DNA of 64,000 nt, from assembly GCA_030725715.1 (NCBI GenBank), contig JANRFG010000018.1:86599-150598 (forward strand), read 5' to 3'. Below, piece by piece: positions 1 through 64,000 of the stretch. The translations under genes and the position numbers were made by a program. Below the pieces are notes generated by a model. That model was not told the DNA's origin, did no database searches, and was given only the letters and a program-made list of their open reading frames with translations. Position 1 is the first letter of the stretch. The number at the start of each line of letters is the position of its first letter. This DNA comes from Opitutales bacterium. Lineage in GTDB: Bacteria; Verrucomicrobiota; Verrucomicrobiia; Opitutales; UBA953.

Positions 1-337
1 GGAGCTCGAACTCCTTCTCGGTCAGGCGGCCGTCCGCGGTGAAGCGGGACTTGTCGCCGGCGTCGGCGCCGGCGACGGCCAGCTCGCCGGAAATCCGGAC
101 CCAGCTCTCGGAACCCGAGGTGGGGTTGGGCTGCAGGGTGAGGTTCCTGATCTTCTTCTCCTGGGCGTAGGAGAGGACCTGCGAGACGTTGAGGACCTGG
201 ACGGCGTTGCCGGAGGCGGCTCCCGGCAGGTTGAACAGGGCGATGATGGCCACCATGAGGAGCAGCCAGATGAAGACCGGTTTCGTGTTCAGGCGGGGTC
301 CGTTCTTATTATCATCCGGCTGGTCGTTTTGACTCAT
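1..337 (-). CDS. ftsH: FtsH ATP-dependent zinc metalloprotease, N-terminal fragment
   Basis: Only the first 112 codons are inside the window; the rest lies beyond base 1. The translated start MSQNDQPDDNKNGPRLN is followed by a hydrophobic membrane segment (VFIWLLLMVAIIALFNLPG) and a short periplasmic region (QVLNVSQVLSYAQEKKIRNLTL...GELAV), which is the layout of the FtsH extracellular domain. FtsH is a membrane-anchored AAA+ protease that degrades misfolded membrane proteins and regulators. The AAA and zinc-protease domains are not visible, so the call rests on the N-terminus and on tilS lying directly upstream, a widespread tilS-ftsH order. The start is the ATG at 337, 11 bases after the tilS stop. 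Confidence 0.8.
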   Translation of the reverse strand, partial: MSQNDQPDDNKNGPRLNTKPVFIWLLLMVAIIALFNLPGAASGNAVQVLNVSQVLSYAQEKKIRNLTLQPNPTSGSESWVRISGELAVAGADAGDKSRFTADGRLTEKEFEL

Positions 338-348
338 GGGCAAGGGTT

Positions 349-1743
349 TTAACCTAAGCAGGGGCCAAGCCAAGTCAACCGGAGAGCCCCCTTCGTCGGG
401 CCATGCAGGCGGGCGGATTCGGCCGGCGGCAGTCCGGGCACCCAAAGGATGACGGAGCCCGCCAAGACCACGGGCAGCGCCTCCCGCTTTTCAGCGGGGA
501 TTTTACGGTTGATGAGCAGGTCGGAAAGTTTGGCCGAGCCCGGCGCACCCAACGGCTGATAACGATCGCCGTCCACCCGTCCGCGCCAGACGAGCTGCCC
601 CGCCGGCGCGATGACGTAGGCTTCCCGGTCGGGCGAAATGTCACCCTTGGACAGACTGGCCCACAATGTCGCATCGACGTCGACAGTCTCGGCGAGAAGG
701 CCGCACTCATCATCGGGCACTCCGCAGGTGAGCCGACGTTCGGCGGCGCCGTAGGACATGGGCTCGCAGGGGACGCTCAGCGCTCCGGCGGCGACGCGCA
801 CGAGGCGACCGCGGACGGCGGAACGGGCATCGTGACCCGCCGCGATCGCCGCGGCCAAGGGAGCGAGGGACGATTCGCCCGGATCCGTGACTTCATGCGC
901 ATGCAGGAAGACGCGAAGCGCTTCCTGGATCAGGGCGGAAGGACGCCCCTGGAGCGCGGCGATGGGCATCGTGCCATCCGGACCGACCATGCAGCCGAGC
1001 TCGCGCGCCCACTGCGCCAGCGCGACCTGCGCCTCGCCGAGGATACGGGCAGAACGGGCGAAGCCTTCGGCATAACCTGCGCCCATCGCTTCGGTGCCGC
1101 CGGCGGAGAGCCAGGCGCGGACGCGGTTGCGGGCCGCAATCGGGAGGAGATTGGTGGCGTCTTCCCGCCAAGGAATTCCCGCAGTGCGTAGGCCCGCGAG
1201 CAGCGCCCGCTTGTCGATGCCCGCCTGGATCAACGGGCGCCAACGACGATGGCCGTCACGGAAAGACTGCAGCACGCGCGGGGCGGCGAGACCGGCGAGG
1301 CCCGCGCCGCGGGCGAGGCGCATCAGCGCGTTCTCGACGACGTCATCGAGATGGTGCGCGGTGCAGAGCAGTCCGTAGCCGAGGGCCACGCGCTGCTGCG
1401 CGAAGAACGCGTCGCGGCCCGCACGCAGTTCCGCTTCGGAAGCGATCCCCTGCCCTTCCCTCACTCCGACCGCGCACGGTACGGCGAGCGAAGCGCACAA
1501 GGCGGCGACGAAGCGGGCGTCCTCGGCCGACGCCTCACCGCGCACGCGATGATCGAAATGCAGGACGCGTAGCCTCGGTCGCAGAGCTTCGTCCGCCCAG
1601 AGCGCACAGAGCAGGTAGACCGAATCTGCGCCGCCGGAGACCGCGACGGCGACGGGGCCGGACGAGGCCGGAGCCGACGGCAGCCGCGGCAGCCGCTGGG
1701 CGGCCGCGCGCAAGGCGGCGGGACTGGTCAGGCTCATCGGCAC
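349..1743 (-). CDS. tilS: tRNA(Ile)-lysidine synthase TilS
   Basis: TilS attaches lysine to C34 of tRNA-Ile(CAU) with ATP, changing its decoding from AUG to AUA; it acts in the cytosol and is normally essential. The protein has the PP-loop ATP pyrophosphatase motif SGGADS at residues 36-41, followed by HFDHRVRGEAS and the GLLCTAHHLDDVVEN segment typical of the family. The C-terminal part (GRVDGDRYQPLG, then LSDLLINRKIP) matches the TilS C-terminal domain. At about 460 residues it has the usual length of the long form. The ORF opens with GTG at 1743; an ATG two codons later (1737) is an equally good start. ftsH follows 11 bases downstream, so the two are probably co-transcribed. Confidence 0.93.
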   Translation of the reverse strand: MPMSLTSPAALRAAAQRLPRLPSAPASSGPVAVAVSGGADSVYLLCALWADEALRPRLRVLHFDHRVRGEASAEDARFVAALCASLAVPCAVGVREGQGIASEAELRAGRDAFFAQQRVALGYGLLCTAHHLDDVVENALMRLARGAGLAGLAAPRVLQSFRDGHRRWRPLIQAGIDKRALLAGLRTAGIPWREDATNLLPIAARNRVRAWLSAGGTEAMGAGYAEGFARSARILGEAQVALAQWARELGCMVGPDGTMPIAALQGRPSALIQEALRVFLHAHEVTDPGESSLAPLAAAIAAGHDARSAVRGRLVRVAAGALSVPCEPMSYGAAERRLTCGVPDDECGLLAETVDVDATLWASLSKGDISPDREAYVIAPAGQLVWRGRVDGDRYQPLGAPGSAKLSDLLINRKIPAEKREALPVVLAGSVILWVPGLPPAESARLHGPTKGALRLTWLGPCLG

Positions 1744-1790
1744 GCGTTCAGCCTACGTCGCGCCGGCTCCCTGCCAATCCAAAGCGGGCC

Positions 1791-3059
1791 TCAGAAGGAC
1801 AGCGTGTCCTTGCCGTACCAGCGACGGAGCGCCTCAGGCACGCGCACGGTACCGTCGGCCTGGAGGTTGTTCTCCAGGATGGCGGCGAGGACGCGCGGCA
1901 GGCCGAGGCCGGAGCCGTTGAGGGTGTGGACGAACTCGGGCTTTCCGTCCTTCGGGCGGAAACGTATCCCCGCGCGACGGGCCTGGAAGTCCGTGAAATT
2001 GGAGCAGCTCGAGACTTCGAGCCAGCGCTTCTGGCCGCCGGCCCAGACTTCGAGGTCGTACTGCTTGCTGTGCGAGAAACCGATGTCGCCGGCGCAGATC
2101 ATCAGCACGCGGTAAGGGAGGTCCAGTTTCTGGAGCAGGCGCTCGGCGTCGCCGCGGAGCAGCTCGAGTTCCTCGAAGGACTTGTCCGGGTGCGTCCACT
2201 TAACGAGCTCGACCTTGTCGAACTGGTGCAGGCGGTTCAGGCCGCGCACGTGCGCGCCCCAGCTGCCGGCTTCACGGCGGAAGCACGGCGTGTAGCCGAC
2301 GCGCTTCACGGGCAGCGAGGCCTCGTCGAGGATCTCGTCGCGGAAGAAGTTCGTGACCGGCACCTCGGCCGTCGGGATGAGGTAGAAATCGTCGGTCTGC
2401 GCGTGGTACATCTGCCCTTCCTTGTCGGGCAGCTGCCCGGTGGCGGTGGCCGAAGCGGCGTTGACGAGCAACGGGGCGTGGACCTCGGTGTAGCCGTTGG
2501 CGCCGGCTTCTTCGAGGAAGTACTGGATCAGCGCGCGGACGAGGCGGGCCATGTCGCCCACGTAGAACGGGAAGCCCGCGCCGGTGACCTTCACGCCGCG
2601 CTCGAAGTCGATCGCCTTGTTGAACCAAGCGATGTCCCAGTGCGGCTTGGCCGCCGGGGAGATGAGCTTCGCGTGGTCGCCCCACTCGAGGACCACCTTG
2701 TTGTCGGCCTCGGTGCGGCCTTCGGGCACGGAATCGTGCGGGATGTTCGGGACGGAAAGCGCGACGGCCTTCATCTGCTCCTCGGCTTCGGTGACCTTCT
2801 TCTCGAGTTCCTTCACCTTGGCGGAAGCTGCCTTCATCTCGGCGACCTTGGCCTGGAATTCCGGCGAGCCCTTGGGCATCGCGGCCATCTCCTTGTTCGC
2901 GGCGTTCTGCGCGGAACGGGCGACCTCGAACTCGGCCACCGCGTGGCGGCGGGCTTCGTCGGCGGCCAGGACGGCGTCGAGGTCGACCTGGAACTTCTTC
3001 CGGGCGACGCCCTTGCGGACGAGGTCGATGTTTTCGCGGAGGAACTTGGAGTCCAGCAT
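1791..3059 (-). CDS. serS: Seryl-tRNA synthetase
   Basis: Class II aminoacyl-tRNA synthetase that charges tRNA-Ser (and tRNA-Sec where present). The start chosen is the ATG at 3059, giving MLDSKFLREN and 422 residues; the ORF track extends upstream, but that part is low-complexity and untypical. Residues 1-110 form the antiparallel coiled-coil arm (VAEMKAASAKVKELEKKVTEAEEQMK). The catalytic core follows, with motif 2 (CFRREAGSWGAHVRGLNRLHQFDKVE) and motif 3 (NGSGLGLPRVLAAILENN). The length equals typical bacterial SerRS. It lies between the zinc-ribbon membrane protein and tilS, all on the minus strand with short gaps. Confidence 0.96.
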   Translation of the reverse strand: MLDSKFLRENIDLVRKGVARKKFQVDLDAVLAADEARRHAVAEFEVARSAQNAANKEMAAMPKGSPEFQAKVAEMKAASAKVKELEKKVTEAEEQMKAVALSVPNIPHDSVPEGRTEADNKVVLEWGDHAKLISPAAKPHWDIAWFNKAIDFERGVKVTGAGFPFYVGDMARLVRALIQYFLEEAGANGYTEVHAPLLVNAASATATGQLPDKEGQMYHAQTDDFYLIPTAEVPVTNFFRDEILDEASLPVKRVGYTPCFRREAGSWGAHVRGLNRLHQFDKVELVKWTHPDKSFEELELLRGDAERLLQKLDLPYRVLMICAGDIGFSHSKQYDLEVWAGGQKRWLEVSSCSNFTDFQARRAGIRFRPKDGKPEFVHTLNGSGLGLPRVLAAILENNLQADGTVRVPEALRRWYGKDTLSF

Positions 3060-3102
3060 GGGCCGACTTTGCCCAATCCCCCCGCCCGAGGGCAACGGGG
3101 AA

Positions 3103-3780
3103 TTATCGCCCGCGCTGGATTCGGGCGGCCAGGAAGCGGGCCAACCAGAGCGCGTTCTCCCGGTCGACACCGGCGGCGCTCAGTCGCAGGTCCTTGGCTC
3201 CGTCGACCTTGAACTCGACCTGGAAGCTCGTGGAGTAGCGGTTGCGTCCGCGGCGCGTGGCTTCGGTGAGACGGCACGAACGGACGTCATGCCAAGGGGC
3301 TGACTGGGTACGATAGACCCCCAGGGCGCCGGTGCGGATCGAGAACTTGCCGCCCGCGAGCTCCACGATCGTGCGGCCGGCGACGGACATCACGGTCAGA
3401 CCGATGAGCGCGACCGAACCCACCAGGAAAGGCAGCCCGAAGAGCGACATCATCCAGTTGAACTCCCCCTTGGCGATCTGCGTGCCGTAGATGCCGCCGA
3501 GCGAGCCGCCGGCCCAGACGAGCGTGAACGGCACGAGGAAGATCGCGATGCAGCTGCGGGTCGACAGCGTCAGCCGGAAGCCGTCCATCGTCTCGACCAA
3601 GTCCACGCCCTTCGGCGGGGTCATCACCGGCACGATGTTCCGGTCGGCGAAAGGCACGGCGGCCTGACAAGCCTCCAGCGGGAAAGGCTTCTCGCAGAAC
3701 CGACAGACCGCGACGCCCTGGGCGGGCGCGAGGTCGGCCGCCTGGATCGGCAGGCCGCAATCAGGGCAGTGAAATTCCAC
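3103..3780 (-). CDS. Zinc-ribbon membrane protein of unknown function
   Basis: I do not recognise a named family. The protein (225 residues, GTG start at 3780) opens with a treble-clef/zinc-ribbon-like unit, CPDC (residues 5-8) and CRFC (about 26-29), so it probably binds one zinc ion. Two hydrophobic segments follow, CIAIFLVPFTLVWAGGSLGGIYG and LFGLPFLVGSVALIGLTVMSVAG, and then a soluble C-terminal domain (FSIRTGALGVYRTQSAPWHDVRSCRL) like the PH-type folds seen in small bacterial membrane proteins. The region before the start contains the ndk terminator, so it may have its own promoter. Whether it has a role linked to serS is unknown. Confidence 0.6.
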   Translation of the reverse strand: MEFHCPDCGLPIQAADLAPAQGVAVCRFCEKPFPLEACQAAVPFADRNIVPVMTPPKGVDLVETMDGFRLTLSTRSCIAIFLVPFTLVWAGGSLGGIYGTQIAKGEFNWMMSLFGLPFLVGSVALIGLTVMSVAGRTIVELAGGKFSIRTGALGVYRTQSAPWHDVRSCRLTEATRRGRNRYSTSFQVEFKVDGAKDLRLSAAGVDRENALWLARFLAARIQRGR

Positions 3781-3819
3781 GGAGGCAAATTGGCCGCGCC
3801 TGGGAAGACTGCCAAACAG

Positions 3820-3856
3820 ATAAGCCCCGCCGCGCGAACGGCGGGGCTTATTTTGC
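3820..3856 (-). terminator. Rho-independent terminator, ndk 3' end
   Basis: The inverted repeat AAGCCCCGCCG / CGGCGGGGCTT encloses a six-base loop and is T-rich on both flanks (TTATTTTGC on plus, TTATCTGTTT on minus). It lies just after the ndk stop codon and before the next minus-strand gene, so it most likely ends the ndk transcript. Confidence 0.7.
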
Positions 3857-3867
3857 TATGCTTTCGC

Positions 3868-4302
3868 TTAGACTCGGCTCGCCTCAGAGGCGAAGACTTC
3901 GTCAGGACGGAAGAAACGTCGGACCTCGGCGTCCGCGGCGGCGGGGCTGTCGGAGGCGTGGCAGACATTGCGCATCATCTCGGTGCCGAAATCGCCACGG
4001 ATGGTGCCCTTGGGGGCCACTTTGGAATTGGTCGGTCCGAGGAGTTCGCGGACGCGGGAGATGACGTTCTCGCCGACGAGGACGGCGACGATCACCGGAC
4101 GGGAGGACATGAAGGCCTCGATCTCCGGGTAGAAAGGCTTGTCGGCGACGTGGGCGTAATGCTCGCGGAGCTGGTCCGAGGTCAGACGGGTCATCTTACT
4201 GGCCTGGATGTCGAAGCCGGCGGCTTCGAAGCGAGCGAGGACCGTTCCGCAGAGGCGGCGCTCCATGCAGTCGGGCTTGAGAATGATGAGGGTCTTTTCC
4301 AT
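3868..4302 (-). CDS. ndk: Nucleoside diphosphate kinase
   Basis: Transfers the gamma phosphate from ATP to nucleoside diphosphates through a phosphohistidine intermediate, balancing NTP pools in the cytosol. The ATG at 4302 gives MEKTLIILKPDCMERR, the canonical Ndk start (144 residues); the upstream ORF extension is not conserved in style. The active-site histidine is in NVCHASDSPAAADAEVRRFF, corresponding to the family motif N-[IV]-[IV]-H-[GA]-S-D-S. The gene stands alone between ispF and a terminator. Its C-terminus (PDEVFASEASRV) is slightly longer than the minimal family member. Confidence 0.96.
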   Translation of the reverse strand: MEKTLIILKPDCMERRLCGTVLARFEAAGFDIQASKMTRLTSDQLREHYAHVADKPFYPEIEAFMSSRPVIVAVLVGENVISRVRELLGPTNSKVAPKGTIRGDFGTEMMRNVCHASDSPAAADAEVRRFFRPDEVFASEASRV

Positions 4303-4389
4303 AGGGAACCCTTCGGACTGAAGGGTCGTTAAGTCTTCGCTTTTAAGGCCGAAAAGACAAGCCCGAAGCAAAATTAGCCCCGAAACCGC

Positions 4390-4890
4390 TCAAAAACCCT
4401 TGGAAATCAGGCAAATAGCCTGCACCGCCAAGGCCTTACCCTGCCCGATCGAGTCCATTCCTTCGTTGGTCGTGGCCTTGATCCCCACCTGAGAGGCGGA
4501 AATTCCGATGATTTCGGCGACTTTGGCCTTCATGGCGTCGACGTGCGCCATGACCTTCGGGCGCTCACCGATGATCACGATGTCGACGTTGCCGACCACC
4601 CAGCCGCCCTGCCCCTTGGCCTCGGCGACGGCCTTCTTCACGATCACGGCGGAATCCAATCCTTTGAGGGAGGCGTCCGTGTTCGGGAAATAATGACCGA
4701 TGTCACGCAGGCCGGCGGCGCCCAGGATCGCGTCGGCGACGGCATGCAGCAGCACGTCGGCATCCGAATGCCCCTCCGGGCCGACCGGCGACGGGATGTT
4801 CACCCCGCCCAGGATGCACGGACGACCGGCGACCAGCGGGTGAATGTCATACCCGAGACCGACACGGAAGGCTGGCAGGGGCTGGCTCAT
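4390..4890 (-). CDS. ispF: 2-C-methyl-D-erythritol 2,4-cyclodiphosphate synthase
   Basis: Fifth step of the MEP isoprenoid pathway: converts CDP-ME 2-phosphate to MEcPP with release of CMP, as a zinc-dependent trimer. Visible signatures are GLGYDIHPL near the N-terminus (zinc-binding Asp and His), GGVNIPSPVGPEGHSDADVLLHA, and the C-terminal KATTNEGMDSIGQGKALAVQAI. Length (166 residues) is normal. ispD, often adjacent or fused, is not next to it. The gene ends 87 bases before the ndk start and is followed upstream by the divergently oriented tRNA-Cys. Confidence 0.96.
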   Translation of the reverse strand: MSQPLPAFRVGLGYDIHPLVAGRPCILGGVNIPSPVGPEGHSDADVLLHAVADAILGAAGLRDIGHYFPNTDASLKGLDSAVIVKKAVAEAKGQGGWVVGNVDIVIIGERPKVMAHVDAMKAKVAEIIGISASQVGIKATTNEGMDSIGQGKALAVQAICLISKGF

Positions 4891-4942
4891 GGCTCGTTAT
4901 TAGGCGAGAAAACGCCCAAAGGGAAGCCCTTGCACAAAACCC

Positions 4943-4971
4943 TTGAAACGCCCTCCCCGAGGAGGCATTTT
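4943..4971 (+). promoter_or_regulatory. Candidate sigma-70 type promoter of tRNA-Cys
   Basis: TTGAAA (4943-4948) and CATTTT (4966-4971) are separated by 17 bases. The -10 element ends exactly 20 bases before the tRNA, the same geometry as the candidate promoter of tRNA-Asp in this window. The -10 match is weak, so this is an inference. Confidence 0.45.
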
Positions 4972-4990
4972 GTAGGCCTGTCAGTCTTCA

Positions 4991-5065
4991 GGCGCGGTAG
5001 CCAAGTGGTAAGGCCGGGCTCTGCAAAAGCCCCATGCGTCGGTTCAATTCCGACCCGCGCCTCCA
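4991..5065 (+). tRNA. tRNA-Cys (anticodon GCA)
   Basis: A full cloverleaf can be drawn. The acceptor stem GGCGCGG pairs with CCGCGCC, the anticodon stem-loop is GGGCT-CTGCAAA-AGCCC (anticodon GCA), and the T-arm is GTCGG-TTCAATT-CCGAC. The discriminator base is T (U73), the identity element for cysteine, and CCA is encoded. Confidence 0.97.
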
Positions 5066-5073
5066 GTTTAAAC

Positions 5074-5107
5074 AAGAAGGGCGTCCCGAACCGGGACGCC
5101 CTTCTTC
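5074..5107. terminator. Bidirectional terminator between tRNA-Cys and argG
   Basis: The perfect inverted repeat AAGAAGGGCGTCCC / GGGACGCCCTTCTT (14-bp stem, five-base loop) sits between the convergent tRNA-Cys and argG. It can end both transcripts; the T content at each side comes from the AAGAAG/CTTCTT arms. Confidence 0.75.
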
Positions 5108-5126
5108 TTGATCGGTCAGGCTGACC

Positions 5127-6383
<1,257 letters not shown>

Positions 6384-6401
6384 GGTAGTGGTATGGGAAA
6401 A

Positions 6402-7349
6402 TCAGCCGCGGTGGGCGGCGAGGTGCGCGAGGATGGCCTTCTGCACGTGCAGACGGTTCTCGGCTTGGTCGAAGATGATGCTCTGCTTGCTCGCGAGCAC
6501 TTCGGCGGAGACTTCCTCGCCGGGGTGGGCCGGGAGGCAGTGCATGAAATAGGCGGAGGGCTTGGCCAGGGACATCAGCTGCGCGTTGACCTGGTAAGGC
6601 TGCATGGTGCGCAGGCGTTCGGCCTTCTCGGCCTCCATGCCCATGCTCACCCAGACGTCGGTGTAGACCATGTCGGCGCCCTTGACGGCGGCGGCGGGGT
6701 CGGTCGAGAAGGTGAAGGACTCGGCGAGTCCGTCCTTCTTCAGCTGGGCGCGGACCTCGGCGCCGGGCTCATGACCGGCAGGGCCGGCAAGGGCGATCTC
6801 GACGCCGAGAGCGGCGCCGCCGAGCACGAACGAGTTCGCCATGTTGCAGGCGGTGTCGCCGAGGAAGGCGACCTTCTTGCCCTTGAGCGAAGCGGCATAC
6901 TGTTCCGGACGGCCGGGCGCGAAGCGCTCCGCCAGCGTGAACATGTCCGTCATGAACTGGCACGGATGCAGGAAGTCGGACAGCGCGTTGACGACCGGCA
7001 TCGTGCCGCAGCGGGCGAACTCCTCGAGCAGGGCGTGCTCGTGGCAGCGGATGACCATGCCGTGCAGGTAACGGGACAGGACGCGCGCGGTGTCGGCGAC
7101 GGTCTCGCCGCGGGAGAGCTGCAGGTCGTCGGCGTTGAGCATCACCGGCTGGCCGCCGAGCTCATGGACGCCGACCTGGAAGGAGACGCGGGTGCGGGTG
7201 CTCTTCTTGAAGAACATCAGGCCCCAGGACTGGTGCGCGAGGGCGGCGCCGGCGGACCGGCCGCGACCGGCCTTGAGGGCCGCGGCGGCGGCGAAGACCT
7301 GGGCCGTTTCGGCTGGGCTCAGGTCGGTCTCCTTCAGGAAATGACGCAT
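6402..7349 (-). CDS. argF: Ornithine carbamoyltransferase
   Basis: Makes citrulline from ornithine and carbamoyl phosphate. The ATG at 7349 gives MRHFLKETDLSPAETAQVF, the usual short N-terminus (315 residues); the longer ORF start would run into the intergenic spacer after argD. The carbamoyl-phosphate motif appears as KKSTRTRVSF (family S-T-R-T-R), the ornithine-side segment as HPCQFMTDMFTL (family HPxQ), and the C-terminal substrate loop as HCLPAHPGEEV. A 68-base spacer separates it from argD, the longest gap in the cluster, so an internal promoter is possible. Confidence 0.96.
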   Translation of the reverse strand: MRHFLKETDLSPAETAQVFAAAAALKAGRGRSAGAALAHQSWGLMFFKKSTRTRVSFQVGVHELGGQPVMLNADDLQLSRGETVADTARVLSRYLHGMVIRCHEHALLEEFARCGTMPVVNALSDFLHPCQFMTDMFTLAERFAPGRPEQYAASLKGKKVAFLGDTACNMANSFVLGGAALGVEIALAGPAGHEPGAEVRAQLKKDGLAESFTFSTDPAAAVKGADMVYTDVWVSMGMEAEKAERLRTMQPYQVNAQLMSLAKPSAYFMHCLPAHPGEEVSAEVLASKQSIIFDQAENRLHVQKAILAHLAAHRG

Positions 7350-7417
7350 CTCGGAAAGCGTTCGAACATAGCCCTGCCGAACCGTTTGGACAGCGGAAAA
7401 TAGGGGCGGAAAACCGC

Positions 7418-8637
<1,220 letters not shown>

Positions 8638-8638
<1 letters not shown>

Positions 8639-9519
8639 CAACCGTGGATGATTTCGGTGCCGATGCCCTTGTCGGTGAAGACCTCGAGCAGGAGCGCGTG
8701 CGGGACGCGTCCGTCGATGAAGTGCACGCGGCGGACGCCTTCCTTCAGGGCCTTCACGGCGCTGTCGACCTTCGGGATCATCCCGCCGGCGATCACGCCC
8801 TTGCGCTTGAGTTCTTCGACCTCGCTCACCTTGAGCGTGGGGATCAGGGAAGCCGGGTCCTTGGCGTCGGCGAGCAGGCCGGGGACGTCGCTCATGAAGA
8901 TCAGGCGGCGGGCGCGCAGGGAGTTGGCGACGGCCGCGGCGGCGACGTCGGCGTTGGTGTTGTAGGCCTGGTCGTCGGCGTCGAGGGCGATGGGCGAGAC
9001 GACCGGCAGATGGCCGTCGGCGAGGGCCTTCTTGATCAGTTTCGTCTTCACGAACTTGATGTCGCCGACGAAACCGATGTCGACCGGCTGGCCCTGCTCG
9101 TCCCGACCGTGGAGCTTCTCGCAGAGGTTCACGTGGTTGCCCGGCATGCCGAGCGGGTTGGCGCCGCGGGCCTTCAGGGATTCGCAGATCTGTCCGTTGA
9201 TCTCGCGGTTGAGGGTCTCCTCGACGATCTTGACGGTCGCGGCGTCGGTGACGCGCATGCCGCCGCGGAACTCGGACTTGATCCCGGCCTTGTCCATGGC
9301 GCGGGTGATGGCCTTGCCGCCGCCGTGCACGACGACGACCTGGATGCCGACGGCGGCCAGGAAGGCGATGTCGGTGGCCACGCGGTCCCGGCCTTCCGGG
9401 TTCGGGTCGTCCATGAAGCTGCCGCCGTACTTCACCACGAAGGTGGAGCCGCGGAACTTATGGATGTAAGGAAGCGCCTCGTGAAGGACCTCGGCTTTCT
9501 GGGCGGCGGGAATGCTCAT
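8638..9519 (-). CDS. argB: Acetylglutamate kinase
   Basis: Phosphorylates N-acetylglutamate, the second committed step and usual feedback point of the acetylated arginine route. The N-terminus shows [12 protein letters not shown] (family KYGGNAM), then [11 protein letters not shown], and the C-terminal amino-acid-kinase segment [18 protein letters not shown]. An N-terminal helix precedes the catalytic core ([20 protein letters not shown]); this extension is typical of hexameric arginine-sensitive enzymes, so feedback inhibition is likely but inferred. It lies between argJ (49-base gap) and argD (one-base overlap). Confidence 0.96.
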
Positions 9520-9568
9520 CTTGCGGGACGGAGTGTCAGGACTGCGGACGGGGAGTAAACGGAAAACC

Positions 9569-10798
9569 TCACTCGCTCTTGTTGTAGTTCACGTAGCCGT
9601 CGGTGAGGTCCGCCGCGAGGAGCCGGAACCGGGCGTCACCGAGGTTGAGCCGCAGGCGGACGGCGAAGCGGGCGGCCTTCACGACCTGCTTCCACCGGGG
9701 CTTGTTCTCGGGCAAGGGCTTGCCACCGAGGACGGCCGGGACGTCGTCGTAGTAGATATCCAGCTTGGACTCATCCAGTCCGGTGCGGGCGTAGCCGGCG
9801 GCGTCGGCCAGGCGACCCCAGTTCGGATCTTCGCCATACCAGGACGACTTCACCAGGAGGGAGTTGCCGATCGCGCGGGCGATCTTCTCGGCGTCGGCCC
9901 GGGTGCGGGCGCCTTCGATCTCCACGGCCACGACCTTGGTGATCTTCTCGCCGTCGCCCACGATCTTCTCCGCCAGGGCGAAGCAGACCTTGTCGAGGGC
10001 TTCCTGGAAGAGCGCGCGGAGGGCGGCCGGAGCGGACGCGCCGACCGAGACGCCGGAGACGCCGGAGGCGAGCAGGAGCACGGTGTCGTTGGTGGACATG
10101 TCGCCATCGACGCTGACGCAGTTGAAGGACTGGTCGGAGGAAGCCTTGAGGGCGGCCTTGAGCTCGGCCGGCGAAGCGGCGGCGTCGGTGCAGACGAACG
10201 CGAGCATCGTGGCCATGTTGGGCTCGATCATGCCGGCGCCCTTGGCGATGCCGGCGATCGTGACGGTCCTGCCCTCCCAGACGAAGCGCGCGGTGACGGA
10301 CTTCGGACGGGTGTCGGAAGTGAGGATGGCGTGGGCGGAACGCACGCCTTCGGCGGCGTCGCGCGAGAGACGGGAGGCCGAGACCTTGATGCCCTCGGCG
10401 ACCTTGGTCATCGGGAGCAGCTCGCCGATACGGCCGGTCGAGCAGACCAGGAAGGCGTCGTCCGGCGCGCCCACGGCGGCGGCGGAGAGCTTGGCCATCG
10501 CGACGGCGTCGGCGTCACCCTGGGCGGCCGTGCAGGCGTTGGCGTTGCCGCTGTTGCCGACGATGCCGCGGATCTTATCGGCGGACACGGCGAGCACCTG
10601 CTGGCAGAAGCGCACCGGGGCGGCCTTGACGTCATTGGTCGTGAAGACGCCGGCGGCGGCGCACGGGCGGTCGGCGACGACGAGCGTCAGGTCGAGACGG
10701 TCGGTCGACTTGTTACGGATGTCGCAGCCGGCGGCGCCGACGCGGAAGCCGGGCACGTCAGAGACGCCCGGCGAATCATTGGTGAACTCGATGGACAT
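9569..10798 (-). CDS. argJ: Glutamate N-acetyltransferase (ornithine acetyltransferase) ArgJ
   Basis: Transfers the acetyl group from N-acetylornithine to glutamate, recycling acetyl in arginine synthesis; bifunctional forms also use acetyl-CoA. The autocleavage site is visible as [20 protein letters not shown], where cleavage before Thr in ATML yields two subunits. Early segments ([25 protein letters not shown]) and SGNANACT are family hallmarks, and the protein ends [14 protein letters not shown]. Presence of ArgJ means argE is not needed. The gene starts ten bases after argC ends. Confidence 0.96.
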
Positions 10799-10807
10799 GG
10801 AGAAAGA

Positions 10808-11857
10808 TCAGCGCAGGCCTTCGGCCTCGTCCCAACCCATCATCAGGTTGAGGTTCTGGACCGCCTGGCCGCCGGCGCCCTTGAGCAGGTTGTCGATCAC
10901 CGAGGTGATGATGAGATTGCCCGTGCGCGCGTCGGCGACGACGGAGCAGGCGACCCGGTTGGTATTGGCGACGTGGGCGGTGTCGGGGAACTCGCCCGAC
11001 TTCAGCAAGGTCACGAACGGGCGGCCGGCATAGGCCTGCTGCCACGCGGCTTCGACCTGGGCGACGGTGACGCCCGGAGCGGGCACGACGATGGTCGTGG
11101 CGATGCCGCGGTGCATCGGGGCGAGGTGCGGATTGAACTGCACGACGACGGGCTGGCCGGCGGCCGCGCCGAACTGCTCCTCGATCTCGGCGATGTGCCG
11201 GTGACCGGGGATGCCGTAGGCCTTGATCGAGCTGTCGCGCTCGGAGAACAGGAACGCCACGTCGGCCTTCTTGCCGGCGCCGGAGACGCCGCTGTAGGAA
11301 TTGATGATCAGGCGGCCCGGCTCGGGCTTGAGCAGGCCGGCGCGCAGGAGCGGCACGAGCGGCACCTGGATGCTGGTCGGGTAGCAACCCGGGCAGGCGA
11401 TGAGCTGCGCGGACTTCCACGCGTCGTCCGTCTGGAGTTCCGGGATGACGTAACGGGCCTGCGCGGCGAGCGCCGGCGCCGGATGGTCATGGCCGTAATA
11501 CTTTTTGTAGAGCGCGAGGTCGCGCAGACGGAAGTCGGCGGACAGGTCGAGGACCCGCTTGCCGGCGGCGACGAGCGGCGCGGCGTATTCGGCGGCGACG
11601 CCGTGCGGCAGCGCCAGGAACCAGACGTCCACGTCGGACTTCGCGCATTCCTCGGGAGAGGAGGCGGAGAAGACCAGCGCCGGGTCGACGACGCCCCGGA
11701 GGCGCGGGATCTCATCGGCCACGGACTTCCCGGCCAAGGTCCGCGAACAGACCGCGGCGAGCTTGACCCGCGGGTGGCGGGCCAGGACGCGGACGAGCTC
11801 CTCCCCGGTGTACCCGGAGGCGCCGACGATACCGACCTTGGTCAGGTTTTGGGACAT
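10808..11857 (-). CDS. argC: N-acetyl-gamma-glutamyl-phosphate reductase
   Basis: Reduces N-acetylglutamyl phosphate to the semialdehyde with NADPH. The Rossmann fold starts at once (VGIVGASGYTGEELVRVLARHP), and the catalytic cysteine is in LIACPGCYPTSIQVPL. Family segments SGVSGAGKK and HRHIAEIEEQ are also present. Its 349 residues equal the common long form. It is the first gene of the arginine operon; the upstream spacer (11858-11922) follows the rpsI terminator and should hold the operon promoter, although I cannot place -35/-10 boxes or an ArgR box with confidence. Confidence 0.96.
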   Translation of the reverse strand: MSQNLTKVGIVGASGYTGEELVRVLARHPRVKLAAVCSRTLAGKSVADEIPRLRGVVDPALVFSASSPEECAKSDVDVWFLALPHGVAAEYAAPLVAAGKRVLDLSADFRLRDLALYKKYYGHDHPAPALAAQARYVIPELQTDDAWKSAQLIACPGCYPTSIQVPLVPLLRAGLLKPEPGRLIINSYSGVSGAGKKADVAFLFSERDSSIKAYGIPGHRHIAEIEEQFGAAAGQPVVVQFNPHLAPMHRGIATTIVVPAPGVTVAQVEAAWQQAYAGRPFVTLLKSGEFPDTAHVANTNRVACSVVADARTGNLIITSVIDNLLKGAGGQAVQNLNLMMGWDEAEGLR

Positions 11858-11914
11858 GGCTTGAGAGTTTGGGTTATTTGAATGTCGAACAGATGGCTGG
11901 ACTGGGCGGACTGG

Positions 11915-11946
11915 GCAACAAAAAGGCCCCGGGGTGCCGGGGCCTT
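11915..11946 (-). terminator. Terminator of the rplM-rpsI operon
   Basis: The perfect 10-bp stem AAGGCCCCGG / CCGGGGCCTT with a four-base loop is followed on the minus strand by CCTTTTTGTTG. It lies directly after rpsI and separates the ribosomal operon from argC. Confidence 0.88.
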
Positions 11947-11970
11947 CGAGGTTTCCTGTCCCTTCGCGGA

Positions 11971-12369
11971 TTAACGCTTGGAGAACTGGAAGCGCTTGCG
12001 GGCGCCGGGGCGGCCGGGCTTCTTACGTTCGCGCATACGACCGTCGCGGGTCAGGAGACCTTCTTTCTTCAGAGGAGCGCGGAGGGTGGCGTCCATCTTC
12101 TGGATCGCGCGAGCGAGACCATGGGAGATGGCGCCGGCCTGGCCGTTGGGGCCGCCGCCGATGACGCGGACGACGACGTCGAGCTGGCCATCGAGGCCGG
12201 CGGTCGTGATCGGGAGGGTGGCGGACTTCACCAGGGCCTCGGTGTAGAGATACTCTTCGACGGGCTTGCCGTTGACGACGATGACACCGGTGCCGCGGGA
12301 AAGGCGGACGCGGGCCGAGGCGGTCTTACGACGGCCGACGGCGAGGATGGCGGAGGACTTGGCGCTCAT
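11971..12369 (-). CDS. rpsI: 30S ribosomal protein S9
   Basis: Small-subunit ribosomal protein whose C-terminal tail reaches the P-site tRNA. The sequence shows AVGRRKTASARVRL at the N-terminus, VVVRVIGGGPNGQAGAISHGLARAI in the middle, and the conserved basic end GARKRFQFSKR. Length (132) is normal. It follows rplM by 18 bases, the near-universal L13-S9 operon order, and ends at a strong terminator. Confidence 0.98.
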   Translation of the reverse strand: MSAKSSAILAVGRRKTASARVRLSRGTGVIVVNGKPVEEYLYTEALVKSATLPITTAGLDGQLDVVVRVIGGGPNGQAGAISHGLARAIQKMDATLRAPLKKEGLLTRDGRMRERKKPGRPGARKRFQFSKR

Positions 12370-12387
12370 TGCGAAAGGATCGGTCGA

Positions 12388-12819
12388 TTAACCCTTGAAC
12401 GGGATCGGGTTGGAGGCGGCGTGGTCGTGCTTGTCGCCGGCGTAGACGCGCAGCTTCAGGAGCATGGCGTTGGCGAGGCGGTTCTTGGGGAGCATGCCCT
12501 TGACGGCGTGGGTGACCAGGAACTCGGGGCGACGCTCGCGCATGGCGGCGGCGGTGCGGCGGTAGGCGGTGCCGACCCAGCCGGTGTAGAACATGTAGGT
12601 CTTGTCCTCTTCCTTGGAGCCGGTGAGGCGGACCTTGTCGGCGTTGATCACGATGACGTAGTCACCGGTGTCGACGTGGGGGGTGTAGGTGGGCTTGTGA
12701 CGGCCGCGGAGAATATTGGCGATCTTGACGGCAACACGGCCCAGGACCTGATCCTTGGCGTCGACGACATACCAGGTCTTGTCCTTGAGCTGCACGTTCT
12801 TGGCTAGCGTGGTCTTCAT
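12388..12819 (-). CDS. rplM: 50S ribosomal protein L13
   Basis: Early-assembly large-subunit protein. The ATG at 12819 gives MKTTLAKNVQLKDKTWYVVDAKDQVLGRVAVKIANILRGRHKPTYTPHVDTGDYVIVINA, an exact match to the L13 style; the longer ORF in the track runs back through a terminator and is rejected. The middle has MRERRPEFLVTHAVKGMLPKNRL and the end RVYAGDKHDHAASNP. The 143 residues are typical. First gene of the L13-S9 operon. Confidence 0.98.
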   Translation of the reverse strand: MKTTLAKNVQLKDKTWYVVDAKDQVLGRVAVKIANILRGRHKPTYTPHVDTGDYVIVINADKVRLTGSKEEDKTYMFYTGWVGTAYRRTAAAMRERRPEFLVTHAVKGMLPKNRLANAMLLKLRVYAGDKHDHAASNPIPFKG

Positions 12820-12910
12820 AAAGAGGGAAAGCGGGAACATGGGAAAGGACCCCCCTCCGTCAACACCCGAATGCGCCCCGGCGGGGGCCTGCCCCAAATA
12901 AGCCAAAAAC

Positions 12911-12942
12911 AAGGGAGGCGCGACCTGGGCCGCGCCTCCCTG
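12911..12942 (-). terminator. Terminator downstream of the outer-membrane barrel gene
   Basis: GGGAGGCGCG / CGCGCCTCCC with an eight-base loop is followed on the minus strand by TTGTTTTTGGC. It is placed after the gene at 12965 and upstream of rplM, so it insulates the ribosomal operon. Confidence 0.85.
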
Positions 12943-12964
12943 CCCTGCCCTGCCGGCCGGCAGG

Positions 12965-13735
12965 TCAGAAGATGAACTTGGCGTAGACCCGACCCCAGAA
13001 GACCGAACCATTGGTCAGGGTCTGGCCGTCACGGTTATGGGCCCAGTTGACGCCGGCGCCCAGCTCCGGGCCGCGGCCGATCTGGCGGGTGACGTCCAGG
13101 GACGCGCCGGTGTAACCATAGGAGTTCCTGGTCGCATGGACCGAGGTCGAGGCATCACAGATGCCGGCATAGGCCCGGAAGACGAGGTCGCAGCCGGTGA
13201 GGCCGACATTGGAACCGGCGAAGGTCTTGGACCCGGCGACCTCGAAGGTGGTCTGCTTCAGCTCGGTGCTGTAATAGACGTAAGCCGAGGGCTTCATGCC
13301 CAGGTTGGCCAGCGAGACGCCGGCGTAGAATTCGCGGTTCGAGTCGATCTGCGTCACGCCGTCGGCGGCGATCGTGCGGACGGTCGCGGCGGTCATGCGC
13401 TGATGGCCGACGTCGACCTGGCCGAAGGAGAAATCGCGGCGGAGGCCGACGGCGTAGGTACGCTCGAGGGAGTCCGCGTTGAAGAAGCTGCCGTAGATCG
13501 AGACGCCGCTGAGGCCGGGGGCGCTGTAGTCGAGGGTGACGAGGCTCTGGATGAGGCCGTCGCGGTCCGAACGCTCGATGCCGCGGAACACGTTCTTGGC
13601 GTCCCACGAGATGAGGCCGCGAAGGGAGAGGTCGGAGGTCGCGGCCGGCACGGGGGCCGGGGCGACGGTCTGGGCGAGTCCCGCGCCGGCGAAGACAGTT
13701 AGGGCGAGGGCGGTGAGGGCGGGCTTCATGTGCAT
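12965..13735 (-). CDS. Putative outer-membrane beta-barrel protein (TorF/Gcw_chp-like)
   Basis: A 256-residue exported protein. It has a clear signal peptide (MKPALTALALTVFAGAGLAQ, cleavage near AQ-TV), then alternating polar/hydrophobic strands and a C-terminal strand ending in phenylalanine (GRVYAKFIF), the signature of Bam-assembled barrels. The early segment GLISWDAKNVFRGIERSDRDGLIQSLVTLDYSAP resembles the putative porin family described as TorF or Gcw_chp, whose substrate is uncertain. Two ATG codons (13735, 13729) are possible starts. Monocistronic between two hairpins. I am confident of the barrel but only moderately so of the family. Confidence 0.65.
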   Translation of the reverse strand: MHMKPALTALALTVFAGAGLAQTVAPAPVPAATSDLSLRGLISWDAKNVFRGIERSDRDGLIQSLVTLDYSAPGLSGVSIYGSFFNADSLERTYAVGLRRDFSFGQVDVGHQRMTAATVRTIAADGVTQIDSNREFYAGVSLANLGMKPSAYVYYSTELKQTTFEVAGSKTFAGSNVGLTGCDLVFRAYAGICDASTSVHATRNSYGYTGASLDVTRQIGRGPELGAGVNWAHNRDGQTLTNGSVFWGRVYAKFIF

Positions 13736-13767
13736 GGGTCTTGGCCTTGATTTCCGCCTAAAACGAA

Positions 13768-13799
13768 ACCGTTGGCAAGCCCCAAGGGGCCGCCAACGG
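13768..13799 (-). terminator. Probable terminator downstream of icd
   Basis: The nested inverted repeat GTTGGC-AA-GCCCC-AA-GGGGC-C-GCCAAC is followed on the minus strand by the T-rich GGTTTCGTTTTAGG. It sits right after the icd stop codon. Confidence 0.6.
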
Positions 13800-13823
13800 C
13801 GAGGAGGAGGACGGCCGGGCCGT

Positions 13824-15077
13824 TCACATCGACGCGATGATCGCGTCGCCGAACTCCGAGCACTTGATCTCGGTCGCGCCCTGCATCTGGCGGGCGAAGT
13901 CGTAGGTCACGCGGCCGCCGCCGATGGCGCCGTTGAGGCCCTTGAGGACGAGGTCGGCCGCTTCGGTCCAGCCCATGTAGCGGAGCATCATCTCGCCCGA
14001 GAGCACGACGGAACCCGGGTTGACGACGTCCTTGTCGGCGTACTTGGGAGCGGTGCCGTGGGTGGCTTCGAAGATCGCATGGCCGGTGAGGTAGTTGATG
14101 TTGCCGCCGGGAGCGATGCCGATGCCGCCGACCTGGGCCGCGAGGGCGTCGGAGAGGTAGTCGCCGTTCAGGTTGAGCGTGGCGATGACGTCGAAGTCGG
14201 TCGGGCGCGTGAGCACCTGCTGGAGGGTGATGTCGGCGATGGCGTCCTTGATGACGAGGCCGGCGCCGGGCTTGCCTTCGGGGATCTTGCACCAGGGACC
14301 GCCGTCGATCTCGACCGCGCCGAACTCGCTCTTGGCGAGGTCGTAACCCCACTTCATGAAGGCGCCTTCGGTGTACTTCATGATGTTGCCCTTATGGACG
14401 AGGGTCAGCGACTTGCGCTTGTTGGCGATGGCGTACTGGATCGCGGAGCGGATGAGACGCTCCGAACCCGGGCGGGAGACCGGCTTGATGCCGATGCCGA
14501 CCGTGGCGGGCTGCTCGCCGCCGAAGCGGATCTTTTTGAACTCCTTGGGGAAGTTCGTCTTGATGAACTCCAGGGTCTTGAGGGCGATCTCGGAACCGGC
14601 TTCGAAATCGATGCCGGCGTAGATGTCCTCGGTGTTCTCGCGGAAGATGACCATGTCGACCTTGCCGGGATTCTTCACCGGGGAAGGCACGCCGGTGAAC
14701 CACTGCACGGGGCGGAGGCAGACGTAGAGGTCGAGCTGCTGACGGAGCGCGACGTTGAGGGAGCGGATGCCGCCGCCGGTCGGCGTGGTGAGCGGCCCCT
14801 TGATGCCGACGAGGTAATCGCGGAAGGCGGTGAGGGTGGCTTCCGGCAGCCAGTCGCCGGTCTGCTTGAAGGCCTTCTCGCCGGCGAGGACTTCGAGCCA
14901 CTCGATCTTGCGCTTGCCGGCGTAAGCCTTGGCGACCGCGGCGTCGAGGACGCGCACGGAGGCGCGCCAGATGTCCGGACCGGTGCCGTCGCCTTCGATG
15001 AAGGGCACGACGGGATGGTCAGGGACGGTGAGTTTGCCGTTGGCGATGGTGATGCGGCCGGATGCGGGGGTGCTCAT
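13824..15077 (-). CDS. icd: Isocitrate dehydrogenase (NADP+)
   Basis: TCA-cycle enzyme converting isocitrate to 2-oxoglutarate and CO2. The sequence has [12 protein letters not shown], the substrate loop [24 protein letters not shown] (equivalent to the Ser113 region of E. coli Icd), [18 protein letters not shown], and the C-terminal cofactor region [34 protein letters not shown]. The 417 residues and E. coli-type segments indicate the homodimeric NADP form. Monocistronic, flanked by hairpins. The start at 15077 gives [31 protein letters not shown], which fits the family length. Confidence 0.96.
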
Positions 15078-15150
15078 GGTAAGAAGGGGACATTAGAAAC
15101 CGATTTCCGCCGGACGGTTTCAAGCCAATACGCAGGCGGGCGCCCCGGGA

Positions 15151-15181
15151 AAAGAAAAGGACCCCCTTGCGAGGGTCCTTG
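15151..15181 (-). terminator. Terminator downstream of the RHH gene
   Basis: AAGGACCC / GGGTCCTT stem, continued on the minus strand by TTTCTTTTCC. It lies between the RHH gene and icd. Confidence 0.75.
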
Positions 15182-15238
15182 TGATGACCGGGAGTGCCGG
15201 CGCCATCCGCCCCGAGGGACGGAAAAGACTAGGAAGAA

Positions 15239-15307
15239 TTACTTCTTCTTAGCTTTGGTGGCCTTCTTGGCGCTCTTCTTCTTAGCAGCAGCCTTCTTTT
15301 TAGCCAT
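15239..15307 (-). CDS. Possible internally initiated 22-residue lysine-rich peptide (in frame with the RHH gene)
   Basis: An ATG at 15307 lies in frame inside the RHH ORF and is preceded by AAAAAAAGGACACACCT, a good Shine-Dalgarno (AAGGA) at normal spacing. It would give a free MAKKKAAAKKKSAKKATKAKKK peptide. Base composition changes abruptly here, to A-rich codons in a GC-rich genome. It may be a separate small ORF, an alternative product, or only the coding sequence of the tail. Confidence 0.35.
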   Translation of the reverse strand: MAKKKAAAKKKSAKKATKAKKK

Positions 15308-15634
15308 AGGTGTGTCCTTTTTTTGGATCGTTGTTGGGTTTGAGGGCAGCGCCTGAAGCGCCACCCTGACGATACGCCCCACGCTCACCCGGGCGTTGCG
15401 CGCCTGGCGGGTGATACGAGTACGGAGCTCCGACGGTACGCGGAAAGAAACCTGGAGGGACCGGGTGGTCTCCAGGGAAGGACGGGAGTCGTCGTAACGG
15501 TCGAGGGCGAGACGGATCGCCTCGCTCAAAGTGCTGAGACCGGACCGATGCTGGAAGGCGACCACCTCGGAGTGAAGCTTCGGGGGAAGCGACACGGTGA
15601 TCAGGCTTTCGCTCGGGGTTTCGGTTCGGTTCAT
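15239..15634 (-). CDS. Tandem ribbon-helix-helix protein with lysine-rich histone-like tail
   Basis: The real start is most likely the ATG at 15634 (131 residues); the track ORF continues upstream through the divergent gene. Two RHH-like units are visible in one chain: LITVSLPPKLHSEVVAFQHRSGLSTLSEAIRLALDRY (about residues 11-47) and LQVSFRVPSELRTRITRQARNARVSVGRIVRVALQAL (about 60-96). RHH domains bind DNA as dimers by inserting a two-stranded ribbon into the major groove, so a tandem copy could act as a single-chain dimer. A linker leads to a 22-residue Lys/Ala tail (KKKAAAKKKSAKKATKAKKK) like histone H1-type tails. The gene is divergent from the metal ATPase and may regulate it; that role is inferred. 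Confidence 0.7.
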   Translation of the reverse strand: MNRTETPSESLITVSLPPKLHSEVVAFQHRSGLSTLSEAIRLALDRYDDSRPSLETTRSLQVSFRVPSELRTRITRQARNARVSVGRIVRVALQALPSNPTTIQKKDTPMAKKKAAAKKKSAKKATKAKKK

Positions 15635-15661
15635 CACGTTGCGGTCAACTCTTGATGACGA

Positions 15662-15689
15662 GTGATAGGTAAAACCTGCGCTTGCGCAA
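15662..15689 (-). promoter_or_regulatory. Candidate promoter of the RHH gene, within a CTTGCGCAAG palindrome
   Basis: On the minus strand, TTGCGC (-35) and TATCAC (-10) are 16 bases apart, 27 bases ahead of the ATG at 15634. The -35 box lies inside the perfect palindrome CTTGCGCAAG (15681-15690), a possible operator. Confidence 0.4.
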
Positions 15690-15744
15690 GAGGAAACTTT
15701 CATGTCGCCGGAACGTCTCCGACGGCGCGTGGAAAATCCGCGGA

Positions 15745-15780
15745 GCGGCCGCATCGTAAACATGAAATCGATACGGCCGC
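15745..15780. repeat. Inverted repeat between the RHH gene and the metal ATPase gene
   Basis: GCGGCCGCATCG and CGATACGGCCGC are 12-base arms with one mismatch around the AT-rich loop TAAACATGAAAT. Located 51 bases before the ATPase start; it could be an operator or an mRNA leader hairpin. Confidence 0.55.
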
Positions 15781-15830
15781 GACGCCGACGCGTGGTTGAC
15801 CGGAGCGACGCGCGCGGGCAGGATGCCGGC

Positions 15831-17738
15831 ATGGACGACCCCGCGCACGCCTCCGTCGAAGCCGCGCCGGGCGAGTGGCGGAAGCTCGCCGCCCTCGCGG
15901 CCGCGAGCGGCGTCTTCGGCCTGCTTTCATTGGTCGCGGCGCATTTCGGCGGCGACGGCTCGCCGTGGGCGCTCGCCCTCGTCGGCGCCGCCTGCGTCAC
16001 CGGCGGATGGGACGCCGCGCTCGACGGCTGGGCCGCCCTCCGGCAGCGGCGCATCGACGTCCATCTGCTGATGATCGTCGTGGCGATCGGCGCCTGGATC
16101 GTCGGCGCGCAGTGGGAGGGAGCCCTCCTGCTTTTCCTCTTCTCGACCGCCGGCGCGATCGAACATTACGCGATGGACCGCACCCGCGGGGCCATCGACG
16201 CCCTCCTCGACAAGTCGCCGAAGCATGCCCGCCGACTCGGTCCGGATGACGCCGAAACCGAGGTGCCGGTCGCGGCCCTCCGCCCCGGCGACCGCGTCGC
16301 CATCCTGCCCGGCGAACTGGTGCCGGCGGACGGCAGGGTGCTCTCCGGCGAGAGCGCGGTGGATGAATCCAATCTCACCGGAGAAGCCAGACCGGCCCCG
16401 AAACAGGCCGGCTCCGACGTCGCCGGGGGGACGCTGAACTCCTGGGGCCGCCTGATCGTCGAAGTGACCCGGGGCGAGAAGGACAGCTCGCTCCAACGCA
16501 TCGTCCGGCTCATCCGCGAAGCCCAGGACAGCAAAGCCCCCGCGCAGCGGGCCATCGACAAGTGGGGCGACGGCTACGCCCTCTTCACGCTGTCGGCCGC
16601 CGCCGTCTTCTATCTCTACCTCAGCCTCACGACGCCGGCCGACGCCGTCGGGCAGGCCGCCCCGCTCTACGGCGCGATGACGCTGCTGGTGGTGCTCAGC
16701 CCTTGCGCCCTGGTCCTGTCCGTGCCCTCCGCGGTCCTCGCGGCCATCGCCGCCGGCGCCCGCCAAGGCATCCTCTTCCGCGGCGGCGCCGCCGTGGAAC
16801 GCCTGGCCGACGTCGACTGCGTCTGCTTCGACAAGACGGGGACGCTGACCACCGGAGTCCCCGAGGTGGCGGCGTTGGAAATCTTCCCGGCCGACGCCGA
16901 CCGCGGCCGCGCCCTGAGCGCCCTGCAGACCTTGGAGGCGACGACCACCCATCCCTTCGCCGCCGGGGTCGTCCGCGCCTGCCAGCTCGAAGGCGCCCGC
17001 CTCCTGCCCGTCCAAGGGGTTTCGAATTCTCCCGGCCAAGGCGTCGCCGGCACGGTCGCCGGCGCCCGCTGGAGCGTAGGCACCCGGGAATTCGTCGGCG
17101 GCGCGGCCTTGCCGGCGGCGGCGGTGCCGCCGGGCGCCATCGTCAGCGAGGTCTGGGCCTCCGACGGGAGCGTCACGGTCCGCGCCACGCTCGTCGACCG
17201 GATCCGGGCAGCGAGCCGCCCCACCCTCGCCGCCCTGCACGCGGCGAAGATCCGCACGGTCATGCTCACGGGCGACCGCGAAGAGGCCGCCGCGGCGGCG
17301 GCGCAGCAGCTCGGCATCCAAGCCTACGCGGCGGCGCTCACGCCCGACGCCAAGATGGCCGCCATCCGCGGCTACTCCGCGGAGGGCCACGTGGTCGCGA
17401 TGGTCGGCGACGGCGTCAACGACGCCCCCGGCCTGGCCGCGGCGGACGTCGCCGTCGGCATGGGCGGCCGCGGCAGCGACGCGGCCTTGGAGTCGAGCGA
17501 CGTGGTCCTGATGGACGACCACCTGGAGCGCCTGGTCGACGCGATCGAACTGAGCCGCCGCGCCCGCCGGGCGATCCGCTTCAACATCATCGTGTCGGTC
17601 GGGGCCGCCCTCGGGATGGCGGCTTACGTGATCTTCCGGGGCGCTCCCCTGCCCCTCGCCGTCAGCGTCCACGAAGGCAGCACGGTCGTGGTCTGCCTCA
17701 ATGGCCTGCGCCTGCTCGCCCACCGCCCGCGCCGGTGA
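15831..17738 (+). CDS. P1B-4 type heavy-metal translocating P-type ATPase
   Basis: Membrane pump that exports transition-metal ions using ATP. The start chosen is the ATG at 15831 (MDDPAHASVEAAPGEW, 635 residues), which has CAGGATG upstream. Seen directly: actuator motif NLTGEARP, phosphorylation motif CFDKTGTLTTG, hinge MVGDGVNDAPGLAAADVAVGMG, the transmembrane metal-site motif SPCALVLSVPSA, and HEGSTVVVCLNGLRLL in the last helix. The SPC (rather than CPC) and HEGxT motifs together define the P1B-4 subgroup, linked to Co, Fe or Zn export, and the missing N-terminal metal-binding domain agrees. The exact ion cannot be read from the sequence. It stands alone, divergent from the tandem RHH gene. 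Confidence 0.85.
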   Translation: MDDPAHASVEAAPGEWRKLAALAAASGVFGLLSLVAAHFGGDGSPWALALVGAACVTGGWDAALDGWAALRQRRIDVHLLMIVVAIGAWIVGAQWEGALLLFLFSTAGAIEHYAMDRTRGAIDALLDKSPKHARRLGPDDAETEVPVAALRPGDRVAILPGELVPADGRVLSGESAVDESNLTGEARPAPKQAGSDVAGGTLNSWGRLIVEVTRGEKDSSLQRIVRLIREAQDSKAPAQRAIDKWGDGYALFTLSAAAVFYLYLSLTTPADAVGQAAPLYGAMTLLVVLSPCALVLSVPSAVLAAIAAGARQGILFRGGAAVERLADVDCVCFDKTGTLTTGVPEVAALEIFPADADRGRALSALQTLEATTTHPFAAGVVRACQLEGARLLPVQGVSNSPGQGVAGTVAGARWSVGTREFVGGAALPAAAVPPGAIVSEVWASDGSVTVRATLVDRIRAASRPTLAALHAAKIRTVMLTGDREEAAAAAAQQLGIQAYAAALTPDAKMAAIRGYSAEGHVVAMVGDGVNDAPGLAAADVAVGMGGRGSDAALESSDVVLMDDHLERLVDAIELSRRARRAIRFNIIVSVGAALGMAAYVIFRGAPLPLAVSVHEGSTVVVCLNGLRLLAHRPRR

Positions 17739-17741
17739 ACA

Positions 17742-17774
17742 AGAAGGCCCCCGGGCGAACCCGGAGGCCTTGCA
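17742..17774. terminator. Convergent terminator between the ATPase gene and rng
   Basis: AAGGCCCCCGGG-CGAA-CCCGGAGGCCTT forms a GC-rich hairpin with one bulge. It is followed on the minus strand by CTTCTTGTTC, and it lies between the two convergent stop codons. Confidence 0.7.
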
Positions 17775-17792
17775 GTCGGTCGGCCGGGACGC

Positions 17793-19517
<1,725 letters not shown>

Positions 19518-19522
19518 CTCGG

Positions 19523-20857
19523 TCAGGCGGTTAGGCCGGTTGCCGGAGAGCCTCCGTCTTCGCCGCCACCGGCCGAATGCCGGTGAACGCTCTGGACTAG
19601 TCCAAGGAGCAGGAAACAGCTGAGTACGAAAGACCCTCCGTAGCTAAGGAAAGGAAGGGGGACTCCGGTGACGGGCATCAGGCCGATGTTCATGCCGACG
19701 TTGATCACGACGTGCGTGCCGAGCACGACCGCCGCGCCGACCGCCAGCAGGGAGCCGAACCGATCCGTCGTCCGCGCCGCCGTGCGCACGACGCGCCAGA
19801 ACAGCAGGACGAAGGAACCGATCACCAGGAAACCGCCGGTGAAGCCGATCTCCTCGGCCATCCCGGAAAAAAGGAAGTCATTGTGCGCCGCCGCTTCCGG
19901 CAGGTAACCGAAGCGGGCCTGCGTGCCGTTGCCGACGCCCTGCCCGCGGAAACCGCCGCGGCCGACCGCGATGACGGCCTGGTTGACGTTCCAGGTGACG
20001 CCGAGCCCCTTCGGGTCGATGACGTCGGGGGCGACGAAGGACAAGATGCGCTCGCGCTGATAGTCCTTCAGCAGGAAGAACCAGGCTTGCGCCTCGTGCT
20101 GACCGCGGACCGCGCGCACAGGGTCCTTGGACTGCGGATTCGCCTTCGCATACTGGTCGATCCTGGCCGCATATTCGGTCAGGTCGACGGCCACCACGCC
20201 CACCAGCAGGACGGCGGCGGCACCGGCCACCAGGAAGAACCTGGTGGTCAGGCCGGCGACGAACAGCAGGATGAATGAAAGCGGCAGGTAGATGAGCGCA
20301 GAACCTAGGTCCGGCTGCACAAAAATCAAGACAAACGGGACCGCCGCCACGGCGAGGGCGCGCGCCACGGTGCCCCAGGTCGCCCGGAAGGAGCCGATCG
20401 GGGAACGCGCCAGCAAGGCCGCCAGGAAGACGAGCGCGCCGATCTTCGCGAACTCGGAGGGCTGGATCGAGAACGGGCCGAAATCCATCCAGCGACGCGC
20501 CCCGTTGACGCTCCGGATGAAGTCGCCGAGGTTCGTCTTGGCCAGCGCACAGAGCGACACGGGCAGCAGCAGCAGGATGGTGCCGAGATACAGGCGGCGG
20601 GCATGCCGCTGGATGAGCCGGTAATCCAAGGCCGAGACCGCCCAATAGGCGATCCAGCCGATGACCACGAAGACGATCTGCGAGCGGTAGAACGTCGATT
20701 CCCGGGCGCTCCCGGCCGACTGGATCGCGACGATGCCGAGGGTGCTCAGGAAGAGGATGATGACCACCTGGGTCCAGTCCGTCCGCCACGCGAAGTTGGC
20801 GAAATTGTCCCACCAGACCGCGGCCGCAGACCGCTCATCGTCAAGGTTCAGGGACAT
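19523..20857 (-). CDS. rodA: Rod shape-determining protein RodA (SEDS glycosyltransferase)
   Basis: SEDS-family peptidoglycan polymerase of the elongasome; a multi-pass inner-membrane protein working with a class B PBP. The ATG at 20857 gives MSLNLDDERSAAAVWWDNFANFAWRTDW (444 residues). Conserved segments include GARRWMDFGPFSIQPSEFAKIG, LIFVQPDLGSALIYLPL (catalytic Asp in QPDLG), AHNDFLFSGMAEEIGFTGG and GMNIGLMPVTGVPLPFLSYGGS. The ORF in the track is much longer but its extra N-terminal part is the antisense of rny. RodA is preferred over FtsW because of the rng neighbour and the absence of division genes. Confidence 0.92.
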   Translation of the reverse strand: MSLNLDDERSAAAVWWDNFANFAWRTDWTQVVIILFLSTLGIVAIQSAGSARESTFYRSQIVFVVIGWIAYWAVSALDYRLIQRHARRLYLGTILLLLPVSLCALAKTNLGDFIRSVNGARRWMDFGPFSIQPSEFAKIGALVFLAALLARSPIGSFRATWGTVARALAVAAVPFVLIFVQPDLGSALIYLPLSFILLFVAGLTTRFFLVAGAAAVLLVGVVAVDLTEYAARIDQYAKANPQSKDPVRAVRGQHEAQAWFFLLKDYQRERILSFVAPDVIDPKGLGVTWNVNQAVIAVGRGGFRGQGVGNGTQARFGYLPEAAAHNDFLFSGMAEEIGFTGGFLVIGSFVLLFWRVVRTAARTTDRFGSLLAVGAAVVLGTHVVINVGMNIGLMPVTGVPLPFLSYGGSFVLSCFLLLGLVQSVHRHSAGGGEDGGSPATGLTA

Positions 20858-20971
20858 GCCCTGAAGAAGCCCGCCCGAGGCTCCGAGGCAAGGCGAACCT
20901 CCCGAAAGGGCTTGCCGAAGGGGCCGGCTCGGCAAGGGTAAGGGCCCGGACCTCCGGTTTTCGCGACGACC

Positions 20972-22408
20972 ATGCCTGTGGCAGCCGACCAAAGCATCCT
21001 CGCCGCCGTGGCGTTCTCCTCCGGAGCCATCGTGGCGTATGCGGTCGCGAAGTGGCGCGAAAACACCCTCGGGACCGTCCGCGAGGCCAGGCTCCGCTCG
21101 GAAGTCGAGCTCGCCCGCCGCGAAGCCACCGTCGAGGCGGCCGAACTCCACGCCCAAGCCGAGGCCGAACAACACTCCGCCGAGCGGGCGATGGCCGACG
21201 CCGAAGCCGCGGCCGCCGAAGCCGCCGAACTCGGCCGAGAGAACGCCCGGCAACGAGACCATCTCCTGCGCGAGCTCCAACGCCTCGCCAAGGTGACGCC
21301 CGAAGAGGCCCGCGCCCTCCTCCTCGACCATCTCCGCGAAGAGTACGACGACGAGGCCCAGCACCTCCGCCGCAGCCTGCTCGAGCAGGTCGAACAGGAC
21401 ATCGACGACGAGGCCCGCCGCACGCTGCTCTCGGCGATGCAACGCCTGACGACCTCCACGACGCAGGACGCGACCGCCCTCTCCGTCTCCCTGCCGAACG
21501 AGGACATGAAGGGCCGCCTGATCGGCCGCGAAGGCCGCAACATCCGCACCTTCGAACAGACGACGGGCGCGACCCTGCTCATCGACGAGACCCCCGGCCT
21601 GGCGATGGTCTCCTGCTTCGACCCCGTCCGCCGCGAGATCGCGCGTATCGCGCTGGAACGCATCGTGAAGGACGGCCGCATCTCGCCGGCGCTCATCGAG
21701 GACAGCGTCCGTCTCGCGGGCGACGAAGTCGTCAAGCACGCCCGCCGCCTCGGCCGCGACGCCGTGCGCGACCTCGGCCTGCCGCCCATGGACGCCGCCG
21801 TCGAAGAACTGCTCGGCCGCCTGCACTTCCGCCTGTCTTCCAACCAGAACACGCTCGCGCATTCCGTCGAGGTCGCCCAACTCTGCGCGATGCTCGCCGC
21901 GGAGATCGGCATCGACCCGGTGCCCGCCAAACGCGCCGGCCTGCTGCACGACCTCGGCAAGGCCATCGAGGCGGAAGCCGGCTCGAGCCACGCGCTCGCC
22001 GGCGCCGCCCTGCTCCGCCGGCTCGGCGAGGATACGCGCGTCGTGAACGCCGTCGCCGCGCACCATCGCGAGGTCCCGGCCGAAAGCCTGTATGCTCCGT
22101 TGGTGATGATCGCCGACGCCGCCTCCGGTTCCCGCCCCGGCGCCCGCTCCTCCACCCTCGAGTCCTACGCCCAGCGTGTCCGTCTCCTGGAGGAGGTCGC
22201 CCTCGCCTTCGACGGCGTCCGGGAGGCCTACGCCTTCCAGTCCGGCCGCGAACTCCGGGTCATCGTGGACCCAGGCAAGGTCGACGACTTCGGGGCGACC
22301 GAACTGGCCCGCCGCCTCCGCCTGAAGGTGGAAGAGACACTATCCTACCAAGGTACCGTCAAGATCGTGCTGATTCGTGAACAAAGGTTCACGGAAGAGG
22401 CCCGCTGA
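20972..22408 (+). CDS. rny: Ribonuclease Y
   Basis: Membrane-anchored endoribonuclease initiating mRNA decay. Order of domains: N-terminal membrane helix (residues 8-26), a long Ala/Glu/Arg coiled coil (30-165), KH domain with GRLIGREGRNIRTFE (181-195), and HD phosphohydrolase domain with H297 and LLHDLGKA (HD at 326-327). The end, RVKLEETLSYQGTVKIVLIRE-like (RLRLKVEETLSYQGTVKIVLIRE), is a hallmark of RNase Y. At 478 residues it is a little shorter than the usual 510-530, mainly in the coiled coil. It is divergent from rodA-rng, so two mRNA-decay enzymes of different families lie side by side. Confidence 0.95.
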   Translation: MPVAADQSILAAVAFSSGAIVAYAVAKWRENTLGTVREARLRSEVELARREATVEAAELHAQAEAEQHSAERAMADAEAAAAEAAELGRENARQRDHLLRELQRLAKVTPEEARALLLDHLREEYDDEAQHLRRSLLEQVEQDIDDEARRTLLSAMQRLTTSTTQDATALSVSLPNEDMKGRLIGREGRNIRTFEQTTGATLLIDETPGLAMVSCFDPVRREIARIALERIVKDGRISPALIEDSVRLAGDEVVKHARRLGRDAVRDLGLPPMDAAVEELLGRLHFRLSSNQNTLAHSVEVAQLCAMLAAEIGIDPVPAKRAGLLHDLGKAIEAEAGSSHALAGAALLRRLGEDTRVVNAVAAHHREVPAESLYAPLVMIADAASGSRPGARSSTLESYAQRVRLLEEVALAFDGVREAYAFQSGRELRVIVDPGKVDDFGATELARRLRLKVEETLSYQGTVKIVLIREQRFTEEAR

Positions 22409-22455
22409 GGGACTTTCTTGTTGTTAAGGGAGAGGGGGTAGTTATTCACATGGGT

Positions 22456-22474
22456 TCCGGGAGTCTCTCCCGGG
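22456..22474 (+). other. Small hairpin in the rny-RGG intergenic region
   Basis: CCGGGAG-TCT-CTCCCGG is a perfect 7-bp stem with a three-base loop in the 193-base gap after rny. It lacks a clear T-run and could be a weak terminator or part of the leader of the following gene. I see nothing else definite in this gap. Confidence 0.4.
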
Positions 22475-22601
22475 TCATTTCGGCACCCCAAGGAGGTTCG
22501 TCCTCCGTCACCAAGGGTCCGACAAACCGCGTCGCCGTTCCACAACGGAGCGGCCGCATCATCAGGCCGGCCACAACGAAGGTCGCCCCAACACAAGCAA
22601 C

Positions 22602-23510
22602 ATGAGCCAAGAAGAAACCCAGGGCCAGGAGCCAGTCTCCGCCCACCAGCCCGCCGCGGACGCAGGCGCCAATGAAGTCCGCACCCCCGCCCCCCGCCTC
22701 AACGAAGCCAAGCTGGAGTCCGCCCACGCGGAACTCCCTCCGCTCTCCGTGATCGGGGCCTCGTCCGAACCCGCCGCCAAGCCCGGCACCATCACGGCCC
22801 CGAAGCAGTTCGGTCGTCGTGGTACGCCCCGTGGCGCCGCTCCCTCCGCCGCCAACGGTCAGGCCGCCCGCCCGGCCATCGGCGTCGTCGAAGATCCGTC
22901 GCAGCTGACCGAGAACCTCTCGGGTGACCGCGCCCAGTCCGCCGCTCCGGCCCGCGAAGACCGTCCGCGCCGCGAACCGCGCGCCGAAGGCGAACGTGGT
23001 CCTCGTCGCGAACCTCGTGAGCCGCGTCCGGAAGGTCTCGCCGAAGAAGGCCGCCAGCCCGGCATCCCGCAGGGCGACCGTCCTCGTCGCGAACCCCGCG
23101 CCGAAGGCGAACGTGGCCCGCGCCGCGAACCCCGCGAACCGCGCCCCGAAGGCGATCGTCCTCGTCGCGAGGACCGCCCGCGTCGTGAAGACCGTCCGCG
23201 CATCCAGATCGAGCCCGTCGTCATCCCGGTCCAGGCCCCCATCGGCTTCTGGGCCTCGCTGAAGCGCAAGCTCGCCACCCTGTTCGGCATCCCCGACAAG
23301 GCCGTCTTCGTGCCCTCCTCCCGTCCCTACGCGCCGCGCGGCGAACCCCGCGGCGAACGCTCCGACCGCGGTCAGCGCGGCGGCCGTGGTCGCGGTGAGT
23401 TCCGCGGTGGTTCCCGCGGCGGCTCCCGGGGCGGCCGAGATGGCTCGCGCGGAGGTCGCGGCGAATTCCGCGGCGACCGCGGTCCTCGCAACGGTCCTCG
23501 CGAAGGCTGA
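22602..23510 (+). CDS. Arg/Glu/Pro-rich low-complexity protein with RGG-like C-terminus
   Basis: No known family recognised; predicted to be largely disordered (302 residues). The 26-residue block DRPRREPRAEGERGPRREPR... occurs twice, at residues 120-145 and 159-184, followed by shorter DRPRRE units to about 200. A compact, probably folded patch, IQIEPVVIPVQAPIGFWASLKRKLATLFGIPDKAVFVP (201-238), precedes an RGG/GGR tail (RGGRGRGEFRGGSRGGSRGGRDGSRGGRGEFRGDRG). RGG tails bind RNA and drive condensation in many proteins, so an RNA-linked role is possible, and rny is the upstream neighbour. It has its own terminator. Codons shift to CGT in the repeat, unlike its neighbours. Confidence 0.7.
   Translation: MSQEETQGQEPVSAHQPAADAGANEVRTPAPRLNEAKLESAHAELPPLSVIGASSEPAAKPGTITAPKQFGRRGTPRGAAPSAANGQAARPAIGVVEDPSQLTENLSGDRAQSAAPAREDRPRREPRAEGERGPRREPREPRPEGLAEEGRQPGIPQGDRPRREPRAEGERGPRREPREPRPEGDRPRREDRPRREDRPRIQIEPVVIPVQAPIGFWASLKRKLATLFGIPDKAVFVPSSRPYAPRGEPRGERSDRGQRGGRGRGEFRGGSRGGSRGGRDGSRGGRGEFRGDRGPRNGPREG
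22959..23153 (+). repeat. In-gene 78-bp direct repeat, two copies
   Basis: Bases 22959-23036 and 23076-23153 both encode DRPRREPRAEGERGPRREPREPRPEG, offset by 117 bases (39 codons). The DNA copies differ at several third positions, so the duplication is not very recent. Confidence 0.8.
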
Positions 23511-23516
23511 ACATGA

Positions 23517-23550
23517 CGGGGGCGCCGACCGGCGCCCCCGCTTCTTTTCC
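23517..23550 (+). terminator. Terminator downstream of the RGG-like gene
   Basis: GGGGGCGCC-GACC-GGCGCCCCC is a perfect 9-bp stem followed by GCTTCTTTTCC. It ends six bases before the murA start. Confidence 0.85.
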
Positions 23551-23555
23551 CTGAC

Positions 23556-24848
23556 ATGCTCCAGGTCGCGCGCATCCGCGGTGGTCACGAGCTGAAAGGC
23601 TCGGTCCGCGCCGCGGGTTCCAAGAACGCCGCGCTGCCGCTGCTCGCCGCCTCGCTCCTCACGGGCGAGACGGTGACGCTGCGCAACGTGCCTGACCTGA
23701 GCGATGTCCGCTACATGGCCGAGATCCTCGGCCACCAAGGCGCGACGGTCACGAACCCCGCGCGCGGCGTCTGGACGATCCGCGCCGCCGAAATCTCGCA
23801 CCGCACGCCCTACGACCTCGTCCGCAAGATGCGCGCGTCGGTCTGCCTCCTCGGCTCGCTCGTCGGCCGGCTCCGCCAGGCGGAGATGGCCATCCCGGGC
23901 GGCTGCGTCATCGGCCCTCGTCCCATCGACCTGCACCTGAAGGGCCTCGAGGCCCTCGGCTGCGTCGTCACCGTCGAAGCCGGCCTGGTGTCGGTCGATG
24001 CCTCCCGCGCCCGCGGCGCCACGGTCCCCATGGGCGGCCCGATGGGCAGCACGGTGCTCGGCACGGCCAACCTCGTGATGGCCGCCACGCTCACGCCCGG
24101 GGTCACGCATATCGAATGCGCCGCGCGCGAACCCGAAGTCGTCGACCTCTGCGCGATGCTCATCCAGATGGGCGCGAAGATCCGAGGCCAAGGCACCAGC
24201 GTCATCGAAGTCGAAGGCGTCGCCGCCCTCCATGGTTGCGACCACACGGTCATCGCCGACCGCATCGAAGCCGGCACTTATCTCGTAGCCGGCGCGATCA
24301 CGGGCGGCGACGTCACGGTCACGCACTGCGAACCGGCGCACCTCACCGCCTTCCTCGACAAGCTCCGCGCCGCCGGCGTGCAGATCGAGACCGGTCCGGA
24401 CTTCATCCGCGCCCATGGCCGGCCGACGCGGGCCGTCGAGATCGTCACCGAACCTTATCCGGGCTTCCCGACGGACCTTCAGGCCCAGTTCATGGCCCTC
24501 CAACTCCTCGTCGACGGCCGCAGCCCGATCACGGAGAAGATCTACCCGGCCCGCTTCATGCACGCGGCGGAACTCCAGCGCATGGGCGCCGACATCGCGA
24601 TCGACGGCGCCACGGCGACCGTCGCCGGCGGCCGCCCGCTTTCCGGCGCGCCGGTGATGGCGTCCGACCTCCGCGCCTCGGCGGCCCTCATCCTGGCCGC
24701 GCTGGTCGCCAAGGGTGAGACCTGGGTCCAACGCCTGTACCATCTCGACCGCGGGTACGAACGCTTCGAGGAACGCCTGCGCTCCCTGGGCGCCGACGTC
24801 GAACGCCTCCCCGCCTCCGCATTGCCGAAAGGCTTCGCCGAGGACTGA
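23556..24848 (+). CDS. murA: UDP-N-acetylglucosamine 1-carboxyvinyltransferase
   Basis: First committed step of peptidoglycan synthesis: transfers enolpyruvate from PEP to UDP-GlcNAc; the target of fosfomycin. Key residues visible are the substrate lysine in [21 protein letters not shown] and the active-site cysteine in [20 protein letters not shown] (Cys present, so fosfomycin-sensitive type by sequence). [16 protein letters not shown] and [16 protein letters not shown] are family segments, and [21 protein letters not shown] closes the inside-out barrel. The 430 residues are normal. It starts immediately after a terminator, so its promoter must overlap the end of the upstream gene or transcription reads through. 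Confidence 0.96.
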
Positions 24849-24885
24849 GGGTTGCCAATTCGTCCCGACCCCGCACCTTGCGCCC

Positions 24886-25914
24886 ATGGCCCGCAAGGAT
24901 TCGCCCGATGACCCCCAGCCGCCCGCCGGCAAGGAAGCCCTGTCCCGCGCGAACCGCTCGCTCGACGCCGCCCTGCGCCCGCCGAAGCTCGACGACTTCG
25001 TCGGCCAGCAGCGCACGGTCGAACGCCTGCGCGTGATGATCGGCGCCGCGCGCCGCGAAGGCCGCACGCTCGACCACATCCTCCTCCACGGCCCGCCCGG
25101 CCTGGGCAAGACGACGCTCGCGATGATCCTCGCCGAAGAGATGGGCCGCCCGATCCGCGTCACTTCGGGACCGGTGGTCGAGAAGGCCTCCGACCTCGCG
25201 GGCCTGCTCACGAGCCTGCAGGAAGGCGACCTGCTCTTCGTCGACGAGATCCACCGCATCCCGAAGACGGTCGAGGAGTTCCTCTACTCGGCGATGGAGG
25301 ATTTCCGCATCGACATCATGATCGACCAGGGACCGAACGCCCGCAGCGTCCGCCTCGACCTGCCGAAGTTCACGCTGGTCGGCGCGACGACCCGCACGGG
25401 CCTGCTCACCGCCCCGCTCCGCAGCCGCTTCACGCTGCAGACGCGCCTCGACTACTACACGCGCGAACAGCTGCTCAGCATCGTACGCCGCAACGCCGAC
25501 CTCCTCAGCCTCGACCTCGACCAAGGCGGCGCCGACGAGATCGCCCGCCGCGCCCGCGGCACGCCCCGCATCGTCAACAACCTCCTGCGCTTCACGCGCG
25601 ACTACGCCCTCGAACGCGCCGGCGGCAAGGCCGACGCCACGGTGACCGCCGCGGCCCTCGAGCTCCTCGAGATCGACCAGCACGGCCTCGACGACATGGA
25701 CCACCGCTTCCTCCGCGCGATGGCCGAGAAGCATGACGGCGGCCCGGTGGGCCTGAGCAGCATCGGCGCCGCCATCGGCGAAGACGCCCACACGCTCGAG
25801 GAAGTCCACGAGCCTTTCCTCGTGCAGGAAGGCTACGTCGTCCGCACCCCGCAGGGCCGCGTCCTGGCTCCGAAAGGCTGGCTGGCCGTGGGCCTGCAGC
25901 CGCCTTCGTTCTGA
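24886..25914 (+). CDS. ruvB: Holliday junction branch-migration helicase RuvB
   Basis: AAA+ motor of the RuvAB complex. The ATG at 24886 gives [41 protein letters not shown] (342 residues); the track ORF begins inside murA in another frame. Walker A is GPPGLGKTT, Walker [12 protein letters not shown], sensor 1 [19 protein letters not shown], and the C-terminal winged helix ends [24 protein letters not shown]. ruvA and ruvC are not adjacent, unlike the common ruvAB pairing. Confidence 0.97.
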
Positions 25915-25976
25915 GGCCGGCGTTCTGACGCTGGACAACGGCGTTTTCCCTCGGCTAAGGTCGACCCCTCACAGCC

Positions 25977-26747
25977 ATGGCAAAACGTTGGGTCATCAAG
26001 CTCGGTTCCGGCCTCCTCACCCGCAAGGACGGCAAGGTCGACCGCGTCCAGATCGGCCGCATCGTCGATCAGGTCGCCGGCCTGCATCAGCGCGGCATCC
26101 AGGTCGTGCTGGTCACCTCCGGCGCCGTCGCCGCAGGCATGACCGCCATGGGCCTCGAGAAGCGCCCGAAGGAAGCCCGCGAGCTCCAGGCCTGCGCCAC
26201 CGTCGGCCAGCCCGAGCTGATGTCGGAATACGGCAAGCACCTCCGCCGGCATAAGCTGCTGGGCTCGCAGATGCTGCTGACCTACTGGGACCTCGATAGC
26301 CGCGCCTGCACGCGCAATGCCCGCGCGACGCTGGACCTGCTCCTTTCCCGCAAGCGCTTCGTCCCGATCATCAACGAGAACGACGCCATCGCCGACGAAG
26401 AGATCAAGGTCGGCGACAACGACCGCCTCTCCGCCCACGTCGCCGCCCTCGTCGGCGCCGACCTCCTCATCATCCTCTCCGGCATCCAGGGCCTGATGAC
26501 GAAGTCCGACGGCACCGGCGACCTCATCCCTTCCGTCCGCAGGATCGACGACTCCGTGCGCGCCCTCGCCGGCGGCGCGGGTTCCGAACGTAACGTCGGC
26601 GGGATGGTCACGAAGCTGCTCGCCGCGGAGATCGCGGCCGAAGGAGGCGTCGACACGGTCATCGCCAGCGGCCGTCGCGAGAAGGTCCTGCTCGAACTCG
26701 CCGACGGCAAGAAGCTCGGCACGCGTTTCTCGCTGAAGAAGAAATGA
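25977..26747 (+). CDS. proB: Glutamate 5-kinase, short form without PUA domain
   Basis: Phosphorylates glutamate in the first step of proline synthesis. The amino-acid-kinase fold is complete: VIKLGSGLL at the N-terminus, VLVTSGAVAAGMTAMG, NENDAIADEEIKVGDNDRLSAHVAALVGADLLIILS, and GSERNVGGMVTKLLAA. The protein stops at 256 residues, so the C-terminal PUA domain of the 367-residue E. coli enzyme is absent; such short forms are known and may differ in proline feedback and oligomer state. Its stop overlaps the proA start (ATGA), a coupled two-gene operon. Confidence 0.95.
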   Translation: MAKRWVIKLGSGLLTRKDGKVDRVQIGRIVDQVAGLHQRGIQVVLVTSGAVAAGMTAMGLEKRPKEARELQACATVGQPELMSEYGKHLRRHKLLGSQMLLTYWDLDSRACTRNARATLDLLLSRKRFVPIINENDAIADEEIKVGDNDRLSAHVAALVGADLLIILSGIQGLMTKSDGTGDLIPSVRRIDDSVRALAGGAGSERNVGGMVTKLLAAEIAAEGGVDTVIASGRREKVLLELADGKKLGTRFSLKKK

Positions 26748-28003
26748 GCGACCTCCTCCAGCGCGTGACGGAGACCGCCCGCACGGCCAAGAAGGCCTCG
26801 CGCGCCCTCGCCCTCGCCCCGACCGCCGTCCGTGACGCCGCCCTGCGCGCCGCCGCCCAGGCCCTCCGCGCCGACGAAGCCGTCATCCTCGAGGCCAACG
26901 TCAAGGATCTCGCTGCCGCCAAGGCCAAGGGCCTCACGGACGCGATGACCGACCGCCTGCGTCTCGACCACGCCCGCCTCGAAGATATCGCGGTCGCCTG
27001 CGAAGCCGTCGCGAAGCTCCCCGACCCGGTCGGCGAAGTCACCGAGGATTGGACCCGCCCCAACGGCCTGCGCATCATCCGCCGCCGCGTCCCGATCGGC
27101 CTCGTCGCCATCATCTTCGAATCGCGTCCCAACGTCACCGTCGACGCCGCCGCCCTCTGCCTGAAGTCCGGCAACGGCTGCGTGCTCCGCGGCGGCAGCG
27201 AGGCGATCCACACGAACATCGCGCTGTCGAAGTCGTTCGCGACCGGCCTGCGCGCCGCCGGCCTGCCCGCCGAGGCCGTCACGCTCCTGCCCTTCACCGA
27301 CCGCGAAGCCGTGCCCGCCCTCGGCTCCCTGCGCGGCATCGTCGACATCATCGTCCCCCGCGGCGGACCCGGCCTCATCGAGGCGGTGGTCAATTCCGCC
27401 AAGGTCCCCGTCATCAAGCACGACGCCGGCATCTGCCACGTCTACGTCCACGCGCAGGCCGACCTCGCGATGGCCGAACAGATCGTGCTCAACGCGAAGT
27501 GCCAGCGACCCAGCGCGTGCAACGCCCTCGAGACCCTGCTCGTCGACGCCGCCGTCGCTCAGAAATTCCTCCCGAAGATGGCCGCCGCCCTCTCGGCCAA
27601 GCAGACCGAGGTCCGTGCCTGCGCCCAGTCGCGGCCGCTGATGCCCGGCGCCCAGGCCGCCACGGAGCAGGATTTCCGCACCGAGCACCTCGGCCTCATC
27701 CTCAACGTGAAGATCGTCGCCGGCCTCGCCGAGGCGGTCGCCCACGTCGAAGACTACGGCTCGCACCACTCCGACGCCATCATCACGGCCGACGAGTCCG
27801 CCGCCCGCGCCTTCCTCGCCCAGATCGACAGCGCCTGCGTCTATTGGAACGCCAGCACCCGGTTCACCGACGGCGGCGAGTTCGGCTTCGGGGCCGAAGT
27901 GGGCATCTCCACGGACCGTCTGCACGCCCGCGGACCCATGGGGATCCGCGAATTGACCACCTGGAAGTTCGAAATCGTGGGCCAAGGCCAGGTTCGGGGT
28001 TAA
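26744..28003 (+). CDS. proA: Glutamate-5-semialdehyde dehydrogenase (gamma-glutamyl phosphate reductase)
   Basis: Reduces gamma-glutamyl phosphate with NADPH to glutamate semialdehyde, which cyclises towards proline. The aldehyde-dehydrogenase fold shows RRRVPIGLVAIIFESRPNVTVDAAALCLKSGN and the catalytic cysteine in KCQRPSACNALETLLV. The C-terminal part has ASTRFTDGGEFGFGAEVGISTDRLHARGPMG. The 419 residues fit the family. Translation is probably coupled to proB by the four-base overlap. proC is not in the window. Confidence 0.97.
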   Translation: MSDLLQRVTETARTAKKASRALALAPTAVRDAALRAAAQALRADEAVILEANVKDLAAAKAKGLTDAMTDRLRLDHARLEDIAVACEAVAKLPDPVGEVTEDWTRPNGLRIIRRRVPIGLVAIIFESRPNVTVDAAALCLKSGNGCVLRGGSEAIHTNIALSKSFATGLRAAGLPAEAVTLLPFTDREAVPALGSLRGIVDIIVPRGGPGLIEAVVNSAKVPVIKHDAGICHVYVHAQADLAMAEQIVLNAKCQRPSACNALETLLVDAAVAQKFLPKMAAALSAKQTEVRACAQSRPLMPGAQAATEQDFRTEHLGLILNVKIVAGLAEAVAHVEDYGSHHSDAIITADESAARAFLAQIDSACVYWNASTRFTDGGEFGFGAEVGISTDRLHARGPMGIRELTTWKFEIVGQGQVRG

Positions 28004-28021
28004 TTTGGGTCGGTTTTCCGT

Positions 28022-28051
28022 TTGACAGACCCCCTCCCGAAAACCTTTGTT
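28022..28051 (+). promoter_or_regulatory. Candidate promoter of tRNA-Asp
   Basis: A consensus -35 box TTGACA (28022-28027) is followed after 18 bases by TTTGTT (28046-28051). The -10 element ends 20 bases before the tRNA, the same distance as for tRNA-Cys. The -10 match is imperfect. Confidence 0.5.
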
Positions 28052-28070
28052 ACCCTTCCTTTTGGCTACC

Positions 28071-28147
28071 GGGGTGGTAGCTCAGTTGGTTAGAGCGCCG
28101 CACTGTCACTGCGGAGGTCACGGGTTCGAGTCCCGCCCATCCCGCCA
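28071..28147 (+). tRNA. tRNA-Asp (anticodon GTC)
   Basis: Acceptor GGGGTGG pairs with CCATCCC (one G-T pair), the D-arm is GCTCAGTTGGTTAGAGC, and the anticodon arm CCGCA-CTGTCAC-TGCGG gives GTC. The T-arm is ACGGG-TTCGAGT-CCCGC with an A-C mismatch at 49-65. Discriminator G and encoded CCA are present. Confidence 0.96.
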
Positions 28148-28161
28148 GCCAAAAGGGTTTA

Positions 28162-28190
28162 CTTTCCGACCGGTCCGCCGGTCCGGAAAG
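28162..28190 (+). terminator. Possible terminator after tRNA-Asp
   Basis: CTTTCCG-ACC...GGT-C-CGGAAAG forms an imperfect hairpin (one bulge) 15 bases after the tRNA. No T-run follows, so the call is weak. Confidence 0.35.
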
Positions 28191-28291
28191 GACTGCCCGG
28201 ACGCCGTCACCTGACCGCCACCCGGCCTTGGCGGGACTGTGCATCCTTTTTGCTTCCCCCTCCCTGCCGAGTGGACAGAAATCACTCACCC

Positions 28292-29491
28292 ATGAGCAAG
28301 AAAGTCCTGATCATCGGCGCCGGCGGCGTCGGCAACGTCGTCGCCCACAAGTGCGCCATGAACCCCGAGTCGTTCTCGGAAGTCATGCTGGCCTCCCGCA
28401 ACGAGAACAAGTGCAAGGCCATCGCCGCCGACGTCAAGGCCGCCACGGGCCGCACGATCCGCACCGCCGCCGTCGACGCGGACGACGTCAAGGCCACGGT
28501 CGCCCTGATCAAGTCCTTCGGCGCCGACCTGCTCATCAACGTCGCCCTGCCCTACCAGGACCTCCACCTGATGGACGCCTGCCTCCACGCCGGCATCCAC
28601 TACGTCGACACGGCCAACTACGAGCCGCCCCACCTCGCGAAGTTCGAATACTCCTGGCAGTGGGCCTACCGCGAGCGCTTCGCGAAGGCCGGCCTCACCG
28701 CCCTCCTCGGCTCGGGCTTCGACCCCGGCGTGACCAACGTCTTCTGCGCCTACGCCCAGAAGCACCTCTTCGACACGATCGAGACGATCGACATCATGGA
28801 CGCCAACGCCGGCGACCACGGCTACAAGTTCGCCACGAACTTCAACCCGGAGATCAACATCCGCGAGATCACCCAGCGCGGCCGCTTCTGGGAGCAGGGC
28901 GAGTGGAAGGAAACCGACCCGCTCTCCGTGAAATGGGTGTACGACTACCCGGTCGTCGGCCCGAAGGACAGCTACCTGCTCTACCACGAGGAGCTCGAAT
29001 CCCTCGCGATCAACATCAAGGGCCTGAAGCGCATCCGCTTCTTCATGACCTTCTCCGAGAACTACCTCACGCACCTGCGCGTGCTCGAGAACGTCGGCAT
29101 GACCCGCATCGACCCGGTCGACTTCCAGGGCCACCAGATCGTCCCGATCCAGTTCCTCAAGGCGCTCCTCCCCGACCCCGCCTCCCTCGGCCCGCGCACC
29201 AAGGGCAAGACCTGCATCGGTTGCGAGATCACCGGCATGAAGGACGGCAAACCCCGCAAGGTCTTCATCTACAACGTCTGCGACCACCAGGAGTGCTACG
29301 CCGAGGTCAAGTCGCAGGCGATCAGCTACACGACCGGCGTCCCGGCCGCCATCGGCGGCGCGATGCTCGCCGGTGGCCAGTGGCTCAAGCCCGGCGTCTG
29401 GAACATGGAAGAGATGGACCCGGATCCCTTCATGGCGGAGCTCAACAAGCGCGGCCTGCCCTGGCACGTGCAGGAACTCCCGGTCGCCTGA
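28292..29491 (+). CDS. Carboxynorspermidine dehydrogenase (saccharopine dehydrogenase family)
   Basis: Condenses a diamine with aspartate semialdehyde and reduces the product with NADPH, giving carboxynorspermidine or carboxyspermidine, in the alternative, AdoMet-independent polyamine pathway. The ATG at 28292 gives MSKKVLIIGAGGVGNVVAHKCAMNP, a Rossmann GxGGxG fingerprint (399 residues). GVTNVFCAYAQKHLFDTIETIDIMDANAGDHGYKFATNFNPEINIREIT and the Cys-containing KTCIGCEITGMKDGKPRKVFIYNVCDHQECY are characteristic. The next plus-strand gene is the matching decarboxylase, which strongly supports this over a lysine-pathway saccharopine enzyme. A terminator lies between the two genes. Confidence 0.88.
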   Translation: MSKKVLIIGAGGVGNVVAHKCAMNPESFSEVMLASRNENKCKAIAADVKAATGRTIRTAAVDADDVKATVALIKSFGADLLINVALPYQDLHLMDACLHAGIHYVDTANYEPPHLAKFEYSWQWAYRERFAKAGLTALLGSGFDPGVTNVFCAYAQKHLFDTIETIDIMDANAGDHGYKFATNFNPEINIREITQRGRFWEQGEWKETDPLSVKWVYDYPVVGPKDSYLLYHEELESLAINIKGLKRIRFFMTFSENYLTHLRVLENVGMTRIDPVDFQGHQIVPIQFLKALLPDPASLGPRTKGKTCIGCEITGMKDGKPRKVFIYNVCDHQECYAEVKSQAISYTTGVPAAIGGAMLAGGQWLKPGVWNMEEMDPDPFMAELNKRGLPWHVQELPVA

Positions 29492-29504
29492 ACGACCGCG
29501 ACGT

Positions 29505-29532
29505 AAGCCCGCTGCGAAGCGGGCTTTTCGTT
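29505..29532 (+). terminator. Terminator between the carboxynorspermidine genes
   Basis: AAGCCCGC-TGCGAA-GCGGGCTT followed by TTCGTTTG. As it precedes the decarboxylase gene, it may act as an attenuator that lowers the second enzyme or requires it to have its own promoter. Confidence 0.75.
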
Positions 29533-29566
29533 TGCGCCGCCCCCCGACGCTCCCAATTTCAACGCC

Positions 29567-30742
29567 GTGTCCGACGCCCTCACCGAAGCCTTCCGGCAAG
29601 TCGACCTGAGCCAGGTCCCGAGCCCTTGCCACGTCCTCCACCGCGGCCTGCTGGAACAGAACCTCCGCATCCTGCGCTCCGTGATGGACCGCTCGGGCGC
29701 CAAGGTCCTCCTCGCGCTCAAGGGCTTCGCGCAGTTCAGCGAAGCGAAGCTGATCGCGAAGTATCTCGCGGGCACGACCGCCAGCGGCATCAACGAAGCG
29801 CTCCTCGGCCGCGAAGAATTCGGCGGCGAAGTCCACGCCTACTCGCCGGCTTTCAAGGACGAGGAGTTCGCTCACCTCCTGCGGGTCGCCGACCATATCT
29901 CGTTCAATTCGCCCACGCAGTGGAAGCGCCACAAGGCCGCCGCCTTGGCCTCGGGTCGCAAGATCTCCTTCGGCCTGCGCGTCAACCCGGAGCACGCCGA
30001 GGTCGACGTCGAACTCTATAACCCCTGCGCCGCCGGCTCCCGTCTCGGGTCGCTCCGCTCCGAGATCAAGTCGGCCGCCGACCTCGAAGGACTCGAGGGC
30101 CTGCACTTCCACACGATGTGCCAGCAGGGCTCCGACGTGCTCGAACGCACGGTCGCGGCGTTCGAAGCGAAGTTCGGCGAGTTCATCCCTCAGCTGAAGT
30201 GGGTCAATTTCGGCGGCGGCCACCACATCACCCGCGAGGGCTATGACCTCGAGCGCCTGATCCGCGTGATCACGGGCTTCCGTCAGCGTTGGGGCCAGCA
30301 CATCCAGGTCTACCTCGAACCCGGCGAAGCCATCGGCATCGGCACCGGCGTCCTGGTCGGCACGGTCCTCGACCTCGTCCATAACGGCGTCGACATCGCC
30401 ATCATCGACATCTCGGCGACCAACCACATGCCGGACACCTTGGAGATGCCTTACCGGGCCGACATCATGGACGCCGACCTGCCGGGCAAGCTGCCGCACA
30501 CCTACCGCCTCGGCAGCGTGACCTGCCTCGCCGGCGACGTCATCGGCGACTACTCCTTCGCCGCGCCGCTCCAGATCGGCCAGCGCCTGGTGTTCATGGA
30601 CATGTCCCACTACACGTTCGTGAAGAACACGACCTTCAACGGGGTGCCCCTCCCGGCGATCGCCAGCTTCGATCCGGCGGCCGGGCAGGTCCAGGTCGTC
30701 CGTCGCTTCGGCTACGCCGACTACAAGAACCGCCTGTCCTGA
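29567..30742 (+). CDS. nspC: Carboxynorspermidine decarboxylase
   Basis: PLP-dependent alanine-racemase-fold decarboxylase that forms norspermidine or spermidine from the carboxy precursor. A GTG start at 29567 gives MSDALTEAFRQVDLSQVPSPCHVLHRGLLEQNLRIL (391 residues). The PLP lysine is in KVLLALKGFAQFSEAKL; FGLRVNPEHAEVDVELYNPCAAGSRLG, LHFHTMCQQGSDVL, and WVNFGGGHHITREGYD are NspC-type segments. The substrate chain length (norspermidine versus spermidine) cannot be read from sequence. Gene order with the dehydrogenase is the classic CANSDH-CANSDC pair. Confidence 0.92.
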   Translation: MSDALTEAFRQVDLSQVPSPCHVLHRGLLEQNLRILRSVMDRSGAKVLLALKGFAQFSEAKLIAKYLAGTTASGINEALLGREEFGGEVHAYSPAFKDEEFAHLLRVADHISFNSPTQWKRHKAAALASGRKISFGLRVNPEHAEVDVELYNPCAAGSRLGSLRSEIKSAADLEGLEGLHFHTMCQQGSDVLERTVAAFEAKFGEFIPQLKWVNFGGGHHITREGYDLERLIRVITGFRQRWGQHIQVYLEPGEAIGIGTGVLVGTVLDLVHNGVDIAIIDISATNHMPDTLEMPYRADIMDADLPGKLPHTYRLGSVTCLAGDVIGDYSFAAPLQIGQRLVFMDMSHYTFVKNTTFNGVPLPAIASFDPAAGQVQVVRRFGYADYKNRLS

Positions 30743-30800
30743 GCGGGGCTAGGTCTTGACCCCCGGAAGGGGGCGGGCAAGATGGTCGCCAACAGACCAT

Positions 30801-31412
30801 ATGAAGCCTCGCGAAATCATCATCCTCCTCCTGGCCGCCGCTTTCGGCGCCATCGCCATCGTCACTTGGAACGGCGAAGAAGAGGCCAAGCAGCAGACCG
30901 CCAAAGCGCAGGCCGAGCTGAGCAAGATCAAGGACGATGCCGCCCAGGCCGCCGCCGCCGCCCAGGCCGCCCAAGAGAAGTCCGCCCAAGACCTCGCCAA
31001 GGCCAAGGCTGACGCCGAGGCCGCCGCCAAGGCCGCCGAAGCCGCCCTCGCCAAGGCCAAGGCCGCCGCCGCCCAGACGGTCGCCGACCTGGCCAAGGCC
31101 AAGGAAGCCGCCGCCAAGGCCGCCGTGAAGGCCGCCGAACTGGCGAAGTCCAGGAACGCCGCCGCCGCCCGCGTCAACGAACTCAACGCCGAACTGGCCA
31201 ATCTCCGCAACGGCTCCGAACTGAAGGAAGCGATCGCCAGCCGCAAGAAAGCCGAAGCCGACCTCGAAGCCGCTTCCGCCGCCCTGCGCGAGGTAAACGC
31301 CAAGCTGGCCGCCGCCCTCGCCCGCATCGCCGAACTGGAGGACGAGAACCGTCGCCTCCGCGAGCAGCCCAAGGGCACGCCGAACGCCTCGCCCAACTAC
31401 CGGACGCTCTGA
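30801..31412 (+). CDS. Membrane-anchored Ala/Lys-rich coiled-coil protein of unknown function
   Basis: The ATG at 30801 gives MKPREIIILLLAAAFGAIAIVTWNGEEE: a single N-terminal hydrophobic segment (residues 5-22) that may be a signal anchor. Most of the remainder (about 25-190) is a charged coiled coil rich in Ala, Lys and Glu (QAELSKIKDDAAQAAAAAQAAQEKSAQDLAKAKADAEAAAK), ending in a shorter helix with ELEDENRRLREQ and a disordered tail. No enzymatic motif is visible. It could be an envelope spacer or scaffold; the family is unknown to me. A terminator follows directly. Confidence 0.6.
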   Translation: MKPREIIILLLAAAFGAIAIVTWNGEEEAKQQTAKAQAELSKIKDDAAQAAAAAQAAQEKSAQDLAKAKADAEAAAKAAEAALAKAKAAAAQTVADLAKAKEAAAKAAVKAAELAKSRNAAAARVNELNAELANLRNGSELKEAIASRKKAEADLEAASAALREVNAKLAAALARIAELEDENRRLREQPKGTPNASPNYRTL

Positions 31413-31433
31413 GCTCCGGCCCCGGCCGACCGA

Positions 31434-31907
31434 TCAGCCCGACCTTCCGGTCGGGCTTTTTCGTGCCCGAGCGAAGACCTTGCCCAGCTTCACCCGCAAC
31501 CTAGGCCGGGCCTTCGGCTTCAGCTCGTGTTCCCAGAGCCGCAGGACGCGCCACCCTTGGCGGCGCAGGCGGCGCGTATCCCGCCGGTCCCGCGCCTGGT
31601 TCCGCCGGAACTTGCCCCGCCAGAAGGCGGCGTTGCCCCGCGGGCGCGTCCCATGCCGCGGGCAGCCATGCCAGAAGCAGCCGTCGACGAACACCACGAG
31701 GCGACGGCCGCGGAAGACGAAGTCCGGCCGGACCTGGAATCGTTCGCCCGCGGCGGTCCGGCCCCGGACGACCTGCTGCCGCCGCCAGCCGGACCAGCCC
31801 TGCGCCCGCAGCAGCTTGGCCAGGGCCTCTTCGGTGGTGAGGTTACCGCGCCCGCGCACCTTGGCCATGAGGGCGCTGCGCTCGGCGCGGGTGTAGACGT
31901 CCCCCAT
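31434..31907 (-). CDS. vsr: Very short patch repair (Vsr) endonuclease
   Basis: Nicks DNA 5' of T in T:G mismatches created by deamination of 5-methylcytosine. The sequence matches the Vsr pattern: MGDVYTRAERSALMAKVRGRGN (family DVHTPExRSxNMSxIRGKDT), then RPDFVFRGRRLVVFVDGCFWHGCPRHGT with the catalytic Asp and two His, FWRGKFRRNQARDRRDTRRLRRQGWRVLRLWEHEL. The 157 residues are typical. Vsr normally sits beside a C5 cytosine methyltransferase such as dcm; none is found here, so this is a solitary copy. The 3' end overlaps the terminator hairpin of the upstream plus-strand gene. Confidence 0.88.
   Translation of the reverse strand: MGDVYTRAERSALMAKVRGRGNLTTEEALAKLLRAQGWSGWRRQQVVRGRTAAGERFQVRPDFVFRGRRLVVFVDGCFWHGCPRHGTRPRGNAAFWRGKFRRNQARDRRDTRRLRRQGWRVLRLWEHELKPKARPRLRVKLGKVFARARKSPTGRSG
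31436..31462 (+). terminator. Terminator of the coiled-coil protein gene, overlapping the vsr 3' end
   Basis: AGCCCGACC-TTCC-GGTCGGGCT followed by TTTTTCG. It occupies the last codons of vsr on the opposite strand. Confidence 0.85.
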
Positions 31908-31928
31908 GTCTCATCATGGATAAGAAAC

Positions 31929-32002
31929 AGCCCGGACCGCAAGGTCCGGGCTGGTCGGCGACTCCGCCAACGGAGGAGGGCCGGCATCCCTGCCGGCCCT
32001 CG
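31929..32002 (-). terminator. Tandem hairpin terminators after the porin gene
   Basis: Two perfect hairpins stand in series: AGGGCCGGCA-TCCC-TGCCGGCCCT (31977-32000) and AGCCCGGACC-GCAA-GGTCCGGGCT (31929-31952). The second is followed on the minus strand by GTTTCTTATCC. Confidence 0.8.
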
Positions 32003-32028
32003 AAGCATATCCCGTCCTTGGATCCGGC

Positions 32029-33378
32029 TTAGTATTCGAACTGGAGCTGGAGCGTGGCGCGCTGCGAGTCGGCGATGACGAGCGGATTCGTGGTGCTGGT
32101 GTTCGTACGTTCCTTGGAGAAGGTGTAGGAGAGCACGAGCTCGACTTCCTTGCGCCACTTCCATTCGAAGCCGACGTCGATCTCGTTCACGTTCTGCTTC
32201 GGGGCGTTGGTGGCGAACTTGCGGGCGCCGTCGTTGTAGCTCCAGCGGACGAAGGGCTGGAAGACGGACTGCTCACCGTACTTGTGCTGGTAGTTGACCA
32301 GGATGTAACCCCCCTCGACCTGGCTGTTCGTGATGTTGTCGCGGGCGTCGTTCAGCATCGGGCTCTGGCCGACGTTCCACTCGGCTTCGATACCCCACGG
32401 CTGCGGGTACATGATGAAGGTCGCGGCGGCACGGCGGTCGACGAAGCCGTCGGAGAGGTCGCGGCGGTCGTTGGCGTCGATGTTGGCTTCCAGGGCTCCC
32501 TTGACGGTCGTGGAAGTATCGGCCGTGGAGACCTTGAAGCGGCCGGCGTAGGCGACGAGGCTCGCTTCGTACATCTGGCCGCTGGCGGCGACCCAAGGCT
32601 TGGTGTAGCGGATGATGCTGTGGACTTCGCCGTTGTTGTCGGCGCGGTTCAGGCCGGCGCCGCTGTAGAAGCCGGCGGTGAAGATACCGTAGTCGCCGGA
32701 ACCCTTGTAGCCTTCCTTGACGAGCTTCTTGAGGAGGGCGCGGTCTTCCTTGCTGGCGTACATGTAGTAGACGCCCTGGTCGCGTTCGCCTTCGACCGCG
32801 GAGTTGATGCCTTCCGGACGCTCGATCGCGAGTCGGTTCTGGGAAGACTGCATGTTGACCCAGCCGAAGGGAACCTTGGAGACGCCGGCGCGGATGCGGT
32901 GTTCCTTGTCTTCGTCGAGGGCGATGTCGGCGTAGATGTCGCGGGTCTGGAGACCGAAATTACGCTTGCTGCCGGAGTCGACGCTGGCGGCGGCGTCGGT
33001 CTGGTAGTAGAGGTAGACGCGACCGAAGTCGCCCTGGAACTTGAAGCGGGCTCGGCGGACGACGAAGCTGTTGTTCGGGTCGACGGAGCGGTCGGCCGGG
33101 AGACCACCGGTGAGGTAGGCGGCGCCGTTCAGCTGCTCGGTGTGACGGACCTGGGTGTAGCCGTCGATCTTCATCTTCTCATACCAAGGGGTCTTCTTGG
33201 CCGGCTCGGCCATCTTGGCGACGGCGGCCTGCTCGAGAGCCTGGGCACGCTCTTCGGCGGTGATCAGACCCTTCTTGACCAGGAGGTCAAGGGCGGGGTT
33301 CCGCTCGGCGGCGGAAGCGGTGTGAGCGCAACCGAGGACGGCGGCGGCGACGAGGAACTGCTTAATGCGGTGGTTCAT
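32029..33378 (-). CDS. Phosphate-selective porin O/P-like outer-membrane protein
   Basis: A 449-residue barrel of the OprP/OprO superfamily in the outer membrane. The ATG at 33378 gives a signal peptide (NHRIKQFLVAAAVLGCAHTASA). A short helical region with ALDLLVKKGLITAEERAQALEQAA (an SHOCT/coiled-coil-like spacer common in verrucomicrobial porins) precedes the barrel, which starts with WYEKMKIDGYTQVRHTEQ and ends in an aromatic strand (ATLQLQFEY). The segment FVVRRARFKFQGDFGRVYLYYQTDAAA is typical of this porin family. Selectivity for phosphate cannot be concluded; no Pho box is apparent upstream. Confidence 0.82.
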   Translation of the reverse strand: MNHRIKQFLVAAAVLGCAHTASAAERNPALDLLVKKGLITAEERAQALEQAAVAKMAEPAKKTPWYEKMKIDGYTQVRHTEQLNGAAYLTGGLPADRSVDPNNSFVVRRARFKFQGDFGRVYLYYQTDAAASVDSGSKRNFGLQTRDIYADIALDEDKEHRIRAGVSKVPFGWVNMQSSQNRLAIERPEGINSAVEGERDQGVYYMYASKEDRALLKKLVKEGYKGSGDYGIFTAGFYSGAGLNRADNNGEVHSIIRYTKPWVAASGQMYEASLVAYAGRFKVSTADTSTTVKGALEANIDANDRRDLSDGFVDRRAAATFIMYPQPWGIEAEWNVGQSPMLNDARDNITNSQVEGGYILVNYQHKYGEQSVFQPFVRWSYNDGARKFATNAPKQNVNEIDVGFEWKWRKEVELVLSYTFSKERTNTSTTNPLVIADSQRATLQLQFEY

Positions 33379-33469
33379 GGGTAGATGCGAATGCGACAGC
33401 ATCCTCTCATGCGATTGTTACGGTTCCGTGGCTAACGGGGTAACACCCCGCAACACCCCTATGGGTGAC

Positions 33470-34336
33470 TTAGCCCAGAAAAGGGGTCAGGCCGGCGAAA
33501 ACATCCGCAAAAGCAGGGTTCCACGCCAATTCCGCCCGGATTCGGCCCGTGGCCACGATCCGGCTGGGCTGCGTCCGGCCGCCTTTCGCGACCCTGGGAC
33601 CCGCAGGCGCGCTCGGATCGAACACCGGAGCGGGCTGACCGAGTCGTTCCGCGATCCAGCGGGCCAGCGCTTCCTTGGTCAACGGATTCCCATCACAGAC
33701 ATTATAGACTCGCGCGCCGGCCGGACCTGCGACGACCGCGGCGAGCACCGAAGACGCCGCGTCGTCGCGGTGCAGATAGTTGATGTAATGGTCGACGCGT
33801 CCGCCGATGACGCGGTCGCCGCGACGCAACTGATCGACCAGGTGATGACGACCAGGACCATAGAGTCCGCCGAAGCGCAAGACGCGGGCCTTGGCGAAAC
33901 CCGAAGACAAGACCGCGCGCTCGCCGCCGAGGATCGCATCCGCGGTCGGCGCGCCGCCGACGACGCTCTCTTCGTCGACGATCCGTCCGTCATCCTGACG
34001 ATAGACGCCGGTGGAGCTGGTGAAGACGAAGGCCTGCGCGCCGACTTCGCGGGCCCAGGCGAGCGCGCGCTTCACGCCGACGTCATAGGCCAGCGCATAG
34101 GCTTCCGGCCCGCCGCCACCGGTGCTCGCGGCGTAGACGACCGCGTCGAAGCGCACCGGCAAGGCCGACCAGTCGCCGGCATAAAGATCAAAGGCTTCCG
34201 CGCCGATGCCTTCGGCGCGCAGCTTATCGCGCGAGGCCTCGGAACGGACGACTCCGAGGACATCGTGCCCGACGGCCTTGGCCTGCCGGGCGAATTCGGC
34301 GCCGACATAGCCGCAACCGAGGACGGCGACCTTCAT
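33470..34336 (-). CDS. NAD(P)-dependent epimerase/dehydratase (atypical SDR, YeeZ-like)
   Basis: A Rossmann-fold oxidoreductase of 288 residues. The ATG at 34336 follows AAGGAGGTCCGCCC, a strong ribosome-binding site. The nucleotide motif is VAVLGCGYVGAEFARQAKA. FVFTSSTGVYRQDDGRIVDEES and LRFGGLYGPGRH are extended-SDR features, but the usual YxxxK catalytic pair is not in the expected place, as in atypical SDRs (YeeZ/YbjT type). Substrate unknown. It overlaps lpxB by four bases (ATGA), so it belongs to the lipid A operon transcriptionally. Confidence 0.75.
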   Translation of the reverse strand: MKVAVLGCGYVGAEFARQAKAVGHDVLGVVRSEASRDKLRAEGIGAEAFDLYAGDWSALPVRFDAVVYAASTGGGGPEAYALAYDVGVKRALAWAREVGAQAFVFTSSTGVYRQDDGRIVDEESVVGGAPTADAILGGERAVLSSGFAKARVLRFGGLYGPGRHHLVDQLRRGDRVIGGRVDHYINYLHRDDAASSVLAAVVAGPAGARVYNVCDGNPLTKEALARWIAERLGQPAPVFDPSAPAGPRVAKGGRTQPSRIVATGRIRAELAWNPAFADVFAGLTPFLG

Positions 34337-35532
34337 GGGCGGACCTCCTTCGGAAGATACGAGGCGACCCACTCCGCCGGCGTGGAGCCCGACTTCGCGG
34401 AAAGCAGCCCAAGAAGCTCGGCGGCGTCCGCGGCGGCCTGCGCACGTGGCTCAGGCCCTTCGACGCAGGCCTGCAGACGGGCGGCGAGGGCTTCCGGCTC
34501 GCAGGCGCCTTGCAGGTATTCCGGCCAAGCCGGACGCTTGAGCAGGATGTTCGCGATGCCGAGATGGTCGACCCGGCCCGCGATGAGGGTGCGGCCCATG
34601 ATCCAGGTCAGCGGGTTGGCGCGGTAGACCACGGCGCCCGGAATGCCGGCGAGCGCGACGGTGAGCGACATGGTGCCCGAGCTGACGAGCGCGGCGCATC
34701 CGGCGGCCGGCCCCTCGGAGACGGGACGCAGGTCGATGCCCTTGGCTTCCTCGCCATACTCGGCCAGCAATCGGTACAGCTCGGCATGCACTTCGCCGCC
34801 GGTGTGCAGCACGAGCGCGCGACGCTTCGGATGATGGCGGCGGAAAAGCGCGAAGGCCTCGACGAGCGAGGGGAAGATCTTCCGGACGGGCTTGGGCCGG
34901 CTGCCCGGCAGGAGCAGCACGGGACCATCCGGGTCATGCCGCAGGCCGGGGACATGCTCCTTCTCCGCGAAGGGGTGACCGACGAAACGGGCGTCCAGTT
35001 TCGTGTCGGCGTAGCACGCGGGCTCGAACGGAAAGATCGTGCCGACGCCGTCGAGGTCGCGCGCCATGGTGAACCGCCGCTTGGGCTTCCAGGCCCAGAG
35101 CTGCGGGCTCACGTATTGGATGACGGCGGTCTCACCGAAACCGGCGCGGGAGAGGCCGGCCTTCCGCAGTTCGTTCGCCAGGCGGAGGTTGAGCCCGGGG
35201 TAGTCGACGAGGACCACGACCTTGGGCTTCCACTGCTTGGTCCACGTGACCATGCGGCCGAAGAGCCGACGATAGAACGGGTAGGCCGACAGGATCTCGA
35301 CGATGCCCACCGCCGAGAAGGTGGTCATGTCGAAGAGCAGCTGGGCGCCGGCGGCGCGGAGCTGCGGCCCGCCGAACGCGGCGACGCGCAGGCCGGGCCG
35401 GGCCGCGAGCAGGTCCGCGACGACCTTCGCCGCATGCTGGTCCCCGGAGTGCTCACCGGCCACGACGAGCACGTCGACCGCGCCCCCGCGGGGCCGGTCG
35501 AAGCTCGCCGGGATGGCCGGGAACACGCTCAT
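34333..35532 (-). CDS. lpxB: Lipid-A-disaccharide synthase
   Basis: Family 19 glycosyltransferase that joins UDP-2,3-diacylglucosamine and lipid X to the lipid A disaccharide, at the inner-membrane surface. The ATG at 35532 gives MSVFPAIPASFDRPRGGAVDVLVVAGEHSGDQHAAKVVADLL (399 residues), with the family motif AGEHSGD near the N-terminus. Other LpxB segments are VVLVDYPGLNLRLA, YVSPQLWAWKPKR, FVGHPFAE, LLLPGSRPKPVRKIFP, and SSGTMSLTVALAGIPGAVVYR. It overlaps both neighbours by four bases. Its presence means the organism makes lipid A and is a Gram-negative. Confidence 0.95.
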   Translation of the reverse strand: MSVFPAIPASFDRPRGGAVDVLVVAGEHSGDQHAAKVVADLLAARPGLRVAAFGGPQLRAAGAQLLFDMTTFSAVGIVEILSAYPFYRRLFGRMVTWTKQWKPKVVVLVDYPGLNLRLANELRKAGLSRAGFGETAVIQYVSPQLWAWKPKRRFTMARDLDGVGTIFPFEPACYADTKLDARFVGHPFAEKEHVPGLRHDPDGPVLLLPGSRPKPVRKIFPSLVEAFALFRRHHPKRRALVLHTGGEVHAELYRLLAEYGEEAKGIDLRPVSEGPAAGCAALVSSGTMSLTVALAGIPGAVVYRANPLTWIMGRTLIAGRVDHLGIANILLKRPAWPEYLQGACEPEALAARLQACVEGPEPRAQAAADAAELLGLLSAKSGSTPAEWVASYLPKEVRP

Positions 35533-36473
35533 CGGCGCGCCATGCCGGCACGGATCTGTTCGGTGATCTGGATGGCGACCGCCAGGGCGGTGCGGCCGAG
35601 TTCGCCGCTGACCTTCGGGCTGCTGCGGTCGCGGACGCACGCGGTGAACGAGGCGAGTTCGATGGCGAGGGGCTCGCCCTTCTCGATCGGGAGCTCCTCC
35701 TTGGCGAAGCCGCCTTCGGCGGCCGGATCGACGCGCACCGTGTGGCCCTTCTGGCCCATGAAGTCGATCGAGAGGTAACCGCCGGTCTGGAAGACGCGGA
35801 TCTCGCGGTTCTTCTTCAGCGAGACGCGGCTGGCGCTGAGGTTGGCGACGCAGCCGTTCTTGAACGAAATGCGGGCGTTGGCGATGTCCTCGGTCTTGGT
35901 CACGACCGAGACGCCGACGGCGTCGATGCGCTCGACCGGGGAGTTGGCCAGCTGCAGGACGATGCCGATGTCATGGATCATCAGGTCCAGCACGACACCG
36001 ACCTCGGTGCCACGCGGGGTGAAGGGGGCCAGGCGCTCGGCGGTGATGTAGCGGGCGTCGGTGACGGCCTGCTCGAGGGTCGACATCACGGGGTTGTAAT
36101 GCTCGATATGGCCGACCTGGACGATACGGTCCGCCTTGGCGGCGGCGTCGAGGATCTGGGAGGCCTCCTCGAGGGTGACGCAGATGGGCTTCTCGATCAG
36201 GAGATGCACGCCCTGGGCCAGGAGCGGAAGCGCCACGGCGGCGTGATGGTTCGTGGGGACGACGACGCTGACGGCGTCGCAGTTAGCCGCCATCTCGTCG
36301 AGGGTGAGGAAGCGACGGCAGCCATGCTTGGCGCAGATCTCGGCCGCCCGGGCGTCGTCCGGCTCGAAGATGCCGGCGAGCTCGGCGCCGGGCAGGGTCG
36401 AATAGATGCGGGCGTGGTGCTGGCCGAGCGAACCCGTGCCGGCCACCCCGCAGCGGATGCGCGTAGCGGTCAT
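35529..36473 (-). CDS. Gfo/Idh/MocA family oxidoreductase, upstream of lpxB
   Basis: NAD(P)-dependent sugar oxidoreductase, 314 residues from the ATG at 36473. The Rossmann fold begins CGVAGTGSLGQHHARIY, with the signature EKPICVTLEEASQILDAA (family EKP) and a GHIEHYNPVMSTL active-site helix; VVLDLMIHDIGIVLQL carries the conserved His. Its four-base overlap with lpxB ties it to lipid A. In some bacteria a Gfo/Idh/MocA enzyme next to lpxA (GnnA) oxidises UDP-GlcNAc at C3 so that the amino sugar UDP-GlcNAc3N can be made; this is a plausible but unproven role here, and the partner aminotransferase GnnB is not in the window. Confidence 0.8.
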   Translation of the reverse strand: MTATRIRCGVAGTGSLGQHHARIYSTLPGAELAGIFEPDDARAAEICAKHGCRRFLTLDEMAANCDAVSVVVPTNHHAAVALPLLAQGVHLLIEKPICVTLEEASQILDAAAKADRIVQVGHIEHYNPVMSTLEQAVTDARYITAERLAPFTPRGTEVGVVLDLMIHDIGIVLQLANSPVERIDAVGVSVVTKTEDIANARISFKNGCVANLSASRVSLKKNREIRVFQTGGYLSIDFMGQKGHTVRVDPAAEGGFAKEELPIEKGEPLAIELASFTACVRDRSSPKVSGELGRTALAVAIQITEQIRAGMARR

Positions 36474-36504
36474 GGGCCGAGACTCCCTCGGCCGGGGGCT
36501 TCCT

Positions 36505-39102
36505 TCAATCCGAAAACCCGCCGGCCTTGACCTCGAAAGCGAGGGCGTCCTTCGCCCGCTTGACGCGGACGAGGCTGCCGTCGGGGATTTCGCCGGCGAG
36601 CATGGCCTTGGCGAGCGAGGTCTCGACCTCACGCTGCAGGTAGCGACGCAGGGGGCGCGCACCGTAGACGGGGTCGAAGCCCTTCTCGGCGATCAAGGCC
36701 AGGGCGGTCTGGTCGAAATCGAGGCGGATGCGCTTGGCGGCGAGACGGTCGTTGAGCCCGCGGAGCATGATGCCCGCGATGGCGGCGACCTGCTCGGGTC
36801 CGAGCGGGCTGAAGAGCGCGATGTCGTCGATGCGGTTCAGGAACTCGGGACGGAAGTGCGCGCGGAGGTCCGCCATGACGGCTTCGCGGACGCTGTCCGT
36901 GAGGCCGAAGCCGGCCTGCTCGGCGACGTGCCGGCTGCCGATGTTCGAGGTCATGATGAAGATCGCGTTGCGGCAATCCACGGTGCGGCCCTGCGAGTCG
37001 GTCAGGCGGCCGTCATCCAGGACCTGGAGCAGGATGTTGAAGACTTCGGGGTGCGCCTTCTCGACCTCGTCCAACAGGACGACGGCGTAAGGGTGGCGAC
37101 GGAGGGCCTCGGTCAGCTGGCCGCCTTCCTCGTGGCCGACGTAGCCGGGAGGCGCGCCGACGAGGCGCGAGACCGCGTGCTTCTCCATGTACTCCGACAT
37201 ATCGATGCGGATCATCGACTTCTCGCTGTCGAAAAGTTCGGTCGCGAGCGCCTTGGCGAGCTCGGTCTTGCCGACCCCGGTGGGGCCGAGGAAGAGGAAC
37301 GAACCGACGGGGCGGCGCGGATCCTGGACGCCGGCGCGCGAACGCTGCACGGCTTCGGCGACGACGCGCACGGCCTCGTCCTGACCCACGACGCGGGCCT
37401 TGAGATTATCGGGTAGGCGGAGGATCTTCTGGCGTTCGCCTTCGAGGAGCTTGCTCACGGGCACGCCGGTCCAGCGGGCGACGACTTCGGCGACCTCTTC
37501 GGGCGTGACGGTCTCCCGGAAGAGGCCGGTGGCCGACTTCGCGGAGCCCTCGAGCTTGGCGACGTCCTTCTCGAGTTCGGGAATGGTGCCGTAACGGAGC
37601 TTGGCGACTTCCTCCAACTTGCCGGCGCGCTCGGCCTTGGCCATGTCGGCCTTGGCGTCCTCGAGCTTAGCCCGGGAAGACCGGACCTTGGTCACGGCCT
37701 CCTTGTCGGCGACCCAGCGGGCGCGGAAAGCGGTCTGCTCCTCGCGGGCGGCGCCGAGCTCCTTGCGGAGCACGGCGAGCCGGGCCTTGGAGGCTTCGTC
37801 CTTCTCGTTCTTCAGGGCGGATTCCTCGACCTCGAGCTGGAGCACGCGGCGGTTGAGGGCGTCGAGTTCCTGCGGCACGCTGTCGATCTCGGTGCGGATC
37901 TGGGCGCAGGCCTCGTCGATGAGGTCGATGGCCTTGTCCGGCAGGAAGCGCGCGGTGATGTAACGGTCGGACAGCGTGGCCGCCTCGACGAGCGCGGCGT
38001 CCTCGATGCGCACGCCGTGGTGCACCTCGAAGCGTTCCTTGAGGCCGCGGAGGATCGAGACCGTGTCAGGCACGCTGGGCGGATCGACCAGGACCTGCTG
38101 GAAGCGGCGTTCGAGCGCGGGGTCCTTCTCCACGTGCTCGCGGAACTCCTTGAGCGTCGTGGCGCCGATGCAGTGCAGCTCACCGCGGGCCAGCATGGGC
38201 TTGAGGAGATTGGCGGCGTCCATCGCGCCGTCGGCCTTGCCGGCCCCGACGAGGGTGTGCATCTCGTCGATGAAGAGCAGGATGCCGCCTTCGGCGGACT
38301 TCACTTCGTTGAGCACGGCCTTGAGGCGCTCCTCGAACTCACCGCGATACTTCGCGCCGGCCACGAGCGAGCCCATGTCCAGGGAGAAGAGCGTCTTGTC
38401 GCGCAGGCTCTCGGGGACGTCGCCGTTGACGATGCGCTGGGCGAGGCCCTCGACGACGGCGGTCTTGCCGACGCCGGGCTCGCCGATGAGCACGGGGTTG
38501 TTCTTGGTGCGGCGGGAAAGGATGCGGATGACGCGGCGGATCTCCTCGTCGCGCCCGATGACGGGATCCATCTTGCCCGTGCGGGCGCGGGCGGTGAGGT
38601 CCTGTCCGTACTTGGAGAGGGCTTCGTAAGTGGCTTCGGGGTTGGCCGTCGTCACGCGCTGCGAACCGCGCACCGCCTGGAGCGCGGCGAGGATCGCCTT
38701 ACGGTCGAAACCGACCGCCGCGAACCCCGGACGAAGCGAAGGCGACTCCGCGAGCGCGAGCAGCACGTGCTCGGCCGACACGAAATCGTCCTTCATCGTC
38801 TCCGCCTCGTCCTTGGCCTTGAGCAGGAGCGCGTGGGTCTCGGAAGAAAGCCCGGGCTGGCCCGCGGTCTGCGCGAGCTTGGGCAGGCGGGCGAGCTGAC
38901 CGGCGACGGCGGTGGCGAGGGCGGCCTCGTCCTTGCCCGCGCGACGGAACAGCGAGGAGGTCACGCCGCCTTCCTGCGTGAGCAGGCCGTGGAGGAGGTG
39001 CGCAGGTTCGAGCGCCGGATTGCGACGCTGCATCGCCTCGCTCAGCGCCTGCTGGAGGGCTTCGGAGGTCTTTTCGGTCAGGTTGCCGTAAGGAGTGGAC
39101 AT
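36505..39102 (-). CDS. clpB: ATP-dependent chaperone ClpB
   Basis: AAA+ disaggregase that works with DnaK. The ATG at 39102 ([20 protein letters not shown]) is preceded by AAGGATGGC and gives 865 residues; another ATG four codons upstream (39114) is possible. Order: Clp N-terminal repeat domain (1-150), first AAA module with [18 protein letters not shown] and [14 protein letters not shown], the M-domain coiled coil ([28 protein letters not shown]) that distinguishes ClpB from ClpA, and the second AAA module with [16 protein letters not shown] and [16 protein letters not shown]. Monocistronic, with a strong hairpin upstream and no CIRCE box. Confidence 0.97.
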
Positions 39103-39185
39103 GCCATCCTTCATGCACCGACCGTTCCAAAGTCGGGCTCTGATTAAAGCCTGAAACCGAGGCCTAACGCGGAGCAAGCGAGACA

Positions 39186-39212
39186 CGCCCGCGACATCGA
39201 GTCCCGCGGGCG
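39186..39212. repeat. GC-rich inverted repeat upstream of clpB
   Basis: CGCCCGCG / CGCGGGCG (8-bp perfect arms, 11-base loop) lies in the 203-base divergent gap between clpB and the SirB1-like gene. Partly complementary flanks (GCGAGACA...TGTCGCT) could lengthen the stem. It may be a leader hairpin or a heat-shock operator. The remainder of the gap shows no confident promoter. Confidence 0.45.
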
Positions 39213-39305
39213 ACGAGTTGTCGCTCCTTGCGTCAACCCCTAAAAGACCGGCGAAGGAGGACTCCCTTGTTGCCGAAGCCCTCCCCTCTTCGTTAGAAAT
39301 CCGCC

Positions 39306-40151
39306 ATGACGCACGACGCGGAGCTGGCGACCTTGGAGCGCCTCCTCGACGACCCTTCGCCGGTCGTCCGCCAAGCCGTGCTCGCCAAGCTCAAGGCCGC
39401 CGGCCTGCCGGGCGTGCTCTGGCTCGAAGGCCTGACCAAGGACGAGACCCTGGCCGCCCACGCCCGCCTGCTGCTCACCGACCTCCGCACCCCGGAAGCC
39501 GCCGCCCACTCTTTCCTCGCGCACATCCGCGACGCGCATTGCGACCTCGAAGAGGCCTGCCTCCTGCTCGAGCGCGCCACCGATCCGTCGTTGGCCGATG
39601 ACGCCTACTCCGCCGAGCTCGACCGCCTGGCCGAACGCACCCGAGAGCTCATCGCCGAGCCGCTCGACGTCCGCGGGAAGTGCCGCCTGCTCTGCCGCGT
39701 GATCTTCGGCGAGGAAGGCTACCGCGGCGCCCAGGAGAGCTTCGCCATCCCGGCCTCGTCCCTGCTCTCGCAGGTGATCCGCAGCCGCCGCGGCATCCCG
39801 ATCTCGCTCTGCCTGATCTTCCTGCTCGTCGCGCGTCGCCTCGGCCTGCCCGTCGAGCCGGTCGGCCTGCCCGGCCGCTTCATGGTCGGCATCTTCCGTG
39901 GCCGCGAACCCCTCTATCTCGATTGCTACGAAGGCGGCGCCTTCCGCACGCGCGCGGAGGTCCAGCTGCTGCTGCTCGACAACCAGCTGCCCGCCGACGA
40001 GGCGTTCCTCCTGCCCGTGACCACGCACCAGACGCTCGCCCGCTGCTGCCGCAACCTCGTCTCGCAGTTCGAGGCGCAGGGCGACGACCGCAGCAGCCGC
40101 CTCTTCCTCACTTTCGTCCACGCCTTGGAGCAGACCGATGAGCGCGCCTGA
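39306..40151 (+). CDS. SirB1/transglutaminase-like family protein
   Basis: Soluble 281-residue protein. The middle (about 110-215) is the SirB1-type transglutaminase-like fold: [89 protein letters not shown]. The family is widespread, usually beside prmC/prfA, and its biochemical role is not settled; the classic cysteine protease triad is not clearly complete, so catalysis should not be assumed. The N-terminal part has HEAT-like helices ([24 protein letters not shown]). Its 3' end overlaps aroE by 14 bases, so they form an operon. Confidence 0.75.
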
Positions 40152-41025
40152 CACCCTCACGCTCTCCGCCCTGCGGACGGCCGTCTTCGCGCCCGGCCAG
40201 CTCGGCGTGCTCGGCGACCCGATCGCGCACTCACTCAGTCCGGCGATGCACAACGCCGCGTTGGCGATGCTGCTCCCGACGCACCCGCGCCTCGCGGGCG
40301 TGCGTTACCATCGCCTGCACATCACCGCCGAAGAACTCCCGGAAGCGCTGACGCTCCTGCACGCCCAAGGTTTCGCCGGCGTGAACCTGACCGTCCCGCA
40401 CAAGATCCCGGCGCTCACGCTCGTCGAGACGCTCTCGCCCGAGGCCCGCCGGGCCGAATCGGTGAACACGCTCGTGCGCACGCCGACCGGCTGGGCCGGC
40501 CACACGACCGACGGCCAAGGCTTCCTCGAGGCCCTACGCGAACGCACCGGCGGCACGACCCGGGACCGCCCGGTGATCCTGCTCGGCTCCGGCGGCGCCG
40601 CCCGCGCCGTCGCCGCCGCCTGCCTCGACGACGGCTGCGCTTCGCTCAGCCTGCATAACCGTGACGTCGCCAAGGCCGCCGACCTGGCCGACACGCTCGC
40701 CGATCCGCGCGTGCGCGCCGCGGGGCTCGCCGAGATCAAAGCCTCGCCCGACGCGGTGATCGTCAACTGCACGACGCTGGGCCTGAAACCGACGGACGCT
40801 TCGCCCTTCCCGGCCGAACTCCTCGCCGCCGGCCAGTTCGTCTTCGACACGACCTACGGCGACGTGACCTCCTGCCTGCTGCGCCAAGCCCAAGCCCGCG
40901 GGATCGCCGGCTGCGACGGACGCCCGATGCTCCGCTGGCAGGGAGCGCTCGCCTTCCGGCTCTGGCACGGCATGCTGCCGCCTGACGCCCCGATGCGCGC
41001 CGCGCTCGGCGAATCCGCCCTCTGA
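40138..41025 (+). CDS. aroE: Shikimate dehydrogenase
   Basis: Reduces 3-dehydroshikimate to shikimate with NADPH in aromatic amino-acid synthesis. The N-terminal substrate domain has GVLGDPIAHSLSPAMHNAAL (family G-x-P-[IV]-x-H-S-x-S-P) and GVNLTVPHKIPAL with the catalytic lysine; the partner aspartate follows in GHTTDGQGFLEAL. The Rossmann motif is ILLGSGGAARAVAAA. The 295 residues are near the usual 270-290. Overlaps the upstream SirB1-like gene by 14 bases and leads into the prepilin peptidase gene after two bases. Confidence 0.95.
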   Translation: MSAPDTLTLSALRTAVFAPGQLGVLGDPIAHSLSPAMHNAALAMLLPTHPRLAGVRYHRLHITAEELPEALTLLHAQGFAGVNLTVPHKIPALTLVETLSPEARRAESVNTLVRTPTGWAGHTTDGQGFLEALRERTGGTTRDRPVILLGSGGAARAVAAACLDDGCASLSLHNRDVAKAADLADTLADPRVRAAGLAEIKASPDAVIVNCTTLGLKPTDASPFPAELLAAGQFVFDTTYGDVTSCLLRQAQARGIAGCDGRPMLRWQGALAFRLWHGMLPPDAPMRAALGESAL

Positions 41026-41027
41026 CC

Positions 41028-41885
41028 ATGACGCTCGCCGACCTCCGGAACTTCGCCCAGCTGCATCCCGGGTTCGCCGCGTTGACCGCCGGCGCCTTCG
41101 GCGCCTGCGTCGGCAGCTTCCTCAACGTCTGCATCCATCGTCTGCCCAAGGGCGAATCGATCGTCACCCCGGGCTCACGTTGCGCCTGCGGTCAGCCGAT
41201 TCCTTTCTGGTATAACATCCCGCTCTTCGGCTGGCTCACCCTCCGCGGCCGCGCGAAGTGCTGCGGCGCGAGCATCTCCGTCCGTTATCCGCTCGTCGAG
41301 CTGATCACCGCCCTGCTCTTCGTCGCCGCGTGGACCTACCTGCCGCCGGCCAAGGCCGCCGTCGCCTGCGTCTACCTCCCGCTGCTCGTGGTGCTCGCCG
41401 GCTGCGATCTCGACGACATGATGGTCCCCGATGCGCCCAACTTCGCCTTGGTCGGGACCGGCCTGATCGCCGCGATGCTCGTGCCCTCGTTGCACGGCGA
41501 GACCGCCCACAGCATCGAAGCCGTGAACCGTTTCCACGCGCTGATGGACGCCCTGCTGGGGATCGCCGCCGGCACCGCCCTGGTCTGGTGGATCCGGACC
41601 ATCGGGACCGTCCTCGCCGGCCGCGAGGCCATGGGTGAGGCGGATATCATCCTTTGCGCCGGGGTCGGGGCCTATTGCGGCTGGCAAGGGGCGGTTTTCT
41701 GCCTTTTCGGGGGGTCGGTGGTCGGGGTCGTCACCGCCCTGCCCGGCCTGATCCAGGCCAAGATCAAGGGGGAAGAATACGCCGGCGTCGTGCCTTTCGT
41801 GCCCAGCATGGCCGTGGCCGGGGCGGTCTGGTTCTTCCGCGGGCCGGAGCTGGTCACCCTCTGGCGGAACTGGGCGGCTTCGTGA
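41028..41885 (+). CDS. Prepilin peptidase (type 4 prepilin leader peptidase)
   Basis: Membrane-bound aspartic protease that cleaves, and in many cases N-methylates, prepilins and type II secretion pseudopilins. The N-terminal half has ACVGSFLNVCIHRLPKGESIVTPGSRCACGQPIPFWYNIPLFGWLTLRGRAKCCGASISVRYPLVE, including a cysteine set with unusual spacing (C-x-C and C-C rather than CxxC/CxxC). The two catalytic aspartates are in LAGCDLDDMMVPDAP and EADIILCAGVGAY. The 285 residues and about eight membrane helices match PilD/GspO. The pilus or secretion genes it serves lie outside the window. Confidence 0.92.
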   Translation: MTLADLRNFAQLHPGFAALTAGAFGACVGSFLNVCIHRLPKGESIVTPGSRCACGQPIPFWYNIPLFGWLTLRGRAKCCGASISVRYPLVELITALLFVAAWTYLPPAKAAVACVYLPLLVVLAGCDLDDMMVPDAPNFALVGTGLIAAMLVPSLHGETAHSIEAVNRFHALMDALLGIAAGTALVWWIRTIGTVLAGREAMGEADIILCAGVGAYCGWQGAVFCLFGGSVVGVVTALPGLIQAKIKGEEYAGVVPFVPSMAVAGAVWFFRGPELVTLWRNWAAS

Positions 41886-41941
41886 ATGGTTCTGACTTGT
41901 CAGCCCCCACCCCCCTGCCAATCATCGGCAGTCACCCCATT

Positions 41942-42205
41942 ATGAAGCAGCTCGCCCTTGCTACCTTGATCGCTTCCGCCGCCATGGTCGGTTGCACGAC
42001 CTACGACACCCCTTACCACGGTAAGAACGTCTCCATGGAGCCTGCCCACAACTTCCTCGGCCTCGTGAAGGTCGAATCCGGCTCCTACGGCCACTCCGAA
42101 AAGGCCACGGTCGGCGCCAACATGAGCGAATTCTACGGCCGACGCGCCACCTCCGGCGACCGCGTCACGCTCTTCTGGGGCGCGGTGACCCTGACCGACT
42201 ACTAA
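41942..42205 (+). CDS. Small lipoprotein of unknown function
   Basis: An 87-residue protein too short to stand out in the ORF track, where it is only the end of a longer shadow ORF. It has a lipoprotein signal peptide with lipobox AAMVGC (cysteine 18), so it should be lipidated in the envelope. The mature part (TTYDTPYHGKNVSMEPAHNFLGLVKVESGSYGHSEKATVGANMSEFYGRRATSGDRVTLFWGAVTLTDY) shows no family that I recognise. It has its own 3' hairpin. Confidence 0.75.
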   Translation: MKQLALATLIASAAMVGCTTYDTPYHGKNVSMEPAHNFLGLVKVESGSYGHSEKATVGANMSEFYGRRATSGDRVTLFWGAVTLTDY

Positions 42206-42226
42206 GCCGGCAACTAGCCCCTTGCA

Positions 42227-42256
42227 GAAGCCCCGGTTTCGGGGCTTCTTCGTTTG
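42227..42256 (+). terminator. Terminator of the small lipoprotein gene
   Basis: GAAGCCCC-GGTTTC-GGGGCTTC followed by TTCGTTTGC, placed 22 bases after the lipoprotein stop codon. Confidence 0.82.
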
Positions 42257-42262
42257 CAGGCC

Positions 42263-43912
42263 ATGAACGTCCCTGGAAGCAATGTCGCCCGTCATCTCCG
42301 GATCGCGGCCACCGAGCGTCCGGATGACCCGGCCACGAAGTCGCCGGTCGCAGTCCATCCGACGGTCGAAGCCAAGCATGAGACCCGCACCTTCCGGCAA
42401 CTCGACCAGGAGAGCGATGCCGCGGCCGCGCACCTCGCCCGAGCCGGCCTCGCCGCCGGGGACCGCGTGCTGCTGGCGGTCCGCCCTGGCCACGACCTGA
42501 TCGTCGGGATGTTCGCCCTGCTGAAACTCGGCGCCGTCCCGGTCGCGATCGACCCGGGCATGGGTTGGTCCGCTTTTCTCGACTGTGTCCGTCGCTCCCG
42601 TCCGACGGCGCTGGTCGGCGTCCGCGCGGCCGCCCTGCTCAGCCGCCTGCCCTTCACGGCCTTCGGCACGCTCCGCACCCGCGTGACCGTCGGCGGCTCC
42701 GCCTGGCGCCGAGCCCTCGCCACGACCCCGGCGGCCACGCCTCGCCCGCTGGCCGAGGTCAGCCCCGACACGCTCGCGGCGATCCTGTTCACGTCCGGCT
42801 CCACCGGCGCCCCCAAGGGCGTCTGTTACACGCACGGGATGTTCGACGCGCAGATCGAACTGGTCCGCACGACCTACGACATCCGTCCGGGCGAGACGGA
42901 CATGGCGATGCTGCCGCTCTTCGCCCTTTTCAATCCGGCTCTCGGGACGACGACCGTCACGCCCCTGCTCGACCCCTCCAAGCCCCTCGCCGCCGATCCT
43001 GCCCCGCTCGTGGCGGCGCTCCGCGCGGAGAAAGTCACCTGTTCCTTCGGGTCGCCCGCCATCTGGGGCAAGATCGCCGACCATTGCGAAGCCCGCGGCC
43101 TGAAGCTGCCCGACCTCCGCCGCCTGCTGATCGCGGGCGCGCCCGTCTCAGGCGAACTGCTCGCCAAGCTGCGCGTCATCGCGCCGCACTGCGTCGCCCA
43201 CACGCCTTATGGCGCGACGGAGTGTCTGCCGGTCACGACCATCACGGCCGACGAACTCCTGGGCGAATTCCGCCAGCGCGCCCTCCGCGGCCACGGCACC
43301 TGCGTCGGCCGGCCGGTCAGCGGCGTCGAGATCCGCGTGATCCGCGAGACGGACGGCGCGATCGCGACCTTGGCGGACGCCGCCCCGTGCGCCCCGGGCG
43401 AGATCGGCGAGATCATCGCGACCGGCCCGAGCGTCACGCGCGAATACGACGGCCTGCCCGAAGCCACCCGCGCGGCGAAGATCGCCGATGGTACCCGCGT
43501 CTGGCATCGCATGGGCGACCTGGGTTCGCTCGACGCGGAAGGACGTCTTTTCTTCTTCGGACGGCGCGTGGAAAAGGTGCGCACCGCTGACGGCGACCTG
43601 CCCACGGAATCCGTCGAGCCCGCGTTCCGTCAGCACCCGCAGGTCTTCCGCTGCGCGCTCATCGGCCTCGGCGTCGCCCCTTCCCAAGTCCCGGCACTGG
43701 TGGTCGAACCTCGCGCCGGCGCCTTCCCGACGGACGACGCCGCCCGCGCCCGCTTCATCGCCGAACTGCGCGACGTGGCGAAGACCTGCCCGCTGGCCGA
43801 ACGCGTGAAGCACATCGTGTTCCAGCGCGCCCTGCCGGTCGACGTCCGTCACAACGCCAAGATCCACCGCCTCCAGCTCGCGAAAGAGTGGAGCCCACGC
43901 CTCGCCCGATGA
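42263..43912 (+). CDS. oleC: OleC-like beta-lactone synthetase / AMP-dependent ligase
   Basis: ANL-superfamily adenylating enzyme of 549 residues. In the Ole pathway OleC converts a 2-alkyl-3-hydroxy fatty acid to a beta-lactone that OleB decarboxylates to a long-chain cis-olefin. The AMP-binding loop is ILFTSGSTGAPKGVCYTHGMFDAQ, with TPYGATECLPVTTI and HRMGDLGSLDAEGRLFFFGRRVEKVRTADG downstream. The start is the ATG at 42263; the track used a TTG. The OleC identity is supported by the fused operon with an OleD-type gene, which overlaps by four bases. OleA and OleB are not near. Confidence 0.82.
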   Translation: MNVPGSNVARHLRIAATERPDDPATKSPVAVHPTVEAKHETRTFRQLDQESDAAAAHLARAGLAAGDRVLLAVRPGHDLIVGMFALLKLGAVPVAIDPGMGWSAFLDCVRRSRPTALVGVRAAALLSRLPFTAFGTLRTRVTVGGSAWRRALATTPAATPRPLAEVSPDTLAAILFTSGSTGAPKGVCYTHGMFDAQIELVRTTYDIRPGETDMAMLPLFALFNPALGTTTVTPLLDPSKPLAADPAPLVAALRAEKVTCSFGSPAIWGKIADHCEARGLKLPDLRRLLIAGAPVSGELLAKLRVIAPHCVAHTPYGATECLPVTTITADELLGEFRQRALRGHGTCVGRPVSGVEIRVIRETDGAIATLADAAPCAPGEIGEIIATGPSVTREYDGLPEATRAAKIADGTRVWHRMGDLGSLDAEGRLFFFGRRVEKVRTADGDLPTESVEPAFRQHPQVFRCALIGLGVAPSQVPALVVEPRAGAFPTDDAARARFIAELRDVAKTCPLAERVKHIVFQRALPVDVRHNAKIHRLQLAKEWSPRLAR

Positions 43913-44904
43913 ACACCCCTCTCGTCCTCGTCACCGGCGGCGCCGGCTTCCTCGGCCAGGCGGTCGTGCGACGCTGCCTCGCCCGCGGCTACCGTGTCCG
44001 GGTCCTCGGCCGTACGCCGCTGGCCGGCGAACTCGCCGGCCGGATCGAATTCGTCCGCGGCGACATCGGCGACCGCGCGACGGTCGACGCCGCCGTGCAA
44101 GGCTGCGACTACGTCTTCCACGTGGCCGCCAAAGCCGGCGTCTGGGGCCCTTGGGAAGAATACCTGCGCATCAATATCGACGGCACTTCGAACGTCGTCG
44201 ACGCCTGCCAAGCCCACGGCGTCCGCGCCCTGGTGCACACGAGCACCCCGAGCGTCGTCTTCAACGGCGAAGCCTTCCGCGGTGCCGACGAGTCCCTGCC
44301 CTACGGCGACAACTGGCTCTGCGCCTACGCGGAGACCAAGGCCATCGCCGAGGAAGTCGCCCTCAAGGCGGCTTCGGAACAGCTCAAGGTCTGCGCGCTG
44401 CGCCCGCACCTGATCTGGGGTCCGGGAGACCCGCACATCTTCCCGCGCATCCTCGCCCGCGCCCGCGCCGGCAAGCTCCGCATCGTCGGCGACGGCCAGA
44501 ACCAGGTCGACGTCACGCACGTCGACACCGCGGCCGACGCGCACCTCGGCGCCCTGGACGCGCTCCTCGCCGGACGCGCCAACGGCCAGGCGTACTTCCT
44601 CTCGCAAGGCGAACCCGTGAAGCTCTGGGAGTTCATCAACCGCCTGCTCGTCGGTGCGGGTGAAAAACCCGTCACGCGCCGGATCAGCCAACGGGCGGCC
44701 TACTGGCTCGGCGCGCTGCTCGAAGGCGTCTGGACGCTCTTCCGCCTGAAGGGCGAGCCGCCCATGACCCGCTTCGTCGCCGTCGAACTCGCCAAGGACC
44801 ATTGGTATGACGTCTCCGCCGCCCGCCGCGACCTCGGCCTCAAGCCCGCCGTCGAGACCTGGGCCGAACTGGACCGTCTCGCGGCCACCCTGCGCACGAA
44901 ATAA
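43909..44904 (+). CDS. oleD: OleD-like 2-alkyl-3-oxoalkanoate reductase (extended SDR)
   Basis: NADPH-dependent 3-beta-hydroxysteroid-dehydrogenase-type SDR, 331 residues, reducing 2-alkyl-3-ketoacids to the hydroxyacid that is the OleC substrate. Nucleotide motif VTGGAGFLGQAVVRRCLARGY; AAKAGVWGPWEEYLRINIDGTSNVVDACQ; catalytic YAETKAIAEE (YxxxK); LRPHLIWGPGDPHIFPRI; FLSQGEPVKLWEFINRLL; EPPMTRFVAVELAKDHWYDVSAARRDLG. These strings read like OleD rather than a generic steroid dehydrogenase. Start overlaps the oleC stop (ATGA). Confidence 0.88.
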   Translation: MNTPLVLVTGGAGFLGQAVVRRCLARGYRVRVLGRTPLAGELAGRIEFVRGDIGDRATVDAAVQGCDYVFHVAAKAGVWGPWEEYLRINIDGTSNVVDACQAHGVRALVHTSTPSVVFNGEAFRGADESLPYGDNWLCAYAETKAIAEEVALKAASEQLKVCALRPHLIWGPGDPHIFPRILARARAGKLRIVGDGQNQVDVTHVDTAADAHLGALDALLAGRANGQAYFLSQGEPVKLWEFINRLLVGAGEKPVTRRISQRAAYWLGALLEGVWTLFRLKGEPPMTRFVAVELAKDHWYDVSAARRDLGLKPAVETWAELDRLAATLRTK

Positions 44905-44949
44905 CCGGTTCGCTTGCCCCGGCCGACATTAACCCCATCCCTCTCACCC

Positions 44950-45393
44950 ATGCCCGCCGACGGACTCCAGCCTGACAAGACTTTCCACGTGACCATCCGG
45001 ACCTGGTTCGACCAGACCGACGGGCTCGGGATCCTCCATCACTCGCACTACGTGCTCATGATGGAACGCGCGCAGAAGGTGATGTTCATCGCCTTGATGG
45101 GCAAGGACACCATCGACCCCGCCGTCGCGCCGGACGTCTACGTGGTGGTCCGCGACATCGACCTGCACTACCTCGTCGCCATCCGCCCGGAGTGCGACGT
45201 GAAGCTGGTCCTCAGCGTCCGCAAGGTCCGCGCCGCGGGTCTGACGGTGGATGTCGAGTTCCGCAGCCCCGACCTCTCGGTGCTTTACGCCAAGGCCTCG
45301 CGCACCATCTGCCGCATGGACGGCACGACCCATCAGCCCGCCGCCTGGAGCGACGAGTTCCGGGCGAAGCATGAGGCCCTTATCAGGGCCTGA
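44950..45393 (+). CDS. Hotdog-fold acyl-CoA thioesterase (YbgC/FadM-like)
   Basis: A 147-residue hotdog protein from the ATG at 44950. It has the family catalytic region near the N-terminus, VTIRTWFDQTDGLGILHHSHYVLMMERAQ (family D-x-D-x-x-G-x-[VI]-x-H-x-x-Y), then VVVRDIDLHYLVAIRPECDVKLVLSVRKV. Thioesterases of this type hydrolyse acyl-CoA or acyl-ACP. It lies 45 bases after oleD and may belong to the same transcript, perhaps controlling fatty acyl-CoA supply; the substrate is not known. The track start upstream (MPRPTLTPSL) is considered unlikely. Confidence 0.82.
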   Translation: MPADGLQPDKTFHVTIRTWFDQTDGLGILHHSHYVLMMERAQKVMFIALMGKDTIDPAVAPDVYVVVRDIDLHYLVAIRPECDVKLVLSVRKVRAAGLTVDVEFRSPDLSVLYAKASRTICRMDGTTHQPAAWSDEFRAKHEALIRA

Positions 45394-45402
45394 GATAAGA
45401 GT

Positions 45403-45593
45403 GCTGAGTCGATGGCAGATGACAGAGTGCTGCATCGATAAAGACCGATAGTGCAGACAAATGACTCCTCGGCCTTGAGTCGTTCGTCGCATCATCGCGC
45501 AACCCCTCTGCAATCCGTCATCTGCCATCTGTCATCAACTCAGCCATCCGCCCTCGATTCAGCCATCCGTCATCTGTCATCGACTCAGCCATC
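45403..45593. repeat. Intergenic repeat region with direct and inverted copies (AT-richer island)
   Basis: The gap between the thioesterase gene and nth contains CATCTGTCATC(A/G)ACTCAGCCATC twice, 45 bases apart (45526-45548, 45571-45593), and the inverted form GCTGAGTCGATGGCAGATGACAG at 45403-45425. The right copy ends inside the nth stop codon. The region is less GC-rich than the neighbouring genes. No ORF with coding character is present. Confidence 0.7.
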
Positions 45594-46216
45594 TACCCTG
45601 CGCGCAGCGCTCCACATATCCCACACGTCTTCCCGTCGCAGCCTCGCGCGGTGCAGTGCTCGCGGCCGTAGAAGATGATCCGGAGGTGCAGCTGGTTCCA
45701 GCTGTCCTCGGAGAAGAGGCGCTTGAGGTCTTTCTCGACCTGCTCGACGGACTTGCCGGGGCTGAGTTTCCAGCGCTTGGCCAGACGATGGATATGGGTG
45801 TCGACCGGAAAGGCCGGCACGCCGAAAGCCTGCGCCATCACGACCGAGGCGGTCTTGTGCCCGACGCCGGGTAATTCCTCCAGCTCCTCGAAGGTCCGCG
45901 GCACGACGCCCCCGTGCTTGGCCATGAGCATCTTGCCCAGGCCGACGAGCGCCTTGGATTTCTGGGGCGCCAGGCCGAGCTGGCGGATCAGCGTCAGCAC
46001 CCGGGCTTCGGTCATCTTGGCCATCTTGGCGGGGGTCCCCGCTTCGGCGAAGAGCGCCGGGGTGATTTCGTTGACCTTCTTGTCGGTGCACTGCGCCGAA
46101 AGCACCACCGCGACCAGGAGCGTGAAGGCGTCCGTGTGGTCCAACGGGACAGGCGGCGCGGGATAGAGCTTCGCGAGCTCTTTGCCCACGTAGTCGGCTC
46201 GTTCCTGCTTGGTCAT
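45593..46216 (-). CDS. nth: Endonuclease III (DNA glycosylase/AP lyase)
   Basis: Bifunctional base-excision repair enzyme removing oxidised pyrimidines. The ATG at 46216 gives MTKQERADYVGKELAKLYPAP (207 residues). The helix-hairpin-helix and GPD-like region is LEELPGVGHKTASVVMAQAFGVPAFPVDTHIHRLAKRWKLS, with the catalytic Lys and Asp. The C-terminal iron-sulphur region reads EHCTARGCDGKTCGICGA, with cysteine spacing C-x4-C-x4-C-x2-C instead of the canonical C-x6-C-x2-C-x5-C. Four cysteines are kept, so a cluster is still possible. The protein ends shortly after. Confidence 0.94.
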   Translation of the reverse strand: MTKQERADYVGKELAKLYPAPPVPLDHTDAFTLLVAVVLSAQCTDKKVNEITPALFAEAGTPAKMAKMTEARVLTLIRQLGLAPQKSKALVGLGKMLMAKHGGVVPRTFEELEELPGVGHKTASVVMAQAFGVPAFPVDTHIHRLAKRWKLSPGKSVEQVEKDLKRLFSEDSWNQLHLRIIFYGREHCTARGCDGKTCGICGALRAG

Positions 46217-46395
46217 AGGCCGACCATGGCCGCCCCTCCGCCGATGGCAACGCACCTCGGGCGGACGACTTATTCACAAGCCTCGGCAGGGGTTGCCAAC
46301 CCTTATGCCGAAACCCTGATTCTCTAATACCCCCACCCACCCTTGGTGGGCGGTTGCGACACCCGTTTCCTCCTTCAAAAACCATCGTCAATTCC

Positions 46396-49377
46396 ATGGC
46401 CCAACTGCCCTACGATCCGTCCAAGATCTCCCGCGAACTCGCCCGTCATTACATCGCGGCGACCGAGGCCGACATCCAGGCGATGTTCGCCGCCGTCGGG
46501 TCGAAGGACTTCCCGGACATGTATGCGCACATCGACCCCGCGGTGCAGTTCGCCGGACCGCAGGACCTCCCAGATGAGCTCGAATACCAGGCCCTGGCGG
46601 ACCGCATGGAAGCGCTCTCGCAGAAGAACTCGGTCAAGACCGCCTTCCTCGGCGACGGCCTGCAGGTCTACCGCACGCACGAGATCGTCGGCCACGTCTG
46701 CTCGATCCGCAACCTGACGACCTCCTATACGCCGTACCAGCCGGAGCGCTCGCAGGGCACGCTGATCACGCACTGGATCTACCAGTCCACGCTCGCCCAG
46801 CTGACCGGCTTCGAAGCCGTCAACTCCTCGCTCTACGAACGCGCCAGCGCGCTCTTCGAAGCCGCCGTCTGCGCCGTGCGCATGGCCGACGCCGAAGCCA
46901 ACACCGTGCTCGTCGCCGGCAACCTGATGCCGGCCGACCTCGAAGTCCTCCGCACGCACGTCGCCGGCACGTCGGTGAAGTTGGAATTCCTCGCCCCCGA
47001 GGACGCCACCGGTCGCCTCTCCGCCGCCGGCATCGCCGCCGCGGCCGCCCGCCTCGGCAAGCAGCTCGCCGCCGTCATCTTCCCCCAGGTCAACGCCCTC
47101 GGCCTGCTCGAGGACGTCGACGCCCTGACCGACGCGTGCGCCGCCGCCGGCGTGAAGTCCATCGCCGTCATCGACCCGATGCTCCTGGCCACCGGTGGCC
47201 TCAAGGCTCCCGCGCAGTATGGCCGGAAGGGCGCCGACATCCTCGTCGGCGAAGGCCAGCACCTCGCCATCGGCGCCAACTTCGGCGGCCCCGGCCTCGG
47301 TATCTTCGCCGTCCGCCACCACGCCGATAAGAAGAACGAAGTCCGCGAGACCCCCGGACGTTTCGTCGGCAAGGCCAAGGACAACGCCGGCCGTGATTGC
47401 ATCGTGATGGTGATGTCCACCCGCGAGCAGCACATCCGTAAGGACAAGGCCACGTCCAACATCTGCTCCAACCAGGCCTTCATCGCCACCATCGCCGGCG
47501 CCGCCATCCTCGCCCGCGGCGAAGCCGGCATGGCCGCCTCCTGCGTCGCCGGACACGACCAGGCCCGCCGTGCCGCCGCCAAGCTGCACAATATCCCGGG
47601 CCTCAAGGTCTGCTACGCCGACCAAGCGTTCTGGAACGAGTTCAGCCTGATGCTCCCCGAGCCCGCCGCCGCTGTCATCGCCAAGGGCCGCGCCGCCGGC
47701 CTGCACGTGGGCGTCGACATCACCGGACGCACGCCCTGCCACTGCTCGCTGCTCAAGATCTCCTTCAGCGACCTCCAGACCGCCGCCGACACCGATAAGC
47801 TCGTCGCCTTCTTCGAAGGTCTCTACGGCAAGTCCGCCGGCACGAAGGCCCTCGCCGAAGTCCCGGCCGCCCTGCTCCGACAAGGCGCCGTCGGCCTGCC
47901 TTCCTTCCCGCTCTCCGAACTGAAGGCCTACTACTCGAAGCTCGGCGAACTCAACGTCTCGCCCGACACCGGCTGCTTCCCGCTCGGTTCGTGCACGATG
48001 AAGTATAACCCGCACATCAACGACTGGGCCGCGGGCCTGCCGGGCTTCACCGGCCTGCACCCGCAGGCGCCCGCCGAGGATACGCAGGGCTCCCTCGAGC
48101 TCCTCTGGCAGATCCAGGAATGGCTCCGCAAGATCACCGGCCTCGCCGGCCTGACCACCCAGCCCGTCGCCGGCGCCCAAGGCGAACTCGTCGGCCTCAA
48201 GCTCTTCCAGGCCTACCACCGCCACCACGGCCAGCACCGCGACATCATCCTGATCCCGACGACCGCCCACGGCACGAACTTCGCCACGGCCACCACGGCC
48301 GGCTACGCCACTAAGCGCAACCCCGATGGCTCGCCCTCGGGCATCGTGCTCCTGAAGTCCGCCCCCGACGGACGCGTCGACCAGGCCGACTTCGCCGCGA
48401 AGATCGCCGAGTTCGGTCCGCGCATCGCGGGCATGATGGTGACCAACCCGAACACCTCGGGCGTCTTCGAGACCGACTTCCAGAAGATGGCGGCGGAGAT
48501 CCATCGCATCGGCGGCCTCGTCTACATGGACGGCGCCAACATGAACGCCATCGCGGGCTGGGTGAACCTCGGCGCCCTCGGCGTCGACGCCGTCCACAAC
48601 AACCTGCACAAGACCTGGACCGTCCCGCACGGCGGCGGCGGCCCCGGCGACGGCATCGTGGCCGTATCCGAGCGCCTCGTCGACTTCCTCCCGGGCTTCC
48701 AGATCGAGAAGCACGGCGACACCTTCGTGGCCGTGAAGCCGAAGCATAGCATCGGTTCCTTCCACCGCCACTGGGGCAACTTCGCCCACAAGGTGCGCGT
48801 CTACACCTACCTGCAGCGCCTCGGCAAGGAAGGCGTCCGCCGCATGGCCGCGATGTCCGTCCTCTCCAGCCGCTACCTCTTCTCGAAGCTCGGCAAGTCC
48901 TTCCCGTCCCTGCCCGCCGCGGCCGATGGCGTGCCGCGCATGCACGAATTCATCCTCACGCTCACCGAAGAGGACTTCAAGCGCATCGAGGCCGCCGGCA
49001 TCCCGCGCGCCGGCATCATCGCCCGCGTCGGCAAGCTCTTCCTCGACTTCGGCTTCCACGCCCCGACCGTCGCCTTCCCCGAGGTCTTCGGCCTGATGAT
49101 CGAGCCCACCGAGTCCTACACGAAGGACGAGCTGGATCGTTTCGCCGAGGTCGTGCTGGCCATCGGCGAGCTCATCCGCACGAACCCGGAAGTCCTCAAG
49201 TCCACCCCGCGCTTCACGCCGGTGGACCGCGTCGATGAAGTCGCCGCGAACCGTAACCTCGTCCTCAGCGAACACCTCACGGCCCTTCCGCTGATCAACG
49301 AGAACCGTCTCTCGCCCGTCCTGCTCAACGCGATGCCCGTCGCCGAGATCAAGCAGCGCGTGCTGGCGACGGTCTGA
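46396..49377 (+). CDS. gcvP: Glycine dehydrogenase (P protein), fused GcvPA-GcvPB type
   Basis: PLP-dependent decarboxylase of the glycine cleavage system. The ATG at 46396 gives 993 residues. The N-terminal half resembles the GcvPA subunit (SYTPYQPERSQGTLITHWIYQSTLAQLTGFEAVNSSLYERASALFEA), and the C-terminal half resembles GcvPB (GCFPLGSCTMKYNPHINDWAAGLPGFTGLHPQAPAEDTQGSLELLWQIQEWL; IPTTAHGTNFATATTAGY). The PLP lysine is in VHNNLHKTWTVPHGGGGPGDG. So this looks like a fusion of the two-subunit form rather than the E. coli-like single-chain P protein. gcvT and gcvH are not adjacent, and no glycine riboswitch is seen in the 179-base leader. Confidence 0.93.
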   Translation: MAQLPYDPSKISRELARHYIAATEADIQAMFAAVGSKDFPDMYAHIDPAVQFAGPQDLPDELEYQALADRMEALSQKNSVKTAFLGDGLQVYRTHEIVGHVCSIRNLTTSYTPYQPERSQGTLITHWIYQSTLAQLTGFEAVNSSLYERASALFEAAVCAVRMADAEANTVLVAGNLMPADLEVLRTHVAGTSVKLEFLAPEDATGRLSAAGIAAAAARLGKQLAAVIFPQVNALGLLEDVDALTDACAAAGVKSIAVIDPMLLATGGLKAPAQYGRKGADILVGEGQHLAIGANFGGPGLGIFAVRHHADKKNEVRETPGRFVGKAKDNAGRDCIVMVMSTREQHIRKDKATSNICSNQAFIATIAGAAILARGEAGMAASCVAGHDQARRAAAKLHNIPGLKVCYADQAFWNEFSLMLPEPAAAVIAKGRAAGLHVGVDITGRTPCHCSLLKISFSDLQTAADTDKLVAFFEGLYGKSAGTKALAEVPAALLRQGAVGLPSFPLSELKAYYSKLGELNVSPDTGCFPLGSCTMKYNPHINDWAAGLPGFTGLHPQAPAEDTQGSLELLWQIQEWLRKITGLAGLTTQPVAGAQGELVGLKLFQAYHRHHGQHRDIILIPTTAHGTNFATATTAGYATKRNPDGSPSGIVLLKSAPDGRVDQADFAAKIAEFGPRIAGMMVTNPNTSGVFETDFQKMAAEIHRIGGLVYMDGANMNAIAGWVNLGALGVDAVHNNLHKTWTVPHGGGGPGDGIVAVSERLVDFLPGFQIEKHGDTFVAVKPKHSIGSFHRHWGNFAHKVRVYTYLQRLGKEGVRRMAAMSVLSSRYLFSKLGKSFPSLPAAADGVPRMHEFILTLTEEDFKRIEAAGIPRAGIIARVGKLFLDFGFHAPTVAFPEVFGLMIEPTESYTKDELDRFAEVVLAIGELIRTNPEVLKSTPRFTPVDRVDEVAANRNLVLSEHLTALPLINENRLSPVLLNAMPVAEIKQRVLATV

Positions 49378-49390
49378 GCGCCCAGACGCC

Positions 49391-50647
49391 TCAGCGAGGC
49401 TCAGCCTCGATGAACCGGCCGCGAGAGATCGCGGCATAGGCGCCCGTCGCCAGAGCCGCCGCGCCGCAGGCCCAGAAGAGCTCACCGGAAGTGAGCCCCA
49501 GCCAGCCCGAAGCCAGCCACTGCACGCCGGCGGCCCCGAGGATGCCGACGAAGCTCAGGACGTTCGCGGCGCCCTGGACGGCACCCTTGTCCTCCGGTGC
49601 CGGCCGATGCTGCAACACGGCGGCGATCGGGACGATGAAGAGGCCGGCGAAGAAGCCCAGGCCGACGAGGCTGACGACGAAGCCGGTCAGGCCGACGCCG
49701 GCCAAGCCGAGCGGCACCGCGCATAAGGCCAGACCGACAGCGCCGGCCGGGACGAGACGATACTCGATGCGGCCACGGGAGGCATACCCGGCGGTGACGC
49801 TGCCGAAGCCGATGCCGAGGGCGAGAGAGAGCGTGAGGTAAGCATTCTGAGCCTTGCTCAGCGCCAGGACGTCCTGCGCATGGATGACGAGGTTCATCTG
49901 CACCAACGCGGCCACGAAGAAGAAACCGGCATTACCCCAGCTGGCCCGCCAGAGATCCCGGTCCATCCGCATGAGCCGCAGGCGGGCCCAGAGGTCGGTC
50001 ACGGGATTGATGCGCGGGATACATGACGGGTTCGCCGCCGGCACGGGCGTGATACCCCGGCTGCAGGCCCAGCCGAGCACGGCGAGCGCGGCAAGCAGGA
50101 GGCCGGACATCTCCTGCCGGCCGGCGAAGGCCTCCGCCAGGAAGCCGGAAGCCGCGATGCCGAAGATGATGCCGAGGAACGTCAGCAGCTCGAAGATGCC
50201 ATTACCCCACGAGAGGCGGTCATGCGGAAGCAGTTCCGGCAGGATGCCATACTTCGACGGCGCGAAAATCGCGCTATGACAGCCCATGAGGAACACGGCC
50301 GTGAGCTGTAGCCAGACCGACTCGAAAGCCAGGGCCGCCGCCGCGAACAGCATGATGCCGACCTCGGCCTGCTTCACCGCGCGCATGACCGCGGCCTTGC
50401 TGAACCGGTCCGCCAGCCAACCGCCGAGCATCGAGAACAAGATGAACGGGGCGGCGAAGAGTCCGCCGGCGAGCGCGACGTAAGTATTGCGCTGCTCGAC
50501 GGGCATGGCGCTACCGAGGACGAGCAGGATGACCAGGTTCTTGAGCGCGTTGTCGCTGAACGCAGTCTGGAACTGGGTCGCCATCAGGCTCCAGAAACCG
50601 CGCTTCCAGCCGGGATGGTCAGAGGCCTCGTGCATGCGGGATGTCAT
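49391..50647 (-). CDS. Major facilitator superfamily transporter (LplT-like)
   Basis: A 12-helix MFS protein of about 418 residues. Signature FSDNALKNLVILLVL and the loop GGWLADRFSKAAVMRAVKQAEVG (MFS motif A-like), followed by FLMGCHSAIFAPSKYGILPELL, resemble LplT, the lysophospholipid flippase often linked to an acyltransferase. No acyltransferase domain or gene is near, so the substrate is unresolved. Start: ATG at 50647 or, four codons in, 50635. The gene follows metF after 35 bases on the same strand and may be co-transcribed with it. Confidence 0.75.
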   Translation of the reverse strand: MTSRMHEASDHPGWKRGFWSLMATQFQTAFSDNALKNLVILLVLGSAMPVEQRNTYVALAGGLFAAPFILFSMLGGWLADRFSKAAVMRAVKQAEVGIMLFAAAALAFESVWLQLTAVFLMGCHSAIFAPSKYGILPELLPHDRLSWGNGIFELLTFLGIIFGIAASGFLAEAFAGRQEMSGLLLAALAVLGWACSRGITPVPAANPSCIPRINPVTDLWARLRLMRMDRDLWRASWGNAGFFFVAALVQMNLVIHAQDVLALSKAQNAYLTLSLALGIGFGSVTAGYASRGRIEYRLVPAGAVGLALCAVPLGLAGVGLTGFVVSLVGLGFFAGLFIVPIAAVLQHRPAPEDKGAVQGAANVLSFVGILGAAGVQWLASGWLGLTSGELFWACGAAALATGAYAAISRGRFIEAEPR

Positions 50648-50682
50648 GACGACCACCCCCGGACGGCAAACCTATTGAGGCC

Positions 50683-51561
50683 TCAGGCGCGGAGCTCGGC
50701 GAAGAGTTCCACCGCTGACTCGGCCTTGTTCAGGATGTAGACGTGATAGCCGGGCGCGCCGCGGGCGATCAGGCCGCGGGCCTGACGGACGGCCCACGAG
50801 ACGCCGACCTTGCGCTGGGCTTCTTCGTCCGGACCGCAGGCTTCGAGCTCGCGCACCAGAGCGTCAGGAATCCGCGCCTTGCAGAAACCGCAGAAAGTAC
50901 GCGCCTGCTTCAAGGAGAGCACCGGCATGATGCCCGGGAGGATCGGGACGGACACACCGGCCGCATGGGCCCGATCAACGAAGCGGAAGTAGTCGTCGTT
51001 ATCCAGGAAGAGCTGGGTGGTGACGAAGTCCGCGCCGGCCGAGACCTTGCCGGCAAGGAAACGAATGTCAGCCAGGTCGTCCGTGGCGTCAGGATGACGC
51101 TCCGGGAAACCGGCGACACCGACGGCGAAACGGCCCGGGCGGGCGGCGCCGATGAGACGGACGAGGCTTTCCGCGTGGGCGAATCCTTCGGGGTGCGCGA
51201 CGAAATCCGTCTGGCCCTTGGGCGGATCGCCGCGGAGGGCGAGGATGCCGGAGAAGCCGGCGCGGTCATACTGCTCGATGATCGCGGAGAGCTCAGCCTG
51301 GGAATGGCCGACGCAGGTGAGGTGACCGATCAGCGGGATGCCCATCTTCACGAGCTCTGCGCCGTAGGTGATCGTCGTGTCCCGGGAGGTGCCGCCCGCG
51401 CCATAGGTCAGGGAGGCGAAATCGATGCCGAGGGGCTTCAGCGTCGCGGCGACCTTGAGCATGCGCACGCCGCCTTCCGCGTCCTTGGGCGGGAAGAATT
51501 CCACCGACACCGTGGGGCGCACGGGACTGCGGAGAGCGGCGATGAGCTGGGTGCGGGACAT
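50683..51561 (-). CDS. metF: 5,10-methylenetetrahydrofolate reductase
   Basis: Flavoenzyme reducing methylene-THF to 5-methyl-THF, the methyl donor for methionine. TIM-barrel features are VSVEFFPPKDAEGG (family E-F-F-P-P), FASLTYGAGGTSRDTT, IGHLTCVGHSQAEL, ILALRGDPPKGQ, VGVAGFPERHPD, FVTTQLFLDNDDYFRFVDRA and PILPGIMPVLSLKQ. Length (292) is normal. A 24-bp AT-rich palindrome lies 7 bases before the start codon (see the separate entry), so repression by a sulphur-amino-acid regulator is likely. It is followed by the MFS gene. Confidence 0.96.
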   Translation of the reverse strand: MSRTQLIAALRSPVRPTVSVEFFPPKDAEGGVRMLKVAATLKPLGIDFASLTYGAGGTSRDTTITYGAELVKMGIPLIGHLTCVGHSQAELSAIIEQYDRAGFSGILALRGDPPKGQTDFVAHPEGFAHAESLVRLIGAARPGRFAVGVAGFPERHPDATDDLADIRFLAGKVSAGADFVTTQLFLDNDDYFRFVDRAHAAGVSVPILPGIMPVLSLKQARTFCGFCKARIPDALVRELEACGPDEEAQRKVGVSWAVRQARGLIARGAPGYHVYILNKAESAVELFAELRA

Positions 51562-51568
51562 CCGAAGT

Positions 51569-51592
51569 ATCTTCTTATCCAGATATGAAGAT
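51569..51592. promoter_or_regulatory. 24-bp palindrome upstream of metF, candidate operator
   Basis: ATCTTC-T-TAT-CCAG-ATA-T-GAAGAT: symmetrical except for one T/T position in each arm, and strikingly AT-rich in a GC-rich genome. It ends seven bases before the metF ATG. The pattern resembles operators of ArsR-type S-adenosylhomocysteine regulators (SahR), but no such gene is in the window. Confidence 0.6.
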
Positions 51593-51612
51593 GTAAGTCA
51601 AGACCCTAAGGG

Positions 51613-52017
51613 TCACTCGTCACTCCCCTGCCCGCCCCCGTTGACAGGCAGTTCACCCGGCATGGCCACATGGTAGGCCATGACCATCCAGCAGAGCATG
51701 ACGGGGTAGATCAGGACGATGAAGCCGAAGGTGCCGAAGATGCCCAGCAGGACGCCGGCCTTCACGGAAAGGACCTTCATCGCCACCAGGAAACTGATCG
51801 GGATGATGATGAAGAGGATCGCGGCGACGTAGCCGATGGAGGTCGTGCCGGAGTAGATCCCAGCCGAGCGAGCGAGGTCCATGCCACAGGCGGAACAGGC
51901 CTTGCCCAGGCGGAACCAAGAAGCCAGGAGGCCACGCTTGCCGCAGTTGGGACAGTGGCACAGCAAGCCGCGGGCGATGATGTCGCCGCGCGTGACTTTG
52001 AGCTCCGGTTCGTCCAT
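51613..52017 (-). CDS. DUF983 family membrane protein with zinc-ribbon N-terminus
   Basis: A 134-residue protein. The N-terminal cytosolic part has CHCPNCGKRGLLASWFRLGKACSACGMDLARSAG, with two CxxC pairs that probably bind zinc (family pattern CPxCGxGxLF...CxxCG). Two membrane helices follow (GYVAAILFIIIPISFLVAMKVL and LLGIFGTFGFIVLIYPVMLCWMVMAYHVAMP). DUF983 has no established function; proteobacterial members are often near cytochrome oxidase genes, which is not the case here. It lies 51 bases upstream of metF on the same strand. Confidence 0.85.
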   Translation of the reverse strand: MDEPELKVTRGDIIARGLLCHCPNCGKRGLLASWFRLGKACSACGMDLARSAGIYSGTTSIGYVAAILFIIIPISFLVAMKVLSVKAGVLLGIFGTFGFIVLIYPVMLCWMVMAYHVAMPGELPVNGGGQGSDE

Positions 52018-52067
52018 CCCGACAGCGTCCTCACGCCCGCCCGGAAGACAAGCCCCGCCTTCTTCTT

Positions 52068-52141
52068 GGTAGGGTCAGCACTGCGTGCTGACCTAGTCGT
52101 ATCGCCCTTACCCTAGGTCAGCACGCAGCGCTGACCCTACC
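52068..52141. repeat. REPIN-like double palindrome with GTAG head
   Basis: GGTAGGGTCAGCACTGCGTGCTGACCT (52068-52094) and its reverse complement with one mismatch (AGGTCAGCACGCAGCGCTGACCCTACC, 52115-52141) flank a 20-base loop. Each arm is itself a palindrome, GTCAGCAC-TGC-GTGCTGAC, preceded by GTAG, the tetranucleotide head typical of RAYT-type REP elements. The layout matches a REPIN (two inverted REPs). It occupies the gap between the DUF983 gene and the DUF5009 gene. No RAYT transposase is in the window. Confidence 0.8.
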
Positions 52142-52158
52142 TAAACCCATGCCGCAGC

Positions 52159-53283
52159 TCACACCCTCAGGAAAATCCGCTGCCGCTTGAGGAACCAGAA
52201 GAGCAGCCACTTCACGGCGAAGATACCGGTGACGAGCACCACCGAGGCCACAGCCGGAGGGAAGGCCCGGGCGAGACCGCCGAACAAGGCCTGTCCGGTG
52301 AAGTCGAAGCTGACGAACTTACCCGACATGTAGATGAGGACGGAATTCATTCCGATCACGGCGAAGAAAGCGCCGAAGCCGCGCGCCCAACCGCGGACAT
52401 CGATGACCCAATAGAACGAAGCCAAGAGCAGGCTGGCCCAGCCGCAGGTCCAGAGCACAAAGGAACTGGTCCACAGGTTCTTGTTCAGCGGGAAGACGAA
52501 GCTCCAGAGTCCGCCGACGGCGAGCAGCGCGAGCCCCGCCACGGCCAAGCCGGCGGCTTTACGGTCGCCGGAGACCTCCTCCGCGGAACGTCGCAGCCAC
52601 AATCCAGCCAGGATGCCGAGCAAGGCGTTACCGATCGCCGGCAGGACCGCGAGCAGGCCTTCCGGATCGTGGATGCCTTTGTGGAGTTTACCCGGCAGCA
52701 GGAGGCGGTCGACGTAGCTGGCGAAGTTCCCCTCCATCGTCAAATCCCCTGCGGCGAAGCCGGGCGCATGACCGAAAGACATGACCGCCCAGTAACCGAG
52801 CAGGATACCGGCCAGCCAATACAAGAGCCTTTTCGGGGTCTCGTAATTGAATACGAAGAGGAGCTGGGCGAACATGCCCGCGAGGCCGATGCGCCCGAGC
52901 ACGCTACCGAGGCGCATGTTCTCCAGGCCCTTCCACTGGAGGCCGTTGTTATAAATGACGCCGAGCAGGACGAGGATCAGGCCACGCTGGATGACCTTGC
53001 GGATGACTTCGCTCCGGGCGCCTTCGGTCAGACGACGCGTCAGCGAATACGGCGTCGAGACGCCGGCCATGAAGAGGAAGAGCGGGAAGATGAGGTCGTA
53101 AGGCAGGAAGCCGTGCCACTCAACATGCTTCAGCTGGCTGTCAATCGCGCCGAGCCAGCCCCACTCGGTCAGCTTGAAGAGCGCCAGCAGGATGCCATGT
53201 CCGCCGACGATCCAGAACAGGTCGAAGCCGCGCAGGGCGTCGAGCGAGAGCAGCCGTTCAGACTTCGGGGTAGGCGCCTCCAT
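52159..53283 (-). CDS. DUF5009/HGSNAT-like membrane acyltransferase
   Basis: A 374-residue multi-pass protein beginning SERLLSLDALRGFDLFWIVGGHGILLALFKL, the signature DALRGFD of the heparan-alpha-glucosaminide N-acetyltransferase (HGSNAT/DUF5009, YeiB/NagX-like) group. It has about ten hydrophobic helices and a short charged C-terminus (KRQRIFLRV). The conserved HGFLPYDLIFPLFLFMAGVSTPYSL loop carries the probable catalytic His. HGSNAT-like enzymes move acetyl groups across membranes to amino sugars, so a role in cell-envelope or glycosaminoglycan sugar modification is possible; substrate unknown. Confidence 0.75.
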   Translation of the reverse strand: MEAPTPKSERLLSLDALRGFDLFWIVGGHGILLALFKLTEWGWLGAIDSQLKHVEWHGFLPYDLIFPLFLFMAGVSTPYSLTRRLTEGARSEVIRKVIQRGLILVLLGVIYNNGLQWKGLENMRLGSVLGRIGLAGMFAQLLFVFNYETPKRLLYWLAGILLGYWAVMSFGHAPGFAAGDLTMEGNFASYVDRLLLPGKLHKGIHDPEGLLAVLPAIGNALLGILAGLWLRRSAEEVSGDRKAAGLAVAGLALLAVGGLWSFVFPLNKNLWTSSFVLWTCGWASLLLASFYWVIDVRGWARGFGAFFAVIGMNSVLIYMSGKFVSFDFTGQALFGGLARAFPPAVASVVLVTGIFAVKWLLFWFLKRQRIFLRV

Positions 53284-53367
53284 GGGGGTGGGGCTTTTCT
53301 AACCACACCCCGGACAAGGTCTACCCGGAATAGCGTGCCAGCATGCCCCCTCGGGGCCTTGCGGCGC

Positions 53368-55146
53368 TCACATCCGCTCCACGGGCTCGATGCCGAGGAG
53401 ACGGAGGCCGGTCTCCATGACGGCGCAGGTGCGCGCGCAGAGCATGAGGCGGCGGGCCTTCACGGCAGGGTCGTCGACGATGACGCTGTCCGCGGCGTAG
53501 AAGGTGCCGTAGGCGGCGGCGAGTTCGTGCAGATAGGTGCAGAGGTGGTGCGGGCGGAGCTCCTCGAGCGCCTGATCGAGCGCGGCGGTGAACGCCAGGA
53601 GCTTGCGGGCGAGCGCGATTTCGGCCGGGGTCTCCGGATCGGTCGCGCCTTCCTCGCCCTGCCCCACGGCGAGTCCGCTCTTGCGGAAGATCGAGCGCAC
53701 GCGGACGACGGCGTACATGAGATACGGCGCGGTGTTGCCTTCGAAGGCGAGCAGTTTGCCCCACGAGAAGGTGTAGTCCATCGTGCGGTTCGACGACAGG
53801 TCGGCGTAACGCATGGCGGCGACGCCGATGGCCTTGCCGATGGCCTTACGTTCGGCTTCGGGCAGGTCGGGGTTCTTGCTGGTGACGGCTTCGAAAGCGA
53901 GTTTCTCTGCTTGGTCGATAAGTTCCTGCAGACGGACCGGCTCGCCGGACTTGGTCTTGATGGCCTTGCCGTCCTCGCCGAGGATCGTGCCGAACCAGAC
54001 GTGACGGAGGCGCGGAAGCTTGCGACCCGAGGCCTTGAACCACTTGCCGCCGGTCAGGAAGAGCTGATGAAAGTGATCCTGCTGACGACCGTCGGTGACG
54101 TAGACGATCTCGTCGGCCTTGAAGTGATCGGCGCGGTAGAGGAGCGTGGCGAGGTCGGTGGAAGCGTAGTTCGAAGAACCGTCCTTCTTGCGGACGATGA
54201 ACGGCATCTTCGTCTCGGCCTCGCGCGAGAAGCGCGGCTCCTCGTCATGCCAGACCACGAGGGCGCCTTCGCTCTCCTCGGCCAACTTGTGCTTCGCGAG
54301 CTCGACGTAGACCTGGTCGACCTTGTCGCGATAGAAGGACTCGCCGAGGATGACGTCGGTCTTGAGGCCGAACTGGTCGTAGATGCGCTGGCAGGCGGCG
54401 TTGGAGACTTCGACGATCTCTTTCCAAAGGGCGGTGTTCGCGGGGTCTCCGGACTGCAGCTTCGCGAGCTCGGCGCGGGCGGCGTCCATGAGGGCTGGGT
54501 CGGCCTTGGTGGCGGCGCTGCCCTCCTTGTAAAGGCGTTCGAGGTCCTCGAGGGCGTTCGGGCTCTTGGCATCGAGTTGGAAGCCCGCGCGACGGATGGC
54601 CAGGATGAGGATACCGAAGTTGGTGCCCCAGTCGCCGATGTGGTTATCGCGGACGAGGTCGGCGCCGCAGAACTCGATCAGGCGGGCGACGGCCTCGCCG
54701 ATGACGATCGGGCGCAGGTGGCCGACGTGCATCTGCTTGGCGGTGTTCGGCGAAGGGTAGTCGATGACGACCTTGCGGCCGCCCATCAGGCGGGCCGCGC
54801 CGGCGCGCCACTTCGATTCGTCGCGATACTCGCGCAACCAGGCGCCGAGGGCGGCGGGCGTGAGCTTGAAATTGATGAAGCCCGGGCCGGCGACCTCCAT
54901 CTGCACGATCTTGTCGTCCAGTCCGCCCTGGGCGCGGACGGCTTCCACGAGCGCGGTGGCAAGGGCGCGCGGGTTGGCCTTGGCCTTCTTGGCGGCGGCG
55001 AGGACGCCGTTGGCCTGGAAGTCGGCGTGACGGGGATCCGAGGGCTTCAGCTCCGGATTGAAGTCGGCCTCGAGGCCGGGGACGGAAGCGGCCGCCTTGC
55101 GCAGCAGGGCGTCGATTTCACGGGCAGGATTGAACCAGACGGACAT
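53368..55146 (-). CDS. argS: Arginyl-tRNA synthetase
   Basis: Class I synthetase charging tRNA-Arg. The N-terminal additional domain (residues 1-100) has AGPGFINFKLTPAALGAWLREY, typical of ArgRS. The ATP-binding motif is DYPSPNTAKQMHVGHLRPIVIGEAVARL (HVGH, the HIGH equivalent), followed by HIGDWGTNFGILI. Canonical KMSKS is replaced by AIKTKSGEPVRLQELIDQA, as usual in ArgRS, and the C-terminal DALR-type anticodon domain contains LRPHHLCTYLHELAAAYGTFYAA. The 592 residues match family length. Monocistronic. Confidence 0.96.
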   Translation of the reverse strand: MSVWFNPAREIDALLRKAAASVPGLEADFNPELKPSDPRHADFQANGVLAAAKKAKANPRALATALVEAVRAQGGLDDKIVQMEVAGPGFINFKLTPAALGAWLREYRDESKWRAGAARLMGGRKVVIDYPSPNTAKQMHVGHLRPIVIGEAVARLIEFCGADLVRDNHIGDWGTNFGILILAIRRAGFQLDAKSPNALEDLERLYKEGSAATKADPALMDAARAELAKLQSGDPANTALWKEIVEVSNAACQRIYDQFGLKTDVILGESFYRDKVDQVYVELAKHKLAEESEGALVVWHDEEPRFSREAETKMPFIVRKKDGSSNYASTDLATLLYRADHFKADEIVYVTDGRQQDHFHQLFLTGGKWFKASGRKLPRLRHVWFGTILGEDGKAIKTKSGEPVRLQELIDQAEKLAFEAVTSKNPDLPEAERKAIGKAIGVAAMRYADLSSNRTMDYTFSWGKLLAFEGNTAPYLMYAVVRVRSIFRKSGLAVGQGEEGATDPETPAEIALARKLLAFTAALDQALEELRPHHLCTYLHELAAAYGTFYAADSVIVDDPAVKARRLMLCARTCAVMETGLRLLGIEPVERM

Positions 55147-55197
55147 GCCTCAAGCCGTAAGCCCCTACGCCCCCTCGGCAAGCGAAGAAGGCCCCAT

Positions 55198-55233
55198 AGG
55201 GGTAGGGACAGGGGTAGGGGCAGGGGTAGGGCT
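55198..55233 (+). repeat. Three tandem 12-bp repeats, G-quadruplex-forming
   Basis: AGGGGTAGGGAC, AGGGGTAGGGGC and AGGGGTAGGGCT stand head to tail from 55198 to 55233, ending at the stop codon of the following minus-strand gene. The plus strand has at least four G-runs of three or more within 35 bases. A partly complementary CCCCTAC element at 55160-55166 could also make a hairpin. Confidence 0.8.
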
Positions 55234-58200
55234 TACTTGAGCGTCTTCAGGTAAGCGAAGAGGTCCGTGATCTGCTCGTCCGTGAAGCCATCGAGCAGGC
55301 CTTCCGGCATCAGCGAGCGGCGCAGGTATTTGGCGGACGCCACTTCGGCCTTGGGCACGCGGCGGTCGGCGCCGCCGGCCTGACGGATGACGTACGCGGT
55401 GGCGTCCTCGGAGACGTAGAAGGCTTCGATGACCTCGCCGGCCTTGAGCTTGACCTGGAAGATGCGATAGGCGGCCTCGATGGCGGCGTTGGGCTCGATG
55501 ATATTGCGAATGACGGCTTCCATGCCCATCGCGCCGGCGCCGGAAAGGTTCGGTCCGATCTGGCCGCCCTGCCCGTTGATCATGTGGCAGGACAGGCAGA
55601 GCGCGACGAGCGTCTTGCCCTTGGCGGGGTCGCCGGCCTTCGCCGACAGCGCCGTGAAGCGAGCGGTCTTCTGGGCGATGGCCGCGAACTGCTCCGCGTT
55701 GAGCAACGGCGGCGCGTCGGTGGTGCGCACGATCTTCGCACCCTTACCAAGCTTACCCCAGACGGCGTCACCGCTGGCGGAAGCAAAGACGAGCGACTCC
55801 GGGAGCTGCTCGCCCGCGTAGGTGCGGGTCATGTTGAGACGGATCTCGGCCGGCTTACGCTCGATGCTCCAGATACGGTATTCGGCGAGAGCACCCTGCG
55901 TGCCACCCTTCGGCGTCGACCAGCCGATGGTGAGCCCGAGAAGGTCGTGAGGCTGGGCCGACTTCGACGTGCCCGTGAGCTCGCCATCCTGATAGATGCG
56001 CAGGACACCCGAGACGTCACGAGTCAGCGCGATATGCGTCCAGATGGCGGAGGAGGTCGGCTTGGACGAGACCACGGCATCGTTGATCTTTCTGCCCATG
56101 TAGGCGCGGAAGACGCCGCTTGCGAAGTTGAGGTCCAGCACGCCCGAAGCACCGAGGAGGCTGTCGTTGTTATCGACCTTGCCGTCGAGTCGTACCCATG
56201 TCTCCACGGTGAAGGCACCCTTGAGGGCGACGCCCGACTTGGCGACGGCGTCATTGGAGCCGTCCAAGGTCAGCACGCTGCGGAAGACGCCGCCGAGCTG
56301 GGCGGAGACCGCCGCAAGCTCGGGGCTATCACCGAGGGCGATGGCGAGCTTCTCGGCGACGGGGGTCTCGATGTCGGCGACGGCGACGGACTTGTCCGCC
56401 AGGCCCGCGGCGATGGCCTTGGCGCCGGCCTTGGTGCCGCTGATGCCGTCGAGCACGACCTTGCGGTCATTGACCGATAACTTGGAGTAAAGGCCCATCG
56501 CGAGCGCCGAAGCCTGCGGGGCACGGGATGCGACCAAGGCGCGCAGCGCGAGGTTCGAGATCTCCGCCGGAGCGGAACCGATGAGCGCGGCTAATTGCTC
56601 CGGCTTGGTCGTGCGGAGCTGCTGGAGTCCGAGGAGGGCTTCGCGACGGGAATCCTCACGGGAGAGGAGCGCGAGCAGGTCGGCCTCTAATTCAAGCAAC
56701 TGGAAGCCGCCGATGAGCTGGGCGGCGAGGGCGCGTTCGGCAGTCCCTTGGGCCAGCAAGGCCTTGGCGGCTTCGGCGACGACCGGGCCGACCTTGGCCT
56801 GATCGAGGTCGGTGCGGAAGACGAGCAGGAGTTCGACGACACGGTTGCGGACCGCAGCATCGGCGAGAAGCTTACGGAGCACGGCGACGCTGGTCGGCTG
56901 ATCGAGGGTCTTGGCGACGGCGAAGAGTTCGTCGGGGCCGGGGGCACGGTCCAACTGGCCGACGAGTTCGGCGACGAGCGGAGCACCGACCTTAGGGTCA
57001 AGCGCGAGCGCGGCGAACATCCGTCCTTCGGCCGGCAACGCCTTCGCATCCTTCGAAGCAAGGAAGGCGGCGACCGCCTCCGGTTGACGCTCGAGATACA
57101 TGCGGACGAGGAAGCGCTCGAAGTCGCGCTCGTAGGCGGGGCCGACCTTGATCGGCTTACCGCGGCGATCCGGGGCGACGGGACCTTCAAGCGAAGGACC
57201 AGCAAAACGCATCAGCGCGCCGAGGGCGGCGGGCCACTTGGCGGAAGACTCACCGAGGGCCTTGATCGCGGCGGCGCGGACTTCCGTGTCCGGGTCGGCG
57301 GAGAGCGCAGCGAGAGATTCGTGATGCGGCGTCCATGCGCCGAAGTGGCGGAGGGCGTTCACCGCTTCGCGACGGATGTTGCGATTGGGGTCGGCCAGCA
57401 GACGCATGGCCAACGGTCCGATCTTGCGTCCGTGCTCGCCCAGCACCCAGAGGGCCTGGATCCGGCGGGCGGCGGGCGCGGTGGAGTCACCGGCGATCGC
57501 GGCGAGCGTGCCTTCGAGGGCTTCGCCTTCGTTGCTGCGGTCGGCCAACGTCTGCCAGGCGAGGTGGGCGTCTCCGACGATCTTGGAGCCGAGGCGGGCG
57601 ATCAGGTCGGCGGACGAGAGCTGGGTGTAATCGGGTACGGCCGGCGGGACGAAGCCCTTCGGCTTGATGCGCCAGATACGACCCGACTGCTTGTCGCGGT
57701 CCGGGTGATTGCGGGCGACCTCGTTATGGCTGATGATCTTGTTATACCAGTCGATGACGTAGAGGCAGCCGTCGGGCCCCATGGTCATGGCGATCGGACG
57801 GAAGAACGGGTCATCGCAGGTGACGAAGTCATCGAGCCGCTCGAGGCGATAGCCCGAGCCCGCGCGGTGCTGGCGGATCGCGTTGACCTTCGAGGTGATC
57901 GGGTTGGCGACATACATCACGCCGTCGAAGCCCTTCGGCCAGACGCCGACGTCGGAGAGCGCGAGGCCGCTGAGGCCGCTGCCGCTCATCTTGAAATCAG
58001 GAGCCTGCACCGGGAACGGCGGCTGATAGGATTTCGCGAGGCGGTCCGCGCAGCCTGGGTAGAGGGCGTATTCATGGAACGGCATCACCGGGTAGCCGTA
58101 GTCGTTGGCCTCCTGGATGAACGCCTCGCCTTCGCCAGTGAGGACGAGGCCCCAGATGTTGCAGGGGCCGACGCTCGTCGGCTCGAAGAAACTGCCGTCC

Positions 58201-59486
58201 GGACGGAAGCGGGCCATGCGGGTGTTCGGGAAGTCGGTGACGTCGCCCTTGGTAGACGTGACCTTGCCGGAATTGAACGCGCCCTGCGCGAGCCAGAACC
58301 ATCCCCACGGGGCGCGGGTGAACTGGTGCGGGAAGAGGTGCGAATCCTGGATGCCGAAGCCGGTCAGCAGGACCTCGCGCTGATCGGCCTTGCCGTCGCC
58401 GTCGGTGTCGCGAAGGAAGACGACGTCGTGGCCGTGCTGGACGACCGCGCCGTCCTTATACGGCAGGACACCTTCCGGGATCGCCAGCCCATCGGCGAAG
58501 GCGCGAGGCTGGCGGACGCCCGGCTCGAAAGGCTTATCAAAGAGGACGACCTTGTCGCGGGCCTTGGACTTATAAAGCGCCTCGGCGGCGGCGGGGTTCT
58601 CGTTGGCGTCGACCGGGTATTCCAACGCGGTGCTGGACCACGCCCTGCCCTGCTGGTCGAAGATCAGCATGATGAACTTACCGAAGTCGGCGGACTCCTT
58701 GGCGAAGAGCTCGATCTCGAAACCCTCGGGCAGCTTGAACAGCTTCTGCTGCTCCTCGGCGGTGCGACGCACGCCCTGCACATCATTGTAGCTCGTGTCC
58801 TTGCGGGGAGCCGCCGCCTTGGCGAGCTTCGGCTTCTTCACGGCGGGCTTCACCTTGTCCCACGTGAGCGCACCGGGGGTCGCCGGCAGTTCTTCAATCG
58901 TGATGTCCTTAGCCTGGATCACCGCCATGCCACCCGAGTGGACCTGGAGGCCGATCTTGCCGTCGGCGGCGATGTTCGGCGCGGTCTCGACGTAATCCAG
59001 CGCGGGCACGCCGTTGACCCAGCTGCGGATGCGATTCCCTTCCGCAAGGATGCGATACTCGTTCCACTCGCCTTCCTTGACGGCGGCGAGGACCGCGGCG
59101 GCATCCTTGGATTCGGCGATGACCTTGTTACGACGGCTCTCGTCGTAGATCTTGCCATACCAGCCCTTGCCGTAGTCGACCTGATAGCCGCTCATCTCGG
59201 TGCTGTTCGGCACGCGGACGCTGCGGATCTGCACGCCGCTGTTGACGAAGCCCGTGCCCGTGAGGCGGAGCTTCACGCGCAGGTCGAAGTTCTGGTAGGA
59301 CCTCTCGGTCGCGAGGAAGAAGTTCTTCGGAACCTTGACCGTCGAGGAACCGCCGCGGATCTCGCCGTCCTCGACGCGCCACCAGGCGGCGTCGCCTTCC
59401 CAGCCCGCGAGGGACTGGCCGTCGAAGATCGGCACAGGGGCGGCATGGACGGAAAGGGCGAAGAGCAGAGCCAGGAGACAACGCAT
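55233..59486 (-). CDS. Giant PVC-type secreted protein: DUF1080 + dehydrogenase + HEAT + LamG + haem c
   Basis: A 1417-residue exported protein from the ATG at 59486 (signal MRCLLALLFALSVHA). Order: DUF1080/3-keto-disaccharide hydrolase domain (PVPIFDGQSLAGWEGDAAWWRVEDGEIRGGS...); a Lys-rich linker; a PVC membrane-bound dehydrogenase-like beta-propeller (RKDTSYNDVQGV...FKLPEGFEIELFAKE, FLRDTDGDGKADQREVLLTGFGIQDSHL, about 245-640); HEAT-type repeats (LLADPNRNIRREAVNALRHFGAW...); a LamG/concanavalin-like domain (VETWVRLDGKVDNNDSLLGASG, about 1065-1230); and a C-terminal haem-binding domain with CLSCH (about 1290) and GQIGPNLSGAGAM. The architecture suggests periplasmic polysaccharide-linked redox work, and it is typical of Verrucomicrobia/Planctomycetes. 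Substrate unknown. Confidence 0.85.
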   Translation of the reverse strand: MRCLLALLFALSVHAAPVPIFDGQSLAGWEGDAAWWRVEDGEIRGGSSTVKVPKNFFLATERSYQNFDLRVKLRLTGTGFVNSGVQIRSVRVPNSTEMSGYQVDYGKGWYGKIYDESRRNKVIAESKDAAAVLAAVKEGEWNEYRILAEGNRIRSWVNGVPALDYVETAPNIAADGKIGLQVHSGGMAVIQAKDITIEELPATPGALTWDKVKPAVKKPKLAKAAAPRKDTSYNDVQGVRRTAEEQQKLFKLPEGFEIELFAKESADFGKFIMLIFDQQGRAWSSTALEYPVDANENPAAAEALYKSKARDKVVLFDKPFEPGVRQPRAFADGLAIPEGVLPYKDGAVVQHGHDVVFLRDTDGDGKADQREVLLTGFGIQDSHLFPHQFTRAPWGWFWLAQGAFNSGKVTSTKGDVTDFPNTRMARFRPDGSFFEPTSVGPCNIWGLVLTGEGEAFIQEANDYGYPVMPFHEYALYPGCADRLAKSYQPPFPVQAPDFKMSGSGLSGLALSDVGVWPKGFDGVMYVANPITSKVNAIRQHRAGSGYRLERLDDFVTCDDPFFRPIAMTMGPDGCLYVIDWYNKIISHNEVARNHPDRDKQSGRIWRIKPKGFVPPAVPDYTQLSSADLIARLGSKIVGDAHLAWQTLADRSNEGEALEGTLAAIAGDSTAPAARRIQALWVLGEHGRKIGPLAMRLLADPNRNIRREAVNALRHFGAWTPHHESLAALSADPDTEVRAAAIKALGESSAKWPAALGALMRFAGPSLEGPVAPDRRGKPIKVGPAYERDFERFLVRMYLERQPEAVAAFLASKDAKALPAEGRMFAALALDPKVGAPLVAELVGQLDRAPGPDELFAVAKTLDQPTSVAVLRKLLADAAVRNRVVELLLVFRTDLDQAKVGPVVAEAAKALLAQGTAERALAAQLIGGFQLLELEADLLALLSREDSRREALLGLQQLRTTKPEQLAALIGSAPAEISNLALRALVASRAPQASALAMGLYSKLSVNDRKVVLDGISGTKAGAKAIAAGLADKSVAVADIETPVAEKLAIALGDSPELAAVSAQLGGVFRSVLTLDGSNDAVAKSGVALKGAFTVETWVRLDGKVDNNDSLLGASGVLDLNFASGVFRAYMGRKINDAVVSSKPTSSAIWTHIALTRDVSGVLRIYQDGELTGTSKSAQPHDLLGLTIGWSTPKGGTQGALAEYRIWSIERKPAEIRLNMTRTYAGEQLPESLVFASASGDAVWGKLGKGAKIVRTTDAPPLLNAEQFAAIAQKTARFTALSAKAGDPAKGKTLVALCLSCHMINGQGGQIGPNLSGAGAMGMEAVIRNIIEPNAAIEAAYRIFQVKLKAGEVIEAFYVSEDATAYVIRQAGGADRRVPKAEVASAKYLRRSLMPEGLLDGFTDEQITDLFAYLKTLK

Positions 59487-59634
59487 GGTGAAGGGGGTTA
59501 GGGAGAAACTAGCCGACGACGAGCCGGCCACAACCTTACGCGTCACCTTGGCATGCAACCCGACCACCCTCAAAAGCACATTTCGCCCGCACCCCACGCT
59601 TGCGTCCGCAGGCCTTCCCGCCTGTCTTCTGGGC

Positions 59635-60180
59635 ATGTCCTCCGTCCATCACCTCGTCCGCGACTGCGCCTCGACCCTGATCCCCGCCGGGGATGTCGTC
59701 GTGCTGGAAAAAGGCACGGAAGTCACCGTCACCCAGGCCCTCGGCGGTTCGGTCACCGTGCGCACCCCGATGGGCCTGTTCCGTATCGCCCCTGCCGACA
59801 TCGAAGCCCTCGGCGCCGACGCCGTCAGCCAATACGGTAAGAAGGACGAAGCCATCATCAGCGGCCCCGTGAACCAGGAAGCCCTCTGGGAAGCGCTCAA
59901 GGGCTGCTTCGACCCGGAGATCCCGGTCAACATCGTGGACCTCGGCCTGATCTATCACCTCGAACTCACCCCCGGCGAGCGCGGCGGCCAGAAGGTCGCG
60001 GCCAAGATGACGCTCACCGCCCAAGGTTGCGGCATGGGACCCGTCATCGCCGCCGACGCGAAGTCCAAGATGGAAGCCCTGCCCGGCGTCGAGTCCGCCG
60101 AAGTCGAGATCGTCTGGGACCCGGTCTGGAATCCGCGGATGATCTCCGAAGCCGGCCGCAAGCAGCTAGGCCTCGAGTGA
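59635..60180 (+). CDS. sufT: SufT-like Fe-S assembly protein (DUF59/MIP18 family)
   Basis: A 181-residue protein in which the C-terminal MIP18/DUF59 domain (residues about 80-180) has the pattern FDPEIPVNIVDLGLIYHLELT, ..., MTLTAQGCGMGPVIAADAKSKMEALPGVESAEVEIVWDPVWNPRMISEAGRKQLGLE. The N-terminal extension (LIPAGDVVVLEKGTEVTVTQALGGSVTVRTPMGLFRIA) is characteristic of SufT as opposed to stand-alone MIP18 proteins. SufT helps mature Fe-S proteins; no other suf genes are nearby, but HemW (itself an Fe-S radical SAM protein) follows by a TGATG overlap. The track start is far upstream; the ATG at 59635 is chosen. Confidence 0.9.
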   Translation: MSSVHHLVRDCASTLIPAGDVVVLEKGTEVTVTQALGGSVTVRTPMGLFRIAPADIEALGADAVSQYGKKDEAIISGPVNQEALWEALKGCFDPEIPVNIVDLGLIYHLELTPGERGGQKVAAKMTLTAQGCGMGPVIAADAKSKMEALPGVESAEVEIVWDPVWNPRMISEAGRKQLGLE

Positions 60181-61319
60181 TGTCCGCGCCCGTCCAGTCC
60201 GCGACGGCCCTCTACCTGCACGTCCCGTTCTGCGCGTCGTCGTGCGACTTCTGCTCGTTCTACCAGGAGCAGCCCAAGCGCGGCGAGATCGACCGCTACC
60301 TCGCCGCGATCGAACGCGAGATGGAGCTCCACCCTCCCGGACGCGTCGAGACTGCCTTCTGGGGCGGCGGCACGCCGGGACTCCTACCGGCGGAAGACCT
60401 CCTGAGACTCGGTCACGCGATGACCAAGGCCGCCGGCCGACCTGGCGAATGGACCGTCGAGCTCGCGCCTTCTTCGGTGCGCGCCGACAAGCTCGCCGCG
60501 CTGAAGGAGATCGGCGTCACCCGCGTCTCGATGGGTGTGCAGAGTTTCGATGACGTCACGCTGGACGCCCTCGGCCGGCGTCATTCGCCCAAGCAGATCA
60601 TGGAAGCCTGGGAGCTCATCGAGGCCGCCGGCTTCGCCTCGCGTAATCTCGACCTCATCTTCGCGATTCCCGGCCAGGATGAGAAGCGCTGGACCGATGA
60701 CCTCTATCGGGCGATGGAACTCAAGCCCGACCACCTCTCGACCTATTGCCTGACCTTCGAGGAGGACACCGCGATGTTCGTGAAGCTCTCGCAGGGCAAG
60801 GTGAAGATCGACCGCGAACTCGAAGCCTTCCTCTACCGGCGGACCTGGGAGACGCTCGCCGAAAACGGCTACGCGCAATACGAGACCTCGAATTTCGCCC
60901 AAGCCGGCCATGCCTGCCGGCACAACCTCATCACCTGGGAGATGGGCTCCTGGATCGGCTACGGCCCTTCGGCGGCGTCGCAATGGGGCCACGTCCGCTG
61001 GACGAACCCGGCGAACCTCGACCAATGGGTCAAAGGCATCGAAGCGGGTCAGCCCGTGCGAGAGCAGGCGAAGGCGCTCAGCGCGCGCGACCTGCTCTGT
61101 GACGCCTTGGTCTTCGGCCTGCGCCTCAACGAAGGCGTCGACCCCTTCGCGCTCGCCGAGCGCTTCGAGACCCCGCTGCCGCAAGGCATCCGCGAACTCT
61201 TCGCCGACCTCATCGAGGAGGAGATCATGGAACTGGCCGGCACCCGCTTCCGACTGAACGGCGAAGGCCGCCTGCGCGCGGATGCCGTCGGCGTCGCCGT
61301 GCTGGAGAAATTCGACTGA
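60180..61319 (+). CDS. hemW: Radical SAM haem chaperone HemW (coproporphyrinogen III oxidase-like)
   Basis: Radical SAM protein of 379 residues. The cluster motif is CASSCDFCSF (CxxxCxxC), followed by FWGGGTPGLLPAEDLLRL and VTRVSMGVQSFDDVTLDALGRRHSPKQIMEAWELI and DLIFAIPGQDEKRWTDDL. The C-terminal HemW-type domain (ETSNFAQAGHACRHNLITWEMGSWIGYGPSAAS) is present, which separates it from HemN oxygen-independent oxidase. HemW inserts haem into respiratory enzymes; it fits the many haem-c proteins of this genome type. The start overlaps the sufT stop, and its stop overlaps the EamA start. Confidence 0.88.
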   Translation: MSAPVQSATALYLHVPFCASSCDFCSFYQEQPKRGEIDRYLAAIEREMELHPPGRVETAFWGGGTPGLLPAEDLLRLGHAMTKAAGRPGEWTVELAPSSVRADKLAALKEIGVTRVSMGVQSFDDVTLDALGRRHSPKQIMEAWELIEAAGFASRNLDLIFAIPGQDEKRWTDDLYRAMELKPDHLSTYCLTFEEDTAMFVKLSQGKVKIDRELEAFLYRRTWETLAENGYAQYETSNFAQAGHACRHNLITWEMGSWIGYGPSAASQWGHVRWTNPANLDQWVKGIEAGQPVREQAKALSARDLLCDALVFGLRLNEGVDPFALAERFETPLPQGIRELFADLIEEEIMELAGTRFRLNGEGRLRADAVGVAVLEKFD

Positions 61320-62209
61320 TGGACTACGCCCTCGGCGCCGCCTTCTTCTACGCGTGGTCGGTGACCTGCGCCCGGCGTAGCTCCGCCCACCACGGACCTG
61401 ACCTCGCGAACCTCGGACGCCTCCTTGTCGCGATCGTCATCGTCGGGCTCTTCGTCGCGTTCAGCGGTCGCCATCCGTTCAGCGCCGGCTGGGGCTGGCT
61501 CCTGCTCGGCGGCGTGCTCGGGCTCGGCGTCGGCGACATCGCGCTCTTCAACGCATTGCCCCGCATCGGCGTCGGCCTGACGATGCTGCTGACCCAGTGC
61601 CTCGCCGCCCCGATCGCCCTCTTCCTCGAATACGAGATCCTCGGCCTTTCTCCGAACGGTCCGCAGCTGCTCTCCGCGCTCGTCATCCTCGCCGGCGTCG
61701 GCGTGGCGCTCGGCGCCCCGGCCGAGGGGGACCCGGCGGACCGCCGCACCGGCGTCTGGCTGGGTGTACTGTCGGCCTTCGGCCAAGCCTGCGGCGCCGT
61801 GGGCACACCGATGGCCAAAGCAGCCTGCGACGCGGTCGGTGAGACCATTCCCGACGGCTTCGCTCAGGGCTTCGTCCGCCTGCTGGGCGGCGTACCGATC
61901 GTGCTGCTCTTCGTGTTCTGGACCGCCCGCAAGGACGGCCTCCTCGCCAAGCTACGCCGGCCTTACGCCTGGCGCACCGCCCCGATCTGGATGTTCATGA
62001 ACGGCCTCGCGGGGCCCGCCCTCGGCGTGGCGTGCTACCAATGGGCGCTCACCCAGCACGACGCCGCCCTGGTGCTCAGCGTCGTCGCATTGACGCCGCT
62101 CATCGGTCTCGTGATGCAGTGGGCCGTCGAAGGGCAACGTCCGTCCTGGCGCCTCTGGGTCGGCGGCGCGATCGCCATCCTGGGCGTCGTGCTGCTGCGC
62201 CGGCTTTAA
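61319..62209 (+). CDS. EamA/DMT family membrane transporter
   Basis: Ten-helix drug/metabolite-type transporter, 296 residues, with two EamA repeats. The repeat starts are DYALGAAFFYAWSVTCARR and RTGVWLGVLSAFGQACGAVGTPMAKAACD. Conserved end-of-repeat segments are LNALPRIGVGLTMLLTQCLAAPIALFLEYEILG-like and CYQWALTQHDAALVLSVVALTPLIGLVMQWAVEGQRPSWRLWVGGAIAILGVVLL. The substrate of such carriers cannot be inferred from sequence. It overlaps hemW (TGATG) and is convergent with the next gene, with which it shares four bases. Confidence 0.85.
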   Translation: MDYALGAAFFYAWSVTCARRSSAHHGPDLANLGRLLVAIVIVGLFVAFSGRHPFSAGWGWLLLGGVLGLGVGDIALFNALPRIGVGLTMLLTQCLAAPIALFLEYEILGLSPNGPQLLSALVILAGVGVALGAPAEGDPADRRTGVWLGVLSAFGQACGAVGTPMAKAACDAVGETIPDGFAQGFVRLLGGVPIVLLFVFWTARKDGLLAKLRRPYAWRTAPIWMFMNGLAGPALGVACYQWALTQHDAALVLSVVALTPLIGLVMQWAVEGQRPSWRLWVGGAIAILGVVLLRRL

Positions 62210-63525
62210 GCCGAGGCCGCGTCCGCCTTCCGTTCCTGCGCGTCGACCACCGCGGTCGTGACGAGGTCCGAGCCGACGTTTGTCATCGAACGAGCCATGT
62301 CGAGGACCCGGTCAACGCCGAGCACGATGCCGATGCCCTCGGCCGGGATACCGAAAGTCACCAGCAGGCCGGCGATGAGCGGGAGAGAACCGCCCGGAAT
62401 GCCCGCGACGGCCACGGCGCTGAGGACCGAGAGGAAGAGCAAGGTCAGCTGCTGGCCGATGGACAGGTCCACGCCGAAGACCTGCGCGACGAAGAGGACG
62501 ACGCAGCCTTCGTAAAGGGCGGTGCCGCTCAGGTTCATGGTCGTGCCCAGCGGCAGGACGAAGCCGGCCACGCTCGGCTTGAGGCCGAGAGTCTCCTTGG
62601 AACACTCCAAGGCGGCCGGGAGCGTCGCATTACTGGAACTCGTCGAGAAGGCGGTCACGAGCACGCCGCGGATATCACGGAAGAACGCCAGCGGCTTCCG
62701 ATCGGTCCAGAGGCGCAGCCAGAGCGACATCGTGCCGAAAAGATGGAGGAGCATCACAGCCAGACAGCCGAGGGCGAAGACCCCGAGGGCGATCAGGATA
62801 TCCAAGCCGACCTTGACGATGACGCCGTAGATCATGAGCGGCACGGCGTAGGGGGCGAGCCGCAGGGCGAGCCGGACGATGCCCGTCATGAGCTCCGCGA
62901 CGAGATCCAGGGCCGAGAGCAGCTGCTGACGCTTGGCCTCGGCGAGCTGGGTGCCGACGACGCCGACGAGCAACGCGAAGAGGATGAGCGGCAGGATGTC
63001 GCCGATCGTGCCGTTGGTATGGCCGACGACGGCCCCGAAGAGGTTCTTCGGCATGAACATCTCCACGATGCCGGCCAAGGACAGCGATGGGGTAGCCGAA
63101 GAGACGGCCATGTGCTTCTGCGCGGCGCCGCCGAACTCCTGCATGAGCATGGCCTTCGCGCCCGCGTCGAGATGGTCGCCGGGGCGGAGCATGTTCATCA
63201 TCAGCAACCCCAGGCCGACGGCGATGGCCATGTTGAGGAAGAAGAGCGCGAACGTCCGACCGGCGAGCGGACCGAGCCGGTCGAGACGGCCGAGCTGCGC
63301 GACGCCGGCAGCGAGGGAGGCGAACACCAGCGGGATCACCACGAAGAACAGCAGACGGAGGAAGACCTGTCCCAGCGGGTCGAAGACATTCGTCGAGGCC
63401 TTCCGCATGAACTCCAGCGATGCCGGCGAATACTGTCCGAGCCCGAGGGTGGCCAGGCCGGCGACGACACCGAAGAGCAGTCCGTAGAGGATACGGTTAG
63501 CGAGGGAACGGTTGGTTTCGGCCAT
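62206..63525 (-). CDS. Dicarboxylate/amino acid:cation symporter (DAACS family)
   Basis: A 439-residue secondary transporter of the GltP/DctA fold. The serine-rich hairpin is FSTSSSNATLPAALECSKETLGLKPSVAGFVLPLGTTMNLSGTALYEGCVVLFVAQVFGVDLS, followed by LPLIAGLLVTFGIPAEGIGIVLGVDRVLDMARSMTNVGSDLVTTAVVDAQE, both hallmark regions. Early helices are KASTNVFDPLGQVFLRLLFFVVIPLVFASLAAGVAQLG. Family members carry glutamate, aspartate or C4 dicarboxylates with Na+ or H+; which one here is unknown. The 3' end overlaps the EamA gene by four bases. Confidence 0.93.
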   Translation of the reverse strand: MAETNRSLANRILYGLLFGVVAGLATLGLGQYSPASLEFMRKASTNVFDPLGQVFLRLLFFVVIPLVFASLAAGVAQLGRLDRLGPLAGRTFALFFLNMAIAVGLGLLMMNMLRPGDHLDAGAKAMLMQEFGGAAQKHMAVSSATPSLSLAGIVEMFMPKNLFGAVVGHTNGTIGDILPLILFALLVGVVGTQLAEAKRQQLLSALDLVAELMTGIVRLALRLAPYAVPLMIYGVIVKVGLDILIALGVFALGCLAVMLLHLFGTMSLWLRLWTDRKPLAFFRDIRGVLVTAFSTSSSNATLPAALECSKETLGLKPSVAGFVLPLGTTMNLSGTALYEGCVVLFVAQVFGVDLSIGQQLTLLFLSVLSAVAVAGIPGGSLPLIAGLLVTFGIPAEGIGIVLGVDRVLDMARSMTNVGSDLVTTAVVDAQERKADAASA

Positions 63526-63589
63526 GGGGGTTAGGGATATCTTTAGGAGCGACTGCGCTTGGCTTCCACTTTAAACCCAGCGCACCCCT

Positions 63590-64000
63590 ATGAACGCCCT
63601 GCCCTTCCTGCTCGTCGGCTGCCTGAGCCTCGGCGCCGCCGAAGTCATCCCGCCCACGCCGAAACAGACCATGCCCGTCGCCTCGGCGGAAGAGACCTTG
63701 GGCTGGAAGCAACTCTTCGACGGCAAGACCCTCAAGGGTTGGACCGGCGACCCCGTCTACTGGCGCTGCGTGGAGGGCGTGGTCGTCGGCGAGATCACCC
63801 CGGAGACCATCGTGAAGCGCAATACCTTCCTCATCTGGGAAGGCTCGCTCCCCGGGGACTTCGAGCTGAAGGGCGAGTATCGTATCTCCGAGCGTGGCAA
63901 CAGCGGCATCAACTACCACAGCGCCGACGTCGCGGGGCTGACCTACGCCCTGACCGGCCCGCAGGCCGACATCGACGGCCAGAACCGCCACACCGGCCAG
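63590..64000 (+). CDS. DUF1080 (3-keto-disaccharide hydrolase) protein, partial
   Basis: 137 codons from the ATG at 63590 to the window end, so the C-terminus is missing. A short signal sequence (MNALPFLLVGCLSLGAAEVIPP) is followed by the DUF1080 start GWKQLFDGKTLKGWTGDPVYWRCVEGVVVGEITPETIVKRNTFLIWEGSLPGDFELKGEYRISERGNSGINYHSADV. The pattern LFDGKTLKGW is the family hallmark. It is the second DUF1080 domain in the window; the other is the N-terminus of the giant protein. DUF1080 proteins act on keto-sugars and are abundant in Verrucomicrobia and Planctomycetes. Confidence 0.85.
   Translation, partial: MNALPFLLVGCLSLGAAEVIPPTPKQTMPVASAEETLGWKQLFDGKTLKGWTGDPVYWRCVEGVVVGEITPETIVKRNTFLIWEGSLPGDFELKGEYRISERGNSGINYHSADVAGLTYALTGPQADIDGQNRHTGQ

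Follow-up and report, generated by a model that had tools for sequence, protein, structure and literature searches.

The REP transposase TnpAREP cuts single-stranded DNA at CT or CA, next to hairpins that have a GTAG tag (PMC8266576). Pseudomonads and stenotrophomonads have been reported to contain REP classes that are abundant although the matching RAYT is missing, and published REP classes often have no resident cognate RAYT (PMC3686654). In Verrucomicrobia, Opitutus terrae was reported in 2013 to be rich in GTAG repeats (PMC3733652); the earlier note on the DNA analysed here, which named Verrucomicrobia correctly (the source belongs to the Opitutae), was therefore only partly right in holding such elements to be little studied in this phylum. 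The analysed stretch, called the window, comprises 64,000 nucleotides (G000:C18:86599-150598, G000 being the genome of the window). It holds an element that is almost certainly a REP doublet (a REPIN, in which two GTAG-headed REPs stand tail to tail), a non-autonomous mobile repeat spread by a RAYT. This reading is based on the anatomy of the element, its dispersed extragenic copies, the polymorphism of its site, the RAYTs that accompany exactly these REPs in relatives, and the parallel divergence of RAYTs and REPs. The RAYT, a tyrosine transposase of the Y1/HUH type, would carry such a doublet to new genomic sites in the form of a single-stranded DNA hairpin.

The doublet occupies window positions 52068-52141, exactly as given in the earlier note, and its components are listed in Table 1. 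The two inverted arms, the single mismatch between them and the GTAG-headed palindrome in each arm had all been recognised correctly, with an arm length of 27 nt and a loop of 20 nt, which were measured here as 29 nt and 16 nt. The GGTAG heads form the outer edges of the doublet, and the TAG tails face each other across the spacer. GTAG stands at the 5' foot of the palindrome in both arms, the place at which REPs have GTAG (or GGAG). Each arm is a hairpin by itself, although the substituted one retains only 8 pairs. When folded as DNA, arm 1 reached -9.9 kcal/mol (z -4.3) and the mismatched arm -8.3 kcal/mol (z -3.1), with either none or three of 200 shuffles as stable as the single arm. For the whole doublet, the values were -34 to -38 kcal/mol for DNA, with z about -12 on either strand, and -65 kcal/mol (z -12) for RNA. 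The 19-mer core, with at most 3 mismatches, has three matches in the window, against 0.03 expected by chance. A known structured RNA was also considered and discarded, as Rfam returned only sub-threshold matches to eukaryotic miRNA precursors, which are expected for any long hairpin.

Table 1. Positions of the doublet, its flanking genes and the RAYT genes of the same genome (window positions, or contig and position where a contig is named)
Feature	Position	Strand	Description
REP arm 1, type C	52068..52096	+	GGTAGGGTCAGCACTGCGTGCTGACCTAG; GGTAG head, 9-bp stem GGTCAGCAC/GTGCTGACC, loop TGC, tail TAG
Spacer (loop) between the two REPs	52097..52112		16 nt; TCGTATCGCCCTTACC
REP arm 2, type C with one substitution (GTCAGCGC)	52113..52141	-	GGTAGGGTCAGCGCTGCGTGCTGACCTAG; as read along the window, CTAGGTCAGCACGCAGCGCTGACCCTACC
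Intergenic region holding the doublet	52018..52158		141 nt
Downstream gene	51613..52017	-	134-aa predicted membrane protein, two CxxC pairs; no Pfam family above cut-off
Upstream gene	52159..53283	-	374-aa multi-pass membrane protein; DUF5009 matched weakly, under its cut-off
RAYT A	C27:3925-4416	-	163 aa; NCBIfam, Pfam and structure matches
Inverted type-A REPs flanking RAYT A	C27:3900-3927 and C27:4465-4492
RAYT E	C16:42777-43232	+	151 aa; flanked by type E/E2 REPs

The genome of the window (1.93 Mb in 37 contigs, 94.9% complete) was read whole in stretches. The 19-nt core of type C has 18 exact copies in it, and its reversed control has none at up to 3 mismatches. The broader pattern GGTAGGGNNNGCACNNCGTGCNNNCCTA was found 57 times and its reversed control not at all; REP sequences of this type are repeated across the genome in both orientations, and their stem versions keep the pairing by matched changes (GTCAGC/GCTGAC, GTCGGC/GCCGAC, GGCAGC/GCTGCC, GACAGC/GCTGTC). 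GGTAGGG occurs 440 times, compared with about 103 expected. A strong palindrome follows GGTAG in 153 of 2,544 cases (6%), whereas nine control pentamers (926-7,440 occurrences) gave 3-20 such cases, under 1%; for GCTAG and CTAGG, two controls overlapping the CCTAG tail, the counts were 18 and 52. A census in which families were defined after inspection and up to four mismatches were allowed yielded about 213 palindromes headed by GGTAG, which fall into roughly 15 families by stem. The large ones are A (GACAGCACcac) with 43 members, D (GTCGGGACcgc) with 34, M with 23 and C, the type of the window, with 20; these are accompanied by E2 (19), N (18), B (13), O (12), C2, a near variant of C (10), and smaller ones. 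The midpoints of 196 of the 213 REPs (92%) fall outside genes predicted with a home-made gene caller, at a coding density of 86%. Copies of the element and of its sister types are thus many, dispersed and mostly extragenic in this genome, which the earlier note had named as one part of a confirmation.

Neighbouring REPs within 120 nt are arranged tail to tail in 46 cases, directly in 60 and head to head in 3. The tail-to-tail arrangement far exceeds the head-to-head one, but direct neighbours and single REPs are commoner. For type C, only four C-C pairs and one C-C2 pair were counted within that distance; most copies are thus single or belong to direct arrays, and the moving unit may be something other than the doublet. 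Several other arrangements were recorded in the same genome. Heterotypic direct arrays (C2 then B; D then A) keep a constant gap of 13-14 nt between unrelated stems and recur at different loci (G000:C15:88826-88891, C15:99300-99365, C5:37177-37238, C28:19823-19885). The E2 and O palindromes start with GGTAG from one end and, read on the opposite strand, with GGAG from the other, and E2 is often paired with O (for example, C2:38844-38881 and C32:23106); versions headed by GGAG flank the related RAYTs L235 and L237. A 7-nt tandem array includes AGCGGTTGGCGG, which is present 58 times, often beside REPs (e.g., C1:32781, C2:41992, C8:19898), and GGGGTAG arrays, another heptamer family, are found in 30 places.

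Two RAYT genes, of types A and E, are present in this genome (Table 1). Pfam Y1_Tnp alone found only one of them, and the second came from the NCBIfam profile. RAYT A matches NCBIfam REP_Tyr_transpos with an E value of 6e-20 (71.6 bits vs a cut-off of 80); in Pfam Y1_Tnp it falls just below the cut-off and RAYT C above it. The closest solved structure to RAYT A is TnpArep 4ER8 (E 4.5e-10), and the alignment to it retains the HUH motif (HLH) and the tyrosine at the Y115 position. The motifs MPDHLH and xY[VI]xxNPVRAG are invariant in the RAYTs, so that both the HUH motif and the catalytic tyrosine are in place. The idea that RAYT E is without a catalytic tyrosine was dropped, since the alignment with 4ER8 places this residue in DYIYINP, where it is conserved in all. 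A RAYT flanked by type-C REPs was not found in the 37 contigs of this 94.9% complete assembly.

Such a gene is present in close relatives. In G002, G007, G015 and G039, all of the same genus, a type-C RAYT lies between C/C2 doublets on both sides, and in G015 (Opitutae bacterium BS6) these doublets have spacers of 15-16 nt, as in the window. The search for a RAYT flanked by the same REP, suggested in the earlier note, thus failed in the genome of the window and succeeded in four relatives, which supports its proposal of an inverted GTAG-headed doublet moved by a RAYT. The type-C RAYTs were at one point taken for pseudogenes, which was abandoned: the stop in G002 and G015 is the natural protein end, and only the G007 gene has one premature TAG. 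Types A, B, C, E, G and H each form a monophyletic RAYT clade (support at least 0.95) with its own flanking REP, and RAYTs for types D and M are present elsewhere in the genus. Among 66 RAYTs with REPs on both sides, taken from many Verrucomicrobiota and a small number of other organisms, the distance between proteins correlated with that between their flanking REPs (r = 0.60; reached in 0 of 2000 permutations). Near-identical REPs accompanied 92% of the RAYT pairs less than 20% apart and none of those more than 50% apart. Because related proteins share ancestry, the correlation shows that RAYTs and REPs are inherited together and diverge in parallel; taken alone, it does not demonstrate specificity. 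The RAYT loci of one type are mostly syntenic. Nevertheless, the type-B cassette of G002 has a locus of its own, and its homology, about 575 nt long, runs from REP to REP; the type-A RAYT of G009 and the type-C RAYT of G015 also occupy loci different from those of their kin; therefore, judging from these sequence comparisons, REP-RAYT-REP cassettes appear to have moved too. The G002 unit (G002:C69, L154:1457-2031; 575 nt) was compared with L153, L155, L165 and L221, homology being confined to the unit, and it adjoins a truncated type-A REP head. GCAC-core REPs were found in 22 of 38 genomes, G000 included, all belonging to one uncultured genus of the Opitutae (Verrucomicrobiota), many members of which come from lakes, and in none of the 13 other genera of the order (14 sampled, 38 genomes), in agreement with the suggestion of a lineage-specific family.

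Exact type-C/C2 copies are present in 30 of the 41 genomes of the genus, and the type-C RAYT was detected in 4 of 41. At least five such copies were counted in 16 genomes, and 13 of these, including G053 with its about ten contigs, are without a detected type-C RAYT. Because REPs sit at several contig ends of G000, its type-C RAYT possibly lies in an assembly gap. The type-C population of this genome would thus have outlived its transposase or become separated from it in the assembly. Since published REP classes often lack a resident RAYT (PMC3686654), the missing gene does not exclude membership among REPs/REPINs. Alternatively, the type-C REPs of G000 might be moved in trans by the type-A RAYT of C27, in which case there would be no real orphaning. 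This idea starts from the GCAC...GTGC stem elements and the GGTAG head common to types C and A, and it would explain why type C is as intact as type A (18 of 20 vs 37 of 43 exact copies) in a genome with only RAYTs A and E, and why it is common in the 13 genomes mentioned above. It is nonetheless unlikely: the RAYT clades are flanked strictly by their own REP types, REP recognition depends on both loop and stem (PMC8266576) while the loops differ (TGC in C vs CAC in A), and a recent loss or an assembly gap accounts for the intactness equally well.

Returning to the type-C RAYT, this protein or its ancestor may have placed the copy in the window through a cut in single-stranded DNA adjoining the hairpin and its GTAG, by analogy with characterised RAYTs, which cut at CT. 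The motif TG..TC, with a background of about 0.2%, is found in G000 at 9-4 nt 5' of GTAG in 10 of the 43 type-A copies, 7 of the 12 type-B copies and 5 of the 29 type-C/C2 copies. It also occupies the six positions that start 5 nt past the stem core in 10 of the 29 type-C/C2 copies. These positions may be the cut-and-join sites, and the insertion of one REP at the tail of another would produce direct arrays with gaps of 13-14 nt. The 5' flank of the window copy has no TG..TC motif, though it is seen at many copies. A wider picture can be drawn tentatively, and it is more doubtful than the identity of the element: about ten co-diversified RAYT/REP pairs with quick turnover may exist in one freshwater Opitutae genus, with cognate RAYTs patchy and rare and orphan classes that are pristine and insert side by side in a fixed register, possibly because the 3' tail of a REP (CTAGYTGNNTCG) attracts the insertion of further REPs or because several classes are moved by a single RAYT.

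The doublet lies between two genes that are conserved neighbours across the genus, and both encode predicted membrane proteins, as the first reading of the DNA had it. The syntenic site was compared in 17 relatives. Twelve of them have neither a REP nor an insert there, and their intergenic region measures 35-54 nt. In G023, a doublet is present and the region is 141 nt long, as in G000; its two perfect arms and the part of the G000 loop that it retains (CGATACGA) indicate that the two doublets are probably orthologous, although their loops differ in part. In G015 the site is occupied by two REPs of other types, and G009, G016 and G022 have an insert of 820-880 nt unrelated to REPs. The doublet is thus present in some relatives and absent from others, and this polymorphism suggests that it is mobile. 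The two-gene tree gives weak support around G000 (0.83) and places the empty G011 and G003 inside the filled group, so the order in which the doublet was gained or lost does not follow from it. The REP may have been spread by a RAYT and later co-opted by the host for mRNA stabilisation or processing or for protein binding, as reported for enterobacterial BIMEs. The extragenic position and the retention at the same site in G000 and G023 are in line with this, but most relatives do without the doublet, and the perfect arms of G023 stand against the mismatched ones of G000, with loops that differ in part; co-option is therefore somewhat less probable still than mobilisation in trans. If a RAYT spread the doublet, any effect on its neighbours, for instance a stabilised mRNA between the two co-directional genes, would be of secondary importance. 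That the doublet is a terminator or attenuator of transcription, palindromic by coincidence, is very improbable, for despite the very stable RNA hairpin just 3' of a stop codon between co-directional genes, no T-run follows the stem as it does the GC-rich hairpin of an intrinsic terminator, the terminator scan does not report the doublet, most syntenic sites are without it and the sequence is repeated genome-wide in both orientations. A terminator shared by every relative, which the earlier note had named as evidence against its reading, did not appear; the site is variable among relatives, which makes the doublet a polymorphism of the insertion type rather than a conserved terminator.

The inserts at this site in G009, G016 and G022 (L201, L202, L203) carry PF05635 ORFs (23S rRNA-intervening four-helix-bundle protein, E 5e-29) between inverted arrays of short tandem units, and the same organisation is seen at L322-L341, including one locus in the genome of the window (G000:C18:156055-156402, L340). 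The units differ by ORF: the 11-mer GAGTCGGGGAA, the 12-mers AGAGTCGAGGGT and GAGGACTGAATT, the 8-mer AGTTGACA, and the 7-mers GCGGTTG and ACGGAGT. The GCGGTT unit, also that of the AGCGGTTGGCGG arrays, flanks PF05635 ORFs in G000 and relatives. In 20 of 20 loci, the flanks share more 7-mers inverted than direct. By analogy, these ORFs and arrays resemble a second REP-like system, a protein plus its cognate repeat, and a brief literature search found no publication on such a pairing.

Summarizing, the results support well a REP class that is new and whose cognate RAYT exists in this genus, and the repeats and transposases show unusually clear family relations. It is not a new kind of element, because REPs of Verrucomicrobia (Opitutus terrae) and orphan REP classes have already been published. 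The genus offers an unstudied and well-sampled natural series of RAYT/REP pairs outside the gammaproteobacteria. As the RAYT clade predicts the REP stem within one genus, the stem-reading residues could be mapped by comparison, and the many genomes with pristine REP classes and no detected cognate RAYT bear on the question whether the persistence of a REP population depends on a resident RAYT. The GTAG-headed REPs and REPINs described in Pseudomonas fluorescens and in Stenotrophomonas (Bertels and Rainey 2011, PMC3116915; Nunvar 2013, PMC3686654) similarly have a GTAG head, a short perfect palindrome and tail-to-tail doublets, with several classes per genome, one class per RAYT lineage, and classes over-represented where the cognate RAYT is missing. 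Type C differs from them in its GGTAGGG head, CCTAG tail and stem sequences, and the present genome in having tens rather than hundreds of copies per class and many heterotypic direct arrays in a register of roughly 38 bp. The TnpAREP/REPtron of E. coli (PDB 4ER8; PMC8266576) shares a homologous transposase with the HUH motif and the Y115-equivalent tyrosine, as well as the GTAG head; here, however, the stems are perfect and not bulged, the proteins have about 147-163 aa, and one REP or one doublet stands on each side of the RAYT. The GTAG repeats of Opitutus terrae (PMC3733652), compared by description and not by stem sequence, have in common with the present ones the phylum and class, GTAG-tagged stem-loops and dimers, whereas the families described here are found only in one uncultured freshwater genus of the Opitutae.
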